A stretch of DNA of 64,000 bases, from positions 1-64,000 of the forward strand of contig NZ_JAHXBG010000034.1 of NCBI RefSeq assembly GCF_020103725.1, written 5' to 3'. Under the pieces are notes generated by a model. The model did not search any database. It was not told the origin of the DNA and saw only the letters and a program-made list of their open reading frames with translations. Of the stretch, positions 1 to 64,000 are shown in pieces (positions within the stretch are counted from its first letter, which is position 1; each line of letters opens with the position of its first letter). The stretch is from Hyalangium gracile. Its GTDB lineage: Bacteria; Myxococcota; Myxococcia; Myxococcales; Myxococcaceae. A program made the position numbers and the translations under genes.

Positions 1-71
1 ACGGAAGTTAAGCCCTCCAGAGCCGATGGTACTCCGCGGGAAACCGCGTGGGAGAGTAGGTCGCTGCCGGA
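1..71 (+). rRNA. rrf: 5S ribosomal RNA, 3' part
   Basis: The first ~70 bases match the 3' two-thirds of a bacterial 5S rRNA: the GGAAGUUAAGC segment, the GAUGGUACU turn, the GGGAAACC loop and the GGGAGAGUAGG strand that closes the molecule. The 5' part lies outside the window. The 3' end is placed just before the T-run at 72-77; the exact base is uncertain by a few nucleotides. A strong terminator follows directly, so this is the end of an rrn operon. Confidence 0.93.
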
Positions 72-81
72 TTTTTTCTTC

Positions 82-125
82 GCGCCCCTGGCGCCCTTCA
101 CTGGGCTCCAGGGGCGCTTTTTTTT
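82..125 (+). terminator. Intrinsic terminator of the rrn operon
   Basis: A perfect 10-bp stem (82-91 with 108-117, GCGCCCCTGG / CCAGGGGCGC) carries a further GCCC/GGGC pairing inside it and is followed by eight T residues (118-125). It lies about 10 nt after the 5S rRNA end, as expected for an rRNA operon terminator. Confidence 0.93.
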
Positions 126-327
126 GGGGCCTGAGGCCCGTGGCCCAGGTCGATCGGCCGGGCCCTTCAGGCTCCTTGCCTGGGCGAGCTGGCGGCGGCG
201 TTCGGTCGCACCTGGCCCGCCTGGGGGCAGCGCTCTCTCGGCGGCAGCGGACAGCGGCAGGGCAGGCGAGCCCCAAAACGCGCCCAAGTCAGCGGATTCT
301 CTAGGTAATTTGGGAGTGCAGTGTTGT
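126..327. other. Gene-free stretch between rrn terminator and kinase promoter
   Basis: No gene is supported here. Short open frames exist on both strands but have no plausible start signal or codon pattern. The stretch separates the rRNA terminator from the promoter candidate of the first kinase gene. Confidence 0.6.
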
Positions 328-357
328 TTGACGGACCGTTGCGGCTCCGTCTAAAGT
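328..357 (+). promoter_or_regulatory. Candidate sigma-70-type promoter for the PEGA kinase gene
   Basis: TTGACG (328-333) and TAAAGT (352-357) are separated by 18 nt. Transcription would start near 364, which rules out the GTG at 321 as the start of the kinase and favours ATG 429 or ATG 390. The call is from pattern match only. Confidence 0.4.
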
Positions 358-428
358 CCCTAGCTCCGCCCGGTTTACTTCCGCCTCCCATGGCACCGTT
401 GCTGCCCGGGTCGGGGCGACTCCACGAG

Positions 429-3200
<2,772 letters not shown>

Positions 3201-3295
3201 GCGGGCATGTGTCACCCTCCTCGATTGTTCGGTATGGAGGGCCACCGCTGCGGGAGTGCTCTCGCTGACGGAGCTTCACGGTAAGGTGAATCGCC

Positions 3296-4666
3296 ATGCA
3301 AACGAAGCCCAGCCGAGTGCCGGTCGAGACCGGTCCCGCCCCACAGCCCATTTCGTATCCCACTCGCCGGGAGTTCCTCGAGCCCGACTGGCGGCGCATC
3401 CCCGCCTACAAGGACGTCTCCGCCGCCGAATGGGAGAGCTCCGTCTGGCAGCGCAAGCACACCATCAAGAACCTGCGCGAGCTCAAGGCCGCGCTGGGCT
3501 CCCTCCTGCCCGACGATCTGGCGGAGAGCATCGACCGTGACCAGAAGGAGCGGGCGACCATGTCGCTGCTCCTCCCTCCGCAGATGCTCAACACCATGAA
3601 CGTGGAGGACCTCTGGAACGATCCGGTCCGCCGCTACATGCTGCCGGCGTTCGCGGACCGTCGCACCGACTGGCCCAATCACCCCAAGGCCAGCCGCGAC
3701 AGCCTCCATGAGGCCGAGATGTGGGTGGTGGAGGGCCTCACCCACCGCTACCCCACCAAGGTGCTCGCGGAGATGCTGCCCACCTGCCCCCAGTACTGTG
3801 GGCACTGCACCCGCATGGACCTGGTGGGCAATGACGTGCCCCAGGTGCCCAAGCACAAGTTCGCCATCGGGCCCAAGGAGCGCTACGAGCAGATGCTGGA
3901 CTACCTGCGCCGCACGCCCACCGTGCGCGACGTGGTGGTGTCCGGCGGCGACATCGCCAACCTGCCCATCCAGCAGCTCGAGCCCTTCGTCAGCGCCCTG
4001 ATGGACATCCCCAACATCCGGGACATCCGTCTGGCCAGCAAAGGCCTCATGGGCATCCCCCAGCACTTCCTCCAGGACAGCGTCCTCCAGGGGCTGGACC
4101 GGCTGGCCAAGAAGTCCATCGAGCGGGGCGTGGACCTGGCGCTCCACACCCACGTCAACAATGCCCAGCAGCTCACTCCGCTGGTGGGCAAGGCCGTGCG
4201 CAAGCTGCTCGACATGGGCTTCCGCGACGTGCGCAACCAGGGCGTCCTGCTGCGCGGCGTGAATGACAGCGCCCACGCCCTGCTGGACCTGTGCTTCACG
4301 CTGCTCGACCATGCGAAGATCCTGCCGTACTACTTCTATATGTGCGACATGATCCCCAACTCGGAGCACTGGCGGCTGTCCGTCGACCAGGCCCAGAAGC
4401 TCCAGCACGACATCATGGGCTACATGCCCGGCTTCGCCACGCCGCGCATCGTCTGTGACGTGCCCTTCGTCGGCAAGCGCTGGGTCCACCAGGTCGCCGA
4501 GTACGATCGCGAGCGCGGCATCTCGTACTGGACCAAGAACTATCGCACCGGCATCGAGGCCAATGACCCCGATGCGCTCAACCGCAAGTACGAGTACTAC
4601 GATCCCATCGACACCCTGCCGGAGTCCGGTCAGGCGTGGTGGCGCGATCAGCTCAAGGCGGCGTGA
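3296..4666 (+). CDS. KamA-family radical SAM protein, divergent paralogue
   Basis: 456-aa protein of the lysine 2,3-aminomutase (KamA) family. The radical-SAM cluster motif is complete: C164-x3-C168-x2-C171 in TCPQYCGHC. Two Asp-containing motifs align with the substrate-binding aspartates of lysine 2,3-aminomutase (CDMIPN and VCDVPF). The Gly-rich PLP-lysine motif PGGGGK of the classical enzyme is replaced by PFVGKRW, so PLP binding may persist through that lysine but is altered. The start has AAGGTG at 3283-3288. The stop overlaps the start of the next gene by one base (TGATG), so the two are co-translated. I infer an amino-acid mutase-like reaction on an unknown substrate, or a partner role to the next protein. 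Confidence 0.85.
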   Translation: MQTKPSRVPVETGPAPQPISYPTRREFLEPDWRRIPAYKDVSAAEWESSVWQRKHTIKNLRELKAALGSLLPDDLAESIDRDQKERATMSLLLPPQMLNTMNVEDLWNDPVRRYMLPAFADRRTDWPNHPKASRDSLHEAEMWVVEGLTHRYPTKVLAEMLPTCPQYCGHCTRMDLVGNDVPQVPKHKFAIGPKERYEQMLDYLRRTPTVRDVVVSGGDIANLPIQQLEPFVSALMDIPNIRDIRLASKGLMGIPQHFLQDSVLQGLDRLAKKSIERGVDLALHTHVNNAQQLTPLVGKAVRKLLDMGFRDVRNQGVLLRGVNDSAHALLDLCFTLLDHAKILPYYFYMCDMIPNSEHWRLSVDQAQKLQHDIMGYMPGFATPRIVCDVPFVGKRWVHQVAEYDRERGISYWTKNYRTGIEANDPDALNRKYEYYDPIDTLPESGQAWWRDQLKAA

Positions 4667-5901
4667 TGGACTCGTCCCCCCAGACGGGTGGGGCCTCAGC
4701 CACTGGCCCATCGAAGGCCCGGGCCGGTCGTGCTCCCTCGAGCGCCGAGGGCCGCCGCCGCCTGTTTCCCCAGGCGACGGATGCGGAGTGGGGTGACTGG
4801 CGCTGGCAGCAGCGCCACGCCGTCCGCAACCTCGAGCAGCTCGAGCGCTATGTGCCCCTGACGGCCGACGAGCGCGCAGGCGTCCAGGAGACGGCCTCGC
4901 TGTTCCGCATCGGCATCAGCCCGTACTACCTGTCGCTCATCGACCCGGAGCATCCGTTCTGCCCCGTGCGCATGCAGTCCATCCCCGTGCGGGCCGAGGC
5001 GCGCGTCCGCCCCGGTGAGCTGACCGATCCGCTGGGCGAGGACAAGACCCGGCCCGAGGAGGCCATCGTCCACAAGTATCCGGACCGGGTGCTCTTCCTC
5101 GCGCTGGACACGTGCTCCGTCTACTGCCGGCACTGCACCCGCCGCCGCATCACCAAGGGCGGCGAGGCCGAGCTGAGCAAGGAGCAGATGCGCCGCGGCA
5201 TCGAGTACATCCGCAGCCACCCCGAGGTGCGCGATGTGCTCATCTCCGGGGGCGATCCGTTCCTTCTCAGCGATACCCGTCTGGAGGAGCTGCTCGCGCC
5301 GCTGCAGGAGATTCCCCATGTGGAGATGATCCGCATCGGGACCCGGGTGCCGGTGTGTCTGCCAATGCGTGTCACCGACTCGCTCGCGCGCACGTTGCGG
5401 CGCTACGCGCCCGTCTATGTGGTGACGCACTTCAACCACCCCAAGGAGATCACTCCCGAGGCCAGTGAGGCCTGCGAGCGTCTGGTGGACCATGGCGTGC
5501 CCGTGGAGAACCAGGCCGTGCTCATGCGCCGGCTCAACTCGGACGCTCGCATCATCAAAGAGCTGTCCCACGCCCTGCTGCGCATCCGCGTGCGGCCGTA
5601 CTACCTCCACCAGATGGATGTCGCCGAGGGCTGCGAGCACCTGCGCACCCCCATCTCCAAGGGCGTGGAGATCCTCCAGCAGCTCCGGGGCTTCACCACC
5701 GGGCTCGCCGTGCCGCACCTCGCCGTGGACCTGCCCGGGGGCGGCGGCAAGGTCACGCTCCAGCCGGACTATGTGGTCGAGCGCGGTGAGCGGGAGACCC
5801 TCTTCCGCAACTTCAAGGGCCAGCAGTACGCCTACCCCGAGCCGGAGCAGACCGACTGCTCCTGCCCCTATGACGAGGTCTGGCGGGCTCGGGCCCGCTG
5901 A
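4666..5901 (+). CDS. kamA: Lysine 2,3-aminomutase (KamA family)
   Basis: 411-aa radical-SAM/PLP enzyme expected to move the alpha-amino group of L-lysine (or another amino acid such as glutamate) to the beta carbon. All hallmark motifs are present: C150-x3-C154-x2-C157 for the 4Fe-4S cluster, D318 in QMDVAEG and D355 in AVDLPGGGGK for substrate, and K362 for PLP. It starts at ATG 4666, overlapping the stop of its paralogue. The N-terminal ~30 residues are low-complexity and variable. No beta-lysine acetyltransferase (AblB) lies beside it, so osmolyte synthesis cannot be assumed. Beta-lysine for a secondary metabolite or for EF-P modification are alternatives; substrate specificity is not settled by sequence. 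Confidence 0.85.
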   Translation: MDSSPQTGGASATGPSKARAGRAPSSAEGRRRLFPQATDAEWGDWRWQQRHAVRNLEQLERYVPLTADERAGVQETASLFRIGISPYYLSLIDPEHPFCPVRMQSIPVRAEARVRPGELTDPLGEDKTRPEEAIVHKYPDRVLFLALDTCSVYCRHCTRRRITKGGEAELSKEQMRRGIEYIRSHPEVRDVLISGGDPFLLSDTRLEELLAPLQEIPHVEMIRIGTRVPVCLPMRVTDSLARTLRRYAPVYVVTHFNHPKEITPEASEACERLVDHGVPVENQAVLMRRLNSDARIIKELSHALLRIRVRPYYLHQMDVAEGCEHLRTPISKGVEILQQLRGFTTGLAVPHLAVDLPGGGGKVTLQPDYVVERGERETLFRNFKGQQYAYPEPEQTDCSCPYDEVWRARAR

Positions 5902-5918
5902 GGGGGCGGCGGCGGCGG

Positions 5919-6557
5919 CTACCTCCTCTTCGACTTCGCCTTCTTCGCGGGGGCGGGCTCGGGAGTGGTGGCGATCGGCGTCGTCGCATCCTCGATGACG
6001 GCATCGCCGGGGGCTGCTTCCGTGAAGTTCTCCAGCCCCTCCTCGCCCGGGGGCAGGCCCTCCTCGACTTCCACTCCCGCCTCCTCCGTGGACTCCAGCA
6101 CCACCGGGTTCTCGTCGCTGAAGCCCCGCTGGATGGGGATCTCGTCGGGATCCAGGCCCTGCTCCTCCTTCCGCCTCCGCTCCGCCTCCTTGGCCTCCCT
6201 TGCCTCCCGGGCGGCCTTGTCACGAGCCTCCAGCTGCTTCTCCGCCTGGGCGACGGCCTCGCGCTCCTCGCGGTCCATCTGGGCCACGTGGCGCGAGTAC
6301 TCCTTGTCCGACACCCCGTGCTTCTCCAGCACCGCCAGGCCCGCTGCCTGCTGCTCCTTCGCAGCCTGGCCACGCTCCTCGTTGCTCATCTCCGAGGGCT
6401 TCCGGTTGCCGTAGGCCGCGTCCACCTTGGCCTTCGCGGCCTGCTCGTCCCGGCGGATCTCCGCGATCTTCTCGGGCGTGAGTGCCTCCTGCGCCACGGC
6501 CAGCCCTGGCACGGCAAGCCAGGAGGCGACAAGCAGGACGGACGTTCGGCGGGACAT
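5919..6557 (-). CDS. Secreted charged helical protein, function unknown
   Basis: 212-aa protein not recognised as a family. A clear signal peptide (MSRRTSVLLVASWLAVPGLA, cleavage after AVA) precedes a highly charged, Ala/Glu/Lys/Arg-rich region (about 25-135) likely to form long helices or a coiled coil. An acidic, Pro/Thr-rich segment and a basic tail (KKAKSKRR) follow. It converges on the kamA pair with only 17 nt between the stops. Probably periplasmic. Confidence 0.7.
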   Translation of the reverse strand: MSRRTSVLLVASWLAVPGLAVAQEALTPEKIAEIRRDEQAAKAKVDAAYGNRKPSEMSNEERGQAAKEQQAAGLAVLEKHGVSDKEYSRHVAQMDREEREAVAQAEKQLEARDKAAREAREAKEAERRRKEEQGLDPDEIPIQRGFSDENPVVLESTEEAGVEVEEGLPPGEEGLENFTEAAPGDAVIEDATTPIATTPEPAPAKKAKSKRR

Positions 6558-6637
6558 GACGGCTCCTCGAGGGTTGCCTCAATCTAGGAGGGGGAGGGGG
6601 ACCCGGGCAATCCGCCCGTTGGCCGACTCCTCCGCAC

Positions 6638-6958
6638 TCAGCCGTTCTGGCACCGCGTACACCCGGCGTTGGCCTGGGCGCACTGCTCTCGCGCCTGGAC
6701 GCAGCGCGGCGGCAGATCCGTCCGGTCCGGGTGGGCCTCCACCAGCCCACACAGTTCCTCCGCCACCGTGCAGGTCTGCTGGGCCACCGTGCAGCGGTCC
6801 GGGCAGGGCAGCTCCTCGGACTGCTCCTTGAGTCGCAGCTCCTCGAGCTGGGCAGAGGCTGCATCGATTCGCGAGTCGTCGGTGCCAGCCACCCGTTCCA
6901 CCTGCTTGGGACAGCCAGCGAGCACCAGGGCCAACAGGGCAAGGCAGGAAGCGCGCAT
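6638..6958 (-). CDS. Small Cys-rich lipoprotein
   Basis: 106-aa protein with a lipoprotein signal (LALLALVLAGC, lipidated Cys at about 16). The mature part carries eight further cysteines, several in CxxxC or CxxC spacing (CPDRC, CTRC), which suggests disulfides or metal binding in the periplasm. No family recognised. Same strand as the preceding secreted protein and the next gene, with gaps of 80 and 42 nt, so it may be a loose transcription unit. Confidence 0.65.
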   Translation of the reverse strand: MRASCLALLALVLAGCPKQVERVAGTDDSRIDAASAQLEELRLKEQSEELPCPDRCTVAQQTCTVAEELCGLVEAHPDRTDLPPRCVQAREQCAQANAGCTRCQNG

Positions 6959-7000
6959 GGCCTTCCCTTATGCGCCGGCCCGCCACCGCGTCCAGCGTGC

Positions 7001-7564
7001 TCAGCGCAGGCCGGGGATGCCGGGGCCGGGACGAGGCGGCGGGGTCTCCGGGGGCCGCGTCCAATAGAAGTACGCCGCCAGCGCCAGCAGCAGCCCCACC
7101 GCGATCCTCCGGAAGAGGTCCTCCCGCTGGCGGCGAGGAGAGGCGGCCTCCACGCGCTCGGCGGCCTCGAGTGCCGCGCTCACCTCCTGGCCCACCGCGA
7201 GCAGCCTCCGGCAGAGCCCCACCGTGTCCGCGAGGGCCGGGCTGGCGGAGGCGCCCTCCCGCTCCATCGCCGCCGAGAGCTGCCGGGCCCAGGCCGCCTC
7301 CTCGTCCGGGCTCCCCGGGGGGCGGGCACTCCCTCCGGCCGCCACCGTGAGTGACAGCGCCTCCCGCAGCAGGTTCACCGAGAACGCCTCCGGCGACACG
7401 CCGTAGAAGGCCGCGCAGGCCTCCAGGGACGCTCCCTGGGCCAGCCGCCGCCGGAGCAGCGCGGCCGAGCGGGGCGGCAGCGCTCGCAGCAGCGCCCCCA
7501 GCGCGGTGGGAGCCAGTGCCGAAGGATCGAAGGTGGGGGGCATCGGCTTGTCAGTCTCCCTCAT
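7001..7564 (-). CDS. Tail-anchored protein with sigma region 4-like helix-turn-helix
   Basis: 187-aa protein (or 180 aa from the internal ATG at 7543, which has a better placed GGAGA upstream). Residues ~20-65 resemble the region-4 DNA-binding helices of sigma-70 family factors (an LPP start, then a helix, turn and recognition-like helix around GVSPEAF), but the match is weak. The middle part is Ala/Glu-rich and helical. A single membrane helix (IAVGLLLALAAYFYW) lies near residue 155 with a short Pro-rich tail. It reads as a membrane-tethered protein. A regulatory role is inference only. Confidence 0.6.
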   Translation of the reverse strand: MRETDKPMPPTFDPSALAPTALGALLRALPPRSAALLRRRLAQGASLEACAAFYGVSPEAFSVNLLREALSLTVAAGGSARPPGSPDEEAAWARQLSAAMEREGASASPALADTVGLCRRLLAVGQEVSAALEAAERVEAASPRRQREDLFRRIAVGLLLALAAYFYWTRPPETPPPRPGPGIPGLR

Positions 7565-7616
7565 CCGGTGGCCGTTTTCTTGAGCCGCGATCCAGGCCTC
7601 CTACACTGTCGGGACC

Positions 7617-8723
7617 ATGTTGCGTCCTGTTGCACTGCTCCTCGTCCTGTTCATGGCCCTGCCCGCGGCCGCGGTGGAGACCATGCGCATCGCGATGAGC
7701 GAGGGGCGAGACGAGGTCCAGGTGAGCGGCCAGGGCCTGTCGCTCGGGATGGATACCGAGGATGCGACCTTCCACCCGCTGGGCAAGAGCCGGGTGACGG
7801 TGCGGCGCAAAGGCCGGAAGCTGGAGGTCAACGGTGCTCCCGTCGTCGGCGACGCGGTGCGCTTGCGCGCCGGCTGGGTGTCCGATGACGCAGGCGTCCC
7901 CGGAGATGCGCCCCTGCGCGCCGGGGACATGCGGGTCCGCGGGGACGTGGTGGTGCGGCTCTACCGGGACGGGCTGCAGCTCATCAACGTCATCCCCCTG
8001 GAGGACTACCTGGCCGCGGTGCTCGGCAGCGAGATGCCAGTCTCGTTCCCTCCCGAGGCGCTCAAGGCCCAGGCCATCGCCGCCCGCACCTATGCCCTCC
8101 AGAAGAAGCTGGAGGCCTACGGGAGCGCCTTCTACATGGGCAGCAGCGTGCTCCATCAGGTGTACGGGGGCGTCACCAGCGAGGACCCCCGCACCCGCGC
8201 CGCCGTGGAGGCCACCCGGGGCGAGGTGCTCACCTATGAGCTCGCTCCCATCGAGGCCTACTTCCATGCCTCGTGCGGCGGGCACACCGAGTCCGGTCAG
8301 GCCGCGCTCCAGCGCGATCTGCCCTACCTCCAGGCCGTCGAGTGCCCCTGCGGCAAGCTGCCCTCCAGCCGCTGGTCCGCCACCGTGAGTGAGCAGGAGC
8401 TCCGGGATGCGCTCGAGGGCTCTCCCGAGGGCCTGCGCATCGCTGGCCGCACCTCGACGCACCGGGTCACCCGGATGAGCACCTCCGGCGGAGCGACGCT
8501 GGATGGCGCCCGCTTCCGGCAGCGTCTGGGCTATACCAAGCTCAAGAGCCTGGACTTCGAGGTGGAGCGCACCGCCCACGGCTACCACTTCACCGGCCGC
8601 GGCTATGGCCACGGGGCCGGGCTCTGCCAGTGGGGCGCTAAGGTGCTCGCGGACGGGGGCTGGAGCTACAAGGACATCCTCTCGCACTACTACCCGGGTG
8701 CCGAGCTCCAGCAGCTCTACTGA
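7617..8723 (+). CDS. SpoIID/LytB domain protein (peptidoglycan-acting)
   Basis: 368-aa exported protein with an N-terminal signal peptide (LLLVLFMALPAAAVE). The SpoIID domain is clear: IPLEDYLAAVLGSEMP with the conserved Glu, ALKAQAIAARTYAL, HASCGGHT, and the C-terminal GRGYGHGAGLCQWGA plus ILSHYYPG. SpoIID proteins cut glycan strands bare of peptides; LytB relatives enhance amidases. In a non-sporulating Gram-negative lineage it probably acts in cell-wall remodelling. It is divergent from the preceding gene and 42 nt upstream of queA, so it may share that transcript. Confidence 0.88.
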   Translation: MLRPVALLLVLFMALPAAAVETMRIAMSEGRDEVQVSGQGLSLGMDTEDATFHPLGKSRVTVRRKGRKLEVNGAPVVGDAVRLRAGWVSDDAGVPGDAPLRAGDMRVRGDVVVRLYRDGLQLINVIPLEDYLAAVLGSEMPVSFPPEALKAQAIAARTYALQKKLEAYGSAFYMGSSVLHQVYGGVTSEDPRTRAAVEATRGEVLTYELAPIEAYFHASCGGHTESGQAALQRDLPYLQAVECPCGKLPSSRWSATVSEQELRDALEGSPEGLRIAGRTSTHRVTRMSTSGGATLDGARFRQRLGYTKLKSLDFEVERTAHGYHFTGRGYGHGAGLCQWGAKVLADGGWSYKDILSHYYPGAELQQLY

Positions 8724-8765
8724 GTTCGGTTCCGGGGCGGCACCGAGGCTGCTACAAGCGCCCCC

Positions 8766-9851
8766 GTGTCGTCCCGTCTCTCCGACTATGACTTCGAGCT
8801 GCCCGACGCGCAGATCGCCCAGCAGCCCCTGGGCTCTCGTGACGCGTCGCGCCTGATGACCGTGAGCCGGGCCACCGGCGCCTGGGAGCACCGGCGCTTC
8901 TCGGACCTGCCCACGCTGCTGCGCCCGGGCGATCTGCTCGTCCTCAACGATGCGCGCGTCATCCCCGCCCGCCTGCTGGGCGCCAAGGCAGGCACCGGCG
9001 GCCGCGTGGAGCTGCTCGTCGTCCGCCCCGCCGCCAGCACCCTCACTTCCACCGCGCTCGCCCAGGCCCCCGAATCCAGTGACTGGATCTGCCTGGGGCA
9101 GGCCTCCAAGGGCCTCAAGCCCGGCGCGCGGGTGGACTTCCCCGGCGGGCTCACCGCCGAGGTGCTCGAGGTCTTCGGCGGAGGGGAGTACCGCGTGCGC
9201 TTCCAGGCCCCGCCGGGCGCCTCCTTCCAGGAGCTGCTGGCCCAGGCCGGGCGGCTGCCGCTGCCGCCCTACATCAGCCGCGAGCCGGATGCCGCGGACG
9301 CCGAGCGCTACCAGACCGTGTATGCCCGCTCCTCCGGCTCGGTGGCGGCGCCCACCGCCGGCCTGCACTTCACCGAGGCCACCTTCGCCGCCCTGGAGGC
9401 CCGAGGCGTCCAGCGCGCCATGGTGACGCTGGACGTGGGCCCGGGCACCTTCCTCCCCGTGCGCGAGGAGGAGCTCGACAAGCACAAGATGCACCCGGAG
9501 CGCTACGGCGTGCCCGAGGAGACGGCCGCCGCGGTGAATGCCGCCAAGGCCGAGGGCCGCCGGGTGATCGCCGTGGGCACCACCGTCGTGCGCACCCTGG
9601 AGGCCGCCACGGACCCCCAGACGGGGCGGCTGCGCGCCGGCATGGGCGACACCACGATCTTCATCCGCCCGGGCTTCACCTTCCGCCAGGTGGACGTGCT
9701 GCTCACCAACTTCCACCTGCCACGCTCCACCCTGGTCATGCTGGTGAGCGCGCTGCTGGGCCGTGAGCGCACCCTGGCGGCGTATGCCGAGGCGGTCCGC
9801 GCGGGTTATCGGTTCTTCTCGTATGGCGATGCCATGCTGGTGACGGAGTGA
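8766..9851 (+). CDS. queA: S-adenosylmethionine:tRNA ribosyltransferase-isomerase
   Basis: 361-aa cytoplasmic enzyme transferring and isomerising the ribose of SAM onto 7-aminomethyl-7-deazaguanine in tRNA, giving epoxyqueuosine. Family signatures run through the length: YDFELPDAQIAQQPL at the N-terminus, LLVLNDARVIPARL, YQTVYARSSGSVAAPTAGLHF, LDVGPGTFLPV, and TNFHLPRSTLVMLVSAL. The start is GTG 8766 and the length is normal. It is followed after 3 nt by tgt, the enzyme acting just before it in the same pathway. Confidence 0.97.
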   Translation: MSSRLSDYDFELPDAQIAQQPLGSRDASRLMTVSRATGAWEHRRFSDLPTLLRPGDLLVLNDARVIPARLLGAKAGTGGRVELLVVRPAASTLTSTALAQAPESSDWICLGQASKGLKPGARVDFPGGLTAEVLEVFGGGEYRVRFQAPPGASFQELLAQAGRLPLPPYISREPDAADAERYQTVYARSSGSVAAPTAGLHFTEATFAALEARGVQRAMVTLDVGPGTFLPVREEELDKHKMHPERYGVPEETAAAVNAAKAEGRRVIAVGTTVVRTLEAATDPQTGRLRAGMGDTTIFIRPGFTFRQVDVLLTNFHLPRSTLVMLVSALLGRERTLAAYAEAVRAGYRFFSYGDAMLVTE

Positions 9852-11033
<1,182 letters not shown>

Positions 11034-11084
11034 GCACAGGGGGGGCCCAGGTGTTGGGAAGGGGGCTTCGCCTCCCGCGTTCAC

Positions 11085-11113
11085 TTGCTCACGATGGAGG
11101 CTGCTGCTAAGAG
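11085..11113 (+). promoter_or_regulatory. Candidate promoter for yajC-secD-secF
   Basis: TTGCTC (11085-11090) and TAAGAG (11108-11113) are 17 nt apart in the 157-nt gap after tgt. The -10 side resembles the CTAAAG seen before the first kinase gene. A C-rich imperfect dyad (11131-11158) follows in the putative leader. Weak pattern match; read-through from tgt is equally possible. Confidence 0.3.
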
Positions 11114-11190
11114 GCGCACCCTTCTGGGTTGACCTTTACCCACACCCGGGTGGGGGTCGAAACCGAACCTTCCAAGCGACGAGGCGGTAC

Positions 11191-11553
11191 GTGGCAGACA
11201 GCTTCCTGATTCTGGCGCAGGCCCCGGCCGGGGGCGCGAGCCCCCTGGTCAACATGGGCTTCATCGCCCTGCTGGTGGCCATCATGTACTTCGTGATGAT
11301 CCGTCCCCAGCAGAAGCAGGCCAAGACGCATCGCGAGCTGCTCGCGGGCCTGAAGAAGGGCGACGAGGTCGTCACGCAGGGTGGCATCCTGGGGAAGATC
11401 CACCAGGTCGCCGAGCAGACGGTGACGCTGGAGGTGGCCAACGGGGTGCGCCTGCGCGTGCTCAAGCGGTCCATCTACGCCAAGGGCTCGATCGCTGACG
11501 ACGCTCAGGCCTCGGCCAAGTCCGAGGACAAGGACAAGAAGGAGGAGAAGTAA
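11191..11553 (+). CDS. yajC: Sec translocase accessory subunit YajC
   Basis: 120-aa inner-membrane protein. One N-terminal membrane helix (MGFIALLVAIMYFVMI) is followed by the family signature RPQQKQAKTHRELLAGLKKGDEV-type segment and a small beta domain (GGILGKI, VTLEVANGVRLRVLKRSI), then a Lys/Glu tail. It forms a complex with SecDF that assists protein export. The start is GTG 11191. Its stop overlaps the secD ATG by one base (TAATG). Confidence 0.95.
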   Translation: MADSFLILAQAPAGGASPLVNMGFIALLVAIMYFVMIRPQQKQAKTHRELLAGLKKGDEVVTQGGILGKIHQVAEQTVTLEVANGVRLRVLKRSIYAKGSIADDAQASAKSEDKDKKEEK

Positions 11554-13334
11554 TGGACCGCGGCTGGTGGTGGAAGTTCGGAATGATCGTCGCGGTGACG
11601 CTGGCGACGCTGTGGCTGCTCATTCCCACCTACGTCTCGCTGGTGCAGATGAGCCCGGCGGAGCGCAACAACGTCGCCCTGCTTCAGCAGAAGCTGGACG
11701 CCATCAAGATCGCTCCCCCGGCCAAGTACCGGCTGAACCTGGGGCTGGATCTGCAGGGCGGCATCCACATGGTGATGCGTGTGGACACCAAGACGGCGCT
11801 GCAGAAGCGCACCGAGCGCCGCGGCCAGCAGATCGCGCGCTGGGTCACCCAGGACAAGAAGCTGGGTGAGGTGAGCGCGGACACGGATCCGGAGCGGCTG
11901 CAGCTGACGCTGACGGCCAAGGATCCGGCCACCATGGACGCCATCGAGAAGGAGGTGCTGGCCACCTTCACCGACTTCAGCCGCGTGAGCCGGGAGGGCG
12001 GCAGGCTGGTGCTGGCGCCGGACGAGAGCCAGGTGACGCGCTTCGAGCAGGAGTCCGTGGACCAGGCCATGCTCGTCATCCGCAACCGCATCGACAAGTG
12101 GGGCGTGGCCGAGCTGGACGTGCGCAAGCTGGGCACCGACTCGATCCAGATCTCCCTGCCGGGCCGCTCGGATCCGGAGCAGGCCAAGGAGCTGGTGGGC
12201 ACCACCGCGCAGCTCGAGTTCCGGATGGTGGATGACACCAACCCGAACTTCTTCCGGGAGATGCTCCAGAAGACGCCGCCCCCCGAGACGGCCGGCATCA
12301 GCGTCACCGACGAGGAGGGCTTCACGCAGCTCAAGGGCTCCAACCGCGAGGCGCTGCTGGAGTACGTGAAGGGCAAGGTGCCGGAGGGCCGCCAGGTGCT
12401 GCTGGAGTGCGTGGCCAACCCGCTCCGCAAGAACGAGTGCCTGGCCTACCGCACCTACCTGGTGCACCGCGACGTGCCGCTGACGGGCGAGAGCCTGGAG
12501 AGCGCCAGCGCCAATATCAGCCAGATCAACGAGCCCGAGGTGAACATCACCTTCGACGCGGTGGGCGCGCGCGAGTTCGAGCGCCTCACCGAGGCCAGCG
12601 TGGGCAGGCGGATGGCCATCGTGCTGGACGAGTACGTGCACTCGGCCCCGCGCATCAACGAGAAGATCGGCGGCGGCAGCGCGCGCATCACCATGGGCCG
12701 CGCCGGTGGCAAGTCGTTCGACGAGTGGTTCCAGGAGGCCAACACGCTGGCGCTGGTGCTGAAGGCGGGCGCGCTGCCCGCGCCGGTGACGGTGGGTGAG
12801 ATCCGGCAGGTGGGCGCCTCGCTGGGCGAGGAGCTCATCAAGAAGGGCAGCCTGGCGGCGCTGGTGGGCCTGGCGCTCGTCATCCTCTTCATGGGCATCT
12901 ACTACAAGAAGACGGGCCTTATCGCGGACGTGGCGCTGCTGCTCAACGGCCTGCTCATCCTGGCGGGGCTGGCGCTGTTCAACGCCACGCTGACGCTGCC
13001 GGGCATCGCCGGCTTCGTGCTCACGCTGGGCATCGCGGTGGACGCCAACGTGCTCATCAACGAGCGCATCCGCGAGGAGCTGGACCACGGCAAGACGGCG
13101 CGGCAGGCGGTGGACCAGGGCTACGATCGCGCCTTCTGGACCATCTTCGACGCGCACGTCACCACGCTGATCGCCGGCGCCATCCTCTTCGCCACGGGCA
13201 CCGGCCCCATCCGCGGTTTCGCCACCACGCTCATCGTGGGCCTGCTGGCGTCGCTGTTCACGTCCATCGTGGTGACGCGCGTCATCACCACCTACTTCGT
13301 CCACGGCCGCAACGCCCAGACGGTCTCGGTCTGA
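11553..13334 (+). CDS. secD: Protein translocase subunit SecD
   Basis: 593-aa export motor subunit using the proton-motive force. The N-terminal helix (MIVAVTLATLWLLIPTYVSL) is followed by the conserved LGLDLQGGIHMVM motif and a large periplasmic domain (~60-420). The RND-type block of membrane helices follows from about 430: GASLGEELIKKG, GLALVILFMGIYYKKTGL, GIAGFVLTLGIAVDANVLINERIREEL with its conserved Asp, and the terminal helices. It is co-translated with yajC and lies 12 nt before secF. Confidence 0.97.
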   Translation: MDRGWWWKFGMIVAVTLATLWLLIPTYVSLVQMSPAERNNVALLQQKLDAIKIAPPAKYRLNLGLDLQGGIHMVMRVDTKTALQKRTERRGQQIARWVTQDKKLGEVSADTDPERLQLTLTAKDPATMDAIEKEVLATFTDFSRVSREGGRLVLAPDESQVTRFEQESVDQAMLVIRNRIDKWGVAELDVRKLGTDSIQISLPGRSDPEQAKELVGTTAQLEFRMVDDTNPNFFREMLQKTPPPETAGISVTDEEGFTQLKGSNREALLEYVKGKVPEGRQVLLECVANPLRKNECLAYRTYLVHRDVPLTGESLESASANISQINEPEVNITFDAVGAREFERLTEASVGRRMAIVLDEYVHSAPRINEKIGGGSARITMGRAGGKSFDEWFQEANTLALVLKAGALPAPVTVGEIRQVGASLGEELIKKGSLAALVGLALVILFMGIYYKKTGLIADVALLLNGLLILAGLALFNATLTLPGIAGFVLTLGIAVDANVLINERIREELDHGKTARQAVDQGYDRAFWTIFDAHVTTLIAGAILFATGTGPIRGFATTLIVGLLASLFTSIVVTRVITTYFVHGRNAQTVSV

Positions 13335-13346
13335 GAAAGGGACGCC

Positions 13347-14507
13347 ATGCGCATCATCAAGAACAAGACGAACATCGACTTCATCGGTAAGCGGAAGATC
13401 GCCGTCTTCGTGTCGTCCATCGTCAACCTGGCCATCATCGTCGGCATCGCCACGGTGGGGTTCAACTACGGCGTGGACTTCGCGGGCGGCACGGTGGTGG
13501 AGCTGAAGTTCAACCAGCCCGTCACCGCGGCCGAGGTGCGCAAGCGCGCCGAGGCGGGCGGGCTGCATGACGTGTCGGTGCAGGGCATCGGCTCGGAGGA
13601 CGAGAACGCCTTCCTGCTCCGCATGGGCGGCGTCACCCAGCTCAACGAGGAGAACGCGGAGAAGGCCAAGGTCGCCATCAACGGCCTGGGCAACGTGCGC
13701 AACGTCTACACGGACCTGGCCAACGGCATCATCAACGTCCGTGCGGGTTCCGCGCTGGATGTCGCCGCCATCAAGAGGGCGGTGGAGGGCACCGGCACGG
13801 GCGTGCAAGAGGTGCGCACCCTGCCTCAGGCCCAGGGCGGTGGGTTCGACTACCAGGTGGTGGCCAGTGGCATGGCGGACAAGGTCCGGGCCGCGATGAG
13901 CCAGGGCCTGTCGGCGCCGGACTTCCAGGAGCGCCGCGTGGACTACGTGGGCCCGCAGGTCGGCAAGCAGCTGCGCAACAAGGGCATCGCCGCGCTGCTG
14001 TACGCGATGGTGGCCATCCTCATCTACGTGGCGTTCCGGTTCGACTTCAAGTTCGGTCCGGGCGCGCTGCTGGCCATGCTCCACGACGTGGTGATGGTGG
14101 CCGGCTTCTATCTGGTGAGCCGGCGCGAGTTCAACCTCACCGCCATCGCGGCCCTGCTGACGATCATCGGCTACTCGGTCAACGACACCATCGTGATCTA
14201 CGACCGCATCCGCGAGGACATGGCCAAGTACAAGGGCAAGCCGCTGGCTGAGGTCATCAACATCGCCGTCAACGACACGCTGGCCCGCACGCTGCTCACC
14301 TCGCTCGTCACCGCGCTGTCGCTGGTGGGTCTGCTCATCTTCGGCGTGGGCGAGATCTGGGACTTCGCCATGGCGATGCTCGTGGGCATCCTCGTGGGCA
14401 CCTACTCGTCCGTGTACATCGCCAGCCCGCTGACGATCTGGCTGGATGAGCGCGCCGCCGCCCGCGAGGCTGGGGCCAAGGGTGGCATGAAGACGAAGAC
14501 GGCCTGA
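13347..14507 (+). CDS. secF: Protein translocase subunit SecF
   Basis: 386-aa partner of SecD. First membrane helix near 17-40, conserved NYGVDFAGGTVVELKF, periplasmic domain to about 205, then the helices with LHDVVMVAGFY and the hallmark GYSVNDTIVIYDRIREDM. The periplasmic domain is somewhat longer than in the roughly 320-aa enterobacterial protein. An AAAGGGACG segment before the start can serve as ribosome binding site. A strong terminator follows, so this ends the queA-to-secF block. Confidence 0.97.
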   Translation: MRIIKNKTNIDFIGKRKIAVFVSSIVNLAIIVGIATVGFNYGVDFAGGTVVELKFNQPVTAAEVRKRAEAGGLHDVSVQGIGSEDENAFLLRMGGVTQLNEENAEKAKVAINGLGNVRNVYTDLANGIINVRAGSALDVAAIKRAVEGTGTGVQEVRTLPQAQGGGFDYQVVASGMADKVRAAMSQGLSAPDFQERRVDYVGPQVGKQLRNKGIAALLYAMVAILIYVAFRFDFKFGPGALLAMLHDVVMVAGFYLVSRREFNLTAIAALLTIIGYSVNDTIVIYDRIREDMAKYKGKPLAEVINIAVNDTLARTLLTSLVTALSLVGLLIFGVGEIWDFAMAMLVGILVGTYSSVYIASPLTIWLDERAAAREAGAKGGMKTKTA

Positions 14508-14541
14508 GCCGTCACCCCGCTTCGTTCGGAAGTGGAAGCAC

Positions 14542-14581
14542 AGGCCCTCCTCCCCCTCGGGGAGCGAGGGCCTCGCTTTTT
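14542..14581 (+). terminator. Intrinsic terminator after secF
   Basis: An 8-bp stem (AGGCCCTC 14542-14549 with GAGGGCCT 14566-14573) is extended by an inner TCCCC/GGGGA pairing (14551-14555 with 14559-14563, loop CTC) and followed by five T residues at 14577-14581. Confidence 0.88.
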
Positions 14582-14631
14582 GCGCGAGCAGGGAGAACCC
14601 TGGCGCGGGGTTCCGCTAGAATGCTCCGGCG

Positions 14632-15885
14632 ATGACCCAGGCCCCGACCCACGTCACCGACTGCGCGCTCGATCGTGTTCGTCCCCCGGAAGCATCCACC
14701 CGTGCCGCCGGGCCCGTCATCGCCATCGATCTGGGCACGACGAACTGCCGGGTGGCGGCCATCCAGGGCTACAACCCGGTGTGCATCCCCTCGGAGCGCA
14801 TGGAGGGCTCTCCCTCCGTCGTGGCGCTCGGGCCCGGCGGGCGCATCCTGACCGGACACGCCGCCCGGGGGCAGCAGGCCGCCAACCCCGCGCTGGCCGT
14901 GTGGGGCATCAAGGGGCTGCTGTCCGCGCCGTACGGGGACCGGAAGGTGAAGTGGCTGTACGACCAGCTCCGCTGCAAGGTGGTGCGGGGTGACGACGGG
15001 CTGCCCGCGGTGGTGCTCGGGGACCGGACGTTCGCCGCGCGGGAGCTGGCGGCGCTGATCCTGCTCGAGGCCCGGGAGCGCGCGCAGAACTTCCTGCGCC
15101 AGCCCGTCTACCGCGTGGTGCTGACGCTGCCTCCCGTGCGCAAGGAAGACCCGCTGCCGCAGATCATGTCGGCGGCCGCCGGGCTGGCCGGGATGCACGT
15201 GGAGCGCACCATCTCCGAGCCTACCGCCGTGGCGCTGGGCGCCTTCGGCAAGCACAAGGGCAAGCCCGAGCGCACCGCCATGGTGTGCGACTGGGGCGGA
15301 GGCCGCGTCCAGGTGTCGCTCGTGCGCTACGCGGCGCGGCAGTGCCAGGTGCTGGGCAGCGAGGGCAACGTGGCCCTGTGCGGCGCCGAGCTGGACAAGC
15401 GCGTGCTGGACCTGCTGCTGCGCAAGCTCCCCACGGGCGTGAGGGTGGCCGGGGACGCGAACAACCCCGCCGCGCTCTACCGGGTGGCGAGCGCCGCCGA
15501 GTACGCGAAGATCCTGCTGTCCACGCAGACGGAGACGCGCGTGCGCGTGCCCTTCGCCGCCACCGTGAACAACCAGGTGGGCGACTTCGATGTGATGCTC
15601 TCCCGGCAGGAGCTGGAGGGGCTGGCAAAGCCCCTCGTCGACGCCGCCCTGAAGATGTGCGAGCAGGTGCTGTCGCAGAAGACGATGTTCCCCGGGGACG
15701 TGGACGAGGTGCTGATGGTGGGCGAGCAGTGCCGCATGCCCCTGTTCCAGCAGCGCGCCAAGGAGTTCTTCGTCGGCGTGCCCATCTACGTGGACGAGCC
15801 CGGCCCCTCCGTGGTGCTGAGCGCCGCGAGGCTGGGCTCCTCCACGAGCACCCCGCCTCCCAGCTCGACGGCGCCTCGGCGCTGA
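14632..15885 (+). CDS. Hsp70-like ATPase lacking a substrate-binding domain
   Basis: 417-aa protein that is essentially one DnaK-type nucleotide-binding domain. Seen: phosphate-1 motif AIDLGTTNCRVAA after a ~27-aa variable N-terminus, EGSPSVVAL, a VLTLPP block, ISEPTAVALGAFG, phosphate-2 motif CDWGGGRVQVSL (Arg where DnaK has Thr), GAELDKRVLDLLL, and VLMVGEQCRMP in place of the DnaK VGGxTRxP. It stops right after this with a Ser/Thr/Pro tail, so the peptide-binding beta-sandwich and lid are absent. It is not in an operon with DnaJ or GrpE genes. An ATP-dependent switch or scaffold role is inference. Confidence 0.85.
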   Translation: MTQAPTHVTDCALDRVRPPEASTRAAGPVIAIDLGTTNCRVAAIQGYNPVCIPSERMEGSPSVVALGPGGRILTGHAARGQQAANPALAVWGIKGLLSAPYGDRKVKWLYDQLRCKVVRGDDGLPAVVLGDRTFAARELAALILLEARERAQNFLRQPVYRVVLTLPPVRKEDPLPQIMSAAAGLAGMHVERTISEPTAVALGAFGKHKGKPERTAMVCDWGGGRVQVSLVRYAARQCQVLGSEGNVALCGAELDKRVLDLLLRKLPTGVRVAGDANNPAALYRVASAAEYAKILLSTQTETRVRVPFAATVNNQVGDFDVMLSRQELEGLAKPLVDAALKMCEQVLSQKTMFPGDVDEVLMVGEQCRMPLFQQRAKEFFVGVPIYVDEPGPSVVLSAARLGSSTSTPPPSSTAPRR

Positions 15886-15931
15886 GCCTCAGCCACCGCG
15901 TGGTCCACGTGCGCCAGGTGCCCGCCCGGCC

Positions 15932-16744
15932 TCAGTTCCCGCGAGAGGCACGTCCGGTCGAGGTGCCGGCCGCGCTGGGGCCGGGCTGCCGGTCGATCTC
16001 GCTGGAGGGGTAGGCCTTCGCCGCTTCCAGGTAGTGCTGAGGCTGGATGCGGCGCCGCTCCCGGCGGCTGAGCCCCTCTGGAGTGATGAGCTGGGGCTCG
16101 CCGCCGGGGGGCGCTTCCACCTTGAGCCCGTCACAGAAGAGCCACTCGGTGCGGCCGTCGGGGTGCTGCCGGGCGAAGTACAGATCTCCGTTGCCGACCG
16201 TGGGGCTGGGCGTGCACCACGACTGCTTCGCGGTGGCCTCGCGCATGGGCGCCTCCTCCTTCCACTTCTGCTGGGCCTTTCGGAGCTCGACGGCGGCCAG
16301 CGCGGCCGGTGCCTCGTCCAGCCGGGCCGTCGCCAGGCTCAGCAGCTCGGCGCCTCGTTTGGAGATCTCCGGAAAGGCTCCGGTCCGCTGGAAGGAGCAC
16401 TGGCTCAGCCCCTGCAGGTTGCGACGGTGGATCTCCATGACGGGCGGCAGGCTCTGGAGCGCCTGCTGCAACAGCGCCAGGTGCTCGGCGTGCTGGAGCG
16501 CGTCGGGGTTCGTCGCCTCCTCTGTGCTGAAGAGGAAGCGCGAGAGCATTCCATTCACGGAGCTCAGTTCATCCACCAGCCAGCGGGGCTCGGTGTCGCA
16601 GAGCGCCGCATGCTCTCCGCCATAGCTTCGGTACTCCGCGCGGGACATCCCCAGCGAGTAGCGCTGGAGCGGCGCCGGCTTTCTGGCCGCGCAGGCGCCC
16701 ATCAGCGCGCACAGCCCCACGAGAAGGATTCGAGGTGTCCTCAT
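15932..16744 (-). CDS. Lipoprotein, function unknown
   Basis: 270-aa protein with a lipoprotein signal (ILLVGLCALMGAC, Cys at 18). The mature part is mainly helical (residues ~55-190) with a few cysteines, then a small Trp/Cys-containing segment (around 190-220), and ends in a disordered basic tail. No family recognised. It converges on the Hsp70-like gene with 46 nt between stops. A 12-bp palindrome lies 20 nt upstream of the start. Confidence 0.68.
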   Translation of the reverse strand: MRTPRILLVGLCALMGACAARKPAPLQRYSLGMSRAEYRSYGGEHAALCDTEPRWLVDELSSVNGMLSRFLFSTEEATNPDALQHAEHLALLQQALQSLPPVMEIHRRNLQGLSQCSFQRTGAFPEISKRGAELLSLATARLDEAPAALAAVELRKAQQKWKEEAPMREATAKQSWCTPSPTVGNGDLYFARQHPDGRTEWLFCDGLKVEAPPGGEPQLITPEGLSRRERRRIQPQHYLEAAKAYPSSEIDRQPGPSAAGTSTGRASRGN

Positions 16745-16764
16745 GCCCCGAATCTAGCACTTGA

Positions 16765-16776
16765 TTTGAGCTCAAA
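16765..16776. repeat. 12-bp perfect palindrome upstream of lipoprotein gene
   Basis: TTTGAGCTCAAA is a perfect palindrome in the 54-nt gap between the lipoprotein start (16744) and the stop of the M49-like gene. It could be an operator or part of a hairpin; no T-run follows on either strand. Confidence 0.4.
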
Positions 16777-16798
16777 CAATCCCGGGGCCGGGCCCGTT

Positions 16799-18556
16799 TC
16801 ACTCTCCGAGCGCTCCGTACTTCACCAGGGTGAAGCGGTACTTCGCCTGGGCGCGCATCTTCGCGGCCAGGGCGCCGTGGAGGGACTCGTCCCAGCGGGT
16901 GTACTTCTCGATGAACCGGTCCGAGGCGGCCTTGTCGCCCGCGCGCTGGATGGCGAGCACCTCGCGCAGCAGCTTGCCGACGACGTCGTGGTACTTGTCG
17001 TAGCGGATGTGGAGCCCGTCCGAGCGGGGCTCGAGCAGGCCGTTCTCGAGGAAGTAGTTCATCTGCATGAGCTGCATCATCTGGTACGACTGATCGCGCC
17101 GCGGGCGGACGATCTGCAGCACGCGCTGGATGCCGCTGGCGTAGAGCTCTCGCAGGGTGGTGTCGTCGTAGAAGAGCCGCTCGCGCAGCGCCTTGCCGAG
17201 GTACAGGGACACCAGGTCCGACTTCATCTCCTCGAAGATGCTCGAGTTCTCCTCCAGGGCGTTGCTGTTCACCGCGCGGCCCTTCACGTCCCGGTCCACG
17301 CCCAGGTAGTGGCCCACCTCGTGCCAGAGCGTCCGGTTGAAGTTGCCGCTGAGGCCCAGGTGGCCGCGGTAGGGCTCGGCCATCACCGCGTCCCACGAGG
17401 CGCGTCCGTTCGCGAAGAGGTCCGGGTGCTTCATGATGTTCTCGCGCAGCAGGATGGTGCGGCCGTAGCGCCGGGCGTGCAGCGGATCGTTGGGCAGGAT
17501 GGTGGCGGTGTTGATGCCCCGCGCCTGCGCGAAGTCCGCGATGATCTGGTAGACGCCCACCGGGATGTCCGAGCTCACCGTCTTGTGCGGCTCGTAGGGC
17601 AGGCTGTTCTCGAAGGCCTGGAGCCCCTGCAGCGCCTTCTCGAGCCGCGCCGTCGCCGCGTCGTCCCGGATGAGCAGGCTCAGTGAGTAGAACGCCTTCA
17701 CGCCGAACAGATCGTCGTCGTACACCTCGTAGGCGCCGATCTGGGCGTTGAGGCGCTGGAACCGGCCTCGCACCCAGGAGGCGTCGCCGGACTCATAGTC
17801 GTTGGCGAGCAGATCCCTGGCGCGGTTGCGGAGGTAGCCGGCGAACTCGGGATCGACGCCCTCCACGGCCGAGGCCGCCTCCCAGATGAGCCCGTGGGCC
17901 TTCGTCATCTGCGGCGCGTAGGCGACGGCATACGGCACGGCGTACAGCATCGCTGGATCGGGCTTCGCCGCGAGCGCGCGGAGCCGGTCGCCCAGTCCCG
18001 GGTGGAGCCCGTCGATGACGGGGTAGCGCTTGAGCGTGTCGAGATCCTTGCGCAGCAGGGCCGCGTCGGCCCGGCGGACGACGGTGCGCTGATCGAGGAT
18101 CGAGGCGCGGAGCTGGGGGTGTCGCTGCAGCACCTGCTGTACCTGCTCCTTGGTGATGCCCCACGGGTAGACGTTCATGCCGGGGACGACGGGGTCCGCG
18201 GCCAGGAACGGGATGCGATGGTTCTCCAGCGTGTTGGCGATGGGGCCCTGGAACAGCCGGTAGAACGTCCGCTGCTGCTCGGCCAGAGGCGTCTTCTGTC
18301 CCTCGAGCCGCTTCCGGAGCTCGAGCGCCTGCCGGTGACGGGAGTCCTCGTAGATGTCCTGGAAGAGCTTGCCCACCTCCAGGAGCCTGGCGACGGCGGT
18401 GCGCTCACCGGGGGTGAGGCCGGACAGGTCCGGCGTGAGCCGGATGGTCTGGGTCTTCGCGAGGACCTCCTGGGCTTGATGGTCGGTCCAGGTGGGCGTG
18501 TCTGAAGGCGCGGTCGTGACGGTGGCCATGAGGAGCAGGAGGGGGACGCGGAACAT
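16799..18556 (-). CDS. Exported M49-like (dipeptidyl-peptidase III-related) zinc peptidase
   Basis: 585-aa exported protein from ATG 18556 (signal MFRVPLLLLMATVTTAP). The frame stays open further upstream, but that extension lacks a signal peptide and would run into the divergent gene. The zinc motif is H412-E-V-G-H416 in LWHEVGHYLGV, followed about 30 residues on by FEEMKSD, which matches the EExKAD third-ligand motif of M49-related peptidases. Classical dipeptidyl-peptidase III has HELLGH with an extra residue, so this belongs to the HExxH branch. It probably cleaves peptides in the periplasm. It is divergent from the giant secreted protein / macroglobulin operon, 172 nt apart. Confidence 0.78.
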   Translation of the reverse strand: MFRVPLLLLMATVTTAPSDTPTWTDHQAQEVLAKTQTIRLTPDLSGLTPGERTAVARLLEVGKLFQDIYEDSRHRQALELRKRLEGQKTPLAEQQRTFYRLFQGPIANTLENHRIPFLAADPVVPGMNVYPWGITKEQVQQVLQRHPQLRASILDQRTVVRRADAALLRKDLDTLKRYPVIDGLHPGLGDRLRALAAKPDPAMLYAVPYAVAYAPQMTKAHGLIWEAASAVEGVDPEFAGYLRNRARDLLANDYESGDASWVRGRFQRLNAQIGAYEVYDDDLFGVKAFYSLSLLIRDDAATARLEKALQGLQAFENSLPYEPHKTVSSDIPVGVYQIIADFAQARGINTATILPNDPLHARRYGRTILLRENIMKHPDLFANGRASWDAVMAEPYRGHLGLSGNFNRTLWHEVGHYLGVDRDVKGRAVNSNALEENSSIFEEMKSDLVSLYLGKALRERLFYDDTTLRELYASGIQRVLQIVRPRRDQSYQMMQLMQMNYFLENGLLEPRSDGLHIRYDKYHDVVGKLLREVLAIQRAGDKAASDRFIEKYTRWDESLHGALAAKMRAQAKYRFTLVKYGALGE

Positions 18557-18671
18557 GCGCGGAGAGTACCCGCCCGCCTCGAGAATGCCCAAGACAGGTC
18601 CTGGACTCGTGGTCAATGGGCCACGTACTCGCGGCACGGCTGACACACCGAGGAGCTGGCCAGGGGGGGAG

Positions 18672-18700
18672 TGAACTGGCCCGTCACTTGCTGCTAAGGC
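18672..18700 (+). promoter_or_regulatory. Weak candidate promoter for the giant protein operon
   Basis: TGAACT (18672-18677) and TAAGGC (18695-18700) are 17 nt apart, 28 nt before ATG 18729. The -35 match is poor (3 of 6), so this is only the best-looking site in the 172-nt divergent intergenic region. Confidence 0.22.
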
Positions 18701-18728
18701 ACCCCGCAAACCCCGCGCGAAAGCCTCC

Positions 18729-21700
18729 ATGAGCCTGCCGCTGCTGACGCTTCCCCTTCTGCTGCTCCACGCCGCCTCGGTCTCCCCCGCGACCGTCCCT
18801 GCTCGAGGGGCGCAGGAGGCCATCCTCACGCTCGACAAGGCCGGGCGCTACATCGTCAAGGCCCACAGCCCTGCGGGCACGGCGTGTGACATCGTCGATC
18901 ACGTCCGCGGACCGTTCGAGCACTCCGGCCAGGTGGGGCGCTCCAGCTGCGAGCTGGACCTGCTGCTGGACGCGGGCACGTACAAGCTGCGCCTGCGCTC
19001 GAAGTCCAAGGGCAAGGGGAACGTCACGCTGTCGGTGACGCCGTACACGGAGCTCAACCCCGCGCCGGTGCGCCTGGAGCCTCGGCGCGAGGTGAAGCAG
19101 ACGCTCAAGGCCCGCCAGCAGGCCTCGTACTGGCTCAAGCTCGACCAGCGCCAGCCGGTGACGCTGCGCATCGCCGGGCGGCACGTGGGGGACGTGCGGC
19201 TGTGGCGCACGGGCGAGTGGCTGGAGCCCATCACCGCGCGAGACACCACCCCTCGGCCCCGCCCCGGCCAGCCCATCCACGAGTGGTGGTTCGAGTCCAT
19301 GCTGGAGCCCGGCGTGTACCTGCTCACCGCGTATGGCTCGGGCTCCATGAAGTGGACCCAGACCGAGCCGGCGGATGACGCGGGGCTCACCGTGACGTGG
19401 GGCTTCCCGAAGGCCTCCGAGGATCGGATCGCCACCGTCACCCTGCCGGAGACGGGCCTGGCCACGCTGGAGTTCCCGGCCGAGCCGGCGGCGTTCTTCC
19501 TGTCGCGCGAGGGGGGCTCGAAGACGACCACGCGCCTGAGCCTGCACGGCATGGGAGATGACGGCTCCACGAGCGTGTTCTCCTCGGCCGAGACCACCTG
19601 CGAGATCGACGGCAAGGCGCTGGTGCCCGAGTGCGGCACATCCTCCAGCGTCAAGCGCCGCCGGGTCGCGCTCATCCGGGGCGAGCCGGGCGCCCGGCTC
19701 ACGCTGCGGTGGGCTCGGCTGCTGGAGAGCCAGTGGCAGGACGGCGTCTACGCGAGCGGGGCTCAGTCGGTGCGCTTCAACGTCGTGAAGGGGGGCGACT
19801 ACTTCGTCGGGATTCATGAGACGCCGCTCGACCAGGACTTCGCGCCCGTCGGCTGCGCGCTGAGCCAGCTCTTCTCCAATGGCGAGACGCTGCTGCAGCG
19901 GCGGGATCTGCTCCAGGTGGGGCCCGAGACGCCGTTCCGCCGCGCGTTCAACTACAACGGCAGCTCCGCCACGCTGCAGTTCGAGCTCACCCGCTCCGGG
20001 CGCTACGTCTTCCAGACGGCGGGCGAGCGGAAGAGCCGCTGCGAGCTGTTCCGCTACGACGGGGACAAGGTCACCCGTCTCACGGAGACCCAGCCGGAGG
20101 CGAAGACGTGCCGTGTCGCCTTCCCCGCGACCCCGGGTATGTACGAGCTGCGGCTGTACGGCGGGACCGAGGGCATCGAGAACGTGACGCTCGCCGCGGA
20201 CGGGCCGCAGCCGCCGGCGGACACGGCTACCAAGGTGTCGTGCTCCTTCCCCAGGGTGCGCCTGAGCGACAACTCCACCTATGCGCTGACCAGCACGCGC
20301 AGCTCGGAGCGGGCGCTGCGAGGGCTGTTCGTCCGCCCGCTGCCGCTCACCTTGAGCGAGTCCATGGCGCTGGTGGTCGATGGGCGACGGAGCGTGAAGA
20401 TCCCCGTGGCCAGCGGGCGACCCGTGGAGATCCGGGCGCTGGGCGGCGAGGCGTTCAGCTGCGCGCTCGGCGAGACGAAGGTGGAGGCCAAGGGAGGCAC
20501 CTGCGCGCTGCCGGGCAACGCCGGGGAGCTCACGATCGAGAACCCCGGCACCTCGGCCATCACGCTCTCGCTGCGTCGGCCGCCACCGCCGCCTCCCGCG
20601 CCTCCGCCGCTGGTGGCGTTCAGCCCGAACCTCGCGCCGCTGCCGGTGCTCGCGCCCGCGACGCCCATGTGGCTGGACTTCGAGCGGGAGCAGTCGCACG
20701 CGCTCACCTTCGACGTGAAGGACGCCGGGCTCTACCACGTGACGAGCCAGGGGCTGCTCTCCACCGAGTGCCGCATCCGGACTCCGGTGGTGCAGGAGGT
20801 CGGCGCGGCGTCGGGAGGAGGACGCGGGCGCAACTGCCTGGTGTCCTCGTACCTGCGGCCCGGCCGCTACCTGCTCAACGTTCGCACGGTGGGCCAGAGC
20901 CGAGGCCGTGGTGCGGTGCTGCTCGAGCGGCGCTCGGTCAAGGCGGCGGAGGGGCTGAGCGGCGAGGCCCAGATCTTCTTCCGCGCCGACGCGGGCGATC
21001 TCATCCAGCAGAAGCTCCGAGTGCCGAAGCGGGGGACCTACACGCTGAGCACCGCCGCGCAGAGCGGGACGCTCCAGTGCCGGCTCGATGATCCGCAGGG
21101 CTGGCCCGTGGTGCCCATCCCGGCGCCCTGCACCAACTTGATGAACCTGGCGCCCGGGAACTATCTGTGGACGCAGCTGCCGCTCACGGTGGAGAGCATG
21201 CGCCGTACCTCGCTGGAGCGCGTACGGCCCACCGTCACGCTCAAGGGCAACAAGGTGCACGCGCTGCCGTTCAACGCCTGGTCTCGCGTGGAGCTGGGCA
21301 AGGACGGCAAGGACGAGTTCTCCTTCGAGCTGCCCTCCGGGCTGGACGTGTTCTTCGCGCTGACCCACGGCATGCAGGGGCGGCTCTACCAGGTGGGCGC
21401 GGACAACCAGCTCAAGCCGATCGACACCATCGCCCCGATGAGCGCGGACCTCACCCAGCCTCAGGCGAGCGCCGTGCCCCGGGTGCGCACGTACGTGCCA
21501 CCTCCCGAGCCGGTCTCGGAGGAAGGGGAGGGCGGCGGCGAAGGTGAGGGCGAGGAGGGCTCGTCCGAGGAGAGCTATCAGGAGCCCGAGCCCTCCTATG
21601 AGGAGGAGGCGGAGGAGTCCCCCAGCCCGCCCGTCGCGGAGCCGCTGCCGGAGACGGATGCGCCCGCTCCCGCGGGGCGGGTGCTGTCCCTGGCGCCGGG

Positions 21701-24032
21701 ACGCTACCGGCTCATCACCGAGCACAGCCGGGGGGACGTGGCCATCACCTACGCGGTCTACCTGCGCGTCGACACGCTGGCGCCGGGGATCGTCCGCGCG
21801 GTGTACGCACCGGCCCAGGTCCCGCTGCGCCTGCCCGCCGAGGGCACCCTGCGGCTCTCCACCAAGGGCGACACGGACGTGCGCTGCCGCATCTTCGACA
21901 GCGAGGGCCGCCTGGTCGTCGAGAACGCGGATCGCGGCGCGGACTGGAACTGCGCCATCGCCGAGCCGTTCGCCGCGGGCGACTACACGCTCGTGCTCGA
22001 GAGCCAGACGCAGCAGCCCGGCCCCACGCGCGTCTCCGTCGCGGTGGCGAAGGTGACGGACGCGGGCGTGCTCGCGGACAAGGCGACGCTCAAGCTGGAT
22101 GCGGGCGTGCAGCGCGCGACGCTGCCTCCCCAGGCCGACAACGCGGTGCAGGAGGTGGCGCTGCGCTCCAAGACGGCCATCTCGTGCGCGCTCGAGGATG
22201 ACAGGGGCGCGGTCGTCACGCGGCAGCTCGACACGCGCGAGTGCATGCTGCTCGTGCGCCCCGGCGGCGCCACCTGGCGCGTCCGGGTGTGGACGCTGAA
22301 CAGCAGCGCCCAGGTGACGGCGGCCGTGGTTGCCCACCCGGTGGTGCCTTCCTCGGGCGGCAGCATCGCCCCCACCGCGGCGGTGCTGACGAAGGTTCCC
22401 CAGCCCGGTCGGTACCAGACGGGCGCCGGGCTGTACTGCCTGCCCGCGAGCCAGAAGGGGCCTCTGGAGCGGTGCGCGGGCGAGGTGTCGCTGGAGGCGG
22501 GAGACTGGATCTTCAGCGGCGCCGGTGGGCAGGAGGCCTCGCTGAAGCTCAACGAGGTGGTGGATGCGCTCAGCGAGCCGAAGACCGAGCGCGTGCGCCT
22601 CACCCGGGCCGCGTCGCTGCTGCGGCAGTCCACCCGGGCTCCCTCGCTCCACCTCTTCAAGGCCAGTGTGCAGGTCGGCGACCGGAGCAACCCCGCCTGT
22701 ACGCTCGTGGGAGGCACGTCGCGGCAGGATGACTTCATGTGCGTGGCGGCGACCGGCCCTACGCAGCAGTCCCTGGCCCGCTGGTGGACGCCGTCACCCA
22801 GCGCGAGCGAGGCGACCCTGACGCGGCTCTCGGTGCCGATCCCCTCGGCCGCGGGAGCGCTGCAGCCAGGACTGCAGAACCTCACCTGGACGCAGGGCAC
22901 GGCGCTCCAGCTGCGGATGCCCTCCACTCCCACCCGCGTGCAGCTCGCGCTGCCTCGGAATGCGTGGGCGGTGCAGGTGGAGGAGCAGGGCACGGCGGTC
23001 GACCTGTGCGCGCCATCTCCGGCGCTCGCGGCCTGCGTGCTCACCGGCAAGGGAGGCTCCATCTTCGTGTACTCCCCCGAGGAGCCGCGCACGCAGGCGG
23101 AGGTGGTCGCGATCGATCCCACGCCGCGCCGCGAGAACCTGGAGCGCCTCTATGAGCGGGTGAGCACCGCGCCCGCTCAGCAGCCCCTCGCCTTCGCCTC
23201 GCAGCCCACGCCGCGCCTGCTGACGGTCTCCGGGGCGCTCCGCTGCGTGACGACACTCGATGACGGCACGCGGCTGGAGGGGTGCGAGGCCCGCATCCCG
23301 GCAGGCCGCGCGGGCGAGACGGTGCTCGATCTGGGCGTGGGCGGCGTGCGCGCCGTGCTCACTTCCCCCACCGAGCTGAAGAGTGCCGCGCTCGGGCCCC
23401 TCTCGGCCCAGGCGAGCCCCGACCTCCCCGCGGCTCGGGCGCTCAAGCTGTCGGGGCCGCGCGTGGAGCGCTCCTTCACGCTGGCCTCCGACGCGGTGGT
23501 GCACGTCCGGGCGGACTCGGGCGTGTGCGGCCTGGCCCAGGGGGCCACGGTGCTCCGGGTGCAGGGCAGCGAGAAGGGCTGCTCGTTCGATGAGGTGCTC
23601 AAGGCCGGCAGCTATCGCCTGGCGGTTCGCGGCTTCGCGGACCGGGCGCTCTCCGGCACCGTCACCTGGACCCAGGAGCCCGTGAGGGAGCTGAAGGAGG
23701 GCGTGGCCAGCGAGGAGAGCTGGATCACTGCCTCGCAGACGCGCTTCTTCCGGTTCTCCACGCAGTCTCCGGGCCGGATCGGCCTGGGCCTGCAGGTGCC
23801 GGCGGAGCTCCTCGAGTGCACCGTGCTCGATCAGGATCAGAAGGTGCTGGGGGAGGGCTGCCAGCAGTTCCTCCAGCTCGACAAGGGCACCTGGCTGCTC
23901 GCGATCCACGCGCCCGCCAACGCCCGACCCCTCAAGTTCAAGCCCGTCCTCGTGGGACTCGCCGGCGCCAAGGCCGACGTCCCCGAGGAGTACCTGCGCG
24001 ACTTCTTCCAGCGGATTGGAGAGAACCCGTGA
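18729..24032 (+). CDS. Giant secreted repeat protein with regular Cys pairs
   Basis: 1767-aa protein not recognised as a known family. An N-terminal signal-like segment (MSLPLLTLPLLLLHAAS) is followed by many beta-rich units of about 90-110 residues. Units typically hold a cysteine pair 12-25 residues apart and then a small-Gly-x-Tyr/Trp turn: C53/C74 then DAGTY; C438/C461 then TPGMY; C681/C703 then RPGRY; C784/C801 then APGNY; C1053/C1075 then AAGDY; C1237/C1249 then EAGDW. Some resemble pre-peptidase C-terminal (PPC) sandwiches. Two linkers break the chain: a Pro-rich one at ~618-628 and a Glu-rich one at ~928-978. Its stop overlaps the start of the macroglobulin gene (GTGA), so both are co-translated and probably act together in the periplasm or at the surface. 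Confidence 0.75.
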   Translation: MSLPLLTLPLLLLHAASVSPATVPARGAQEAILTLDKAGRYIVKAHSPAGTACDIVDHVRGPFEHSGQVGRSSCELDLLLDAGTYKLRLRSKSKGKGNVTLSVTPYTELNPAPVRLEPRREVKQTLKARQQASYWLKLDQRQPVTLRIAGRHVGDVRLWRTGEWLEPITARDTTPRPRPGQPIHEWWFESMLEPGVYLLTAYGSGSMKWTQTEPADDAGLTVTWGFPKASEDRIATVTLPETGLATLEFPAEPAAFFLSREGGSKTTTRLSLHGMGDDGSTSVFSSAETTCEIDGKALVPECGTSSSVKRRRVALIRGEPGARLTLRWARLLESQWQDGVYASGAQSVRFNVVKGGDYFVGIHETPLDQDFAPVGCALSQLFSNGETLLQRRDLLQVGPETPFRRAFNYNGSSATLQFELTRSGRYVFQTAGERKSRCELFRYDGDKVTRLTETQPEAKTCRVAFPATPGMYELRLYGGTEGIENVTLAADGPQPPADTATKVSCSFPRVRLSDNSTYALTSTRSSERALRGLFVRPLPLTLSESMALVVDGRRSVKIPVASGRPVEIRALGGEAFSCALGETKVEAKGGTCALPGNAGELTIENPGTSAITLSLRRPPPPPPAPPPLVAFSPNLAPLPVLAPATPMWLDFEREQSHALTFDVKDAGLYHVTSQGLLSTECRIRTPVVQEVGAASGGGRGRNCLVSSYLRPGRYLLNVRTVGQSRGRGAVLLERRSVKAAEGLSGEAQIFFRADAGDLIQQKLRVPKRGTYTLSTAAQSGTLQCRLDDPQGWPVVPIPAPCTNLMNLAPGNYLWTQLPLTVESMRRTSLERVRPTVTLKGNKVHALPFNAWSRVELGKDGKDEFSFELPSGLDVFFALTHGMQGRLYQVGADNQLKPIDTIAPMSADLTQPQASAVPRVRTYVPPPEPVSEEGEGGGEGEGEEGSSEESYQEPEPSYEEEAEESPSPPVAEPLPETDAPAPAGRVLSLAPGRYRLITEHSRGDVAITYAVYLRVDTLAPGIVRAVYAPAQVPLRLPAEGTLRLSTKGDTDVRCRIFDSEGRLVVENADRGADWNCAIAEPFAAGDYTLVLESQTQQPGPTRVSVAVAKVTDAGVLADKATLKLDAGVQRATLPPQADNAVQEVALRSKTAISCALEDDRGAVVTRQLDTRECMLLVRPGGATWRVRVWTLNSSAQVTAAVVAHPVVPSSGGSIAPTAAVLTKVPQPGRYQTGAGLYCLPASQKGPLERCAGEVSLEAGDWIFSGAGGQEASLKLNEVVDALSEPKTERVRLTRAASLLRQSTRAPSLHLFKASVQVGDRSNPACTLVGGTSRQDDFMCVAATGPTQQSLARWWTPSPSASEATLTRLSVPIPSAAGALQPGLQNLTWTQGTALQLRMPSTPTRVQLALPRNAWAVQVEEQGTAVDLCAPSPALAACVLTGKGGSIFVYSPEEPRTQAEVVAIDPTPRRENLERLYERVSTAPAQQPLAFASQPTPRLLTVSGALRCVTTLDDGTRLEGCEARIPAGRAGETVLDLGVGGVRAVLTSPTELKSAALGPLSAQASPDLPAARALKLSGPRVERSFTLASDAVVHVRADSGVCGLAQGATVLRVQGSEKGCSFDEVLKAGSYRLAVRGFADRALSGTVTWTQEPVRELKEGVASEESWITASQTRFFRFSTQSPGRIGLGLQVPAELLECTVLDQDQKVLGEGCQQFLQLDKGTWLLAIHAPANARPLKFKPVLVGLAGAKADVPEEYLRDFFQRIGENP

Positions 24033-27000
24033 TTGCCGTTTCCCCGAGAGCCCTCGCGCTCCTCGCATTGCTCGCGGCCTTCCCCGCCGCGGCCCAGGAC
24101 TACCGCCCCGCGGACGAGGACCAGCGTCCCGTGGGAGGCTCGGTCCGCATCCTCCCCGAGCAGTTCCTGCGCGGGTTCGATCCCGTCACCGTGTACTTCG
24201 ACGACAACGAGGGCCCCGGCAAGCGTCCCGCGGATGACGGCGCGAAGCGGCTGAAGATCTCTCCGACCTGGCCCGGCCAGTACTTCTGGGCGGACAAGAA
24301 GACGCTCCAGTTCCGTCCCGCCGAGCCCTGGCCTCCGCTCCAGCGCTTCGCCTTCGAGGCCTCCGGCGCGCGCAAGGTGCTGGCGACGATGATGTCCGCG
24401 CCGTCGGCGATGTCTCCCTACGCGGACAGCACGAACCTGCGGCCCTTCCGCACGCTGACGCTCACCTTCCCGCAGCCGCTCCCGCTCGCGGCGCTCAAGC
24501 AGATGCTCACGCTCGAGATTCGCGACCTGCCGGGCCTGGCGGACTCGCCCACGCGGGTGGTGAAGGACTTCAACCTCTCCCAGCTTCCGCGGGACAACCA
24601 GCGCAGCCCGGCCGTCTACGCCATCACGCTCGACGAGGACGTTCCCGAGGGCAAGCAGCTCCGGGTGACGGTGAGCCTGGCGCTGGGCGAGGAGGGCAAG
24701 GTGCTCTGGACGGGGCGGCTCTCCACCCGGCCGGCCTTCCACCTCCAGTCCATCCAGTGCGGCTCGGCGAGCTTCGCGCTGACGGGCGGGGCCTCGGTGC
24801 CTCGCGACATGGCGCTCTCGTGCGGCAACCAGGGAGACCTGCCGCAGCTGGCGTTCTCCGCCGACGTGCAGGACCTGACGCTCACCGCGCTCAAGAAGCT
24901 GGTGCGCCTGGAGCCCGCCGTCCCGGATCTCCACTTCGAGGGCTACGGCAGCCGCGTCGCCCTGCGCGGAAAGTTCGTCCCCGACACGCTCTACCAGATG
25001 CGGATCTCCGCCGCGCCCATCCGGGACGACAGCGGCCGGCCGCTGCGCGATCCCGGCGACGTGCAGGTGTTCTTCCACCTCGGGTGGAAGACGGCCTTCC
25101 TTCGCTGGAGCCAGGCGAACGCGATCATCGAGTCCAAGGGGCCGCGGATGCTGCCGCTCCAGGGCTACGGCGACGCGCGGGCGGACGTGCGCATCTACCG
25201 CGTCGATCCCCTGCATGAGGGGCTCTGGCCCTTCCCCGAGCGCCCCGTCGTCATCAACGAGGAGAGCGCGCCGCCCTTCCCGGGCGAGGAGCCCTCCACG
25301 CCGGCGAACACGGCGGGCTACATCGGGCCCGAGGAGCTGATGTCCCATATCCGGCTGCTCGGCTCGCCGCTGATCTCGCGGGTGGTGGATCTGCCCCTGG
25401 CGAGCAAGAGCGGGACGACGAGCTTCGGCCTGGATCTGGGGCCGCTGCTGGACGAGGCGGTGGGCCGCCAGCGTCCGGGCTCGTACCTGGTGGGCCTGCG
25501 CCGGCTCACGGGAGCGCCCGAGCGCGCCTATGTCCGCGTGCAGGTGACGAACCTCTCGCTCACGGCGGTGGAGGAGCGCGACCGCGCGGTGTTCTTCGTC
25601 CGCACGCTGGATGACGCGAAGGAGGTCCGCGGCGCCAGGCTCGTGATCGAGGGCCAGCGCCGGGTGCCGGATCCCAAGCGCCCCGGCCAGATGATGTACG
25701 TGCCCTTCTCGCAGCCGCTCACGACGGATGACGGGGGCCGGGCGGTGCTCGGGCCGCAGTCGGACTGGCAGAGCATCAAGCGCATCTCGGTCCAGAGCGG
25801 GGATGACATCCTGGTGCTGGATCCTCGAGATCCGCCGGCTACGTTCGCCCGGAACCACTGGTCCCCGTCCTCCGGGTTCCTCGAGTGGATCGGGCAGGAC
25901 ATCCCGCCTCCGCCGAACGATGCGCTGCTCGGGTTCCTCTTCACCGAGCGCCCCATCTACAAGCCGGGGGAGAAGGTCTTCATCAAGGGCTTCGTGCGGC
26001 GGAAGACGGGCGGCGAGCTGCAGCTGGTCCCCGCCGCCGCGAGCACCTACGAGCTGCGGGTGACGGGGCCCGGCAACCAGAGCTGGACGCTGCAGACCAC
26101 CTTCAGCGCGCTCGGGTTCTCGGCGGAGTTCGCGGAGAAGGACGTGCCCACCGGTGAGTTCCAGGTGGTGCTCCTGGAGAAGAAGACGCTGACGGAGGTC
26201 GCCCGGCGCTCGTTCCAGATCGAGGCGTACCGCGTGCCCCAGTTCGAGGTGCAGCTGTCCTCCTCGAGCACCGTGCGGCTGGACGCGCCCTTCAAGGTGA
26301 AGGCGGTGGCGCGCTACTACGCGGGCGGCAACGTGTCCGGGCAGCCCATCGCGTGGACGGTGACGCGCCGGCCGCACTACTACGTGCCGAAGGGGCGCGA
26401 GGGCTTCCTCTTCGCGTCCAGCACCCAGTTCGCCCGCGAGGGCCAGAGCCGCGCGCCGGAGACGATCAGCCGCAACGCGGAGCTGGACGAGGGCGGCGCG
26501 GACGAGATCCAGGTGAACCCCGCGCTGGACCTCGACGGGAGCGCCCGCGTCTACCGCTTCGAGGCGACGGTGACGGGCGCGGACAACCAGCCGGTCTCCG
26601 CCGCCACCGAGGTGAAGGCGCTGCCGCCCTTCGTGCTGGGCATGAAGCTGCCGCGCTACTCGGACAAGCCCTTCGAGCTGAAGCCGGAGATCATCGCCGT
26701 CGGCGTGGATGACAAGGCCGTCAAGGGCCAGGACGTGACGGTGCGGCTGTTCCGCCGCGTGTGGCACAGCCAGCTCCGGGAGACGCACTTCGCCACGGGC
26801 GACGCGCGGTACGTGACGGAGCAGGAGGACGTGAAGCTCTCCGAGCAGGTGGTGAAGACGGACGTGCAGCCGGTGTTGCCGTCCTTCGCGCTCAAGGAGG
26901 CGGGCGTGTACGTGGTGGAGCTCATCGCCCGCGACAAGCTGGGCCGCGTGCAGACGCTCACCGCGGACCTGTACGTGGGCGGGCAGACGCCCGTGGCCTG

Positions 27001-29779
27001 GAAGAAGCCACGCCAGGGCGTGTTCGAGCTCGCCACCGACAAGCCGAAGTACCGGCCGGGAGACACCGCCCGCATCATCATCCAGAGCCCGTTCCAGCAG
27101 GGCCGCGCGCTGGTGGTCGTCGAGGAGCCGGGTGGCAACACGTACACCTGGCGCGAGGTCTCCGGCGGCAAGGCGGTGCACGAGCTGACCATCAAGCCGA
27201 ACCACGTCCCGAACGTGGCCGTGCACGTGGCGCTCATGCGCGGCCGGCTCGGGGAGGGGAAGACGGAGGATGCGCGCTATCGGCCGCAGACGCTCGGGGC
27301 GTCCATCGACGTCGAGGTGGAGCCCGCGCGCAACCAGGTGGCGGTGGAGCTCAAGCACCCGGACACGGCTCGGCCGGGGACGAAGATCCCCGTGGAGATC
27401 TCCCTCAAGGATGACCGGGGCGGGGCCGTGGCGGGCGAGGTGACGCTGTGGCTGGTGGACGAGGCGGTGCTCTCGCTCGCGCCGGAGGGCCCGCTGGATC
27501 CGCTCAGCGCGTTCATCATCCGGAACTCTCGCGGCACCACGCTCCGGGACTCGCGCAACAGCCTCGTCGGCAAGCTGTTCGAGCAGGAGGATCCCGGCGG
27601 TGACGGCTCCGAGGAGGATGCCGCCGCGATGAGCGGCAAGCGCATCGTGCGCAAGAACTTCCAGACCGTGCCCTTCTACCAGGCGACCGTGCAGGTGCCC
27701 GCGTCGGGCCGGCTCACGCTGGAGGTGCCGCTGTCGGACGACCTGACCAACTTCCGGGTGCGCGCGGTGGCGGCGTCCGGCGGCCAGCGGTTCGGCTTCA
27801 AGCAGCAGACGCTCAAGGTGCGGCTGCCGGTGCTGGTGCAGCCGCAGCTGCCGCGCTTCGTGCGCCAGGGCGATCGGTTCTGGGGCGGAGCGGTGGGGCG
27901 CGTGGTCGAGGGCAGCGGCGGGCCGGGCGCGGTGAGCATCCAGCTCTCCGGCCCCGTGGAGGCCAGGCCCTTCGCCCAGGCCGTGGACCTGCAGCTCAAC
28001 AAGGCCATGTCCTTCGTCACGCCCATCCAGGTGAAGGAGGCGGACGTGTCCAAGCCCCACTCGCTCACCGTGCGAGTCGACGTGGAGCGCAAGTCCGACA
28101 AGGCCGGGGACGCGTTCGAGGTGCAGATCCCCGTGCTCCCGGACCGGGTGACGGAGCAGTTCGCCTACTTCGACACGCTGAAGGCCGGGAAGAGCGCGCT
28201 CAAGCCCATCCCCGAGCCGGCCCGCCCTGGGACGGCCTCCCAGGAGGTGGTCGTCTCGTCGGTCCCCGGTGTGCTCGAGCTGTTCGCGGGCCTGGACTAC
28301 CTGGCGGCGTACCCGCACGGCTGTCTGGAGCAGAAGATGTCCAAGCTCTACCCGGAGGTGGTGCAGAGCTCGCTGTTCCAGCGGCTCGGGGTGGAGACCG
28401 CCTTCTCCAAGCAGGTGGGCGTCCACGTGAAGCGGCTCCAGGAGGAGATGACCACGTACCAGGACTCCAGCGGCCTCTTCGCCTTCTGGCCCGGTGGCCC
28501 GGGCGACGTGCAGGTGACGGCGCAGGCGGTGGAGTTCCTCGAGTCCGCCAGGCGCGCCGGGCTGCCGGTGGATGCGAAGCTCCTGGAGCGCTCCACGGAG
28601 GCGCTCAGGCGCGTGCTGCGCAGCGACTACGCCGGGTTGCTGCCGGACTGGCGCTACAACCAGCAGGTCGCCGCGCTGAGGGCGCTCGCGTGGACGGACA
28701 AGCTGGACGAGCACTACCTCGTGGACCTGTTCCAGCAGCGCGAGCGGATGGACGTGATGGCGCTCGCGGACCTGGCGAGCACCATGTCCCGCGAGCCGAA
28801 GATCTACCGCACCAACCTGGACGCGCTGAAGGGCGAGCTGTGGGATCGGGTCATCATCAAGCTCAACCGCGGCAAGCCCACGTTCGAGGGCGTGAAGGCG
28901 GGGCGCAGCTCCTGGGGCTACGGCTTCCTCTCGTCCCAGCCGTCCATGGTCGCCGCCGTCTTCGAGGCGCTGCTGCGCCTGGCCCCGGAGGACAGCCGGC
29001 ACGACCTGATGCGCGACGCGCTCCTGTCCTACGCGAGCCCCACGCAGGGCTTCCAGAGCACCTATGAGAACCGGCGGGCCATCGCCGCGCTGGCGCTCTA
29101 CCTGGATCGCGCCAGGCCGAACGTGCCGAACACCACCGTCGCGCTCTCGTCCGCCAGGCCGCTCACCGTGAACGGAGACGTCAAGTCGGCGAAGGTGACG
29201 ATGGCCACGGACAAGCCCCAGGAGGCCACCGTGACGGGCGGACCGGTGGGCGTGCGCGTCGCCTACAAGTACGTCCCCGCCACGCCGGGCGACAAGGTCG
29301 CCTCGACGCAGCAGGGCTTCCTCGTCTCTCGCAGCGAGACGCACCTGCACGCGGATGGCTCCGACCAGACGCGCTTCCAGGACAAGGCCGGCGAGACGCA
29401 GATCCTCAAGGTGGGGGACATCCTCGAGGTCCACGCCCAGCTCGTGAACGATCAGCCGCGGCCCCATGTCGCCTTCGTGGTGCCGTTCGCCGCCGGCCTG
29501 GAGCCGCTCAACCCCGCGCTCGAGAACGCCGGCTCGGACGCTCAGCCCTCGCAGGCGGACTCGATCACGCCGGCGTACGTGCAGCGGCTCGATCACGAGG
29601 TCCGCTACTATTTCCTCCAGCTCCCGCAGGGGACGCACACGTTCCACTTCCGCGTCCGCGCGGCGACGGAGGGCTCGTTCGTCCACCCGGCGCCCTATGC
29701 CGAGCAGATGTACCGCCAGGAGGTGCGCGGCCGGGGCGAGGGCATGCGCATCGTCATCCAGGGGGCCAATGAGCGCTAG
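24029..29779 (+). CDS. Bacterial alpha-2-macroglobulin with thioester
   Basis: 1916-aa protease-trap protein from GTG 24029, overlapping the preceding stop by 4 nt. A cleavable signal (ALLALLAAFPAAAQ) and no lipobox suggest a soluble periplasmic or released protein, unlike lipid-anchored E. coli YfhM. Visible parts are macroglobulin domains (FTERPIYKPGEKVFIKGFVR near 640; VTLWLVDEAVLSL near 1145), a Glu/Asp-rich bait-like stretch (EQEDPGGDGSEEDAA), the A2M domain (LSDDLTNFRVRAVA), and the thioester motif YPHGCLEQ with C1432 and Q1435. Family members are cut in the bait region by attacking proteases and covalently capture them through the thioester. The next gene is pbpC, the classic neighbour. 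Confidence 0.95.
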   Translation: MIAVSPRALALLALLAAFPAAAQDYRPADEDQRPVGGSVRILPEQFLRGFDPVTVYFDDNEGPGKRPADDGAKRLKISPTWPGQYFWADKKTLQFRPAEPWPPLQRFAFEASGARKVLATMMSAPSAMSPYADSTNLRPFRTLTLTFPQPLPLAALKQMLTLEIRDLPGLADSPTRVVKDFNLSQLPRDNQRSPAVYAITLDEDVPEGKQLRVTVSLALGEEGKVLWTGRLSTRPAFHLQSIQCGSASFALTGGASVPRDMALSCGNQGDLPQLAFSADVQDLTLTALKKLVRLEPAVPDLHFEGYGSRVALRGKFVPDTLYQMRISAAPIRDDSGRPLRDPGDVQVFFHLGWKTAFLRWSQANAIIESKGPRMLPLQGYGDARADVRIYRVDPLHEGLWPFPERPVVINEESAPPFPGEEPSTPANTAGYIGPEELMSHIRLLGSPLISRVVDLPLASKSGTTSFGLDLGPLLDEAVGRQRPGSYLVGLRRLTGAPERAYVRVQVTNLSLTAVEERDRAVFFVRTLDDAKEVRGARLVIEGQRRVPDPKRPGQMMYVPFSQPLTTDDGGRAVLGPQSDWQSIKRISVQSGDDILVLDPRDPPATFARNHWSPSSGFLEWIGQDIPPPPNDALLGFLFTERPIYKPGEKVFIKGFVRRKTGGELQLVPAAASTYELRVTGPGNQSWTLQTTFSALGFSAEFAEKDVPTGEFQVVLLEKKTLTEVARRSFQIEAYRVPQFEVQLSSSSTVRLDAPFKVKAVARYYAGGNVSGQPIAWTVTRRPHYYVPKGREGFLFASSTQFAREGQSRAPETISRNAELDEGGADEIQVNPALDLDGSARVYRFEATVTGADNQPVSAATEVKALPPFVLGMKLPRYSDKPFELKPEIIAVGVDDKAVKGQDVTVRLFRRVWHSQLRETHFATGDARYVTEQEDVKLSEQVVKTDVQPVLPSFALKEAGVYVVELIARDKLGRVQTLTADLYVGGQTPVAWKKPRQGVFELATDKPKYRPGDTARIIIQSPFQQGRALVVVEEPGGNTYTWREVSGGKAVHELTIKPNHVPNVAVHVALMRGRLGEGKTEDARYRPQTLGASIDVEVEPARNQVAVELKHPDTARPGTKIPVEISLKDDRGGAVAGEVTLWLVDEAVLSLAPEGPLDPLSAFIIRNSRGTTLRDSRNSLVGKLFEQEDPGGDGSEEDAAAMSGKRIVRKNFQTVPFYQATVQVPASGRLTLEVPLSDDLTNFRVRAVAASGGQRFGFKQQTLKVRLPVLVQPQLPRFVRQGDRFWGGAVGRVVEGSGGPGAVSIQLSGPVEARPFAQAVDLQLNKAMSFVTPIQVKEADVSKPHSLTVRVDVERKSDKAGDAFEVQIPVLPDRVTEQFAYFDTLKAGKSALKPIPEPARPGTASQEVVVSSVPGVLELFAGLDYLAAYPHGCLEQKMSKLYPEVVQSSLFQRLGVETAFSKQVGVHVKRLQEEMTTYQDSSGLFAFWPGGPGDVQVTAQAVEFLESARRAGLPVDAKLLERSTEALRRVLRSDYAGLLPDWRYNQQVAALRALAWTDKLDEHYLVDLFQQRERMDVMALADLASTMSREPKIYRTNLDALKGELWDRVIIKLNRGKPTFEGVKAGRSSWGYGFLSSQPSMVAAVFEALLRLAPEDSRHDLMRDALLSYASPTQGFQSTYENRRAIAALALYLDRARPNVPNTTVALSSARPLTVNGDVKSAKVTMATDKPQEATVTGGPVGVRVAYKYVPATPGDKVASTQQGFLVSRSETHLHADGSDQTRFQDKAGETQILKVGDILEVHAQLVNDQPRPHVAFVVPFAAGLEPLNPALENAGSDAQPSQADSITPAYVQRLDHEVRYYFLQLPQGTHTFHFRVRAATEGSFVHPAPYAEQMYRQEVRGRGEGMRIVIQGANER

Positions 29780-32174
29780 GCGGACAGCCGCGGACGCCCT
29801 CCGGCGTCTCGCTCCTCGGCTCCGATCGAGGCGGACGTGGCTGGCGCTCCTGGCGCTGCTGCTCGTCGCCGGGGGGCTGTATGTGTACGCCCTCGACGAC
29901 GCGCTCCTGTCCGTCGAGCCCTCGCGGCTGGTGCTCGATCGGCGGGGGCGCTACCTCGGTGAGGTTCCCGCCGGGGATGGGGAGCTCGGCTACTGGCCGC
30001 TGCCCTATGTGATGCCGGAGCGCGTCGTGGCGGCGACGCTCATCACCGAGGATCAGCACTTCCACGACCACCCCGGCGTCTACCTGCCGTCCGTCGCGCG
30101 CGCCGTCCTGCAGAACACCCGGAACGTCCGGGTCATCTCGGGAGCGTCCACGATCGCGATGCAGGTGGCGCGCATGCAGGAGCCGGGGCCGCGCACGCTG
30201 CTCCGGAAGGTCTCCGAGGCCCTGGAGGCGCTGCTGCTCATCCGCCGCCACGGGCACGAGCAGGTCCTCCGGCAGTACCTCATGCTCGCGCCCTACGGGA
30301 ACCGGGCGCACGGCGTCGCTCGCGCGGCGCGGCTGTATTTCGACAAGCCGGTGGAGGATCTCTCGTGGGCCCAGGCGGCCTTCCTCGCCGGGCTGCCGCA
30401 GATGCCGGGCCGCATGAACCCGTACTCCCCCGATGGCCTGCGCCGCGCGACCAGGCGCAGCCACCGCATCCTCCGGGCGCTCCACGCCAAGGGGCTGCTC
30501 TCGGCGGTGGAGCTGGAGCAGTCGCTCGGCGCGGAGCTGGGCATCGTCCCGCGCCCGCGCCGGCGCTCCGAGGCGATGCATGCGGTGCTCGAGTGGAGCG
30601 CTCAGGCGAAGCGTCGCCAGAGCCCCATCTCGGTCGCGACGATCGATCTGGAGATCCAGGAGCAGGCGGCAGCCATCCTGAGGGACAACCTGGAGCGGAT
30701 CGAGGACTCGGGGGCGGGCAACACCTCCGCGCTCGTGGTGGACACGGCCACGGGAGACATCCTCGCGTGGGTCGGCTCGCGGGACTTCTTCTCCGAGGAG
30801 CACAAGGGCGCGATCGACTTCGTGCGCACCCGTCGCTCTCCGGGCTCGGCGCTCAAGCCGTTCCTCTATGCGCTCGGGCTGGAGAAGGGCGCCTTCACCG
30901 CCGCCTCCGAGCTGCCCGACACGCCCATGGACGTCCGGAGCGACGCGGGCGGCGCGTACCTGCCCGAGAACATCAACCACACGTTCATGGGCCCCATGCT
31001 CCTGCGCGAGGCGCTGGGCAACTCGCGCAACATCCCCGCGCTGCGGGTGCTCTCGGAGGTGGGGGTGGAGCCCGCCCTGCGCTTCTTCGAGAAGGCCGGA
31101 GTGGGGGACATCCGCTGGGAGCCGGATCGCTACGGCCTGGGGCTGGCGATCGGGAACCTGCCCGTCACGCTGGAGGAGCTGGCAGGGCTGTACGGAGTCC
31201 TCGCTCGCGAGGGCGAGAGCCTGCCCCTGCGCCGCTTCGTGGACGAGCCGCAGGTCCCCTCCCGGCGCCTGCTGAACCGGGAGGCCGCGCAGCTCGTCCG
31301 GCACATGCTCGCCGATCCGCTGGCGCGCCGGCCCATGTTCCCCGCGGGAGGAGCGCTCGACTATCACTACGCCGTCGCGGTGAAGACCGGCACCAGCCAG
31401 GGCTACCGGGATGCCTGGACGGTGGCGTTCAGCGACCGGCTGCTCGTGGCGGTGTGGATCGGCAACCATGACTGGCGCCGGATGCGTGGCGTGGGAGGCG
31501 CGAACGGCGCGGCCGCCGCGGCACACCGGATCATGGATCTGGTGATGGAGGACCACCGCCCCTGGCAGCCCATGCTGGACGCGTTCCCTCCGCCCGAAAG
31601 GGCCGTGGCGGTGGATGTCTGCCCCCTGTCCGGCAGGCTCGCGAGCGTGGACTGTCCGCACCGCAAGAGCGAGTGGTTCGTCCCGGGCAGCGCGCCCACC
31701 CAGCACTGTCCGTTCCACGCCCAGGTGAAGCTGGACCGGCGCAACGGGCTCAGGGCGAGCCCCTCGTGTCCTGAGTCCGAGGTGATCTCCCGCGTGATGC
31801 TGGACCTGCCGGACACGTACACGCAGTGGGCGCGGAGCCAGCACCTCGATGTCTCTCCCCGGTTGGAGAGCCCCCTGTGCCCGGCGCATGAGGAGGCCCT
31901 GCAGCCGAAGGTCGTCATCCGCGAGCCGCGAGGCCAGGTGCGGCTGCTCTTCGACCCGGACACGCCGGCCTCCGCCTCCACGCTGCGACTGGCGGCGGAG
32001 GTGACGCCCAGCACGGAGCCCATCGTGTGGCTCGTGGACGGTGTGCCCGTGGCCACCGTGTCCTATCCCCATGAGTACCGCTGGAGCGTGACGCCGGGCC
32101 GGCACGTCATCACCGCGGCCATGTCACGGCACGCGGAGGTGAGCTCCCCGCTCACCGTGGTCGTCGAGGACTGA
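29769..32174 (+). CDS. pbpC: Penicillin-binding protein 1C
   Basis: 801-aa bifunctional peptidoglycan synthase anchored by one N-terminal helix (WLALLALLLVAGGLYVYAL). The transglycosylase domain shows ITEDQHFHDHPG with the catalytic Glu and GASTIAMQVARM. The transpeptidase domain shows S-A-L-K in PGSALKPFLYALGLE, SRN in LGNSRNIPALR and KTGTS. The C-terminal ~100 residues form the beta-domain typical of PBP1C. The start (ATG 29769) lies inside the end of the macroglobulin gene, overlapping it by 11 nt. The pairing is conserved in many bacteria and is taken to mean wall repair at sites of protease attack; that role is inferred from the family. Confidence 0.95.
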   Translation: MSARRTAADALRRLAPRLRSRRTWLALLALLLVAGGLYVYALDDALLSVEPSRLVLDRRGRYLGEVPAGDGELGYWPLPYVMPERVVAATLITEDQHFHDHPGVYLPSVARAVLQNTRNVRVISGASTIAMQVARMQEPGPRTLLRKVSEALEALLLIRRHGHEQVLRQYLMLAPYGNRAHGVARAARLYFDKPVEDLSWAQAAFLAGLPQMPGRMNPYSPDGLRRATRRSHRILRALHAKGLLSAVELEQSLGAELGIVPRPRRRSEAMHAVLEWSAQAKRRQSPISVATIDLEIQEQAAAILRDNLERIEDSGAGNTSALVVDTATGDILAWVGSRDFFSEEHKGAIDFVRTRRSPGSALKPFLYALGLEKGAFTAASELPDTPMDVRSDAGGAYLPENINHTFMGPMLLREALGNSRNIPALRVLSEVGVEPALRFFEKAGVGDIRWEPDRYGLGLAIGNLPVTLEELAGLYGVLAREGESLPLRRFVDEPQVPSRRLLNREAAQLVRHMLADPLARRPMFPAGGALDYHYAVAVKTGTSQGYRDAWTVAFSDRLLVAVWIGNHDWRRMRGVGGANGAAAAAHRIMDLVMEDHRPWQPMLDAFPPPERAVAVDVCPLSGRLASVDCPHRKSEWFVPGSAPTQHCPFHAQVKLDRRNGLRASPSCPESEVISRVMLDLPDTYTQWARSQHLDVSPRLESPLCPAHEEALQPKVVIREPRGQVRLLFDPDTPASASTLRLAAEVTPSTEPIVWLVDGVPVATVSYPHEYRWSVTPGRHVITAAMSRHAEVSSPLTVVVED

Positions 32175-32296
32175 GCCTGCCTGGCAGGCGGCGGAAGCGC
32201 CCTGAGAGGGATGCTGTCTCGCGCTCCCTCGTTCTCCCGCCTGCTGCTGCGCGCCCGGAGGGCCCCCAGCGTGAGGGAAGCGCGAGGAGAATCCAC

Positions 32297-32746
32297 ATGC
32301 AAGAGCAAGAGACCCAGTCCTGGTCCGGCCTGGGCGTCGGCACGGATCGTCAGTCCTTCCTGAACAAGGTGGCCGAGCAGCTCCCGGACTATGAGCCCGT
32401 GAAAGCCGTCGAGGCCGTGTTCTGTGCCCTGACCGAGCGCCTTCCCGGCGGCATCATCCAGCAGCTCCTGGAGCAGCTGACCCCGGATGTGCGCGACATC
32501 GTGGGACGCTGTCACAAGCGCCTGGAGGCCGGGCCGGAGAAGCTGGACAAGGACGACTTCTATCTCCACGTGGCCAACCACCTGAACGCCGAGCCGGAGA
32601 ACGTGCGGCTGGTCCTCTTTGGCGTCTTCGCGGCGCTGCACACCCAGATCACCCTGGCCGAGTCCGAGAAGGTGGCCAGCCAGCTCCCCGACTACGTGAA
32701 GGGCACCTGGGTGGACTCGCGCCGGGTCGCGGACCGACCGTACTGA
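32297..32746 (+). CDS. DUF2267 family protein
   Basis: 149-aa soluble helical protein. Two repeats typical of DUF2267 are visible: FLNKVAEQLPDYEPVKAVEAV with a CALTERLPGGIIQQLLEQLTPD-type segment, and the second half starting DDFYLHVANHL and ending VASQLPDYVKGTWV. AGGAG lies ~10 nt before the ATG. The molecular role of the family is not established. It sits alone between pbpC and the histidine kinase; GCCTGCC/GGCAGGC (32175-32189) forms a small palindrome right after the pbpC stop. Confidence 0.88.
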   Translation: MQEQETQSWSGLGVGTDRQSFLNKVAEQLPDYEPVKAVEAVFCALTERLPGGIIQQLLEQLTPDVRDIVGRCHKRLEAGPEKLDKDDFYLHVANHLNAEPENVRLVLFGVFAALHTQITLAESEKVASQLPDYVKGTWVDSRRVADRPY

Positions 32747-32859
32747 CAGGCCCCCCGGGGACCGTGGCCCGCCGTTGACTCCCCAACACGAGCAGGCTGG
32801 CGGGCCGTCGCGGCCTGCTCGGGACATGCGAGAGGAGAGGTGCTAGCCCTCTCCCTCCG

Positions 32860-35436
32860 ATGCCCGACTCCCTCGACTTCAGGGCGCTCTTCGACCGCTC
32901 GCCCAACCCATACATGGTGCTGGACCGTGGGCTGCGGTACGTCTGGGCCAACGCGGCATATCTGCGAGTCACGGCGTCCCGGCTCGAGGACCTGCTCGGG
33001 CGCTCCCTGTTCGAGGTGTTCCCGCACGATCCCGAGGATCCCTCCAACCGGAGCGCGCGCGAGCTGAGGGAGTCGCTCGAGCGCGTCCTGTCCGGGCGCG
33101 TGCCGGATACGCTGGCGCTGATTCCCTACCGGGTGCCGCGTGAGACGGCTACGGGCCCCGTCCTGGAGGAGCGCTACTGGAGCGCCACCCACACGCCCAT
33201 CCTCGACGAGCGGGGCGAGGTGGCCTTCATCCTCCAGCACACCGTCGATGTGACGGAGGTCCAGCGGCTCCAGCAGGCCATGAGCGCCGCGGAGGCGCGT
33301 CGGGGCTCCGTCAGCTCCGCGGAGCAGGTGCAGGCGGGGCTTCTCGGTCGCGCCCAGGCCGTCCAGGAGGCGAACAGGACGCTGGATGCCGAGCGCCGCC
33401 ACCTGCGCCGGCTGTTCAAGCAGGCCCCCGGGTTCATGTGCTTCCTGCGCGGGGCCCAGCATGTGTTCGAGCTGGCCAATGACGCCTACTCTCAGCTGAT
33501 CGGCCATCGCCCCGTGCTCGGCAGGCCGGTCAGGCAAGCCCTCCCGGAGATCGAGGGGCAGGGCTTCTTCGAGCTGCTCGACAAGGTGTTCGCGACGGGA
33601 GAGCCCTTCGTCGGCCGGAACCTGCCGGTCTTCCTTCAGCGGAAGCCCGGGGCACCGCTCGAGGAGGTGTTCATCGATCTGGTGTACCAGCCCATCATCG
33701 AGCCCGACGGGAGCATCTCGGGCATCTTCGTTCAGGGCCACGACATCACCGCGCAGAAGCGCGCCCAGGACGAGCTGCGGCGCTACCGCGAGCACCTCGA
33801 GGAGCTGGTGCGTGAGCGCACCCGCGCCCTGGAGGAGAGCGAGGCCGAGCGGCGTCAGGCCCAGGCGGAGCTGCACCACGCACAGAAGATGGAGGCCGTG
33901 GGCCAGCTCACGGGAGGCGTGGCGCACGACTTCAACAACCTGCTCCAGATCATCGGCGGCAACCTCCAGCTCCTGCAGAGGGACCTCGCCGGCAGCGAGC
34001 AGGCCGAGCGGCGCCTCCAGAGCGCCATTGGCGCCGTCGATCGCGGGGCCAGGCTTGCGTCCCACCTGCTCGCGTTCGCGCGCCGGCAGCCCCTGGAGCC
34101 TCGGGTCATCCACCTGGGGCGGCTCGTGCGCGGCATGGACGAGCTGCTGCGGCGGGCCCTGGGCGAGGACATCGAGGTCGAGACGACCATCGGCGGCGGC
34201 CTCTGGAACACCTTCGCGGACCCCAATCAGCTCGAGAACGTCGTCCTGAACCTGGCGATCAACGCCCGGGACGCCATGCAGGGCGCGGGCAAGCTGACCA
34301 TCGAGGCCGACAACGCCGAGCTGGACGCCCACCATGCCCAGCTCCATCCGGATGTCACGCCCGGCCAGTACGTGCGCCTGTCCATCACCGACACCGGCTG
34401 CGGCATGCCTCCCGAGGTCCTCGAGCGGGTCTTCGAGCCGTTCTTCACCACCAAGCCCGAGGGGCGCGGCACGGGCCTGGGCCTGAGCATGGTGTACGGC
34501 TTCGTCCAGCAGACGGGCGGCCACATCAAGATCTACAGCGAGGTGGGGCGGGGGACGACCATCCAGATCCACTTCCCGCGCTCGCTCCAGGTCGAGGAGC
34601 CACACACCGAGCTGGACACCGGACCCATCGAGGGGGGCACGGAGACGATCCTGGTGGTCGAGGACGACGCCGGGGTGCGCACCACGGTCGTGGAGATGCT
34701 GTTGGAGCTGGGCTATCGCGTGCTCAAGGCCTCGGACGGACAGAGCGCGCTGGCCATCCTCCAGAGTGGCCTGCCCATCGATCTGCTGTTCACCGACGTG
34801 GTCATGCCGGGGCCGGTGCGCAGCACCGAGGTCGCCCGGCAGGCCCGGGCGCTGCTGCCCGACATCGAGGTGCTGTTCACCTCGGGCTACACGGAGGACG
34901 TCATCGTCCACGGCGGCCGGCTCGACTCCGGCGTGAGCCTGCTGAGCAAGCCGTACCGCCGCGAGGAGCTGGCCCGGAAGGTCCGCGCGATGCTCCGCCA
35001 GCGCCAGCAGCGGCTCGCCGCGAAGCCGGCGGAGGGCAGCGAGGCTGGTCGCACGCCCGAGTCCACCAAGAAGGAGCCCCTGCGCATCCTCCTCGTGGAG
35101 GATGACGAGGCGATCCGCTCGTCCGCGAGCGAGCTGCTGGAGGAGCTGGGGCACGGCGTGCGGGCCACGTCGAGCGCGGAGGAGGCGCTGGTGGAGCTCG
35201 GGGCCGAGAGCTTCGACGTGCTGTTCACGGACGTGAACCTGCCTGGCGGCTCGGGGGTGGAGCTGGCTCGCGAGGCGGTGCGCCAGCGTCCCAGGCTGCG
35301 CGTCATCATCGCCTCCGGCTACGGCAGCGCGGCGCTCTCCGAGGAGGGCGGACTGAAGGGGGCCGTGGTGCTGCCCAAGCCCTATGATCTCTCCCGGCTC
35401 GGCAGGGCGCTGGAGCAGGTCATGGCCCAGGCCTGA
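32860..35436 (+). CDS. Hybrid PAS sensor histidine kinase with two receiver domains
   Basis: 858-aa cytoplasmic hybrid kinase with no membrane segment. Order: PAS (about 5-135), coiled linker, second PAS (~180-300), coiled coil, HisKA with H356 in [12 protein letters not shown], HATPase with [18 protein letters not shown] and [13 protein letters not shown], then two receivers with phosphoacceptors D646 (LLFTDVVMP) and D791 (VLFTDVNLP). The first receiver lacks the usual Gly after Met-Pro-Gly and has GPVRSTE instead. The signal is unknown; soluble PAS domains suggest an intracellular cue. There is no response-regulator output gene next to it, so phosphotransfer goes to a distant partner. Confidence 0.94.
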
Positions 35437-35439
35437 GCT

Positions 35440-35453
35440 CCTCGTTAACGAGG
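35440..35453. repeat. 14-bp perfect palindrome after histidine kinase gene
   Basis: CCTCGTTAACGAGG is a perfect palindrome, flanked by GCCT and AGGC that extend the pairing with small bulges. It starts 3 nt after the kinase stop and lies 50 nt before the next gene's start. It could be a hairpin ending the transcript (no T-run) or an operator. Confidence 0.45.
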
Positions 35454-35502
35454 CTAGGCGTTGATACCCTCTCACGTGTTCTCGGCTCGGAGTTCCTCTC
35501 TC

Positions 35503-36291
35503 GTGCAGATTCGCCCGGTGACGCTCGCTCGGCTGTTGTGCCTCTTCCCCCTGGCGATGCTCGCCGCCTGCAGCGCGCATGGCGCCTCGCAGGGCGCGCC
35601 GACGTCCGGGTTCGAGATCATCCAGAGCTGGCCCCATGATCCGAAGGCCTTCACCCAGGGCCTGGTCTACCGGGACGGCAGGCTGTACGAGGGCACGGGC
35701 CTCAACGGTCGCTCCGAGCTGCGCGAGGTGAACCTCGAGACCGGTGAGGTCCTCCGCCGCGTCGCGCTGGAGGACCGCCATTTCGGCGAGGGGCTCACGC
35801 TGCTGGGCGGCAAGCTCTACCAGCTCACCTGGCGCTCGCAGGTGGGCTTCATCCACGACGCCGCGACGTTCCAGCCCGCGGGGCAGTTCCGCTACACCGG
35901 CGAGGGCTGGGGGCTGACGAATGACGGCACCTCGCTCATCATGAGCGACGGCAGCAGCGTGCTGCGCTTCCTGGATCCCGCCACGTTCACGGTCCAGCGC
36001 ACCGTCAAGGTGAAGGACGGTGGGCGCGAGGTCTCCCGGCTCAACGAGCTGGAGTTCGTGGACGGCGAGGTCTACGCGAACGTCTGGGGCACCGATCTCA
36101 TCGTTCGCATCGACCCGGCCACGGGGAGGGTGACGGGGTGGATCGATCTCACAGGGCTGCTGGCGCCCAGCGAGCAGCACGGCGATGAGGACGTGCTGAA
36201 CGGCATTGCCTACGATCCGGCCACGGGTCGCCTGTGGGTCACGGGCAAGCTCTGGCCAAGGCTGTTCCAGATTCGCGTTGCTCCCAGGTGA
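35503..36291 (+). CDS. Glutaminyl-peptide cyclotransferase, plant/propeller type
   Basis: 262-aa lipoprotein of the beta-propeller glutaminyl cyclase family, which turns N-terminal Gln into pyroglutamate. The family opening is clear (IIQSWPHDPKAFTQGLVY), followed by repeated blade motifs (FGEGLTLLGGKLYQLTW, LNELEFVDGEVYANVW, LNGIAYDPATGRLWVTGK). GTG 35503 is chosen because CGGAG lies 10 nt before it and it gives a compact lipoprotein signal ending MLAAC. A TTG at 35461 would add 14 residues. Located in the periplasm. Confidence 0.88.
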   Translation: MQIRPVTLARLLCLFPLAMLAACSAHGASQGAPTSGFEIIQSWPHDPKAFTQGLVYRDGRLYEGTGLNGRSELREVNLETGEVLRRVALEDRHFGEGLTLLGGKLYQLTWRSQVGFIHDAATFQPAGQFRYTGEGWGLTNDGTSLIMSDGSSVLRFLDPATFTVQRTVKVKDGGREVSRLNELEFVDGEVYANVWGTDLIVRIDPATGRVTGWIDLTGLLAPSEQHGDEDVLNGIAYDPATGRLWVTGKLWPRLFQIRVAPR

Positions 36292-36448
36292 ACACTCCAC
36301 CTGTTCGCCTGTTGTCCTGACGGCCGCGAGAACCGGGCCCGCGCCTGCCTGGCGCGTTCGGTTCGTCCATTTTAACCGCCTCGTTCATTTCCCTCGTTGG
36401 AAGGCTGTCGAGGGAGGCGTTGTGAGCGGGATCGGGGAGACGTGGCGG

Positions 36449-38608
36449 ATGGATGGCGGGATGGTGGCGGGGGATGGGAAGGCTGAGCGGCGCAAGTGGG
36501 GCAGGGCGTGGGTGTGCGTGCTCCTGCTGCTCGCCGCGTGTGGCTCTTCCACGGAGGTGGTGGAGCCCGGTGCTGGGGATGGGGATGGCACGGAGAACGT
36601 GAAGCCCGAGCCTGAGACCCCACTGCCCACGCCGGAGACCTGTCGGCCCGCGAGTTGCGCGGATCGAGACGCCTCCTGCGGCGCGATCGAGGATGGCTGT
36701 GGCGGCGTCCTGGACTGTGGCGGGTGCCAGGGGGGCCTGGTCTGCGGTGTTCACCATCCCAACATGTGTGGCGTCCCGGCCTGCAAGCCGCGGACATGCG
36801 CGGAAGTACAGGCCCAGTGTGGCCCGGTGGACGATGGCTGCGGCGGCACGCTGCAGTGCGGCACCTGCGCCGTCGGCCAGACGTGCGGTGGCGGCGGCAA
36901 GGCCAACGCGTGTGGAGTGCCGGACTATGGAATGCGCACGGCCTGCTCTCCGGATGGCGTGTGCGTCCTCAACCCGGCGCCGGTGGCCCAAGACCTGAAG
37001 GATGTCTGGGGCCGCTCCGTGAAGGACTTCTGGGCGGTGGGCGATGCCGGCTACATCGTCCATGGTGGGGAGACCGGGCTGAGCATGGTGACCACCCGGG
37101 CCGATCTGTCGGGCATCTGGGGCAGCTCGGCCGAGGCTGTCTGGGCGGTGGGCTCGAAGATCCTGCACTTCGATGGGCGCCGCTGGAGCGATGCCCTGAT
37201 CCCCGCGCGCTTCCTGACCGACGTTCACGGCACCAGCGCCCGCAACGTCTGGGCGGTGGGGGAGAAGGGCATGGCCTACTCCTGGGATGGCAGCCGCTGG
37301 GCGGAGGAGAACACCGGGACGGGCGCTGACCTCTATGGCGTCTGGACCCACCGCGACCAGGTGTGGGTCGTGGGCTCCGGGGCCACTGTCCGCGTGCGAG
37401 AGGGAAAGCACTGGCGCTCGCTGCCGGCTCCCTCTCCGGGCGTCACCTTGACGGGCGTCTGGGGCACCGGGCCCGGCGACGTGTGGGTGACGGGCTCGAA
37501 GAGCGGGGCCGTGTTGTTCCACTGGGACGGGCGCATGTGGTCCTCGTATCCGCTGCCCTTCTCGGCGCTGTATGGAATCTCCGGAACCGCCCAGGGCGAG
37601 ATCGTCGTCGTGGGTGAGGAGGGCGCCGCGCGCTACGACGGCAGCACGTGGATGCCCGTCCTGGAGAAGGCCCCGTCCCGGCTCCTGGGGGTGTGGCACA
37701 CGGCGGATGGCGTGCTGACGGTCGGTGCGGCCGGGCGCATGCACCTCTCCTCCGAGAGGAATGTCTGGATCCCGCTCGATCGCGGCGCGCGCGCCGACTT
37801 CGTCTCGCTGTCCACCCCGAGGGAGGACGACTACTGGTGGTTCGCGGATGGCGCCACCGTGCGAGTGGGGATGGATGGCACCGGGTACCCACGGCCGGGG
37901 CCGGCCAATGTCCTGGTGGAGCAGTCGCCGGGGCTCCTGTGGGCCGCGGGTGACCATGGCCGCGTCAACCTCCACATGTCGTATCCCACCAGCAGCGGAA
38001 CCCACTTCTTCTACCTGCCCGAGACCTTCAGCTTCCGCGGCGTGTCCCCCATCGCGGGCCTGATGGCCTGGCTGGTCGGGATCGACTCCGCGAGCGGAGA
38101 GGGGCTGCTCATCCAGCTCAACGGCCACGCTGGGTGGAACCGCCATTTCCTGTCGGGGAACGGTGGCGTGAACGCCATCCACGGCGCCACGCTCGATGAC
38201 GTGTGGGCGGTGGGGGACTCCGTCATCGCGCACTGGGACGGGACGGCCTGGACGGAGACGCGCGATGCCCTGCTGCCGAACTTCCGCGCCGTCCGGGCGC
38301 TGGACCGGGGCCTGGCCTGGGCGCTCAGCCCGACCGGCCTCTGGCAGTGGAATGGCTCGCAGTGGACGGCGATGGCTCTGCCTCCGGGGCTGGGGCCCAC
38401 TGCCCAGCTGCATGCCCTCTTCGTCGACTCGCGTGACGAGGTGTATGTCGCGGGGGATGACGGCGTGCTGCTCCGCTACAACGTGGAGAGCGGCGCCTGG
38501 AACCGAATCGAGACGGGAACGCGCAAGAGCCTGCGCGCCTTCTCCGGCAATCGGCAGCAGCTCATCATCGCGGGCGAGGATGGCACCGTGCTGAGGCTCT
38601 ACCGCTGA
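36449..38608 (+). CDS. Lipoprotein with Cys-rich repeats and a WD-like propeller
   Basis: 719-aa surface or periplasmic lipoprotein (signal WVCVLLLLAAC). After an acidic Pro/Glu linker come two copies of a Cys-rich unit with the core DGCGG-x-L-x-CG-x-C. A large propeller-like region follows with repeats of the form V-W-G-[ST]-S...-V-W-A-V-G...-H-[WF]-D-G-x-x-W. Both repeat types are common in myxobacterial lipoproteins. ATG 36449 is preferred because GGGGAGA lies 8 nt upstream and the signal peptide begins soon after; GTG 36422 is an alternative. The function is unknown; protein-protein or glycan binding is plausible. Confidence 0.8.
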   Translation: MDGGMVAGDGKAERRKWGRAWVCVLLLLAACGSSTEVVEPGAGDGDGTENVKPEPETPLPTPETCRPASCADRDASCGAIEDGCGGVLDCGGCQGGLVCGVHHPNMCGVPACKPRTCAEVQAQCGPVDDGCGGTLQCGTCAVGQTCGGGGKANACGVPDYGMRTACSPDGVCVLNPAPVAQDLKDVWGRSVKDFWAVGDAGYIVHGGETGLSMVTTRADLSGIWGSSAEAVWAVGSKILHFDGRRWSDALIPARFLTDVHGTSARNVWAVGEKGMAYSWDGSRWAEENTGTGADLYGVWTHRDQVWVVGSGATVRVREGKHWRSLPAPSPGVTLTGVWGTGPGDVWVTGSKSGAVLFHWDGRMWSSYPLPFSALYGISGTAQGEIVVVGEEGAARYDGSTWMPVLEKAPSRLLGVWHTADGVLTVGAAGRMHLSSERNVWIPLDRGARADFVSLSTPREDDYWWFADGATVRVGMDGTGYPRPGPANVLVEQSPGLLWAAGDHGRVNLHMSYPTSSGTHFFYLPETFSFRGVSPIAGLMAWLVGIDSASGEGLLIQLNGHAGWNRHFLSGNGGVNAIHGATLDDVWAVGDSVIAHWDGTAWTETRDALLPNFRAVRALDRGLAWALSPTGLWQWNGSQWTAMALPPGLGPTAQLHALFVDSRDEVYVAGDDGVLLRYNVESGAWNRIETGTRKSLRAFSGNRQQLIIAGEDGTVLRLYR

Positions 38609-38706
38609 ACCTCCGGCGGAGGCTCGCGGGTCCGCCCTGACCCGCGAGGGCGGGGCTCGGGGGCCTCGGGTAGGCTCTCCGGAGTCTGCCCCATCCGGAG
38701 GATGAA

Positions 38707-39108
38707 GTGACCGCCGTCTCGCTCGAAGCCCCCTGCCCACGCCATCCGGAGAACGCCGCCGAGGAGCTCTGTATCCGCTGTGGCTCCTTCGCCTGTTCCG
38801 CGTGCATCGTCGATCGGCAGGGCGATCGCTACTGCGTCGACTGCGCGCGGCGCCTGCCTCCGCTGGGCGGCTCCTGGTACTCCATCATCGCGGGGATCCT
38901 GTCCTTCCTGTCCCTGGGCTGCGCTCCACTGGGCCTGGTGGCCATCGTGCTGGCGGGGATCGATCTCACGATGATCTCCGCCGGCAGGAAGTGGGGGCGC
39001 CAGGGCGTCTCCCTGGACCTGCTGGCCATCGGGCTCTCGCTGGTCGGGATCCTCCTGGGCGCGCTCATCCTCTACCGCGCCATGAATGGCCAGATCGGAG
39101 AGGTGTGA
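38707..39108 (+). CDS. B-box-type zinc finger membrane protein
   Basis: 133-aa protein. The N-terminal 50 residues hold CPRH, CIRCGSFACSAC and CVDCARR, a B-box-like zinc-binding arrangement. Two membrane segments follow (WYSIIAGILSFLSLGCAPLGLVAIVLA split by a turn, and LLAIGLSLVGILLGALIL), similar to DUF4190-type modules. The start is GTG 38707 with GGAGG 6 nt before it; the earlier ATG at 38702 stops after two codons. Function unknown. Confidence 0.78.
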   Translation: MTAVSLEAPCPRHPENAAEELCIRCGSFACSACIVDRQGDRYCVDCARRLPPLGGSWYSIIAGILSFLSLGCAPLGLVAIVLAGIDLTMISAGRKWGRQGVSLDLLAIGLSLVGILLGALILYRAMNGQIGEV

Positions 39109-39118
39109 GGGCTTCAGG

Positions 39119-39385
39119 CTAGACGGCCGGTCCCATCGAGGGCGTCTGCGCCGGCAGCGCCTTCACGATGGTGCTGGCCACGAAGGCGCCCAGGACGGCC
39201 ATGCCGATGGCCACCAGGTATGAGCCCAGGTCGAGGCCGAGCAGGCCTCCGATCACGAAGCCCATGATCTCTCCGATGATCCAGAACCCCGCGCCGAGCG
39301 CGCCCCAGCCCTTCGAACGACCCTTCTCCTTCGCGGTCTCGGAGAGCTTCCGGGTGAGCCAGACGATGACGATGATTTCGAGCAT
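39119..39385 (-). CDS. Small membrane protein, function unknown
   Basis: 88-aa hydrophobic protein with two or three membrane segments (GFWIIGEIMGFVIGGLLGL and YLVAIGMAVLGAFVASTI) and a basic loop near residue 20. No family assigned. It converges on the B-box protein gene with 10 nt between stops. Confidence 0.6.
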   Translation of the reverse strand: MLEIIVIVWLTRKLSETAKEKGRSKGWGALGAGFWIIGEIMGFVIGGLLGLDLGSYLVAIGMAVLGAFVASTIVKALPAQTPSMGPAV

Positions 39386-39445
39386 GGGCCCATTGAAGCA
39401 GACTCGAAGGCCGCTCCGATAGACGGGGGACGGGTGCCCTGGGAC

Positions 39446-40402
39446 TCAGGCCCGGAGCACCACCACGTGGCCCCAGACGGGCTCTCCCCGCTCGGTGCGT
39501 AGCACGGCCTCCCGCTCCACCACCGGCGTGAGCCCCGTGGCGCGGGCTTGCTCCCTCACGTAGTCCAGGTGGTGCAGATAGCGCCCGGTGGGCTGGAGCC
39601 GGTAGCCCGGCTCGGTGCCTCTCTCGACCGTGAAGGCGAACAGGCCTCCCGGCACGAGCCGCCGGGCCACGCGCTCGAAGAGCGCCTCCAGGGCACCGAG
39701 GTACACCAGCACGTCCACGGCGACGATGAGCGTGTGGCGCTCCTGGGACGCGGCGAGCAGCTCGTGGAGCTCTCCGGTGTGGAGCGCGTCGTACACACCC
39801 CGCGCCCTCGCGCGCTCCAGCATGCCAGGGGACAGGTCGATTCCTTCGAGTCGGCGAGCCAGGGGCCGCAGCAGCACGCCGGCCAGCCCGGTGCCGCAGC
39901 CGAGCTCCAGCACGTCCTGCTCGCGCCGTCCGCCGAGGGCCTCCTCGAGGGCCTCGAGGACATGCTCCGGCGCGCGGTAGCCGAGCTCCCGGCGCAGCTT
40001 GTCGTCGAAGTGCGAGGCGTACTGGTCGAAGAGGGCGGCCACGTAGGACTCGGCCGCGCGCTCGGGGAGGACGGCGCCCGTCTCGGCGGCCTCCAGCCAG
40101 GCGATGGCCGCCTCCTGCTGTTCCTCGGGGATGCCCAGGGCCCGGCAGCGCTTCGCGTGGAGGCGGCGGCGCAGGGGCACGTTCTCCTCGGCCCGACCGG
40201 TCTCGCTCAGGAGCCGCATCAGCGCCCCCAGCGCGCCCTCATCCTCCGGGAAGCGCTCGAGCAGCTCACGGAGCGCCGCCTCCGCCGCCAGCGGCTCGCC
40301 CCAGTCGCGCAGCACCGCGGCGCCGTGCATGCAGGACACCTGTCGGGCTCCCATGAAGCCGCGCTCCGCCAGCCGCGCGCGCCAGTCCAGGATGGGTGTC
40401 AT
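39446..40402 (-). CDS. TPR-containing SAM-dependent methyltransferase (COG4976-like)
   Basis: 318-aa soluble protein. The N-terminal ~100 residues are helical and resemble TPR units (EAALRELLERFPEDEGALGAL). The family-specific FDQYASHFDDKLRRELGYR precedes a class I methyltransferase fold with SAM motif VLELGCGTGLAG, acidic end of beta-2 in LEGIDLSPGML, and LIVAVDVLVYLG. This arrangement matches predicted TPR-repeat methyltransferases. The substrate is unknown. Confidence 0.85.
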   Translation of the reverse strand: MTPILDWRARLAERGFMGARQVSCMHGAAVLRDWGEPLAAEAALRELLERFPEDEGALGALMRLLSETGRAEENVPLRRRLHAKRCRALGIPEEQQEAAIAWLEAAETGAVLPERAAESYVAALFDQYASHFDDKLRRELGYRAPEHVLEALEEALGGRREQDVLELGCGTGLAGVLLRPLARRLEGIDLSPGMLERARARGVYDALHTGELHELLAASQERHTLIVAVDVLVYLGALEALFERVARRLVPGGLFAFTVERGTEPGYRLQPTGRYLHHLDYVREQARATGLTPVVEREAVLRTERGEPVWGHVVVLRA

Positions 40403-40640
40403 TCCTCGTGCTCCCCCCCGGCGACGTTAGCCTGTCGCCGCGGGGCACGTCACCGTTGGTGGCCAAACCGCGCGTCCGTGGAGGGGTGCTCCGCGACGAG
40501 CGCCCGCAGCCGCTCGAAGCTAGCTGAGGCTCGGGGCGCTCCTCACTCAATGCGTCGTCGTCTCCCTCGTCTCGGATCGAAGCGGGCCTCCTGCCCATCA
40601 AGAGGCCTATGGCGTGACGGAGCTCGCGCGCCTCAAGGGA
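40403..40640. other. Gene-free stretch between methyltransferase and M4 protease genes
   Basis: No gene is supported between the divergent starts at 40402 and 40740. A minus-strand stretch near 40447-40548 keeps a coding-like third-position bias for about 26 codons before a stop (reading FERLRALVAEHPSTDARFG in part) but has no start. It may be a decayed gene end. The AT-rich promoter zone follows. Confidence 0.4.
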
Positions 40641-40692
40641 ACAGAAATAACGGAAAAATATGTCTTGACTGAGATACTCAATTTATAAGAAA
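40641..40692 (+). promoter_or_regulatory. AT-rich promoter region of the M4 protease gene
   Basis: A ~50-bp AT-rich island stands out from the GC-rich surroundings just before the protease gene. It contains TTGACT (40665-40670) and TATAAG (40684-40689), but these are only 13 nt apart, too close for one standard sigma-70 promoter. GATACT (40673-40678) is another possible -10. A promoter here is likely; the exact elements are not. Confidence 0.5.
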
Positions 40693-40739
40693 ACGAGAAG
40701 CGAGTTCGGCCTTCGCCGGACCAGAGAGGTCAATCCCCC

Positions 40740-42533
40740 ATGCGCACTCGTCGTTTTCTTACGATCCTCCCGCTGATGCTCCTCGGGAGCTCCTGCGGTG
40801 TTGAGACCCTGGATGAGGCCGGTTCGGCCACAGTGAGCGCCCAGGACAGCGCCCTGTCGCAGGCGAAGGTGGCTCCGGGGCAGAGTGTGCGTCGTCTCCA
40901 GGAGGAGCATCCCGGCTTCCTCCGGGGCGTGGGGCAGCTGTCGTTCAAGCGCGGGCTGACCGACACGCGCGGCCAGCAGCACGAGCGCCTGGCGCAGCTC
41001 CACGACGGCGTCCCCGTCTTCGGCGCCGAGGCCATTGCCCACCTCAACGATGACGGCTCCATCGCGGAGGTGACCGACAAGCTGGTGCGCGACCTGCGCG
41101 TGGACACCACGCCCAAGCTCCGGGCGGACGAGGCCTCCAAGCGCGCCATCGCGCAGCTGGCCGGCTCCAGCGTGAAGGGCTCGCCGAAGGTGGACCTGCA
41201 GGTGCTCCCGCGGAGCGACGGCGCCCGGCTGACCTGGCGGGTGCAGTTCGAGGCCGTCAACGCCAAGGGCGAGCCGTCGATGCCCAACCTCTTCATCGAC
41301 GCGCACTCGGGCGAGCTCGTCATGCAGTTCGACAACCTGAAGACGGCGCGCAACCGCAAGACGTACACCGCCGGCAACGGCACCCGGCTGCCCGGAACGC
41401 TGGTTCGCTCCGAGGGGCAGGCCCCCTCGAGCGACGCGGTGCTGAACATGGCCCACGACAACGCGGGCTTCACGTACGACTTCTACTTCTCCAAGTTCGG
41501 GCGTGACAGCTACAACGGCGCGGGCGCCGTCCTCACCTCGTCGGTCCACTACAGCCGCAACTACGTGAACGCGTACTGGGACGGCGTGCAGATGGTGTAC
41601 GGCGACGGCGATGGCGTGGACTCCTCGGCGCTGACGGTGCTCGACGTGGTGGGCCACGAGCTCACCCATGCCGTCACCGACACCTCGTCGGACCTCATCT
41701 ACTCGAACGAGTCGGGCGCCCTGAACGAGGCCATGTCCGACGTCTTCGGCGCCTCCATCGAGGCGTACCGGGACGGCGCGGTGAGCGGCAACACCTGGAA
41801 GATCGGCGAGGAGTGCTGGACGCCGGCCACCGCGGGTGACGCGCTCCGCTACATGAACGATCCGGCGCTGGCGGGTGACTACGACTACTACCCGACGCGC
41901 TACACGGGCACCTCGGACAACGGCGGCGTGCACTGGAACTCGGGCATCGCCAACCTGGCCTTCAAGCTGATGGTCACCGGCGGCACCCACCCGCGCGGCA
42001 AGACGAGCAACGTGGTGCCCGCGCTCGACGCGAGCAACTCCTTCAACAGCCTGATGATGGGTGCGGCCATCTTCTACCGCGCCAACACCGTCTACCTGAC
42101 GCCGAGCAGCACCTTCAGTGACGCTCGCAGCGCCACCGCGCGGGCCGCCACCGATCTCTACGGCGCGACCGCGGCCGCCGCCGTCAACGAGGCCTGGAGC
42201 GCGGTGGGCGTGCAGCCGGCTCCGACCTGGACGACGCTCGCCACCCAGAGCAACCTCTCGGGTGCCCGGAGCAGCTCCACGAGCTTCAGCTACGTCACGC
42301 CGACCGGCGCCACGGGGATGAAGTTCGAGATGTCCGGCGGCTCGGGTGACGCCGACCTGTACGTGAAGTTCGGCAGCGCCCCGACGACCAGCAGCTACGA
42401 CTGCCGGCCCTACGCCGCTGGCAACGCCGAGAGCTGCACGTTCAACCCGGCGAAGCAGGGCACCTACTACGTGCTGATCCGCGGCTACTCGGCCTACTCG
42501 GGTGTGACGCTCAAGGTGAGCTCCGCTCAGTAA
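40740..42533 (+). CDS. Secreted M4 (thermolysin-like) metalloprotease
   Basis: 597-aa preproenzyme. An N-terminal export signal with a lipobox-like end (LTILPLMLLGSSC) is followed by an FTP/PepSY propeptide (~30-215) and the M4 catalytic domain: zinc ligands H306 and H310 in HELTH, E330 in SGALNEAMSD (24 residues after H306 as in thermolysin) and the catalytic His in NGGVHWNSGIANLAF. The C-terminal ~100 residues are a PPC domain (GDADLYVKFGSAPTTSSYDC to LIRGYSAYSGVTL) that is usually removed after export. A predation or nutrient-acquisition role fits myxobacteria. An AT-rich promoter precedes it and a strong terminator follows. Confidence 0.95.
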   Translation: MRTRRFLTILPLMLLGSSCGVETLDEAGSATVSAQDSALSQAKVAPGQSVRRLQEEHPGFLRGVGQLSFKRGLTDTRGQQHERLAQLHDGVPVFGAEAIAHLNDDGSIAEVTDKLVRDLRVDTTPKLRADEASKRAIAQLAGSSVKGSPKVDLQVLPRSDGARLTWRVQFEAVNAKGEPSMPNLFIDAHSGELVMQFDNLKTARNRKTYTAGNGTRLPGTLVRSEGQAPSSDAVLNMAHDNAGFTYDFYFSKFGRDSYNGAGAVLTSSVHYSRNYVNAYWDGVQMVYGDGDGVDSSALTVLDVVGHELTHAVTDTSSDLIYSNESGALNEAMSDVFGASIEAYRDGAVSGNTWKIGEECWTPATAGDALRYMNDPALAGDYDYYPTRYTGTSDNGGVHWNSGIANLAFKLMVTGGTHPRGKTSNVVPALDASNSFNSLMMGAAIFYRANTVYLTPSSTFSDARSATARAATDLYGATAAAAVNEAWSAVGVQPAPTWTTLATQSNLSGARSSSTSFSYVTPTGATGMKFEMSGGSGDADLYVKFGSAPTTSSYDCRPYAAGNAESCTFNPAKQGTYYVLIRGYSAYSGVTLKVSSAQ

Positions 42534-42559
42534 CTTCGAGCCACTCAGCAGAGCTCTTG

Positions 42560-42600
42560 TCGGCGCGGCCGCCCGTCCCGGGGCCGCGCCGATGTTTTTT
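42560..42600 (+). terminator. Intrinsic terminator after M4 protease gene
   Basis: An 11-bp perfect stem (42560-42570 with 42582-42592, TCGGCGCGGCC / GGCCGCGCCGA) is followed by TGTTTTTT. It lies 27 nt after the protease stop and just before the convergent lipoprotein gene. Confidence 0.9.
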
Positions 42601-42605
42601 CCTTC

Positions 42606-42986
42606 TCAGAAGATGCAGGCCCACCGGCTCGCGCCGCAGACGCAGATGCCGGGCGTTTCCTCCGCCGTGCAGCAGTCGAGCCGGGCGCGAGGCTCGTAGC
42701 AGCTCCTGCCGTTCGTGGCCTCGCAGCTGCGCCGGGTGGTGCACTCCGTGGGCGGGGTGGGGCAGTCCTGGCGGACGCCGTCACACGTCACGTGAAAGTT
42801 GTCGCTCGCGGTGCATGTCTCTCCCGTGCAGGACAGCGTGCTGCCGTCTCCGCAGGTCGCCGTACAGGTGACCAGGGCCGACTCGACGGTGGCCAGGCTC
42901 TGCTGAGCCGGGACCTCCTCGATACCGCCACAACCCATCAGCACCACGCCTGCGAGCACAACGAGAGGGAACCAACGACGCTTCAT
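42606..42986 (-). CDS. 126-aa Cys-rich lipoprotein (paralogue 1)
   Basis: 126-aa lipoprotein (signal ending VVLMGC, lipidated C19) with 14 further cysteines. It is a clear paralogue of the gene at 49091: same length, same number of cysteines and shared landmarks (RRW near the start, GCGG after lipidation, LVTC, HVTCDGV, a CC pair, CVCG and a W-x-C ending). The dense cysteine pattern suggests a small disulfide-bonded exported domain. AAGGAGC lies 5 nt before the ATG. It is transcribed from the ECF-like element at 43025-43050. Function unknown. Confidence 0.82.
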   Translation of the reverse strand: MKRRWFPLVVLAGVVLMGCGGIEEVPAQQSLATVESALVTCTATCGDGSTLSCTGETCTASDNFHVTCDGVRQDCPTPPTECTTRRSCEATNGRSCYEPRARLDCCTAEETPGICVCGASRWACIF

Positions 42987-43024
42987 GACTGCTCCTTGTC
43001 CGGTGTTCAGTGGAACCGATCAGA

Positions 43025-43050
43025 GGACAAGGGCTCCGGGCGTTTGTTGC
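43025..43050 (-). promoter_or_regulatory. ECF-sigma-like promoter of Cys-rich lipoprotein paralogue 1
   Basis: On the minus strand, GCAAC (43050-43046) and GTCC (43028-43025) are separated by 17 nt. The whole 26-bp segment is identical at 23 positions to the element before paralogue 2 (48988-49013), though the surrounding DNA is not alike. The AAC -35 and GTC -10 layout is typical of ECF sigma promoters. It lies 39 nt upstream of the ATG. Confidence 0.6.
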
Positions 43051-43120
43051 AGGCGCCGGGGGCAGGTGGGTGCACGAGGAGTGGCCTGCAAGGCACGTAC
43101 CTCTCGCTGGCCAGGAGGCC

Positions 43121-43723
43121 TCACCTCCCGGAGCCGCCCACGCCCTGCTGCCGCTCGGGGACGATCCACAGGTAGAGGGTGCGCCCGTTCATCTCCACCT
43201 CCTTGGCGGGCTTCCAGTCGCCCATGTCGAAGGCGTGCGACACGACGCGCGTCCCCGGCTTCAGCTCCGCCAGCAGCTTGGGCTTGAGGCGCTCGTTCAC
43301 GGTGGGCAGCAGGTAGAGCGTCACCACCGTGGCGTCCTGGATGTCGGCGTCGAACAGGTCTCCCTGGCGGAACTCCGCCCTGCGCGACACGCCGGCGGTG
43401 CGCGCATTCTCGTTCGCCTCGGCGATGCGCTCGGGGTCGATGTCCACGCCCACCCCGCGGGCCCCGTACTTCTTCACGGCGGTGATGACGATGCGGCCGT
43501 CACCGCTGCCCAGGTCGTAGACGATGTCCCGGGGCCCCACTCCGGCCAGCACCAGCATCTGCTCCACCGCGTCCTCCGGCGTGGGGACGAAGGGCACCTC
43601 CGGGGCGTCCGCCGCCTCCTCCACCGAGACGGGCGGCTGGGGCAGGATCAGCGGGGCCGTGTTGCCCTGGGCGAGAGCCGTGGTGCCGACCGCGAGTGAC
43701 AGCAGGAAGAGGATGCGCTTCAT
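43121..43723 (-). CDS. Exported class I methyltransferase-fold protein
   Basis: 200-aa protein with a signal peptide (MKRILFLLSLAVGTTALAQG) followed by a methyltransferase fold: VPTPEDAVEQMLVLAGV, SAM motif IVYDLGSGDGRIVITAV, acidic strand end GVGVDIDPERI, and FDADIQDATVVTLYLLP. DOT1-like and related small methyltransferases share this pattern. A leader on a SAM enzyme is odd because SAM is cytoplasmic; it may be a lipid or membrane methyltransferase or a non-enzymatic relative. The start overlaps the stop of the permease gene upstream (ATGA), so the two are co-translated. Confidence 0.8.
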   Translation of the reverse strand: MKRILFLLSLAVGTTALAQGNTAPLILPQPPVSVEEAADAPEVPFVPTPEDAVEQMLVLAGVGPRDIVYDLGSGDGRIVITAVKKYGARGVGVDIDPERIAEANENARTAGVSRRAEFRQGDLFDADIQDATVVTLYLLPTVNERLKPKLLAELKPGTRVVSHAFDMGDWKPAKEVEMNGRTLYLWIVPERQQGVGGSGR

Positions 43724-45159
43724 GTGGCCTCCTTGGGCTGTTGCAGGGAAATCGAGCGTGAGTCCCGCGCTGTCCGTCGGCTGGAGCGGCCTCGGCGCAT
43801 GCGCTCCGCGAAGAGCAGCACGGCGCCGGTGCCGAGCACGACCATGCCCGCCAGCGCTCCGATGCCCGCGTACGCCAGGCTGGAGTAGAGGACGTACGCG
43901 CAGGTGCCGATGAAGAGCAGGGGCGTGAGCGGGTACAGCGGGACGCGGAAGGGGCGCGGCGTACGGGGCTCGCGCCTGCGCAGGACCAGCAGGGACACCC
44001 CGGTCAGCAGGAAGAAGAGCCAGAAGACGGGCGCGGTGTACTCCACCATGGTCTGGAAGCCCTGGCGCGTCACCGTGCCCAGCCCCACCAGCGCCAGGGC
44101 GAGGGTGCCCTGCACCAGCAGCGCCTGGGCGGGCGTGTTGGCCCGCGCGTGCCAGCGGCCCAGGCCCTGGAAGAGCGTGCTGTCGCGCCCGAAGGCGTAG
44201 TGGGTGCGCGCGCCGGTGATCACCGTGGCGTTGGCGGAGGTGAGGGCGGACACGGCGACCAGGACGCAGAGGGCCTGCGCGCCTCCGCTGCCCAGCGCTC
44301 GCTGAGCCAGATCCGCGGCCACCGCGGACGAGCCGGCCATGCCCGCCAGGCCCAGGCCGCGCAGGTAGGCCCAGTTGACCAGCAGGTAGAGGGCCGTCAC
44401 CACGCCGATGCTCACCAGCAGCGCCCAGGCGAGGTTGCGCCGCGAGCCCTTCACCTCCGCGGAGAGCGTGGCCACCTCGTTCCACCCGCCGTAGGTGAGC
44501 AGGACGAAGACGAGGGCCAGCCCCCACGCGGCCATGGGCGAGCCGGAGGCCGGGGGAGGGGGCGCCGAGGGGGCGGGGGCCAGGAGCAGCCCCGCGACGA
44601 TGATGGCGCCCACGCCCAGCACCTCCAGCGCGGTGAGCACGTTCTGGGTGCGCGTGCCCTGCCGCACCCCGGCCACGTTCATGGCCGTCAGCCCCACCAC
44701 CACCGCCGCCGCGTACACCGAGGAGGAGTAGGGCCCCAGCGGCGCGAGCTGGGTGGCGTAGTCCCCGAACACGAAGGCCAGCAGGGCGATGGAGCCGGTG
44801 GGGATGACGGTGAGCCGGGCCCACGCGAAGAGGAAGGCGGGGCCCTGGCCCAGCGCGCGGTGGAGGTAGTGGTAGTCGCCGCCCGGGTGCGGCCAGGTGC
44901 TGGCCAGCTCCGCGTAGCACAGGGCGCCGATGAGCGAGGCCACTCCCCCGAGCAGCCACGCGAGCATCAGCGCCTGCTCACTGCCCAGCTGCGCCGCCAC
45001 CAGCGAGGGGGCCTTGAAGATGCCGGCCCCCAGGACGATGCCGACGGTGAGCAGCACCGCGTCGAGGATGCGCAGGGTGGGCGAGGGAGCGGCGGCCTCC
45101 ACCGCGGTTGCTGTCGCCTTCCCGCGCCGCCTGCCGGCCCTCGGCTTCTTCTCTCGCAT
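43720..45159 (-). CDS. APC-superfamily amino acid permease
   Basis: 479-aa inner-membrane transporter with about 12 helices. The APC signature VGIVLGAGIFKAPSLVAAQLG lies at helix 1, with YAELASTWPHPGGDYHYL after helix 2 and a charged, Pro-rich C-terminus. It starts at ATG 45159 after a run of basic residues (MREKKPRAGRRRGK); an upstream in-frame extension has no supporting signal. Substrate unknown; cationic or neutral amino acids are likely. It is co-translated with the exported methyltransferase, and a 14-bp palindrome lies 66 nt upstream. Confidence 0.88.
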   Translation of the reverse strand: MREKKPRAGRRRGKATATAVEAAAPSPTLRILDAVLLTVGIVLGAGIFKAPSLVAAQLGSEQALMLAWLLGGVASLIGALCYAELASTWPHPGGDYHYLHRALGQGPAFLFAWARLTVIPTGSIALLAFVFGDYATQLAPLGPYSSSVYAAAVVVGLTAMNVAGVRQGTRTQNVLTALEVLGVGAIIVAGLLLAPAPSAPPPPASGSPMAAWGLALVFVLLTYGGWNEVATLSAEVKGSRRNLAWALLVSIGVVTALYLLVNWAYLRGLGLAGMAGSSAVAADLAQRALGSGGAQALCVLVAVSALTSANATVITGARTHYAFGRDSTLFQGLGRWHARANTPAQALLVQGTLALALVGLGTVTRQGFQTMVEYTAPVFWLFFLLTGVSLLVLRRREPRTPRPFRVPLYPLTPLLFIGTCAYVLYSSLAYAGIGALAGMVVLGTGAVLLFAERMRRGRSSRRTARDSRSISLQQPKEAT

Positions 45160-45225
45160 GTGCCCCGCTCCGCGACCGAACCGTCCGATGCACGCCACAA
45201 GCTGCGCCGGCAGGGACTTCGCGGT

Positions 45226-45239
45226 GAGTGCTAGCACTC
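45226..45239. repeat. 14-bp perfect palindrome upstream of permease gene
   Basis: GAGTGCTAGCACTC is a perfect palindrome in the 161-nt gap between the permease start and the stop of the nuclease-fold gene. It is a good operator candidate. It contains both CIRCE half-sites in the wrong order and without the 9-bp spacer, so it is not a CIRCE element. Confidence 0.45.
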
Positions 45240-45320
45240 GGGCTCCCTGGGGCCTCGTCCGGGAGGAGAGGGGCCTCCCTGGCGGCTCGCCGGTGCCCGG
45301 GCTCCCAGGCGGGCAGTGCC

Positions 45321-46142
45321 TCAGGTGGCGGGCGCGGGAGACAGCTGGATGTCGGCCAGCACGCCGAAGTGGTCCGAGGGGAACTGGCCCTGATCATCGG
45401 GCTGGTCCAGCACGATCTTGCACGAGCGCACCTCGCCCCGTCCGTTCGACTCGATGGCCGTCACGAAGATGAAGTCCATGCGGCGGTCGTTCTCCAGCCA
45501 GCGCCAGCGGCGCGTGAGCGGGTTTCGCCGGGCCCACGTCTCCCCGGAGGCATCCTCGATGGGGTGCACGCGGGCGTAGGCGTCGTGCAGATACGCGCGC
45601 CGGCCCTCCAGCGTGTGCCGGCCTCGCAGGAAGCGGATCTCGTCGTGCTCGGGCGTGGCGTTGAAGTCGCCCGCGATGACGTTGGGGAGATCGCGCAGCT
45701 GGGCCCGGACGATGTCCGTCAGCACCACCACCTGCTGCTCGCGCATCACGCCGTTGTCGGGGTGGTGATCCAGGTGCGTGTTGAAGAGCCCCAGCAGGCC
45801 CGCCTGCGTCTCGATGAGCGCCTGCTGGACGATGCGGCCGCCCTCCGCCGAGGGCAGCGGCCACACGCGATGCTCCCGGATGGGATGGCGCGAGAGGACG
45901 GCGAGCCCCTCCTGGACGGCGCCGGGCTCGCCCTTCGCGCGGGCCCAGACGTGCTGGAAGCCGAGCCGCTCGGCCAGGGTCGCGGCCTGGTTCGGCAGGT
46001 GGTGCTCGTGCTCGCACACCTCCTGGAGCGCCACCGCGTCCAGGAAGAGGTCCGAGAGCCCGCGGCCGATGAGCTCCATCCGTCGGTCGATGGGCTCGCC
46101 CATGCCCATGAGGTTCAAGGTCACCACGCGGAAGGTCTTCAT
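45321..46142 (-). CDS. Endonuclease/exonuclease/phosphatase-fold hydrolase
   Basis: 273-aa protein of the DNase I-like EEP superfamily, starting at ATG 46142 (MKTFRVVTLNLMG). Conserved catalytic pieces are present in order: TLNLM, LQEVCEHEHH with the metal Glu, NTHLDHHPDN, GDFNATPEHDEIRFL, RRMDFIFV and PSDHFGV. No signal peptide is seen, so it is probably cytoplasmic. Substrates in this superfamily range from DNA to lipids and phosphosugars; none can be assigned. Confidence 0.87.
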   Translation of the reverse strand: MKTFRVVTLNLMGMGEPIDRRMELIGRGLSDLFLDAVALQEVCEHEHHLPNQAATLAERLGFQHVWARAKGEPGAVQEGLAVLSRHPIREHRVWPLPSAEGGRIVQQALIETQAGLLGLFNTHLDHHPDNGVMREQQVVVLTDIVRAQLRDLPNVIAGDFNATPEHDEIRFLRGRHTLEGRRAYLHDAYARVHPIEDASGETWARRNPLTRRWRWLENDRRMDFIFVTAIESNGRGEVRSCKIVLDQPDDQGQFPSDHFGVLADIQLSPAPAT

Positions 46143-46236
46143 GGGGGAAGCCTTATCCGGCCCCGCCCGTCGCGGCTCAGCTCGACGTGAGCGCGGTTCG
46201 TGAAGTGAACATCTCCGGGCCGCCCTGCCTGGCGGC

Positions 46237-48963
46237 TCACCTCCGGGAAGCGGCGGGGAGCTGGAGCTTGTCGAGGATCGCCTCCATCTCCTGGCGATCC
46301 TGGGGCGTGACGCTCGGGTCCTTCGCGAAGAAGGAGTAGCCCTCCAGCGCCAGCCGCCGCGCACGGGGCAGATCCATCCCCGCCCCGTGGAGCGCCTCGG
46401 CGAGGGTCAGGCCGATGGCGTGAGTCATGCTCGGGTGGCGACCGTCGATGCTCCGCAGGGCCTGCTCGAGCAGCGACACCGCCACGCGGTGATTGCCGAG
46501 CTCGATCTCCGCCTGCGCGAGTCTCCAAAGCGCGCCCGGCTTACGCGAGGGGCTGGGAGTCCCGAGCTCCTCGAGGATGGCGACCGCTTCCCGGGCGTGG
46601 CGCCTGGCCTCTTCCGTTCGCTCGAGGCCCAGCAGCGCCGCGGAGATGAAGTCGAGGTGCAAGGCCGCCCACTCCGAGCGAGGTCCCTCCACGTGCTGGC
46701 GGAGGGACAGGGAGCGCTGGAACAGCGCGAGTGCTCCGGCGAAGTCCCGCTGCAGGAGCGCCACCCGGCCCTCGAACACGAGGAGGTTCGCCACCAGGGG
46801 ACTCTCCGGCCCGGAGAGCTGCTCGCGCAGGCGCACGGCTTGCTGGAACGTGGCGCGGGCGGCGGGCAGCTCTCCCTTGCACTGCAGTCCCCTGCCCAGC
46901 GCGACGAGCAAGCCGAGGCTCTGGGGCGTGTTCGCGGCGGCACGCCTGTCCTCGAACGCCTTGGCCCGCTCGATGTGGGGCACTGCCTCGGCGCACCGGT
47001 CCTGCTCCATCAGCACCCCGCCGAGCATGCGCTCCAGGTCGGCCTCCAGCTGCTCGTCTCCCACCCGTGCGACCGCTGCCTGGGCCTCCCGGACGAAGTC
47101 GGCATCCACCGCTGGCATCAGCAGCATGTCGCCGTAGACGTAGACGAGGGCGATGCGAGCCTCCGCGACCAGTCGGTCATAGCGGCCGGCTTCGGCGGCC
47201 CACACCGCTTCCAGCAGCGCCTCCTCGGCCTGCTTCGCCTTGCGATCGCTCATGTAGAGGCGACCGAGCTCCTGGAAGGCCTCCGCTCGCGTGGGGGCGT
47301 GCGCCAGCTCTGGCAGCCGCTCGCGCACCGCCGCCATCAGCTCCAACCCCCGCACGTGTTGCCCGAGGGCGCGCAGGGCGCGCACCTCGCTGAGCTGTCG
47401 CTTGATGGACTCTACCAGTTCGCGCGCGGGGCCTTGCGCGGGCAGGCCCTTGATCGCGGCCTGGGCATGCTGCGCGGTGCAGGACTCTAGCTCGGGGAGT
47501 CCCCAGGCCGCGCTGGCGGCGGTGTGGACGGAGCGGGGGCGCTCGCGCGAGAGCAGCTCCGTCAGGGCCTGGAAGTCACGGGCCCGATGCTCGAGGCACT
47601 GCATGCGCGCATCGAGCAGGGACTCGGACTGCTGTCCGTGAACCCGCGTGGCCTGGCAGGCCTCGGTGTAGTGGGCCACCCACTCGGCGGAGTAGCTGTC
47701 CAGGGCTCTGTCGACTTCCCTCCACGCGGTCTCGGCCAGCGCGTCGCCCCCGGAGAGCAGCTCCGCGCGCACGGCCTGCCTGCGCTCCGGTCCCCAGAAT
47801 CGCTCCCAGCGCTTCTGCCCGTCCTGGCACGGCTGTGGCTCTCCCCATCCTCCGCCCACCACGCCACCCACCACGAGCAGCCCCGCCGCGGCCGCCACTG
47901 CCAGGGGGATGCGCCAGGTGGAGAGCGGCTCACGCGCCAGCGCCGCGAGCAGCTCGCGCATCGAGGCGAAGCGCTCCTCCGGAGTGGGAGAGAGGCCGCG
48001 CTGGAGCACGCGGCGGATGCGCGCGGGAACCCGGGGGTGGCGCGGCAGGGGAAGGGTAGCGGGACGCTGGCCGCAGAGCGCCTCGTGGAGCGCGACGCAG
48101 AAGCTGTACTGGTCGGTGCGCGCGTCCACCTCGCCGCCCTCGAGCTGCTCGGGGGCCATGTACGCGGGAGTGCCCGCCCGCGAGCCCCTCCACGTCGTCC
48201 TGGAGGACAGAGAGGAGGGGAGGGCGCCTGGCGCTCCCGCGGCCTCGGGCAACGTGTCCGGGCCCTCCATCAGCCGGGCCAGTCCGAAGTCCGTCACCTG
48301 CACCCGCCCGTCCCGGCGGATGAGGACGTTGGAGGGCTTGAAGTCCCGGTGGACGATGCCCGCCGCGTGCGCCGCGTGCAGGCCCTCGCCGGCGGCGAGA
48401 AACACCTCCAGCACCTCGCGCCGGGGGCGGGGCCGCTCGCGCAGCCAGCTCTCCAGCGTGCCGCCGTCGGCGAACTCGAGGGCGAGGAACAGCTGCTCGC
48501 CGATCACCCGGGCTTCGTAGAGCGTCACCACGTTGGGGTGGGAGAGCCGAGCCAGGGCCTGGGCCTCGGTGAGCAGCCACCGGCGCCGCGCCTCGGGCGA
48601 GCCCTCGAGCTGCCGCGGCCCCTTGAGCAGCTTCAGGGCCAGCTTGCGGTCCAGCGCCGGGTCGAACGCGGCATACACCACGCCCATGCCCCCCGCGCCG
48701 AGCTCTCCCAGGATGAAGTAGCGATCCAGCCGGGCGCCTGGGACGAGCGGAGGCAGCTCGCCCTCCTGCTTCGGCGGCATCTCCAGGGACTCGGCCCGGG
48801 CCAGCTCTCCGACGAGGCGTTGACACAGCGCGCAGTCGTCCAGGTGCGAGTGGAGCCCCTCGGCGCGCGCCTCGGGCAGCGCGCCCGCCACGAACTCCAG
48901 GATGACGTTCTCGTTGGGGCACTCCATCACTTCATGGACGGTCGGAGTTGGCGGTTGTTGCAT
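46237..48963 (-). CDS. Ser/Thr kinase with N-terminal anti-sigma-like zinc motif and TPRs
   Basis: 908-aa protein. Residues ~15-60 contain H40-x3-C44-x2-C47 in a helical context (FVAGALPEARAEGLHSHLDD), as in zinc-binding anti-sigma factors. The kinase domain (~80-345) has LGAGGMGVVY, K111, HRDFKPSN (H205-R206-D207) and D225FG. A membrane helix lies at 352-373. The remaining ~530 residues are helical with many TPR-like units (EALLEAVWAAEAGRYDRLVA, FAGALALFQRSLSLRQHV), presumably outside the membrane. This is a common myxobacterial kinase type, but the ZAS-like head is notable given the ECF-like promoter in its divergent intergenic region. Confidence 0.9.
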   Translation of the reverse strand: MQQPPTPTVHEVMECPNENVILEFVAGALPEARAEGLHSHLDDCALCQRLVGELARAESLEMPPKQEGELPPLVPGARLDRYFILGELGAGGMGVVYAAFDPALDRKLALKLLKGPRQLEGSPEARRRWLLTEAQALARLSHPNVVTLYEARVIGEQLFLALEFADGGTLESWLRERPRPRREVLEVFLAAGEGLHAAHAAGIVHRDFKPSNVLIRRDGRVQVTDFGLARLMEGPDTLPEAAGAPGALPSSLSSRTTWRGSRAGTPAYMAPEQLEGGEVDARTDQYSFCVALHEALCGQRPATLPLPRHPRVPARIRRVLQRGLSPTPEERFASMRELLAALAREPLSTWRIPLAVAAAAGLLVVGGVVGGGWGEPQPCQDGQKRWERFWGPERRQAVRAELLSGGDALAETAWREVDRALDSYSAEWVAHYTEACQATRVHGQQSESLLDARMQCLEHRARDFQALTELLSRERPRSVHTAASAAWGLPELESCTAQHAQAAIKGLPAQGPARELVESIKRQLSEVRALRALGQHVRGLELMAAVRERLPELAHAPTRAEAFQELGRLYMSDRKAKQAEEALLEAVWAAEAGRYDRLVAEARIALVYVYGDMLLMPAVDADFVREAQAAVARVGDEQLEADLERMLGGVLMEQDRCAEAVPHIERAKAFEDRRAAANTPQSLGLLVALGRGLQCKGELPAARATFQQAVRLREQLSGPESPLVANLLVFEGRVALLQRDFAGALALFQRSLSLRQHVEGPRSEWAALHLDFISAALLGLERTEEARRHAREAVAILEELGTPSPSRKPGALWRLAQAEIELGNHRVAVSLLEQALRSIDGRHPSMTHAIGLTLAEALHGAGMDLPRARRLALEGYSFFAKDPSVTPQDRQEMEAILDKLQLPAASRR

Positions 48964-48987
48964 TCCAGGGTGCCAGAAATCGTCGGC

Positions 48988-49013
48988 GCAACAAACGCCG
49001 GGTGGCCTTGTCC
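48988..49013 (+). promoter_or_regulatory. ECF-sigma-like promoter of Cys-rich lipoprotein paralogue 2
   Basis: GCAAC (48988-48992), 17 nt, GTCC (49010-49013). It matches the minus-strand element at 43050-43025 at 23 of 26 positions with identical spacing. It lies 78 nt before ATG 49091, in the gap shared with the divergent kinase gene. Confidence 0.6.
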
Positions 49014-49090
49014 AAAGGCTGGAACGGACTCAGCCGTTCCGCGCGAAGCGGCCGTGGGGCTCATGGGCCGCGCTCATCAAAGGAGAGGTC

Positions 49091-49471
49091 ATGAATCGCC
49101 GTTGGGTTTCACTTGCCGTGCTGTTGGGAGCTGTCCTGGTCGGGTGCGGGGGCGTCGAGGCCGAGCCAGAGGTGGTGCCTCCCGTGAGCGTCGCCAGCAC
49201 CTCCCAGGAGCTGGTCACCTGCTCCGCGAACTGTGTGATGGGGGAGCGCGTCTCCTGTCAGGGCTCGACGTGCTCCGCCACGGATTACAGCCACGTGACG
49301 TGTGACGGCGTCACGACCTTCTGCCCCACGTGTGATGACCACCCCTACTGCGAGTTCCTGCACGGGGGCTCCTGCGCTCCGAAGGGCTCCACGATTCCGT
49401 GCTGCTTCCTGGGCGGTGGCGGAGAGGGTGGCTGCGTCTGCGGCAATGGCGAGTGGATCTGTACGATTTGA
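49091..49471 (+). CDS. 126-aa Cys-rich lipoprotein (paralogue 2)
   Basis: 126-aa lipoprotein starting at ATG 49091 with AGGAGAGG just upstream. The signal ends AVLVGC with the lipidated Cys at 19; the mature part has 14 cysteines. It shares length, cysteine count and the LVTC, SC-x-G-x-TC, HVTCDGV, CC, CVCG and W-x-C landmarks with the gene at 42606, while the regions between differ, so the duplication is old. It is divergent from the zinc-motif kinase. Function unknown; a small disulfide-rich surface module is likely. Confidence 0.82.
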   Translation: MNRRWVSLAVLLGAVLVGCGGVEAEPEVVPPVSVASTSQELVTCSANCVMGERVSCQGSTCSATDYSHVTCDGVTTFCPTCDDHPYCEFLHGGSCAPKGSTIPCCFLGGGGEGGCVCGNGEWICTI

Positions 49472-49582
49472 CGCAGGCGGTATTTCAGCGGTCCTCTGTC
49501 CGAGGTCCCGCGCCGCGGGCGCAAGGTCTGGAGGAGGCCTTGGGCCTGCGGCTGTCTCGGGCGTCATGTTAAGGAGGGGGCC

Positions 49583-50656
49583 ATGCCCCTCTCTCTCGGA
49601 CACGTCTTGCTTGCGACGCTCGCGCTGGCGGGCTCGAAGTCCAACCCTCCTCGCGGCGCCGCGCCCACGGGCGCGACGGGCCCCGCGCTCTCGCACCTGA
49701 AGAGCCGGGACCCCGACGCCTGCGACTGGGTGCGGCAGCCCATCCCCTCGGGAGAGCCGACGACGGTCTTCTCCTTCGACAGGAACTGCGCCTCGGCCGT
49801 CGTCTCCTGGAGCCGCGATGGCAAGCAGGGCCTCGTCTTCGTCAGCGGGGATGGCCCGGACGCCAGCTCCATTGCCTGGCGGGTGGATCTGGTGAACCGC
49901 ACGGGTGCCCCGCTGGAGCTGCGCGGCCTGCCCGAGGAGAAGGGCGCCGCGGACACGGACCTGCCCATGATCGAGCAGCTCACCTTCGATCCCCAGGGCC
50001 GCCCGGTGGCGCTGGTCAGCTACACGCCCGCGCTGCAGCCCCCGGAGCCGGGGCCGGACGGCAAGCGGGCCATCTCCTTCCAGGGCGAGCGCTTCCCGGT
50101 GGCGGGTGGGCAGGGAGAGCCGACGCTCGTCATGGCCTGGCGGCTCGAAGGGGACACCTGGAAGCGCGTGGAGGTGAAGGCCACCACCTCCGGCGGCTTC
50201 GAGTCCCTCAAGCTCTTCCGGACACTGCAGCGCACGGCCTCACAGACGGCGGTGGGCCAGGCCAAGGGCAAGGCGCTGCCTCCCAAGGATCCCGCCCGGA
50301 AGGTGCTGAGCGCCGCGTTCCCGGACAAGAAGGACGGCGCAGAGGCGAAGTGGCTGCGGCTGACCACCTCCGGCGGGCCGCTCTACTACCGCCGGGAGCA
50401 GGCGGGAGATGGCTTCTCGGACTTCGCCCCCGTGCGCTGGGGCGCCAAGGGCGGCAAGCTGGCGCCGGTGGAGGGCGTCCCGGACGCCAAGGAGACCGCG
50501 GTGTCCTTCCAGCTCCAGAAGGATCTGCTGCTGGTCGACGTCGGGACGAGCCCTCGGCCCAAGACGCTGATCCTCGACGCGAAGACGAAGAAGATCCTCC
50601 TGGCGCAGGAGGATCTCATCGCCCCCGCCCTCTGGCCTCAGCCGTCCAAGCGCTGA
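49583..50656 (+). CDS. Exported protein, function unknown
   Basis: 357-aa protein with a short signal-like N-terminus (LGHVLLATLALAGS) and a mainly beta-rich body. AAGGAGG lies 5 nt before the ATG, a very good ribosome binding site. No family or catalytic motif recognised; a DACDWVRQPIPSGEPTTVF stretch near the start and a two-cysteine pattern in the first 70 residues are the only landmarks. It converges on the phosphatase gene with 19 nt between stops. Confidence 0.7.
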   Translation: MPLSLGHVLLATLALAGSKSNPPRGAAPTGATGPALSHLKSRDPDACDWVRQPIPSGEPTTVFSFDRNCASAVVSWSRDGKQGLVFVSGDGPDASSIAWRVDLVNRTGAPLELRGLPEEKGAADTDLPMIEQLTFDPQGRPVALVSYTPALQPPEPGPDGKRAISFQGERFPVAGGQGEPTLVMAWRLEGDTWKRVEVKATTSGGFESLKLFRTLQRTASQTAVGQAKGKALPPKDPARKVLSAAFPDKKDGAEAKWLRLTTSGGPLYYRREQAGDGFSDFAPVRWGAKGGKLAPVEGVPDAKETAVSFQLQKDLLLVDVGTSPRPKTLILDAKTKKILLAQEDLIAPALWPQPSKR

Positions 50657-50675
50657 GGCCAAAGGGGCGCCGCTC

Positions 50676-52343
50676 CTACTTCTTCACCTCGGGGAGCGGC
50701 TTCCCGTCGGCGTTGGGGATGCCTTCCAGCCCGAGCAGCGCGGCCAGGGTGGGCGCGATGTCGGCCTGATCCACCGGCGTCTTCACCACCTGCTTGCGGA
50801 TGCCGGCGCCGTAGAAGGCCAGCGGCACGTGGGCGTCGTAGCGGTGGGGGCTGCCGTGGGTGGAGCCCTCGGCCTTCTCTCCGTACTTGCCCCAGAAGGA
50901 GTTCTCCGCGGGCACCAGCAGCACCTCACCCGCGCGATCCGGGTGGAAGGTCAGCCGCGTCGCCGCGAAGTACGGCCGCTCCGGGTTGGTGCCAGCGATG
51001 AGCTCCGTGCGGGTGAAGCCGGCGGCGATCTGCGGCACCTTGAGCGCGGCCTCCAGCGCCGTCTTCTCCAGCTCCTCGGGAGCGATCTTCTTCTCCGCGG
51101 CGAGCCTGGTGTTCAGGTAGATGCTCGGGTCCTCCAGCGCGTTGACCCACTCACCCGGGCCGTACTTGTCCTGCAGCGCCTTCTGCACGGCGGCCTTCAG
51201 CTCCGCCTTCTTGATGCGGCGTACGTCCTTCTTGCCCTCGCCCGCGAGCTTCTCCGGGGCCGGCGCCGCGCCGTGGTCCGCGCTGAACGCGAACACCACG
51301 TTCTTCGCGCCGACCTTCTTCTCCAGATGGGTGATGAGCTCGCCGATGGCGCGATCCACGCCCAGGATCGAGTCCTGCACCTCGTGGCTGTGCGGGCCGT
51401 ACGCGTGGCCGGCGTAGTCCGGCGCGGTGAAGCTCACCGCCAGCAGGTCCGGCGTCGCGTCCTTGCCCAGCTCCTCGGCCTCGATCGCCGCCTTCACGAA
51501 GGACAGCTCCCAGTCGGTGGCCAGCGGCGTGGCGGCGAAGGCGACGTAGAAGTCCGGGCCCGGCTTGTCCAGCTTGCCGGTGATCTTGTGCGGGAACGTC
51601 TTGCCCAGCCCCTTGTAGTCGCCCTCGTAGGCGGCCTCGTCCGGCCCGGTGTACTTCGCCGCCGGCTGCGAGCGGTCCCACACCTTGCCGAAGTGCGCGT
51701 CCATGGGGTTCTTCGCGTTGAACTCCGTCACCCAGGCCGGCAGCTCCTTCTGGAAGAAGGTGGAGGTGGTCATCTTCCCGGTGGCCTCGGCCAGCCAGTA
51801 GGCCTTGCCCTCATGGCCCGCCATCAGCACCGCCGCGCGGTCCTTCAGCGCGATGGCCACCACCTTGGAGTCGGGGTTCTTCTTCTTCAGCAAGTCTCCC
51901 ACCGTCGGAGCCAGCAGGCCCTGCGGCGACGAGTCATCCTCGGGATCGGCCGGGGCCTCGAGCAGCGGGTGGGTCGGATCGAACAGGGTGGTGATGCTCT
52001 TGCCCGTGGAGCGATCGAAGTACTTGTTGGAGACGATGCCGTTCTTGTGCGGGTAGACCCCCGTGCCCAGCAGCGCGTGGCCCGGGCCCGTGTACGTGGC
52101 CAGCTGCCGGTAGGTGGAGTCGGTGTAGCGCGTGCCGCCGAGGATGCGCTTGATGCCCTTGGGCCCCAGGCGCGGCTCCATCTGGGACAGCACGTCCGCC
52201 CCGAGCTGATCCACCACCAGCAGCACCACCAGCTTGGGCGCCGCGGACGGCTTGCCCCCCTTCGCCGGCTTCGCTGGCGCCTGCGCGGTCGCCACCGAGC
52301 TCGCGAGCAGTGCCATCCATCCGAGACGTTTCCAGGCCTTCAT
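50676..52343 (-). CDS. PafA-like alkaline phosphatase superfamily enzyme
   Basis: 555-aa periplasmic phosphomonoesterase candidate with a signal peptide (LGWMALLASSVATAQA). It shows the metal Asp in LVVLLVVDQLGAD, the Thr nucleophile T85 in ATYTGPGHALLGTG, the K167-x-R169 pair in ALKDRAAV that marks PafA-type monoesterases, DYAGHAYGPHSHEVQD for metal binding, and SADHGA. It is the last gene of a three-gene minus-strand operon (VWA fusion, coiled-coil protein, phosphatase) with an 18-nt gap upstream. It probably releases phosphate from organic esters in the periplasm. Confidence 0.92.
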   Translation of the reverse strand: MKAWKRLGWMALLASSVATAQAPAKPAKGGKPSAAPKLVVLLVVDQLGADVLSQMEPRLGPKGIKRILGGTRYTDSTYRQLATYTGPGHALLGTGVYPHKNGIVSNKYFDRSTGKSITTLFDPTHPLLEAPADPEDDSSPQGLLAPTVGDLLKKKNPDSKVVAIALKDRAAVLMAGHEGKAYWLAEATGKMTTSTFFQKELPAWVTEFNAKNPMDAHFGKVWDRSQPAAKYTGPDEAAYEGDYKGLGKTFPHKITGKLDKPGPDFYVAFAATPLATDWELSFVKAAIEAEELGKDATPDLLAVSFTAPDYAGHAYGPHSHEVQDSILGVDRAIGELITHLEKKVGAKNVVFAFSADHGAAPAPEKLAGEGKKDVRRIKKAELKAAVQKALQDKYGPGEWVNALEDPSIYLNTRLAAEKKIAPEELEKTALEAALKVPQIAAGFTRTELIAGTNPERPYFAATRLTFHPDRAGEVLLVPAENSFWGKYGEKAEGSTHGSPHRYDAHVPLAFYGAGIRKQVVKTPVDQADIAPTLAALLGLEGIPNADGKPLPEVKK

Positions 52344-52361
52344 TGCGTTTCTCCCAACGAG

Positions 52362-53093
52362 CTACGTGTTGCGTGTTCTCTGCGCCTGGCGCGGGGCCGC
52401 GGCGAGCTCCTCGAAGCTCTCCGAGATCGCGCCAATCTCCCGTGACAGCCCGGACAGCTCCGCGGTCACCCGCTGCGAGCTCTCCGCCACCTGTGAGTCC
52501 GCCTGCGCCGAGCGCAGGGTGAGCACCTGGAGCTTCACGGCCTCCAGCTTCGCGTGCAGCGCGGACAGCTCCGCGTCCAGCCGGTCCAGGTGGCCTCGGA
52601 GCGCGGTCGCGTCCGCGAGCTGTCCCTCCCGGGCCTTCGCCGCGTCGCGGTAGCGCTCGCTGGCGGCGCGATCCGAGCTCTGCTCCGCCAGCAGCTCCAG
52701 CCGGGCGTGCTCGGCGCGGAGCTCCTTCTCTCGCGCCTGCGACACGTGCGACTGCAGCTCCTGGTGCCGCGTCACCAGCTCCATGGCCTGCTTGCCAATG
52801 CGCTCGAGCTGCGGCGCGGACACCGCCAGCATGGCGCGCGCGGACTCGGGCACCTTGGACAGCTCCGCCGCCAGCTGCTCCTTCGCGTCCCAGATCGTCC
52901 GGGCCCGCTCGCGGTGCGCGGCATCCAGCCCCGGAGGCAGCTGCGGCCCCCCGCGGTTGACGATGGCCAGGACGATCGCGGCCAGCGTGCCCAGCCCGAG
53001 CACCCACCACTCTCCCGTCCCCGCCGCGGTGACGCCGGCTGTCGCGAGCACTCCCGCGGCGGGAAACAGCCTCTGCCAGGTGGACCCCTTCAC
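52362..53093 (-). CDS. Membrane-anchored coiled-coil protein
   Basis: 243-aa protein with two short N-terminal membrane segments (AAGVLATAGVTAAG and WWVLGLGTLAAIVLAIV) followed by ~180 residues of heptad-like helix (RAEHARLELLAEQSSDRA, LDRLDAELSALHAKLEAVKL). It is reminiscent of toxic-anion-resistance or prefoldin-like coiled coils but I assign no family. It lies 7 nt after the VWA gene and 18 nt before the phosphatase gene, so it is co-expressed with both and probably assembles with the VWA protein. Confidence 0.72.
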   Translation of the reverse strand: MKGSTWQRLFPAAGVLATAGVTAAGTGEWWVLGLGTLAAIVLAIVNRGGPQLPPGLDAAHRERARTIWDAKEQLAAELSKVPESARAMLAVSAPQLERIGKQAMELVTRHQELQSHVSQAREKELRAEHARLELLAEQSSDRAASERYRDAAKAREGQLADATALRGHLDRLDAELSALHAKLEAVKLQVLTLRSAQADSQVAESSQRVTAELSGLSREIGAISESFEELAAAPRQAQRTRNT

Positions 53094-53100
53094 GCGTCCC

Positions 53101-54831
53101 TTAGAAGTACGAGGCGATCTGGTGGTACAGCTTGTCGATGTCCGCGCTGTCTCCGTGGACCATCAGCGCGTTGGAGCGCTCGCTCAGGGTGCGCAGCAGC
53201 TCCTCGTCCGCCTCGTTCCCGTACGCGATGGTGAAGACGCGCGTGCCCTCGGTGTCCTCGGGCCGGGGCAGCCGTTCGATGAGGTCCGGCTTGTTCCGCT
53301 TGGAGGCGGTGTCCTTGCCATCCGAGAGCACGACGATGCCGTAGCTGCGCGGCTCGGTCTCCGTCTTGCGCGCCTGATCCACCTCGTCGAACGCCATCAG
53401 CACCGCGTCATAGAGCGAGGTCTGCCCGTGCGCGTACAGGCCCTGGACCTTCTTCACCAGCGTCTCGCCCGACTGGCGCACCTTGCCGGGGTTGCCCAGC
53501 GCGGTCGGCTGCTCGCTGAAGGCGATCACCTGCACCAGGTCATCCGGCTCCATGCGCTGGAGGAACTTCACCGTGCCGGCGCGGGCGGCGTCCATCGGCT
53601 TGCCCTCCATCGAGCCGGAGGTATCCAGGACGACCCACACCGCGGCCTTCTTCTTCGTCTCGTGCCACAGCGTGTTGGCGCGCTGGAACAGGTCCTCGCT
53701 CAGGTACTCCAGCTCCTTGCGCTCGGCGTTCGGCGACACGCCATGGTCCTCGTCGAACGGCGCGGTCAGCGGCACGTCCTTGAGCGCGGGCCGGAAGCCA
53801 TACTTCGGGGCCTTGGCCTGCTGCTCGGGCGACACGAGGAAGTCGAGGAACGCCTTCGCGCCCTGCTTCTGATCCTCGGTGACCCAGTCGGCGTCCACGA
53901 CGCCCGCGGGGTGCGTCTCCCAGTAGGTGCCCTCCTTCGGGTAGAGCGCCACGAGCGGGAAGGGCTTCGTCTTGCACTTGTCGTTGGCCTTCACCACGGA
54001 GGACTCGTACACGGTGACGGCGGACAGGTAGGCCGGGCCGCGGTTGCACAGCTTGTCCGTCAGCCAGCTCGAGCTCTCGCCATAGTGGACGATGGAGCGC
54101 TCGATGTCCTTGAGCAGCGACACCACCTGCGGATCCTTCATGTCCGCGGAGGTGAGGTTGGCGCTCTTGTTCGCGCCCGCGTAGATCATGCTGATGACGG
54201 AGAGCATCGCCGAGTTCGAGTAGTCGGGGTGCGAGTGCCCGAACTTGAAGGCGCCCCACTCCGGGTGGCCCAGCGCGCTCCAGCCCTTGGGGTTGGTCAC
54301 CACGGAGCGCAGATCCTTCCAGCCGATCTCCTTCTTCGGCCAGCCGAGCGCCTCGGCCATGGGCTTCCAGAGGGCGATGACCAGCGCGGTGTTGACGGTG
54401 TCCTTGGCCTCGGGGACGAAGGCGCGCTGCTCGCGCGTCTGCCAGTCCTGGTTGATGAGATCGATCCAGCTCTTGCCGGCCGGCCCCCAGATGGTGGGCT
54501 TGGACTTGCCGGCCAGGATGGCGGCGCGGCTCTCGCCCGAGCGCATGTGCTCGGCCTTGACGACCACGACCTTGCCGTTGATCTCGACGCGCTTCTCGTT
54601 GAACGTCTTGACGACGTCGTTGACCCACTCCTTCTTGCCATCCGACGAGGCGTAGAGCACGTCGATGGTGGGCTTGTCCGACTTCGGAGTCGCGGTGGGG
54701 CTGGGGTCCGCGGCCTTGCCGCTCGGGGTGGGGGTGTCTCCTCCCCTGGAGGGAGACATCTTGCTGTACAGCACGACGCCGCAGACGAGTGCGAAGAGGA
54801 CGACGACGGCGACGCTGGTTCCTCGATTCAT
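53101..54831 (-). CDS. Substrate-binding protein fused to a VWA domain
   Basis: 576-aa membrane-anchored protein. An N-terminal helix (VAVVVLFALVCGVVLY) and a Ser/Thr/Pro linker lead to an extracellular solute-binding-protein-like domain (~55-345: IDVLYASSDGKKEWVNDVV, IWGPAGKSWIDLI, KAFLDFLVSPEQQ). A von Willebrand A domain follows (~390-576) with a complete MIDAS: DTSGS (D403, S405, S407), the Thr in GQTSLYDAV and the LSDGKDTAS loop. It probably binds a ligand and a protein partner outside the inner membrane. First gene of the operon with the coiled-coil protein and the phosphatase. SBP-VWA fusions exist in other bacteria but their job is poorly known. Confidence 0.87.
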   Translation of the reverse strand: MNRGTSVAVVVLFALVCGVVLYSKMSPSRGGDTPTPSGKAADPSPTATPKSDKPTIDVLYASSDGKKEWVNDVVKTFNEKRVEINGKVVVVKAEHMRSGESRAAILAGKSKPTIWGPAGKSWIDLINQDWQTREQRAFVPEAKDTVNTALVIALWKPMAEALGWPKKEIGWKDLRSVVTNPKGWSALGHPEWGAFKFGHSHPDYSNSAMLSVISMIYAGANKSANLTSADMKDPQVVSLLKDIERSIVHYGESSSWLTDKLCNRGPAYLSAVTVYESSVVKANDKCKTKPFPLVALYPKEGTYWETHPAGVVDADWVTEDQKQGAKAFLDFLVSPEQQAKAPKYGFRPALKDVPLTAPFDEDHGVSPNAERKELEYLSEDLFQRANTLWHETKKKAAVWVVLDTSGSMEGKPMDAARAGTVKFLQRMEPDDLVQVIAFSEQPTALGNPGKVRQSGETLVKKVQGLYAHGQTSLYDAVLMAFDEVDQARKTETEPRSYGIVVLSDGKDTASKRNKPDLIERLPRPEDTEGTRVFTIAYGNEADEELLRTLSERSNALMVHGDSADIDKLYHQIASYF

Positions 54832-54928
54832 GACGCTCCTTGCTCGGGGCGCACTCTACGGCACTCGGACCCCCGGCAGAAACTCCCACCCTCTCTTCCT
54901 GGAGGAGGGAGGGCGGTAGACTGGGACG

Positions 54929-57493
54929 GTGCCCAAGCCGATCCGATTCCTGCTGCTGGCGCTCTTGATCCTCGTCCCCGTGGCCTGGTGGGGACTGAGC
55001 GCCTCAGGGGGGGAGTCGGCTCCCGCGGTGGCTGCGTCCGCTCCGGCTCCTGGCGCCCCTCCGGCCGAGGGGGCTCCGGCCCCGAGCACCATGGTGGCGC
55101 CGTCTCCGAGTGAAGGGGGGAGCACCGAGGAGCCGCTGGATGAGGAGCTCCTGGAGGAGCAGAAGGACGGCACCGGTCCCTGCATCGCGGTGGAGGTGAC
55201 GGCCCGGGGAGCTCCGGTGCCGGGGGCTCACGTGAAGGCGGTCCGGCAGAAGGCCTACGACATCATCGAGCTGCACCCCATCATCGTGGGAGCGGACGGG
55301 CGCGGGCAGGGGTGGTGCAAGCCAGGCGAGTATGTCTTCGCGGCCCAGGCCCCGGGGTTCGCTCCCGAGGTGAAGGGGCTCGTGGTCAAGGAGAGCGACA
55401 CCGCTCCCCGGGTCCAGTTCTCCCTGAAGCCGGGCAAGAGCCTGCGTGGACATGTCCAGGACGCGGACTCGCGGGAGCCGGTCGCGGGGGCCCAGCTCGT
55501 CTTCTCGCTCGACGAGGACTCCCACGTGGTCGACGAGGTCACCGCCGTGAGCGATGCCCGGGGAGACTTCCAGGTGGGCGACCTGGGGGAGGGCAGCTAC
55601 ACCATCATCGCCAGGGCGCCAGGCCATGCCATGACCATGGATGGGGCGGAGGTGCCTGCCTCGGGGCCTGTGATCATCTCGATGCGGGGAACGGCCCGGC
55701 TCGAGGGCCAGGTCGTCGATGGCCGCGGAGCTCCCGTGGCGGGTGCCACGGTCGAGGCCAGCCCCCAGGAGGCCGTCATGCAGGAGCTGAAGCCGACCCA
55801 GACCGATGCGCGGGGGTTCTTCTCCCTCGAGCTCCCGGAAGGCATCTACATCCTCGCGGCGAGGGCCGCGGGCCAGTCGGCGATTCACAGGGGCGCGGTG
55901 ACGCTCACTCGCGGCGCGCTGGTGGATGGACTCGTCATCCAGCTGCAGCCGGCGGGCATCTTGTCGGGGAAGGTCTTCGTGCGCTCGAGCCAGAAGCCCA
56001 TCCGCGGGGCGGACGTGAGGATCCGCGACACCGAGTCGGAGTTCAGCGAGCACTTCCAGACGGACGCGCGCGGAGGCTTCCGCGCCGAGCTGCCGCCAGG
56101 ACGCTACGGACTCTCGGTGTCCAGGGACGGGTACCCCTCCTTCGATCGGGATGGACTGCGGATCCAGGCGGGCCAGGAGCTGGCGCTGGAGGTCCCCCTG
56201 GTCCAGGCGTGCTCGGTGGTTGGCAGCGTGAAGGACGGCGCGGGCCACCCCGTGGAAGAGGCCGAGATCACCCTGCGGCGCTTCACCCACGAGGCGGGAG
56301 AGCGGGAGGGCTCGGCCGACGAGCTCGCCCACGAGAGCACGGACGAGGAGGGCAACTACAGCGCCATCGAGCTGGAGGCGGGGCGCTACCGGATCGAGGC
56401 TCGACTGGCCCGGGGAGGCAGCCCCGTCGTCCGGGAGATCACCCTGGCGGAGGGCGAGGAGGCGCGCGTCGACTTCGTCATCCCGCAGCTTCTGGGCGAG
56501 GTGAAGGGCATCGTGCAGCATGTCGGCGGTGGCCCGCTCCTCCAGCAGGTGGATGTCTCCGTGTCCTCCAAGGGGGACGAGCTGGATGTCAATGCCCCCT
56601 GGGTGGAGCCGGATGAGACGGGCCACTTCACCGTCAAGCTCCTGCCGGGGCGGTACACGTTCAAGGCCCGGTATCTCGACTTCGAGAAGTCAGGCCCGGC
56701 GCAGTCCGTCACCGTCGAGGGTGGGAAGGTCTCCCTGGTGCGTCTCACGGTCTCGGGCGCGCTGGTGGAGACCTCGGGTGTCGTCGTGGACTCGCGAGGT
56801 GCGCCTGCCCCCGAGGCCGCGGTCGCCCTCTCGGGTGAGGATGTGCACACGTCGGGAGAGGCCGATGCGCAGGGGCGCTTCGTGCTGACGACGCCCTCCA
56901 CGAGCGAAGGCACTCTCGCCGTCATCCAGGCGAGGCGCCAGGCCGAGGATGGCGAGGCCCGGGACGTGCGCGTGGGCAGCCGGGGCGTGGTGGTGCGTCT
57001 GGAGGCCGAGGCGGCACTGCGGGGCCGCGTCATCCCCACGCGCGGTGCCGCGGTGCAAGGCTTCGAGCTGTACGCCGAGCGGGAGCGCGGCTCCCGGTCC
57101 CTCTTCGACCGGGGCGACTCACGTCCCTTCGCGGGGGACTCCTTCGAGCTGCTGGATGTGCCGGCGGGCCTCGTCGAGCTGCGGGTGCGCACCTCCGACG
57201 GGCGCAGCGGCAAGGCGCAGGCGCGGCTCGAGCCCGGGCGGACGGCGAGCGTGGAGATCCCCGTGGGAGAGCTCTGCAGGGTCGTCGGCAGGGTCGTTGG
57301 TCCTGCAAGCGGTACGGTGCGTCTGGATGAGGGCAAGCCGGGGGTGCGCAGGGAGACTCTGAAGCAGGAGGGGCGCTTCGAGTTCTTCGCCGTCGAGCCC
57401 GGAGCGCACGTGCTGTGGCTGGGTCACAAGAAACTCCCCTTCACGCTCCAGCAGGGCGAGACGCTCGATCTGGGAGTGCTCGAGGAGCTGTGA
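54929..57493 (+). CDS. Multi-domain carboxypeptidase-regulatory-like (CarboxypepD_reg) protein
   Basis: 854-aa exported protein from GTG 54929. The N-terminal helix (FLLLALLILVPVAWWGLSA) is followed by an Ala/Pro/Glu linker and about eight tandem beta-sandwich modules of the carboxypeptidase regulatory type. Each has the pattern G-x-V-x-D-x-x-x-x-P-[VI]-x-G-A...D-x-x-G-x-F...L-P-x-G-x-Y (for example LEGQVVDGRGAPVAGATV, TDARGFFSLELPEGIYIL, TDARGGFRAELPPGRYGLSV). Such arrays act as rigid adhesive or scaffold stalks. It is divergent from the VWA operon with 97 nt between. A strong hairpin follows the stop. Confidence 0.85.
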   Translation: MPKPIRFLLLALLILVPVAWWGLSASGGESAPAVAASAPAPGAPPAEGAPAPSTMVAPSPSEGGSTEEPLDEELLEEQKDGTGPCIAVEVTARGAPVPGAHVKAVRQKAYDIIELHPIIVGADGRGQGWCKPGEYVFAAQAPGFAPEVKGLVVKESDTAPRVQFSLKPGKSLRGHVQDADSREPVAGAQLVFSLDEDSHVVDEVTAVSDARGDFQVGDLGEGSYTIIARAPGHAMTMDGAEVPASGPVIISMRGTARLEGQVVDGRGAPVAGATVEASPQEAVMQELKPTQTDARGFFSLELPEGIYILAARAAGQSAIHRGAVTLTRGALVDGLVIQLQPAGILSGKVFVRSSQKPIRGADVRIRDTESEFSEHFQTDARGGFRAELPPGRYGLSVSRDGYPSFDRDGLRIQAGQELALEVPLVQACSVVGSVKDGAGHPVEEAEITLRRFTHEAGEREGSADELAHESTDEEGNYSAIELEAGRYRIEARLARGGSPVVREITLAEGEEARVDFVIPQLLGEVKGIVQHVGGGPLLQQVDVSVSSKGDELDVNAPWVEPDETGHFTVKLLPGRYTFKARYLDFEKSGPAQSVTVEGGKVSLVRLTVSGALVETSGVVVDSRGAPAPEAAVALSGEDVHTSGEADAQGRFVLTTPSTSEGTLAVIQARRQAEDGEARDVRVGSRGVVVRLEAEAALRGRVIPTRGAAVQGFELYAERERGSRSLFDRGDSRPFAGDSFELLDVPAGLVELRVRTSDGRSGKAQARLEPGRTASVEIPVGELCRVVGRVVGPASGTVRLDEGKPGVRRETLKQEGRFEFFAVEPGAHVLWLGHKKLPFTLQQGETLDLGVLEEL

Positions 57494-57497
57494 AACA

Positions 57498-57535
57498 GCA
57501 GACATGACACGCGAGCCGTGTCTCGACATGTCTGC
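57498..57535 (+). terminator. Hairpin after the CarboxypepD_reg gene
   Basis: A 9-bp outer stem (GCAGACATG 57498-57506 with CATGTCTGC 57527-57535) and a 5-bp inner stem (ACACG/CGTGT, loop CGAGC) are joined with a 5-nt bulge (CTCGA) on the 3' side. It begins 5 nt after the stop codon. No T-run follows, so it is a 3' stabiliser or a non-canonical terminator. Confidence 0.55.
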
Positions 57536-57637
57536 CTTCACTCCTGGCTGGGTCATTGGGGACCGCGCTCGATGAGCGAGGCCGGTTTCTGTGCGCGCTG
57601 CCTGTTTTTCATTAAGGTCCTGTCTCGGCGCAATAAG

Positions 57638-57668
57638 CCTGCCTTTACGACAATCCGCAAAAGGCAGG
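57638..57668. repeat. 9-bp inverted repeat upstream of the M28 peptidase gene
   Basis: CCTGCCTTT (57638-57646) and AAAGGCAGG (57660-57668) form a perfect inverted repeat with a 13-nt centre, ending 45 nt before ATG 57714. It may be an operator or a leader hairpin. Confidence 0.45.
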
Positions 57669-57713
57669 TTCGCGGAATCCCCCACGAAGCAGTCCGTGCG
57701 CCAGGAGAAGCGT

Positions 57714-59486
57714 ATGAGAATGAGGAAGTTTGGTCCGATCGTCGCGTGGCTTGCGTGTGCAGCACCCGCGTTCGCGCAGGCTCCCCAGCAAGACAAGACA
57801 GTGTGGATCACCATCGGAACGGATGCGCTGCCCACGGTGCGCGAGTCCTTCCGGGCGGATGGCGCGGAGCTGCCGACCCCGCTGCGAGAGAAGGGCGGTG
57901 TGGCGGTGCTGCGCATCCGCGAGTCCCAGCTCGAGAGGGTGGCCGAAGCCATCCACGCGAAGCTCAACCGGTGCGCGGGCTTCATCTCTCATGACTCGGA
58001 GGCGAAGGCCCTGTCGGAGGTGGAGCGCGCCACCACCGCGGCGCTGCAGCCCGCGCCGGCGGCGATCGCCTACAACATCAACAACGGCCCGTCGGTGAAC
58101 GCGATGCTGGGCAGCGTGCAGGAGCTCAACATCCGCAACACCATCAACTCGCTGTCGACGAACTGGACGACGCGCCGCTACAACGTGCAGTCGGGCGCGG
58201 ACGCGGCCACGTGGCTGAAGAACCAGTGGACGACGATCGCCAACGGGCGCACGGACGTCTCGGTGGCGTTCTTCACGCACTCGTGGCTGCAGCCGTCCGT
58301 CATCGCCACCATCCAGGGCACCACGCTGCCCAACGAGGTGGTGGTGATCGGCGGCCACCTGGACTCCATCAACGGGAGCAGCTCCACCGCCGCGGCGCCG
58401 GGCGCGGATGACGACGCCTCGGGCGTCGCCTCGCTCACCGAGGCCTTCCGGGCGGCCATGGCCAATGGCTACAAGCCGGCGCGCACGGTGAAGTTCATGG
58501 CCTATGCCGCCGAGGAGGTGGGCCTGAATGGCTCGACGGCCATCGCCAACTGGCACAAGACCAACCTGGTGAACGTGGTGGGCGTGCTGCAGCTGGACAT
58601 GACCAACTACAAGGGCTCCACCTACGACTTCGGCATGGTGACGGACAACACCAACGCCTCGCTGAACAGCTTCACCACCAGCCTGATCTCCGCGTACCTG
58701 CCGGGGTTGACGTACACCAACATCACCTGCGGCTACGGCTGCTCGGATCACGCCTCGTGGAACAGCGCGGGCTTCCCGGCCACGATGCCCTTCGAGGCGA
58801 CGATGAGCACGGACAACCCGAACATCCACACCACGGGCGACACCCTGACGTTCATGGGCGGCACGGCGACCAACTCGGTGAAGTTCGCCAAGCTGGCGGT
58901 GGCCTTCCTGGGCGAGGTGGCCAAGGGCGCGACGACGGGCAACACCCCGCCGCCGACGGGTGGCGGCACCACCATTCCCACCGCGACCTTCGACGCGACG
59001 CTGAAGGCGCCCAAGTGCGGCGCCGCGGGCATCGGCTGTGACTCGGGCACGCTGCTCAACGGCCGCGCGAACCTGGGGCCCGAGGTGAACAAGCCCAACA
59101 CCATCAACGCGAGCTGCCAGGACGGCACCTCGGGCAGCTACCACTCGGACGAGTCGATCGACCGCCTGAAGGTGAGCACGACGGCCGGGACGAACCTGGC
59201 CGCGGGCAAGCAGGTGACGATCGAGGCCACGGTGTGGGCCTACTCCTCCACCGCGGACAAGCTGGACCTGTACTACGCGGCGAACGCCAACAGCCCGACG
59301 TGGACGCTCATCGGCACGTACAGCCCGGGCGGCACGGGCGCGAGGACGATCACCGCCACGTACACGCTGCCCACCGGGAGCCTGCAGGCCATTCGCGCCA
59401 ACTTCCGCTACAACAGCACCAGCGCCTCGCCCTGCAGCCCGGGCGGGTATGACGACCACGACGACCTGATCTTCGCGGTGCAGTGA
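57714..59486 (+). CDS. Secreted M28 family zinc aminopeptidase
   Basis: 590-aa preproenzyme from ATG 57714 (AGGAG 6 nt upstream). Signal peptide (IVAWLACAAPAFAQ), propeptide (~20-125), then an M28 catalytic domain of the leucyl aminopeptidase type: GGHLDSI for the first His ligand, GADDDASGVASLTEAF for the bridging Asp, AAEEVGLNGS with the catalytic Glu pair, QLDMTNY, and CSDHASWNSAGFPA; the last His is probably in NPNIHTTGDT. A Gly/Thr/Pro linker leads to a C-terminal beta domain with six cysteines (~430-590) that may serve export or substrate binding. It probably trims peptides made by the M4 protease and others. Confidence 0.93.
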   Translation: MRMRKFGPIVAWLACAAPAFAQAPQQDKTVWITIGTDALPTVRESFRADGAELPTPLREKGGVAVLRIRESQLERVAEAIHAKLNRCAGFISHDSEAKALSEVERATTAALQPAPAAIAYNINNGPSVNAMLGSVQELNIRNTINSLSTNWTTRRYNVQSGADAATWLKNQWTTIANGRTDVSVAFFTHSWLQPSVIATIQGTTLPNEVVVIGGHLDSINGSSSTAAAPGADDDASGVASLTEAFRAAMANGYKPARTVKFMAYAAEEVGLNGSTAIANWHKTNLVNVVGVLQLDMTNYKGSTYDFGMVTDNTNASLNSFTTSLISAYLPGLTYTNITCGYGCSDHASWNSAGFPATMPFEATMSTDNPNIHTTGDTLTFMGGTATNSVKFAKLAVAFLGEVAKGATTGNTPPPTGGGTTIPTATFDATLKAPKCGAAGIGCDSGTLLNGRANLGPEVNKPNTINASCQDGTSGSYHSDESIDRLKVSTTAGTNLAAGKQVTIEATVWAYSSTADKLDLYYAANANSPTWTLIGTYSPGGTGARTITATYTLPTGSLQAIRANFRYNSTSASPCSPGGYDDHDDLIFAVQ

Positions 59487-59638
59487 GCCACCTCCTCCCC
59501 TGCCTCGGCGAGCGGGGCAGGGTGAGGGCGGGCCAGCATCCTCCAGGTGACAGTGCTCGTCAGGCGATGAAAGCGGGCCCAGGGACTTGAGCGCTGGCCC
59601 GGCCCGGAGCAGGGTCCGGGGGCTCGGCACCCCCGCCC
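59487..59638. other. Gene-free stretch after M28 peptidase gene
   Basis: No gene is supported. A small stem, CCCTGCC paired with GGCAGGG, lies close after the peptidase stop without a T-run. Earlier parts of the DUF1428 remnant that follows may lie here in degraded form, but I cannot recognise them. Confidence 0.4.
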
Positions 59639-59740
59639 ACGAAGGTCCTGGCGGATCCTCGCCTGACCGGTCCGCAGATGATGCCCTTCGACAGCAAGCG
59701 GATGATCTACGGCGGCTTCAAGTCGCTGGTGACGCTCTGA
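59639..59740 (+). pseudogene. C-terminal remnant of a DUF1428 (YbaA-like) gene
   Basis: The frame reads T-K-V-L-A-D-P-R-L then, a few residues on, MMPFDSKRMIYGGFKSLVTL and a stop. This matches the highly conserved end of DUF1428 proteins such as E. coli YbaA (DPRM ... MPFDGKRMIYGGF). Only the last ~33 codons are recognisable, and no start or N-terminal two-thirds is found upstream in any frame. It is a truncated gene remnant, on the same strand as the M28 peptidase. Confidence 0.8.
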
Positions 59741-59762
59741 GCGTCCTTCCGCGTCACATGAA

Positions 59763-59805
59763 GAGGGCAGCCAGTGCGCGAAAGCCGCGCGGGCTGGCTG
59801 CCCTC
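59763..59805. terminator. Long hairpin between converging genes
   Basis: A 12-bp perfect stem (59763-59774 with 59794-59805, GAGGGCAGCCAG / CTGGCTGCCCTC) with an inner GCGCG/CGCGC helix and an AAAGC loop. It sits between the DUF1428 remnant and the stop of the convergent kelch gene. It has only weak T-richness on either side, so it may work as a bidirectional terminator. Confidence 0.6.
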
Positions 59806-59847
59806 GGGAACTGCCGGGTTTGATGGGTTGGAGTCGTGCGGGCGGGA

Positions 59848-60939
59848 CTACCACCACTGGTACAGGTCGGTGGTGGCGCTGCCGGTGCCCATGACGCCCG
59901 CGGTCACGAAGGCCTGGCCGTTGGGCAGCATCGTGGCGCCGAACATGGAGTGGGCGGCGGAGGCCGTCCCCGCGCTAGACCAGGCATCCTGCACCGGGTC
60001 GTACGACTCGGCGGTCGCGGTGGCGCCAGAGGTCGAGCCGCCACCGATCACCAGGGCGTGGCCATTGCCCTGGAGCAGGAAGGCGAAGTTGCGGCGCGGC
60101 ATGAGCAGGCTCGCGGCCGGCGCCCAGGTGTTGGTGGCCGGATCGTAGAGGTCCGCGCTCGACAGGGTGATGGAGTTGTCCTTCATGCCGCCGGCCACCA
60201 GCACCTTGCCGTTGGTGAGCAGCAGGGCCTGGTGCCACTGGCGGGGAGACCGCATGGAGCCGGCCGAGACCCACGTGTTGGACACCGGATCGTAGAGCTC
60301 CGCGCTGCTCACGAAGTTGAGGCCGTCGAAGCCGCCGGTGGCCAGCACCTTGCCGTTGCCCAGGAGCGTCAGGGTGAGGCGCTCGCGCCGGGAGAGCATC
60401 GACGCCACGGGCGCCCAGGTGTTGGTGTTGGGGTCATACAGCTCGGCCCGCTGGGTGGCGGAGCCATTCCAGCCTCCGGCGACCAGGACCTTGCCGTTCC
60501 ACAGGCGCACCGCGCCGCCCAGGTGGTGGGGGACGCTCATGGAGGCCGCCGCCGACCAGGTGTCGGTGCTCGGATCGTAGAGGTCCACGGTCGCCAGGGG
60601 CGAGGAGCCATTGCTCGCGCCGCCTCCGACCAGGACCTTGCCGTTGCCGAGCAGGACGCTGAAGTGATGGATGCGCGCCGTGGGCATGGGCGACGCCGTC
60701 GTCCAGGTGTTGCTGCTGGGATTGTAGAGCTGCGCCGTGTTGAGCGGGGTGTAGCCGTCGATGGAGCCGCCCGTCACCAGCACCTTGCCGCTGGGGAGCA
60801 CCACGGCCGAGTGGTAGCTGCGCATGGCGCCCATGGAGGCACCGGTGCTCCAGCTCGCGGCGTCCGCACGCGAGGACAGCAGACCGATGCAGAGCATCGC
60901 GACCAACGAGAAACCACCCAGCACACGTCGATTCAACAT
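59848..60939 (-). CDS. Secreted kelch-repeat beta-propeller protein
   Basis: 363-aa exported protein. The start is set at ATG 60939: AGGAG (60949-60953) lies 9 nt upstream and directly abuts the other candidate ATG (60948), which therefore cannot use it. The signal peptide is VLGGFSLVAMLCIGLLSSRADA. Seven kelch repeats of ~48 residues follow, each with a variant of M-x-x-x-R-x-x-H-x-x-x-x-L-x-N-G-K-V-L-V-x-G-G and then AELYDP or similar. The fold binds partners or sugars; no catalytic residues are evident. A near-consensus sigma-54 promoter precedes it. Confidence 0.9.
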   Translation of the reverse strand: MLNRRVLGGFSLVAMLCIGLLSSRADAASWSTGASMGAMRSYHSAVVLPSGKVLVTGGSIDGYTPLNTAQLYNPSSNTWTTASPMPTARIHHFSVLLGNGKVLVGGGASNGSSPLATVDLYDPSTDTWSAAASMSVPHHLGGAVRLWNGKVLVAGGWNGSATQRAELYDPNTNTWAPVASMLSRRERLTLTLLGNGKVLATGGFDGLNFVSSAELYDPVSNTWVSAGSMRSPRQWHQALLLTNGKVLVAGGMKDNSITLSSADLYDPATNTWAPAASLLMPRRNFAFLLQGNGHALVIGGGSTSGATATAESYDPVQDAWSSAGTASAAHSMFGATMLPNGQAFVTAGVMGTGSATTDLYQWW

Positions 60940-60994
60940 GAGAGACATCTCCTGATGGCAGAGGACCCACGGGTCGGGGTCTGGCCTCGCCTGG

Positions 60995-61010
60995 AGCAAG
61001 CGACACGCCA
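60995..61010 (-). promoter_or_regulatory. Sigma-54 promoter of the kelch gene
   Basis: Read on the minus strand from 61010 to 60995 the site is TGGCGTGTCGCTTGCT. It agrees with TGGCACRN4TTGCW at 10 of 12 defined positions, with GG and GC exactly 10 nt apart. Transcription would start near 60985, about 45 nt before ATG 60939. Confidence 0.72.
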
Positions 61011-61087
61011 GCCCACGCGGCGGGGCAACCCCTTGGATTCCGAGGGAGAGCGCCTCGCGGGTGTATCAGCGGGAGCGGGCCGGGGCC

Positions 61088-61123
61088 GGTACACCCCTGG
61101 ACCACGGGTACACCTGGTACACC
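61088..61123 (-). promoter_or_regulatory. Three GGTGTACC repeats, candidate activator binding sites
   Basis: GGTACACC occurs at 61088-61095, 61107-61114 and 61116-61123 (GGTGTACC on the minus strand), spaced 19 and 9 bp start to start. Each octamer is a small dyad, GGT-AC-ACC. They lie about 80-115 bp upstream of the kelch sigma-54 promoter, the usual enhancer distance, and directly after the end of the activator gene. Confidence 0.6.
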
Positions 61124-61132
61124 GGTGCGCCG

Positions 61133-62596
61133 TCAGGAGCGGAAGGAGTCCGGCTCCAGCCCGTGCCGCTTGAAGAGCCGGTGCACCTGCGCGCGTGACG
61201 TCTCCAGCGCCTGGGCGATGCGGCTGACGTTGCCCTGATGCTCTCGGAGGAGCGCGAGCAGCCGGTCCCGCTCCGCGTCCGGGGGGGCCGGCTCGGGTGG
61301 GGTGGGCCCGGGCTTCGGCTTGGACGGCTCCGCCCGAAGCTCCGGGGGCAGGTGCTCCAGGTCGATGCGCTCCGGCGAGAGCGCCACGGCCAGGGCCAGG
61401 ACGTGCTCGAGCTCGCGCACGTTGCGTGGCCAGTCGTACCGGAAGAGGGCTCGCGCGGCCTTCTGGGTCAGGGACGGTACCGGGGCCCCGGGGGGCACGG
61501 CTCGACGCAGCAGGAGCGAGACGAGCAGCCCCAGATCCTCGCGCCGCTCGCGCAGGGGAGGCAGCCGCAGCCGGAGCCCCGACAGCCGCGCGAGCAGATC
61601 GCTCCGGAACGAGCCCTCGCGCACCTGCTGCTCGAGGTCCCGGTTCGTCGCGGCGAGCAGCCGGAGGTCCACCTTGATGGGACGCGTCCCTCCGACGGGG
61701 AGCACCTCGCTCTCCTGGAGCACGCGCAGGAGCGAGGCCTGGGACTCCAGCGGGAGCTCGCCAATCTCATCGAGGAACAGCGTGCCGCCGTCGGCGCTCC
61801 TCACGAGCCCTGGGCGCTCCTCGTTGGCGCCCGAGAAGGCGCCCTTCCGGTAGCCGAACAGCTCGGACTGCACGAGCGTCTCGGGCAGGGCCCCACAGTT
61901 GACGGCCACGAACTCGCCGGCCCTCCCCGCGAGCCGGTGATAGGCGCGCGCGAGCAGCTCCTTGCCCGTGCCCGTCTCTCCCTCCACCACCACGGGGACG
62001 GGTGTCCGGGCCACCCGCGCCAGCTTCGCCAGCTCCCCTGCGAGCCCCGGGTTCAGCGTGGCGAACCCGGGCACGGGCGCGTGCTGCTCCCGTGGCTCCT
62101 CGTCGTCGGGCAGCGCCGGCCCCGCGAAGGCTGCCTCGCGGAACAGCAGGAAGGTGTGGCCGAGCTCGATCAGATCGCCATCCGCGAGCCAGGCGCGCGC
62201 GCACGGCTCGCCATTCACCTGGAGCCCGTTCTTCGAGCCCGCGTCCTCGAGCATCCACTGCGCGCCCGCGCGCACGAACCGGGCGTGCTCCTTGGACATC
62301 CAGCGGTCCGGCAGGCGGAGGTGAAGTCGCCGGCGACCCGCCTGCTCCTGCCGGCTCCACCCGCGAGGCTCGCCTCGGCCCAGCACGAGCTCGTCGAGCG
62401 TGTCCAGCCAGTGGAGGCTCGGGTACTCCAGGGGATGCTCGCACGCGAGCGCGACGAGGAGGAACTGCCTCGGGCGAGCCGCGGGAGCCCAGGACTCCTC
62501 ATCACGATTGGACAGCGTTTCGTCGTCCGGAGACACGGCTGGGGCACCCGACCAGGTGGCTTGCTGGACTATATGGCGACGCGTCGGATTCGACAC
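61133..62596 (-). CDS. FHA-domain sigma-54-dependent transcriptional activator
   Basis: 487-aa bacterial enhancer-binding protein from GTG 62596. An FHA domain (~68-152) with GRG at 73-75, WMSKEHARF and DAGSKNGLQVNG takes the place of a receiver, so it should sense a phosphothreonine protein. The AAA+ domain follows with Walker A GETGTGKE (206-213), the sigma-54 contact loop GAFSGA (252-257, Ser for the usual Thr), Walker B GGTLFLDE (270-277), and R-finger region LRERREDL. A Fis-type helix-turn-helix ends the protein (LREHQGNVSRIAQALETSRAQVHRLFKRHG). It lies between a sigma-54-promoted kelch gene and a divergent kinase gene. Confidence 0.94.
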   Translation of the reverse strand: MSNPTRRHIVQQATWSGAPAVSPDDETLSNRDEESWAPAARPRQFLLVALACEHPLEYPSLHWLDTLDELVLGRGEPRGWSRQEQAGRRRLHLRLPDRWMSKEHARFVRAGAQWMLEDAGSKNGLQVNGEPCARAWLADGDLIELGHTFLLFREAAFAGPALPDDEEPREQHAPVPGFATLNPGLAGELAKLARVARTPVPVVVEGETGTGKELLARAYHRLAGRAGEFVAVNCGALPETLVQSELFGYRKGAFSGANEERPGLVRSADGGTLFLDEIGELPLESQASLLRVLQESEVLPVGGTRPIKVDLRLLAATNRDLEQQVREGSFRSDLLARLSGLRLRLPPLRERREDLGLLVSLLLRRAVPPGAPVPSLTQKAARALFRYDWPRNVRELEHVLALAVALSPERIDLEHLPPELRAEPSKPKPGPTPPEPAPPDAERDRLLALLREHQGNVSRIAQALETSRAQVHRLFKRHGLEPDSFRS

Positions 62597-62602
62597 GTCG
62601 CC
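62575..62602. repeat. 28-bp imperfect dyad over the activator gene start
   Basis: GGCGACG (62575-62581) pairs with CGTCGCC (62596-62602) and GTCG with CGAC inside it, loop GATT, one mismatch. It covers the start codon of the activator gene and lies about 70-100 bp upstream of the kinase sigma-54 site, so it could be an autoregulatory or enhancer site. Confidence 0.4.
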
Positions 62603-62671
62603 GCTTCTTCCGCGCCACCCGGGCAGGGCGGGCCTTCCTGCAAGCTCCTGTTGTTCCCCGAGCCAGGGCGC

Positions 62672-62687
62672 TGGCCTGTTTCCTGCC
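62672..62687 (+). promoter_or_regulatory. Candidate sigma-54 promoter of the kinase gene
   Basis: TGGCCTGTTTCCTGCC has GG and GC exactly 10 nt apart and matches the sigma-54 consensus at 8 of 12 defined positions. The predicted start near 62698 is about 20 nt before ATG 62718. It is weaker than the kelch site, and GG-N10-GC is common by chance in GC-rich DNA. Confidence 0.42.
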
Positions 62688-62717
62688 TATGGCTGGAGCC
62701 GCGGCGCTGCCAGGGTC

Positions 62718-64000
62718 ATGACGCAGCGACACGGATGGAAGCACATGCTCCCGGATTCCTCCTCGGCGACGAGGAGCCACACGCTCGAAGCCACCGAGTC
62801 CCGTTCACCCCAGGTCAGACCTCCTCGAGGGGCGGGAGTTGTTCCCACCCGGGTCTTCGAGGACGACGAGCTGGTCGCCTTCCGCTACCGCATCCGAGGC
62901 CTGCTCGGGCGCGGCGGCATGGGCGAGGTCTACGAGGCGGAGGATCTCGAGCTGCGCGAGCGCGTCGCCCTCAAGGTCCTCCGCCGGGAGCTGGCCGAGC
63001 GCCCCGGCGCCCTGGAGCAGCTCAAGCGCGAGATTGCCCTGGCGCGCAAGGTGTCCCATCCCAACGTCTGCCGGCTCTTCGACGTGGGCTTCCACCTTCG
63101 CTCGGGCGCGGGAGGCTCGGAGCGCATCTGCTTCCTGACCATGGAGCTGCTCCAGGGCGAGCCCCTGTCCGCCGTGCTGCGGAGCAGGGGACGGCTCGCA
63201 CCGGACGAGGTGCTCCCGCTGGCGCGGCAGCTGGCCGAGGGGCTCGGCGCCGCGCACGAGGCCGGCATCATCCACCGCGATCTCAAGAGCGCCAACGTGC
63301 TCCTGGTGCGTGCGCCCACGGGGGCAACGCCGCGCGCGGTCATCACCGACTTCGGTCTGGCCCGTGTGGTGGGTGAGGGCTCGGTGGAGCCGGTGGACTC
63401 GAGCGCGCGCCTCGTCGGCACTCCCGCATACATGGCGCCGGAGCAGCTCGAGGGAGGGGCCGTCACGCCAGGGACCGATCTCTATGCCCTGGGCGTCATC
63501 CTGTTCGAGCTGCTCACTGGCAGCCGTCCCTTCCAGGGCGAGGATGCGCGCGACACGGCCCTTGAGCGGCTGCGCCGGCCAGCGCCCTCTCCGAGGAGGT
63601 TCCGTCCCGAGCTGGAGGGCCGCTGGGAGGCCCTCATCCTGCGCTGCCTCGAGCGCCGGCCCGAGCGTCGCTTCGCGGATGCACGCGCGGTGCTCTCCGC
63701 GCTCCCTGCTCCGAGGAGGGTTCGCCAGCCCTCGAGGCCGGGTGCCAGGCCGCTTGCGAGCCTGCTCGCGGTCATGATGGGGGGCCTGCTGGCGGGAGCT
63801 CGCATCCCACCGCCTCCCCCCGTTCCGCCCCTGGAGAAGCCGGTGCCCGCGCTTCGCTCCCTGGCGCTGCTGGGCTTCGAGGACCGCACGGGGCGTCCGG
63901 ACACCGCCTGGCTCTCCCGCCAGCTCACCCAGGCGCTGGGAGTAGAGCTGAGGGCCGGTGTGCCGTCGTTCCTGCTCTCCAGCCGGATCGAAGTCGCGAA
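62718..64000 (+). CDS. Ser/Thr protein kinase with TolB-like sensor region (partial)
   Basis: The first 427 codons are in the window; the gene runs off the end. The kinase domain (~57-320) shows LLGRGGMGEVY, K86, HRDLKSANV (H186-R187-D188) and D211FG, then GTPAYMAPEQ and DLYALGVILFELLTG. A Pro/Arg linker and a short hydrophobic stretch (LASLLAVMMGGLLAG) lead into RSLALLGFEDRTGRPDTAWL, which resembles the TolB/FlgO-like N-terminal module of many myxobacterial kinases that continue into TPRs. ATG 62718 is the longest start; ATG 62745 is in frame. It is divergent from the FHA-type activator, a plausible target pathway for its phosphorylation. Confidence 0.9.
   Translation, partial: MTQRHGWKHMLPDSSSATRSHTLEATESRSPQVRPPRGAGVVPTRVFEDDELVAFRYRIRGLLGRGGMGEVYEAEDLELRERVALKVLRRELAERPGALEQLKREIALARKVSHPNVCRLFDVGFHLRSGAGGSERICFLTMELLQGEPLSAVLRSRGRLAPDEVLPLARQLAEGLGAAHEAGIIHRDLKSANVLLVRAPTGATPRAVITDFGLARVVGEGSVEPVDSSARLVGTPAYMAPEQLEGGAVTPGTDLYALGVILFELLTGSRPFQGEDARDTALERLRRPAPSPRRFRPELEGRWEALILRCLERRPERRFADARAVLSALPAPRRVRQPSRPGARPLASLLAVMMGGLLAGARIPPPPPVPPLEKPVPALRSLALLGFEDRTGRPDTAWLSRQLTQALGVELRAGVPSFLLSSRIEVA

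Follow-up and report, generated by a model that had tools for sequence, protein, structure and literature searches.

The window analysed here, 64,000 nucleotides of the genome of Hyalangium gracile, a soil predator bacterium, holds two diverged Cys-rich lipoprotein genes that share one ECF-like promoter element. Judged from sequence comparison, we regard as real a narrow set of putatively co-regulated Cys-rich lipoproteins whose genes have a specific ECF-like promoter. The candidate sigma factor is encoded elsewhere in the genome, and a candidate gate for this sigma factor within the window. The explanation that we favour, and consider probable, is that the set constitutes a small regulon of one gmx1-type ECF sigma factor, which would be gated by a kinase carrying a ZAS motif. 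The features of the window on which this proposal is built are the following (identified by ORF calling, alignments, Pfam, motif and mismatch searches, and hydropathy).

42606..42986, minus strand: Cys-rich lipoprotein paralogue A, 126 aa, lipobox C19 and 14 further cysteines (ORF, alignment)
43025..43050, minus strand: putative promoter element A, GCAACAA-N13-TTGTCC, GCAACAAACGCCCGGAGCCCTTGTCC, ending 38 nt before the ATG of A
46237..48963, minus strand: receptor-type kinase with Hx3Cx2C (ZAS-like) motif, Ser/Thr kinase domain, one TM helix and TPR repeats (Pfam, motifs, hydropathy)
48823..48846, minus strand: Hx3Cx2C motif HLDDCALC, kinase residues 40-47, conserved in both orthologues
48936..48961, minus strand: tentative weaker element copy with two core mismatches at the 5' end of the kinase gene (mismatch search)
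48988..49013, plus strand: putative promoter element B, GCAACAA-N13-TTGTCC, GCAACAAACGCCGGGTGGCCTTGTCC, ending 77 nt before the ATG of B
49091..49471, plus strand: Cys-rich lipoprotein paralogue B, 126 aa, lipobox C19 and 14 further cysteines (ORF, alignments)

Two Diverged Lipoprotein Genes and Their Family

Paralogues A and B are transcribed divergently at a distance of 6.1 kb, and their products are 49% identical over 99 aa (BLASTP), with 15 invariant cysteines in the alignment, namely C19 of the lipobox and 14 others. In these respects the pair is as the sequence-only reading had described it, that is, two diverged 126-aa Cys-rich lipoproteins with a common 14-cysteine layout, about 6 kb apart and in opposite orientation. 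By inspection, both proteins have a hydrophobic stretch followed by a lipobox (LMGC/LVGC) at C19, as lipoproteins do; nearly all other aligned members of the family were chosen for having a lipobox. Neither A nor B matched a Pfam or NCBIfam family at E ≤ 1. The AlphaFold model of the lipoprotein is of high confidence at residues 41-126, and the comparison of this model with solved folds gave no convincing resemblance (best values: Foldseek E 1.8; VIA Z 3.2 over 44 residues).

A third paralogue lies on another contig of the source genome (G000, 11.7 Mb; G000:C22:162882). Protein searches with A and B gave matches at E ≤ 0.001 in 55 of the 96 genomes of the bacterial family, many of them in several copies. 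No orthologue of lipoprotein B was found in a scan of the named genome collection. Among the matches listed, 150 ORF matches from the fetched loci represent 133 different proteins after trimming of the starts, and 61 of these 133 have exactly 15 cysteines. The comparison of upstream regions was based on 83 gene entries whose lipoprotein start could be recognised; duplicates and entries with an unclear start were dropped.

Some further observations were made on members and neighbours of the family. The lipoprotein of G038, a genome of the same genus, has just 101 aa (L127:9638-9943) and is missing a central stretch with several cysteines; its gene still has the element and sits directly before the genes for the sigma factor and the kinase. 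At G000:C18:217696-217845 there is a weak match to part of the family sequence that contains a TGA in frame; this is perhaps a decayed gene copy. Convergent with lipoprotein A, the window encodes an M4 (thermolysin-like) metalloprotease with a PPC domain (40740-42533, plus strand).

A Specific Bipartite Element Upstream of Five Lipoprotein Genes

The upstream blocks of A and B are identical at 23 of 26 positions, as had been noticed from the letters alone. A 26-mer with 23 matches was reached in none of 2000 dinucleotide-shuffled pairs of the 200-bp upstream regions (maximum 20), and with up to three mismatches to the full 26-bp block, elements A and B are the sole places in G000. The pattern GCAAC-N17-GTCC, which had been put forward as the specific consensus, had to be given up as a genome-wide signature, since it is unspecific, with 150 places in G000 compared to 388 for the reversed control. 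A specific core, GCAACAA-N13-TTGTCC, was instead derived from the third paralogue and the homologue in the relative G042, which have the same element with a different spacer. This core occurs at exactly three places in G000 (reversed control one), each before one of the three paralogues, and at one place in G042 (reversed control none), before the Cys-rich lipoprotein gene of that genome. G038 has a copy with one mismatch, GCAACAA-N13-CTGTCC, before its lipoprotein gene, which is also the only match to GCAACAA-N14-TGTCC in that genome (reversed control two). Thus, the further copies that had been expected before related genes are found at the third G000 paralogue, in G042 and, with one mismatch, in G038. 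The other 94 genomes hold seven places with the GCAACAA-N13-TTGTCC core, the reversed control being commoner there, and by coordinates none of the seven is at a family lipoprotein among the matches listed. With the spacing altered to GCAACAA-N12-TTGTCC, no place was found in G000 and G042, and the altered pattern is present in 4 of the 96 genomes. Among the 83 lipoprotein gene entries, an element with at most one mismatch stands before five, all of them in G000, G038, and G042, while the other 78 have at least three mismatches, and so do control patterns that were reversed or given a wrong spacing. A second lipoprotein of the family, more distantly related, is encoded in G038 and in G042, and in neither genome does its gene coincide with a place of the element.

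When the five elements are compared, the first seven and the last five bases are invariant, and 11 of the 14 positions in between vary; fixed ends with a variable middle are the pattern that is expected of -35 and -10 boxes. The element and its placement, which are read directly from the sequence, have the features of an ECF promoter, in that it is bipartite with an AAC-type -35 box, has a fixed spacing and lies a short distance before the gene. CorE and further ECF systems of Myxococcus xanthus likewise have AAC in the -35 box, and good conservation of this AAC among ECF promoters, both in M. xanthus and in other bacteria, is reported in PMC3107203. Alternatively, the block might be the operator of a repressor or activator, for example as a dyad ACAA-N13-TTGT, with an ordinary promoter elsewhere. 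ACAA and TTGT are indeed inverted complements, and a true inverted repeat, TTGTTGC..GCAACA, is present upstream of family genes in other genera. However, the conserved ends GCAACAA and TGTCC do not form a full palindrome, the G038 copy breaks the TTGT arm, the linked regulator is a sigma gene, and the spacing, the AAC of the -35 box (PMC3107203, in part) and the place before the ATG fit a promoter, so that we consider an operator very unlikely. That the block is a residue of duplication without function, kept by chance, is scarcely credible: the five genes are related by descent, but their flanks and spacers have diverged whereas 12 core bases are fixed, with proteins that are 40-47% identical to copy A, and no shuffled pair in 2000 matched the A-B block.

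In a tree of the family, a branch of weak support (61/76) has all five element genes on the same side, so that the sharing of the element is partly due to common descent; the three genomes are related as well. The putative promoter is best read as having been inherited together with the lipoprotein gene and kept by selection.

A wider regulon was looked for with GCAACAA-N14-TGTCC, which has five further places in G000, two in G042, and one in G040, and this idea was rejected: by coordinates, none of the seven places in G000 and G042 is at a listed gene of the lipoprotein family. Five of the seven (L008, L262, L263, L258, and L261) are inside an ORF on either strand, and for the remaining two (L259 and L260) no ORF was called over the site in the 3-kb locus. 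With regard to RNA elements, there was no Rfam match at E ≤ 1 within 42000-50000, and hairpins in the 5'-UTRs gave z -2.5 in G042 and -1.3 to +0.1 in the other four.

Lipoprotein genes of two other genera (L026, L032, L038, L041, L043, and L045) show by eye the inverted repeat TTGTTGC..GCAACA upstream, followed downstream by a TTGACG..TGTACGGTG stretch. Possibly, this is a different control region that is also conserved, a half-site of which resembles the -35 box described here.

A gmx1-Type ECF Sigma Factor as Candidate Regulator

The candidate sigma gene lies outside the window at C8:184341-185135 of G000, where it stands alone without a kinase gene. Its product scores 279 bits against NCBIfam TIGR03001 (Sig-70_gmx1, sigma-70 factors of Myxococcales family 1) and the G042 protein 273 bits, at a cut-off of 154.6, and TIGR02937 is matched with 56.7-57.6 bits compared to a cut-off of 42.9; in Pfam, region 4 is over the cut-off and region 2 is not reported. 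A profile search against solved sigma factors returned 25 sequences at E ≤ 0.01 (best 4e-11), with ECF sigma factors at the top. The structural model aligns with region 2 of sigma-E (Z 9.6, 3.0 Å, 96 residues) and with region 4 of SigL (Z 8.7, 4.0 Å, 76 residues), whereby helical models at Z 8-10 can match through their common arrangement alone. We classify the candidate as an ECF sigma factor with sigma2 and sigma4 domains only.

The G000 and G042 proteins are 76-77% identical, and the next paralogue has 49%. Orthologues were found in 3 of the 96 genomes of the family at E < 1e-100 (G000, G038, and G042; next G051 with 4e-78), and a search of the order (145 genomes, E ≤ 1e-80) retrieved the same three. 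A scan of the named genome collection with the alignment of the sigma factors yielded 23 loci with an identity of at most 46%. No site with up to three mismatches to the element was present within 400 bp before the start of the sigma gene in G000 and G042. The sequence-only reading had suggested a sigma factor of the envelope-stress type; the candidate is instead a gmx1 protein (TIGR03001) accompanied by a Hanks kinase with a ZAS motif, not an RpoE/RseA pair.

A ZAS-Motif Receptor Kinase in the Window

The gene at 46237-48963 encodes a kinase with matches to Pfam Pkinase (2.4e-37) and TPR_12 (2.8e-21); possibly, the ATG at 48927 is the start that is conserved. The Hanks motifs that were looked for are all present (P-loop 89, HRD 205, DFG 225, APE 270), and hydropathy analysis gave one strongly hydrophobic stretch at about 352-370, after which the TPRs follow. 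The ZAS-type Hx3Cx2C motif occurs in the kinases of all three genomes, in two of which the kinase gene is adjacent to the sigma gene. Against zf-HC2 (PF13490), the window kinase scores 14.2 bits, below the cut-off of 22.2, and the G042 orthologue 24.6, above it. The window kinase is 61% and 58.5% identical to the sigma-adjacent kinases of G042 and G038, respectively. Since kinase paralogues are common (60 of the 96 genomes at E ≤ 1e-150), the orthology of the kinases rests on the gap in score between those of G000, G038, and G042 (1681-1768 bits) and the next one in G051 (784 bits).

Tentatively, the kinase gene has a further copy of the element at its 5' end. Such 26-bp GCAAC..GTCC sites, weaker than those before the lipoprotein genes, were seen at the kinase genes of G000 (48936-48961, minus strand) and G042 (L067:13038-13063, minus strand). 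Sites with two mismatches number four in 647,272 positions, these two among them; one is also present in 1 of 35 upstream regions of paralogous kinases, and the kinase gene of G038 has none. With a weight matrix that includes the spacer, the G000 site ranks 12th of 622,682 positions with a score at background level. Together with element B, it would make back-to-back promoters. In G051, a 26-bp GCAAC..GTCC site with two mismatches is located between the sigma and the kinase gene (L274:4427-4452, plus strand).

Linkage and Co-occurrence of Sigma Factor, Kinase, and Lipoproteins

As far as examined, the sigma factor, the kinase, and the element-bearing lipoproteins occur together in the same 3 of 96 genomes. 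In G042 the order is sigma-kinase-element-lipoprotein, with the sigma and kinase genes on the strand of the lipoprotein gene, and in G038 it is element-lipoprotein-sigma-kinase. In G000 the kinase gene adjoins and diverges from that of lipoprotein B, and the sigma gene is unlinked to the kinase and to the three lipoproteins, so that its assignment there rests on orthology. We looked at 125 loci, nearly all of them fetched for family lipoproteins and about 3-20 kb each, except that three are only the rest of contig C34; the candidate sigma gene is present in the G042 and G038 loci only. More distant kinases with 31-35% identity are encoded in three of these loci. The domain layout, linkage, and co-occurrence can be taken from the sequences as they stand, and the linkage and co-occurrence support the earlier suggestion of co-regulation, probably by one ECF sigma factor.

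It might be that the element is the promoter of another ECF sigma factor and that the gmx1 sigma factor and the kinase are mere neighbours in two relatives. This would be compatible with the 60 PF08281 matches in G000 and with the unlinked candidate in that genome. However, sigma factor, kinase, and element-bearing lipoproteins were found in the same 3 of 96 genomes, sigma and lipoprotein genes are neighbours in two of the three, and among the 125 loci the candidate is found at those of G042 and G038 only. We therefore regard another sigma factor as unlikely, and the gmx1 protein remains our candidate.

The association of such sigma factors with kinases extends beyond the lipoproteins. In the distant relative G051 the sigma gene adjoins a kinase gene, and the 12-kb stretch examined gave no short Cys-rich ORF. 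Among 39 gmx1 sigma loci, which comprise the best matches of a few relatives and the named loci of at least 9 kb, a related kinase is encoded within 1.5 kb in 29, and Hx3Cx2C stands near the N terminus in 26 of these kinases; the resulting 26/39 is a rough fraction, with ORFs taken from the longest start, a few overlapping calls and some contigs ending near the sigma gene. In the paralogous gmx1 loci L128 (G040), L129 (G042), and L130 (G000), the sigma gene is overlapped or followed by a short ORF that codes for a signal-peptide-like stretch and precedes the gene for a ZAS-motif kinase; perhaps this is another unit of sigma factor, kinase, and exported protein.

Discussion

According to our proposal, the 26-bp block would be the -35/-10 promoter of the small regulon. 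The C8 sigma factor would recognise GCAACAA (-35) and TTGTCC or CTGTCC (-10), 13 bases apart, and transcribe the three dispersed Cys-rich lipoprotein genes, two of which are in the window. The kinase encoded at 46237-48963 would be the partner of this sigma factor. Its TPR region should be periplasmic and sense a cue, while its ZAS-like part would hold the sigma factor at the membrane until the kinase frees it or otherwise activates it, possibly with phosphorylation as the trigger of release. Binding of the sigma factor to the element, ZAS-like sequestration, the topology of the kinase, and the signal are what we infer from the data described above.

With regard to known systems, the candidate sigma proteins belong to TIGR03001 by score; the name of this model gives no target promoter, and in the present case GCAACAA-N13-TTGTCC and Cys-rich lipoproteins are linked to one subfamily. 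The pair resembles ECF sigma factors with ZAS anti-sigma factors (zf-HC2, PF13490), in that Hx3Cx2C is found in a partner encoded beside the sigma factor (G042, G038). Unlike in the usual ZAS anti-sigma factor, the motif is fused to a kinase, a TM helix, and TPRs, and the window copy is below the Pfam cut-off. The pair also resembles ECF43 (EcfK/PknS of Xanthomonas citri and EcfP of Vibrio parahaemolyticus), where, according to PMC13147305, an ECF sigma factor goes together with a Ser/Thr kinase that spans the membrane and has its TPRs in the periplasm. In the ECF43 switch, a phosphorylated Thr replaces the acids of DxxD in region 2.2 (excerpts of PMC13147305 and PMC8103513), with QTTA at the DxxD positions (PMC13147305, in part). 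The kinase could activate the sigma factor by phosphorylation of region 2.2, as in EcfK/PknS and EcfP, and not by ZAS-like holding. The kinase-TM-periplasmic TPR layout is that of PknS of X. citri (accessible part of PMC13147305), and the catalytic motifs that were looked for are present. However, by hand count on profile alignments, the three sigma orthologues have F-V-[D/E]-E at the DxxD positions, residues that include neither Ser nor Thr and retain the second acidic one, unlike QTTA of ECF43 (PMC13147305, in part), and they do not have the replacement of DxxD by uncharged residues with a phosphorylatable Thr or Ser. The kinase also differs from that of ECF43 by its N-terminal Hx3Cx2C. Because the ECF43-type replacement of DxxD is absent from the sigma factor, we prefer sequestration by the ZAS-like part and hold activation through region 2.2 to be rather unlikely; other sites of the sigma factor may be phosphorylated.

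To our knowledge, there are many sigma factors and Ser/Thr kinases of Myxococcaceae without known targets. In genomes of this family, the number of sigma factors is about 55-65 and that of Ser/Thr kinases about 90-125 (PMC7694542). In the titles and abstract openings of the open-access literature, we found no description of the element promoter or of pairs of gmx1 sigma factors and ZAS-motif kinases, and the term TIGR03001 did not occur in the literature matches listed. As far as these searches show, the lipoprotein case would be the first such pair with a proposed promoter and regulon. It would connect a single expanded family of disulfide-rich surface lipoproteins with one sigma factor, one kinase, and one promoter sequence, in a regulon that is small enough to be tested in a few mutants. 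A possible anti-sigma role of ZAS-motif kinases could readily be tested on this case, and the promoter signature would be a starting point for other gmx1 sigma factors. More tentatively, the gene neighbourhoods raise the possibility that myxobacteria hold widespread one-protein sigma gates, that is, receptor kinases with an N-terminal ZAS motif that are each paired with their own gmx1 sigma factor. If true, sensing, kinase activity, and sigma sequestration would be combined in a single membrane protein.
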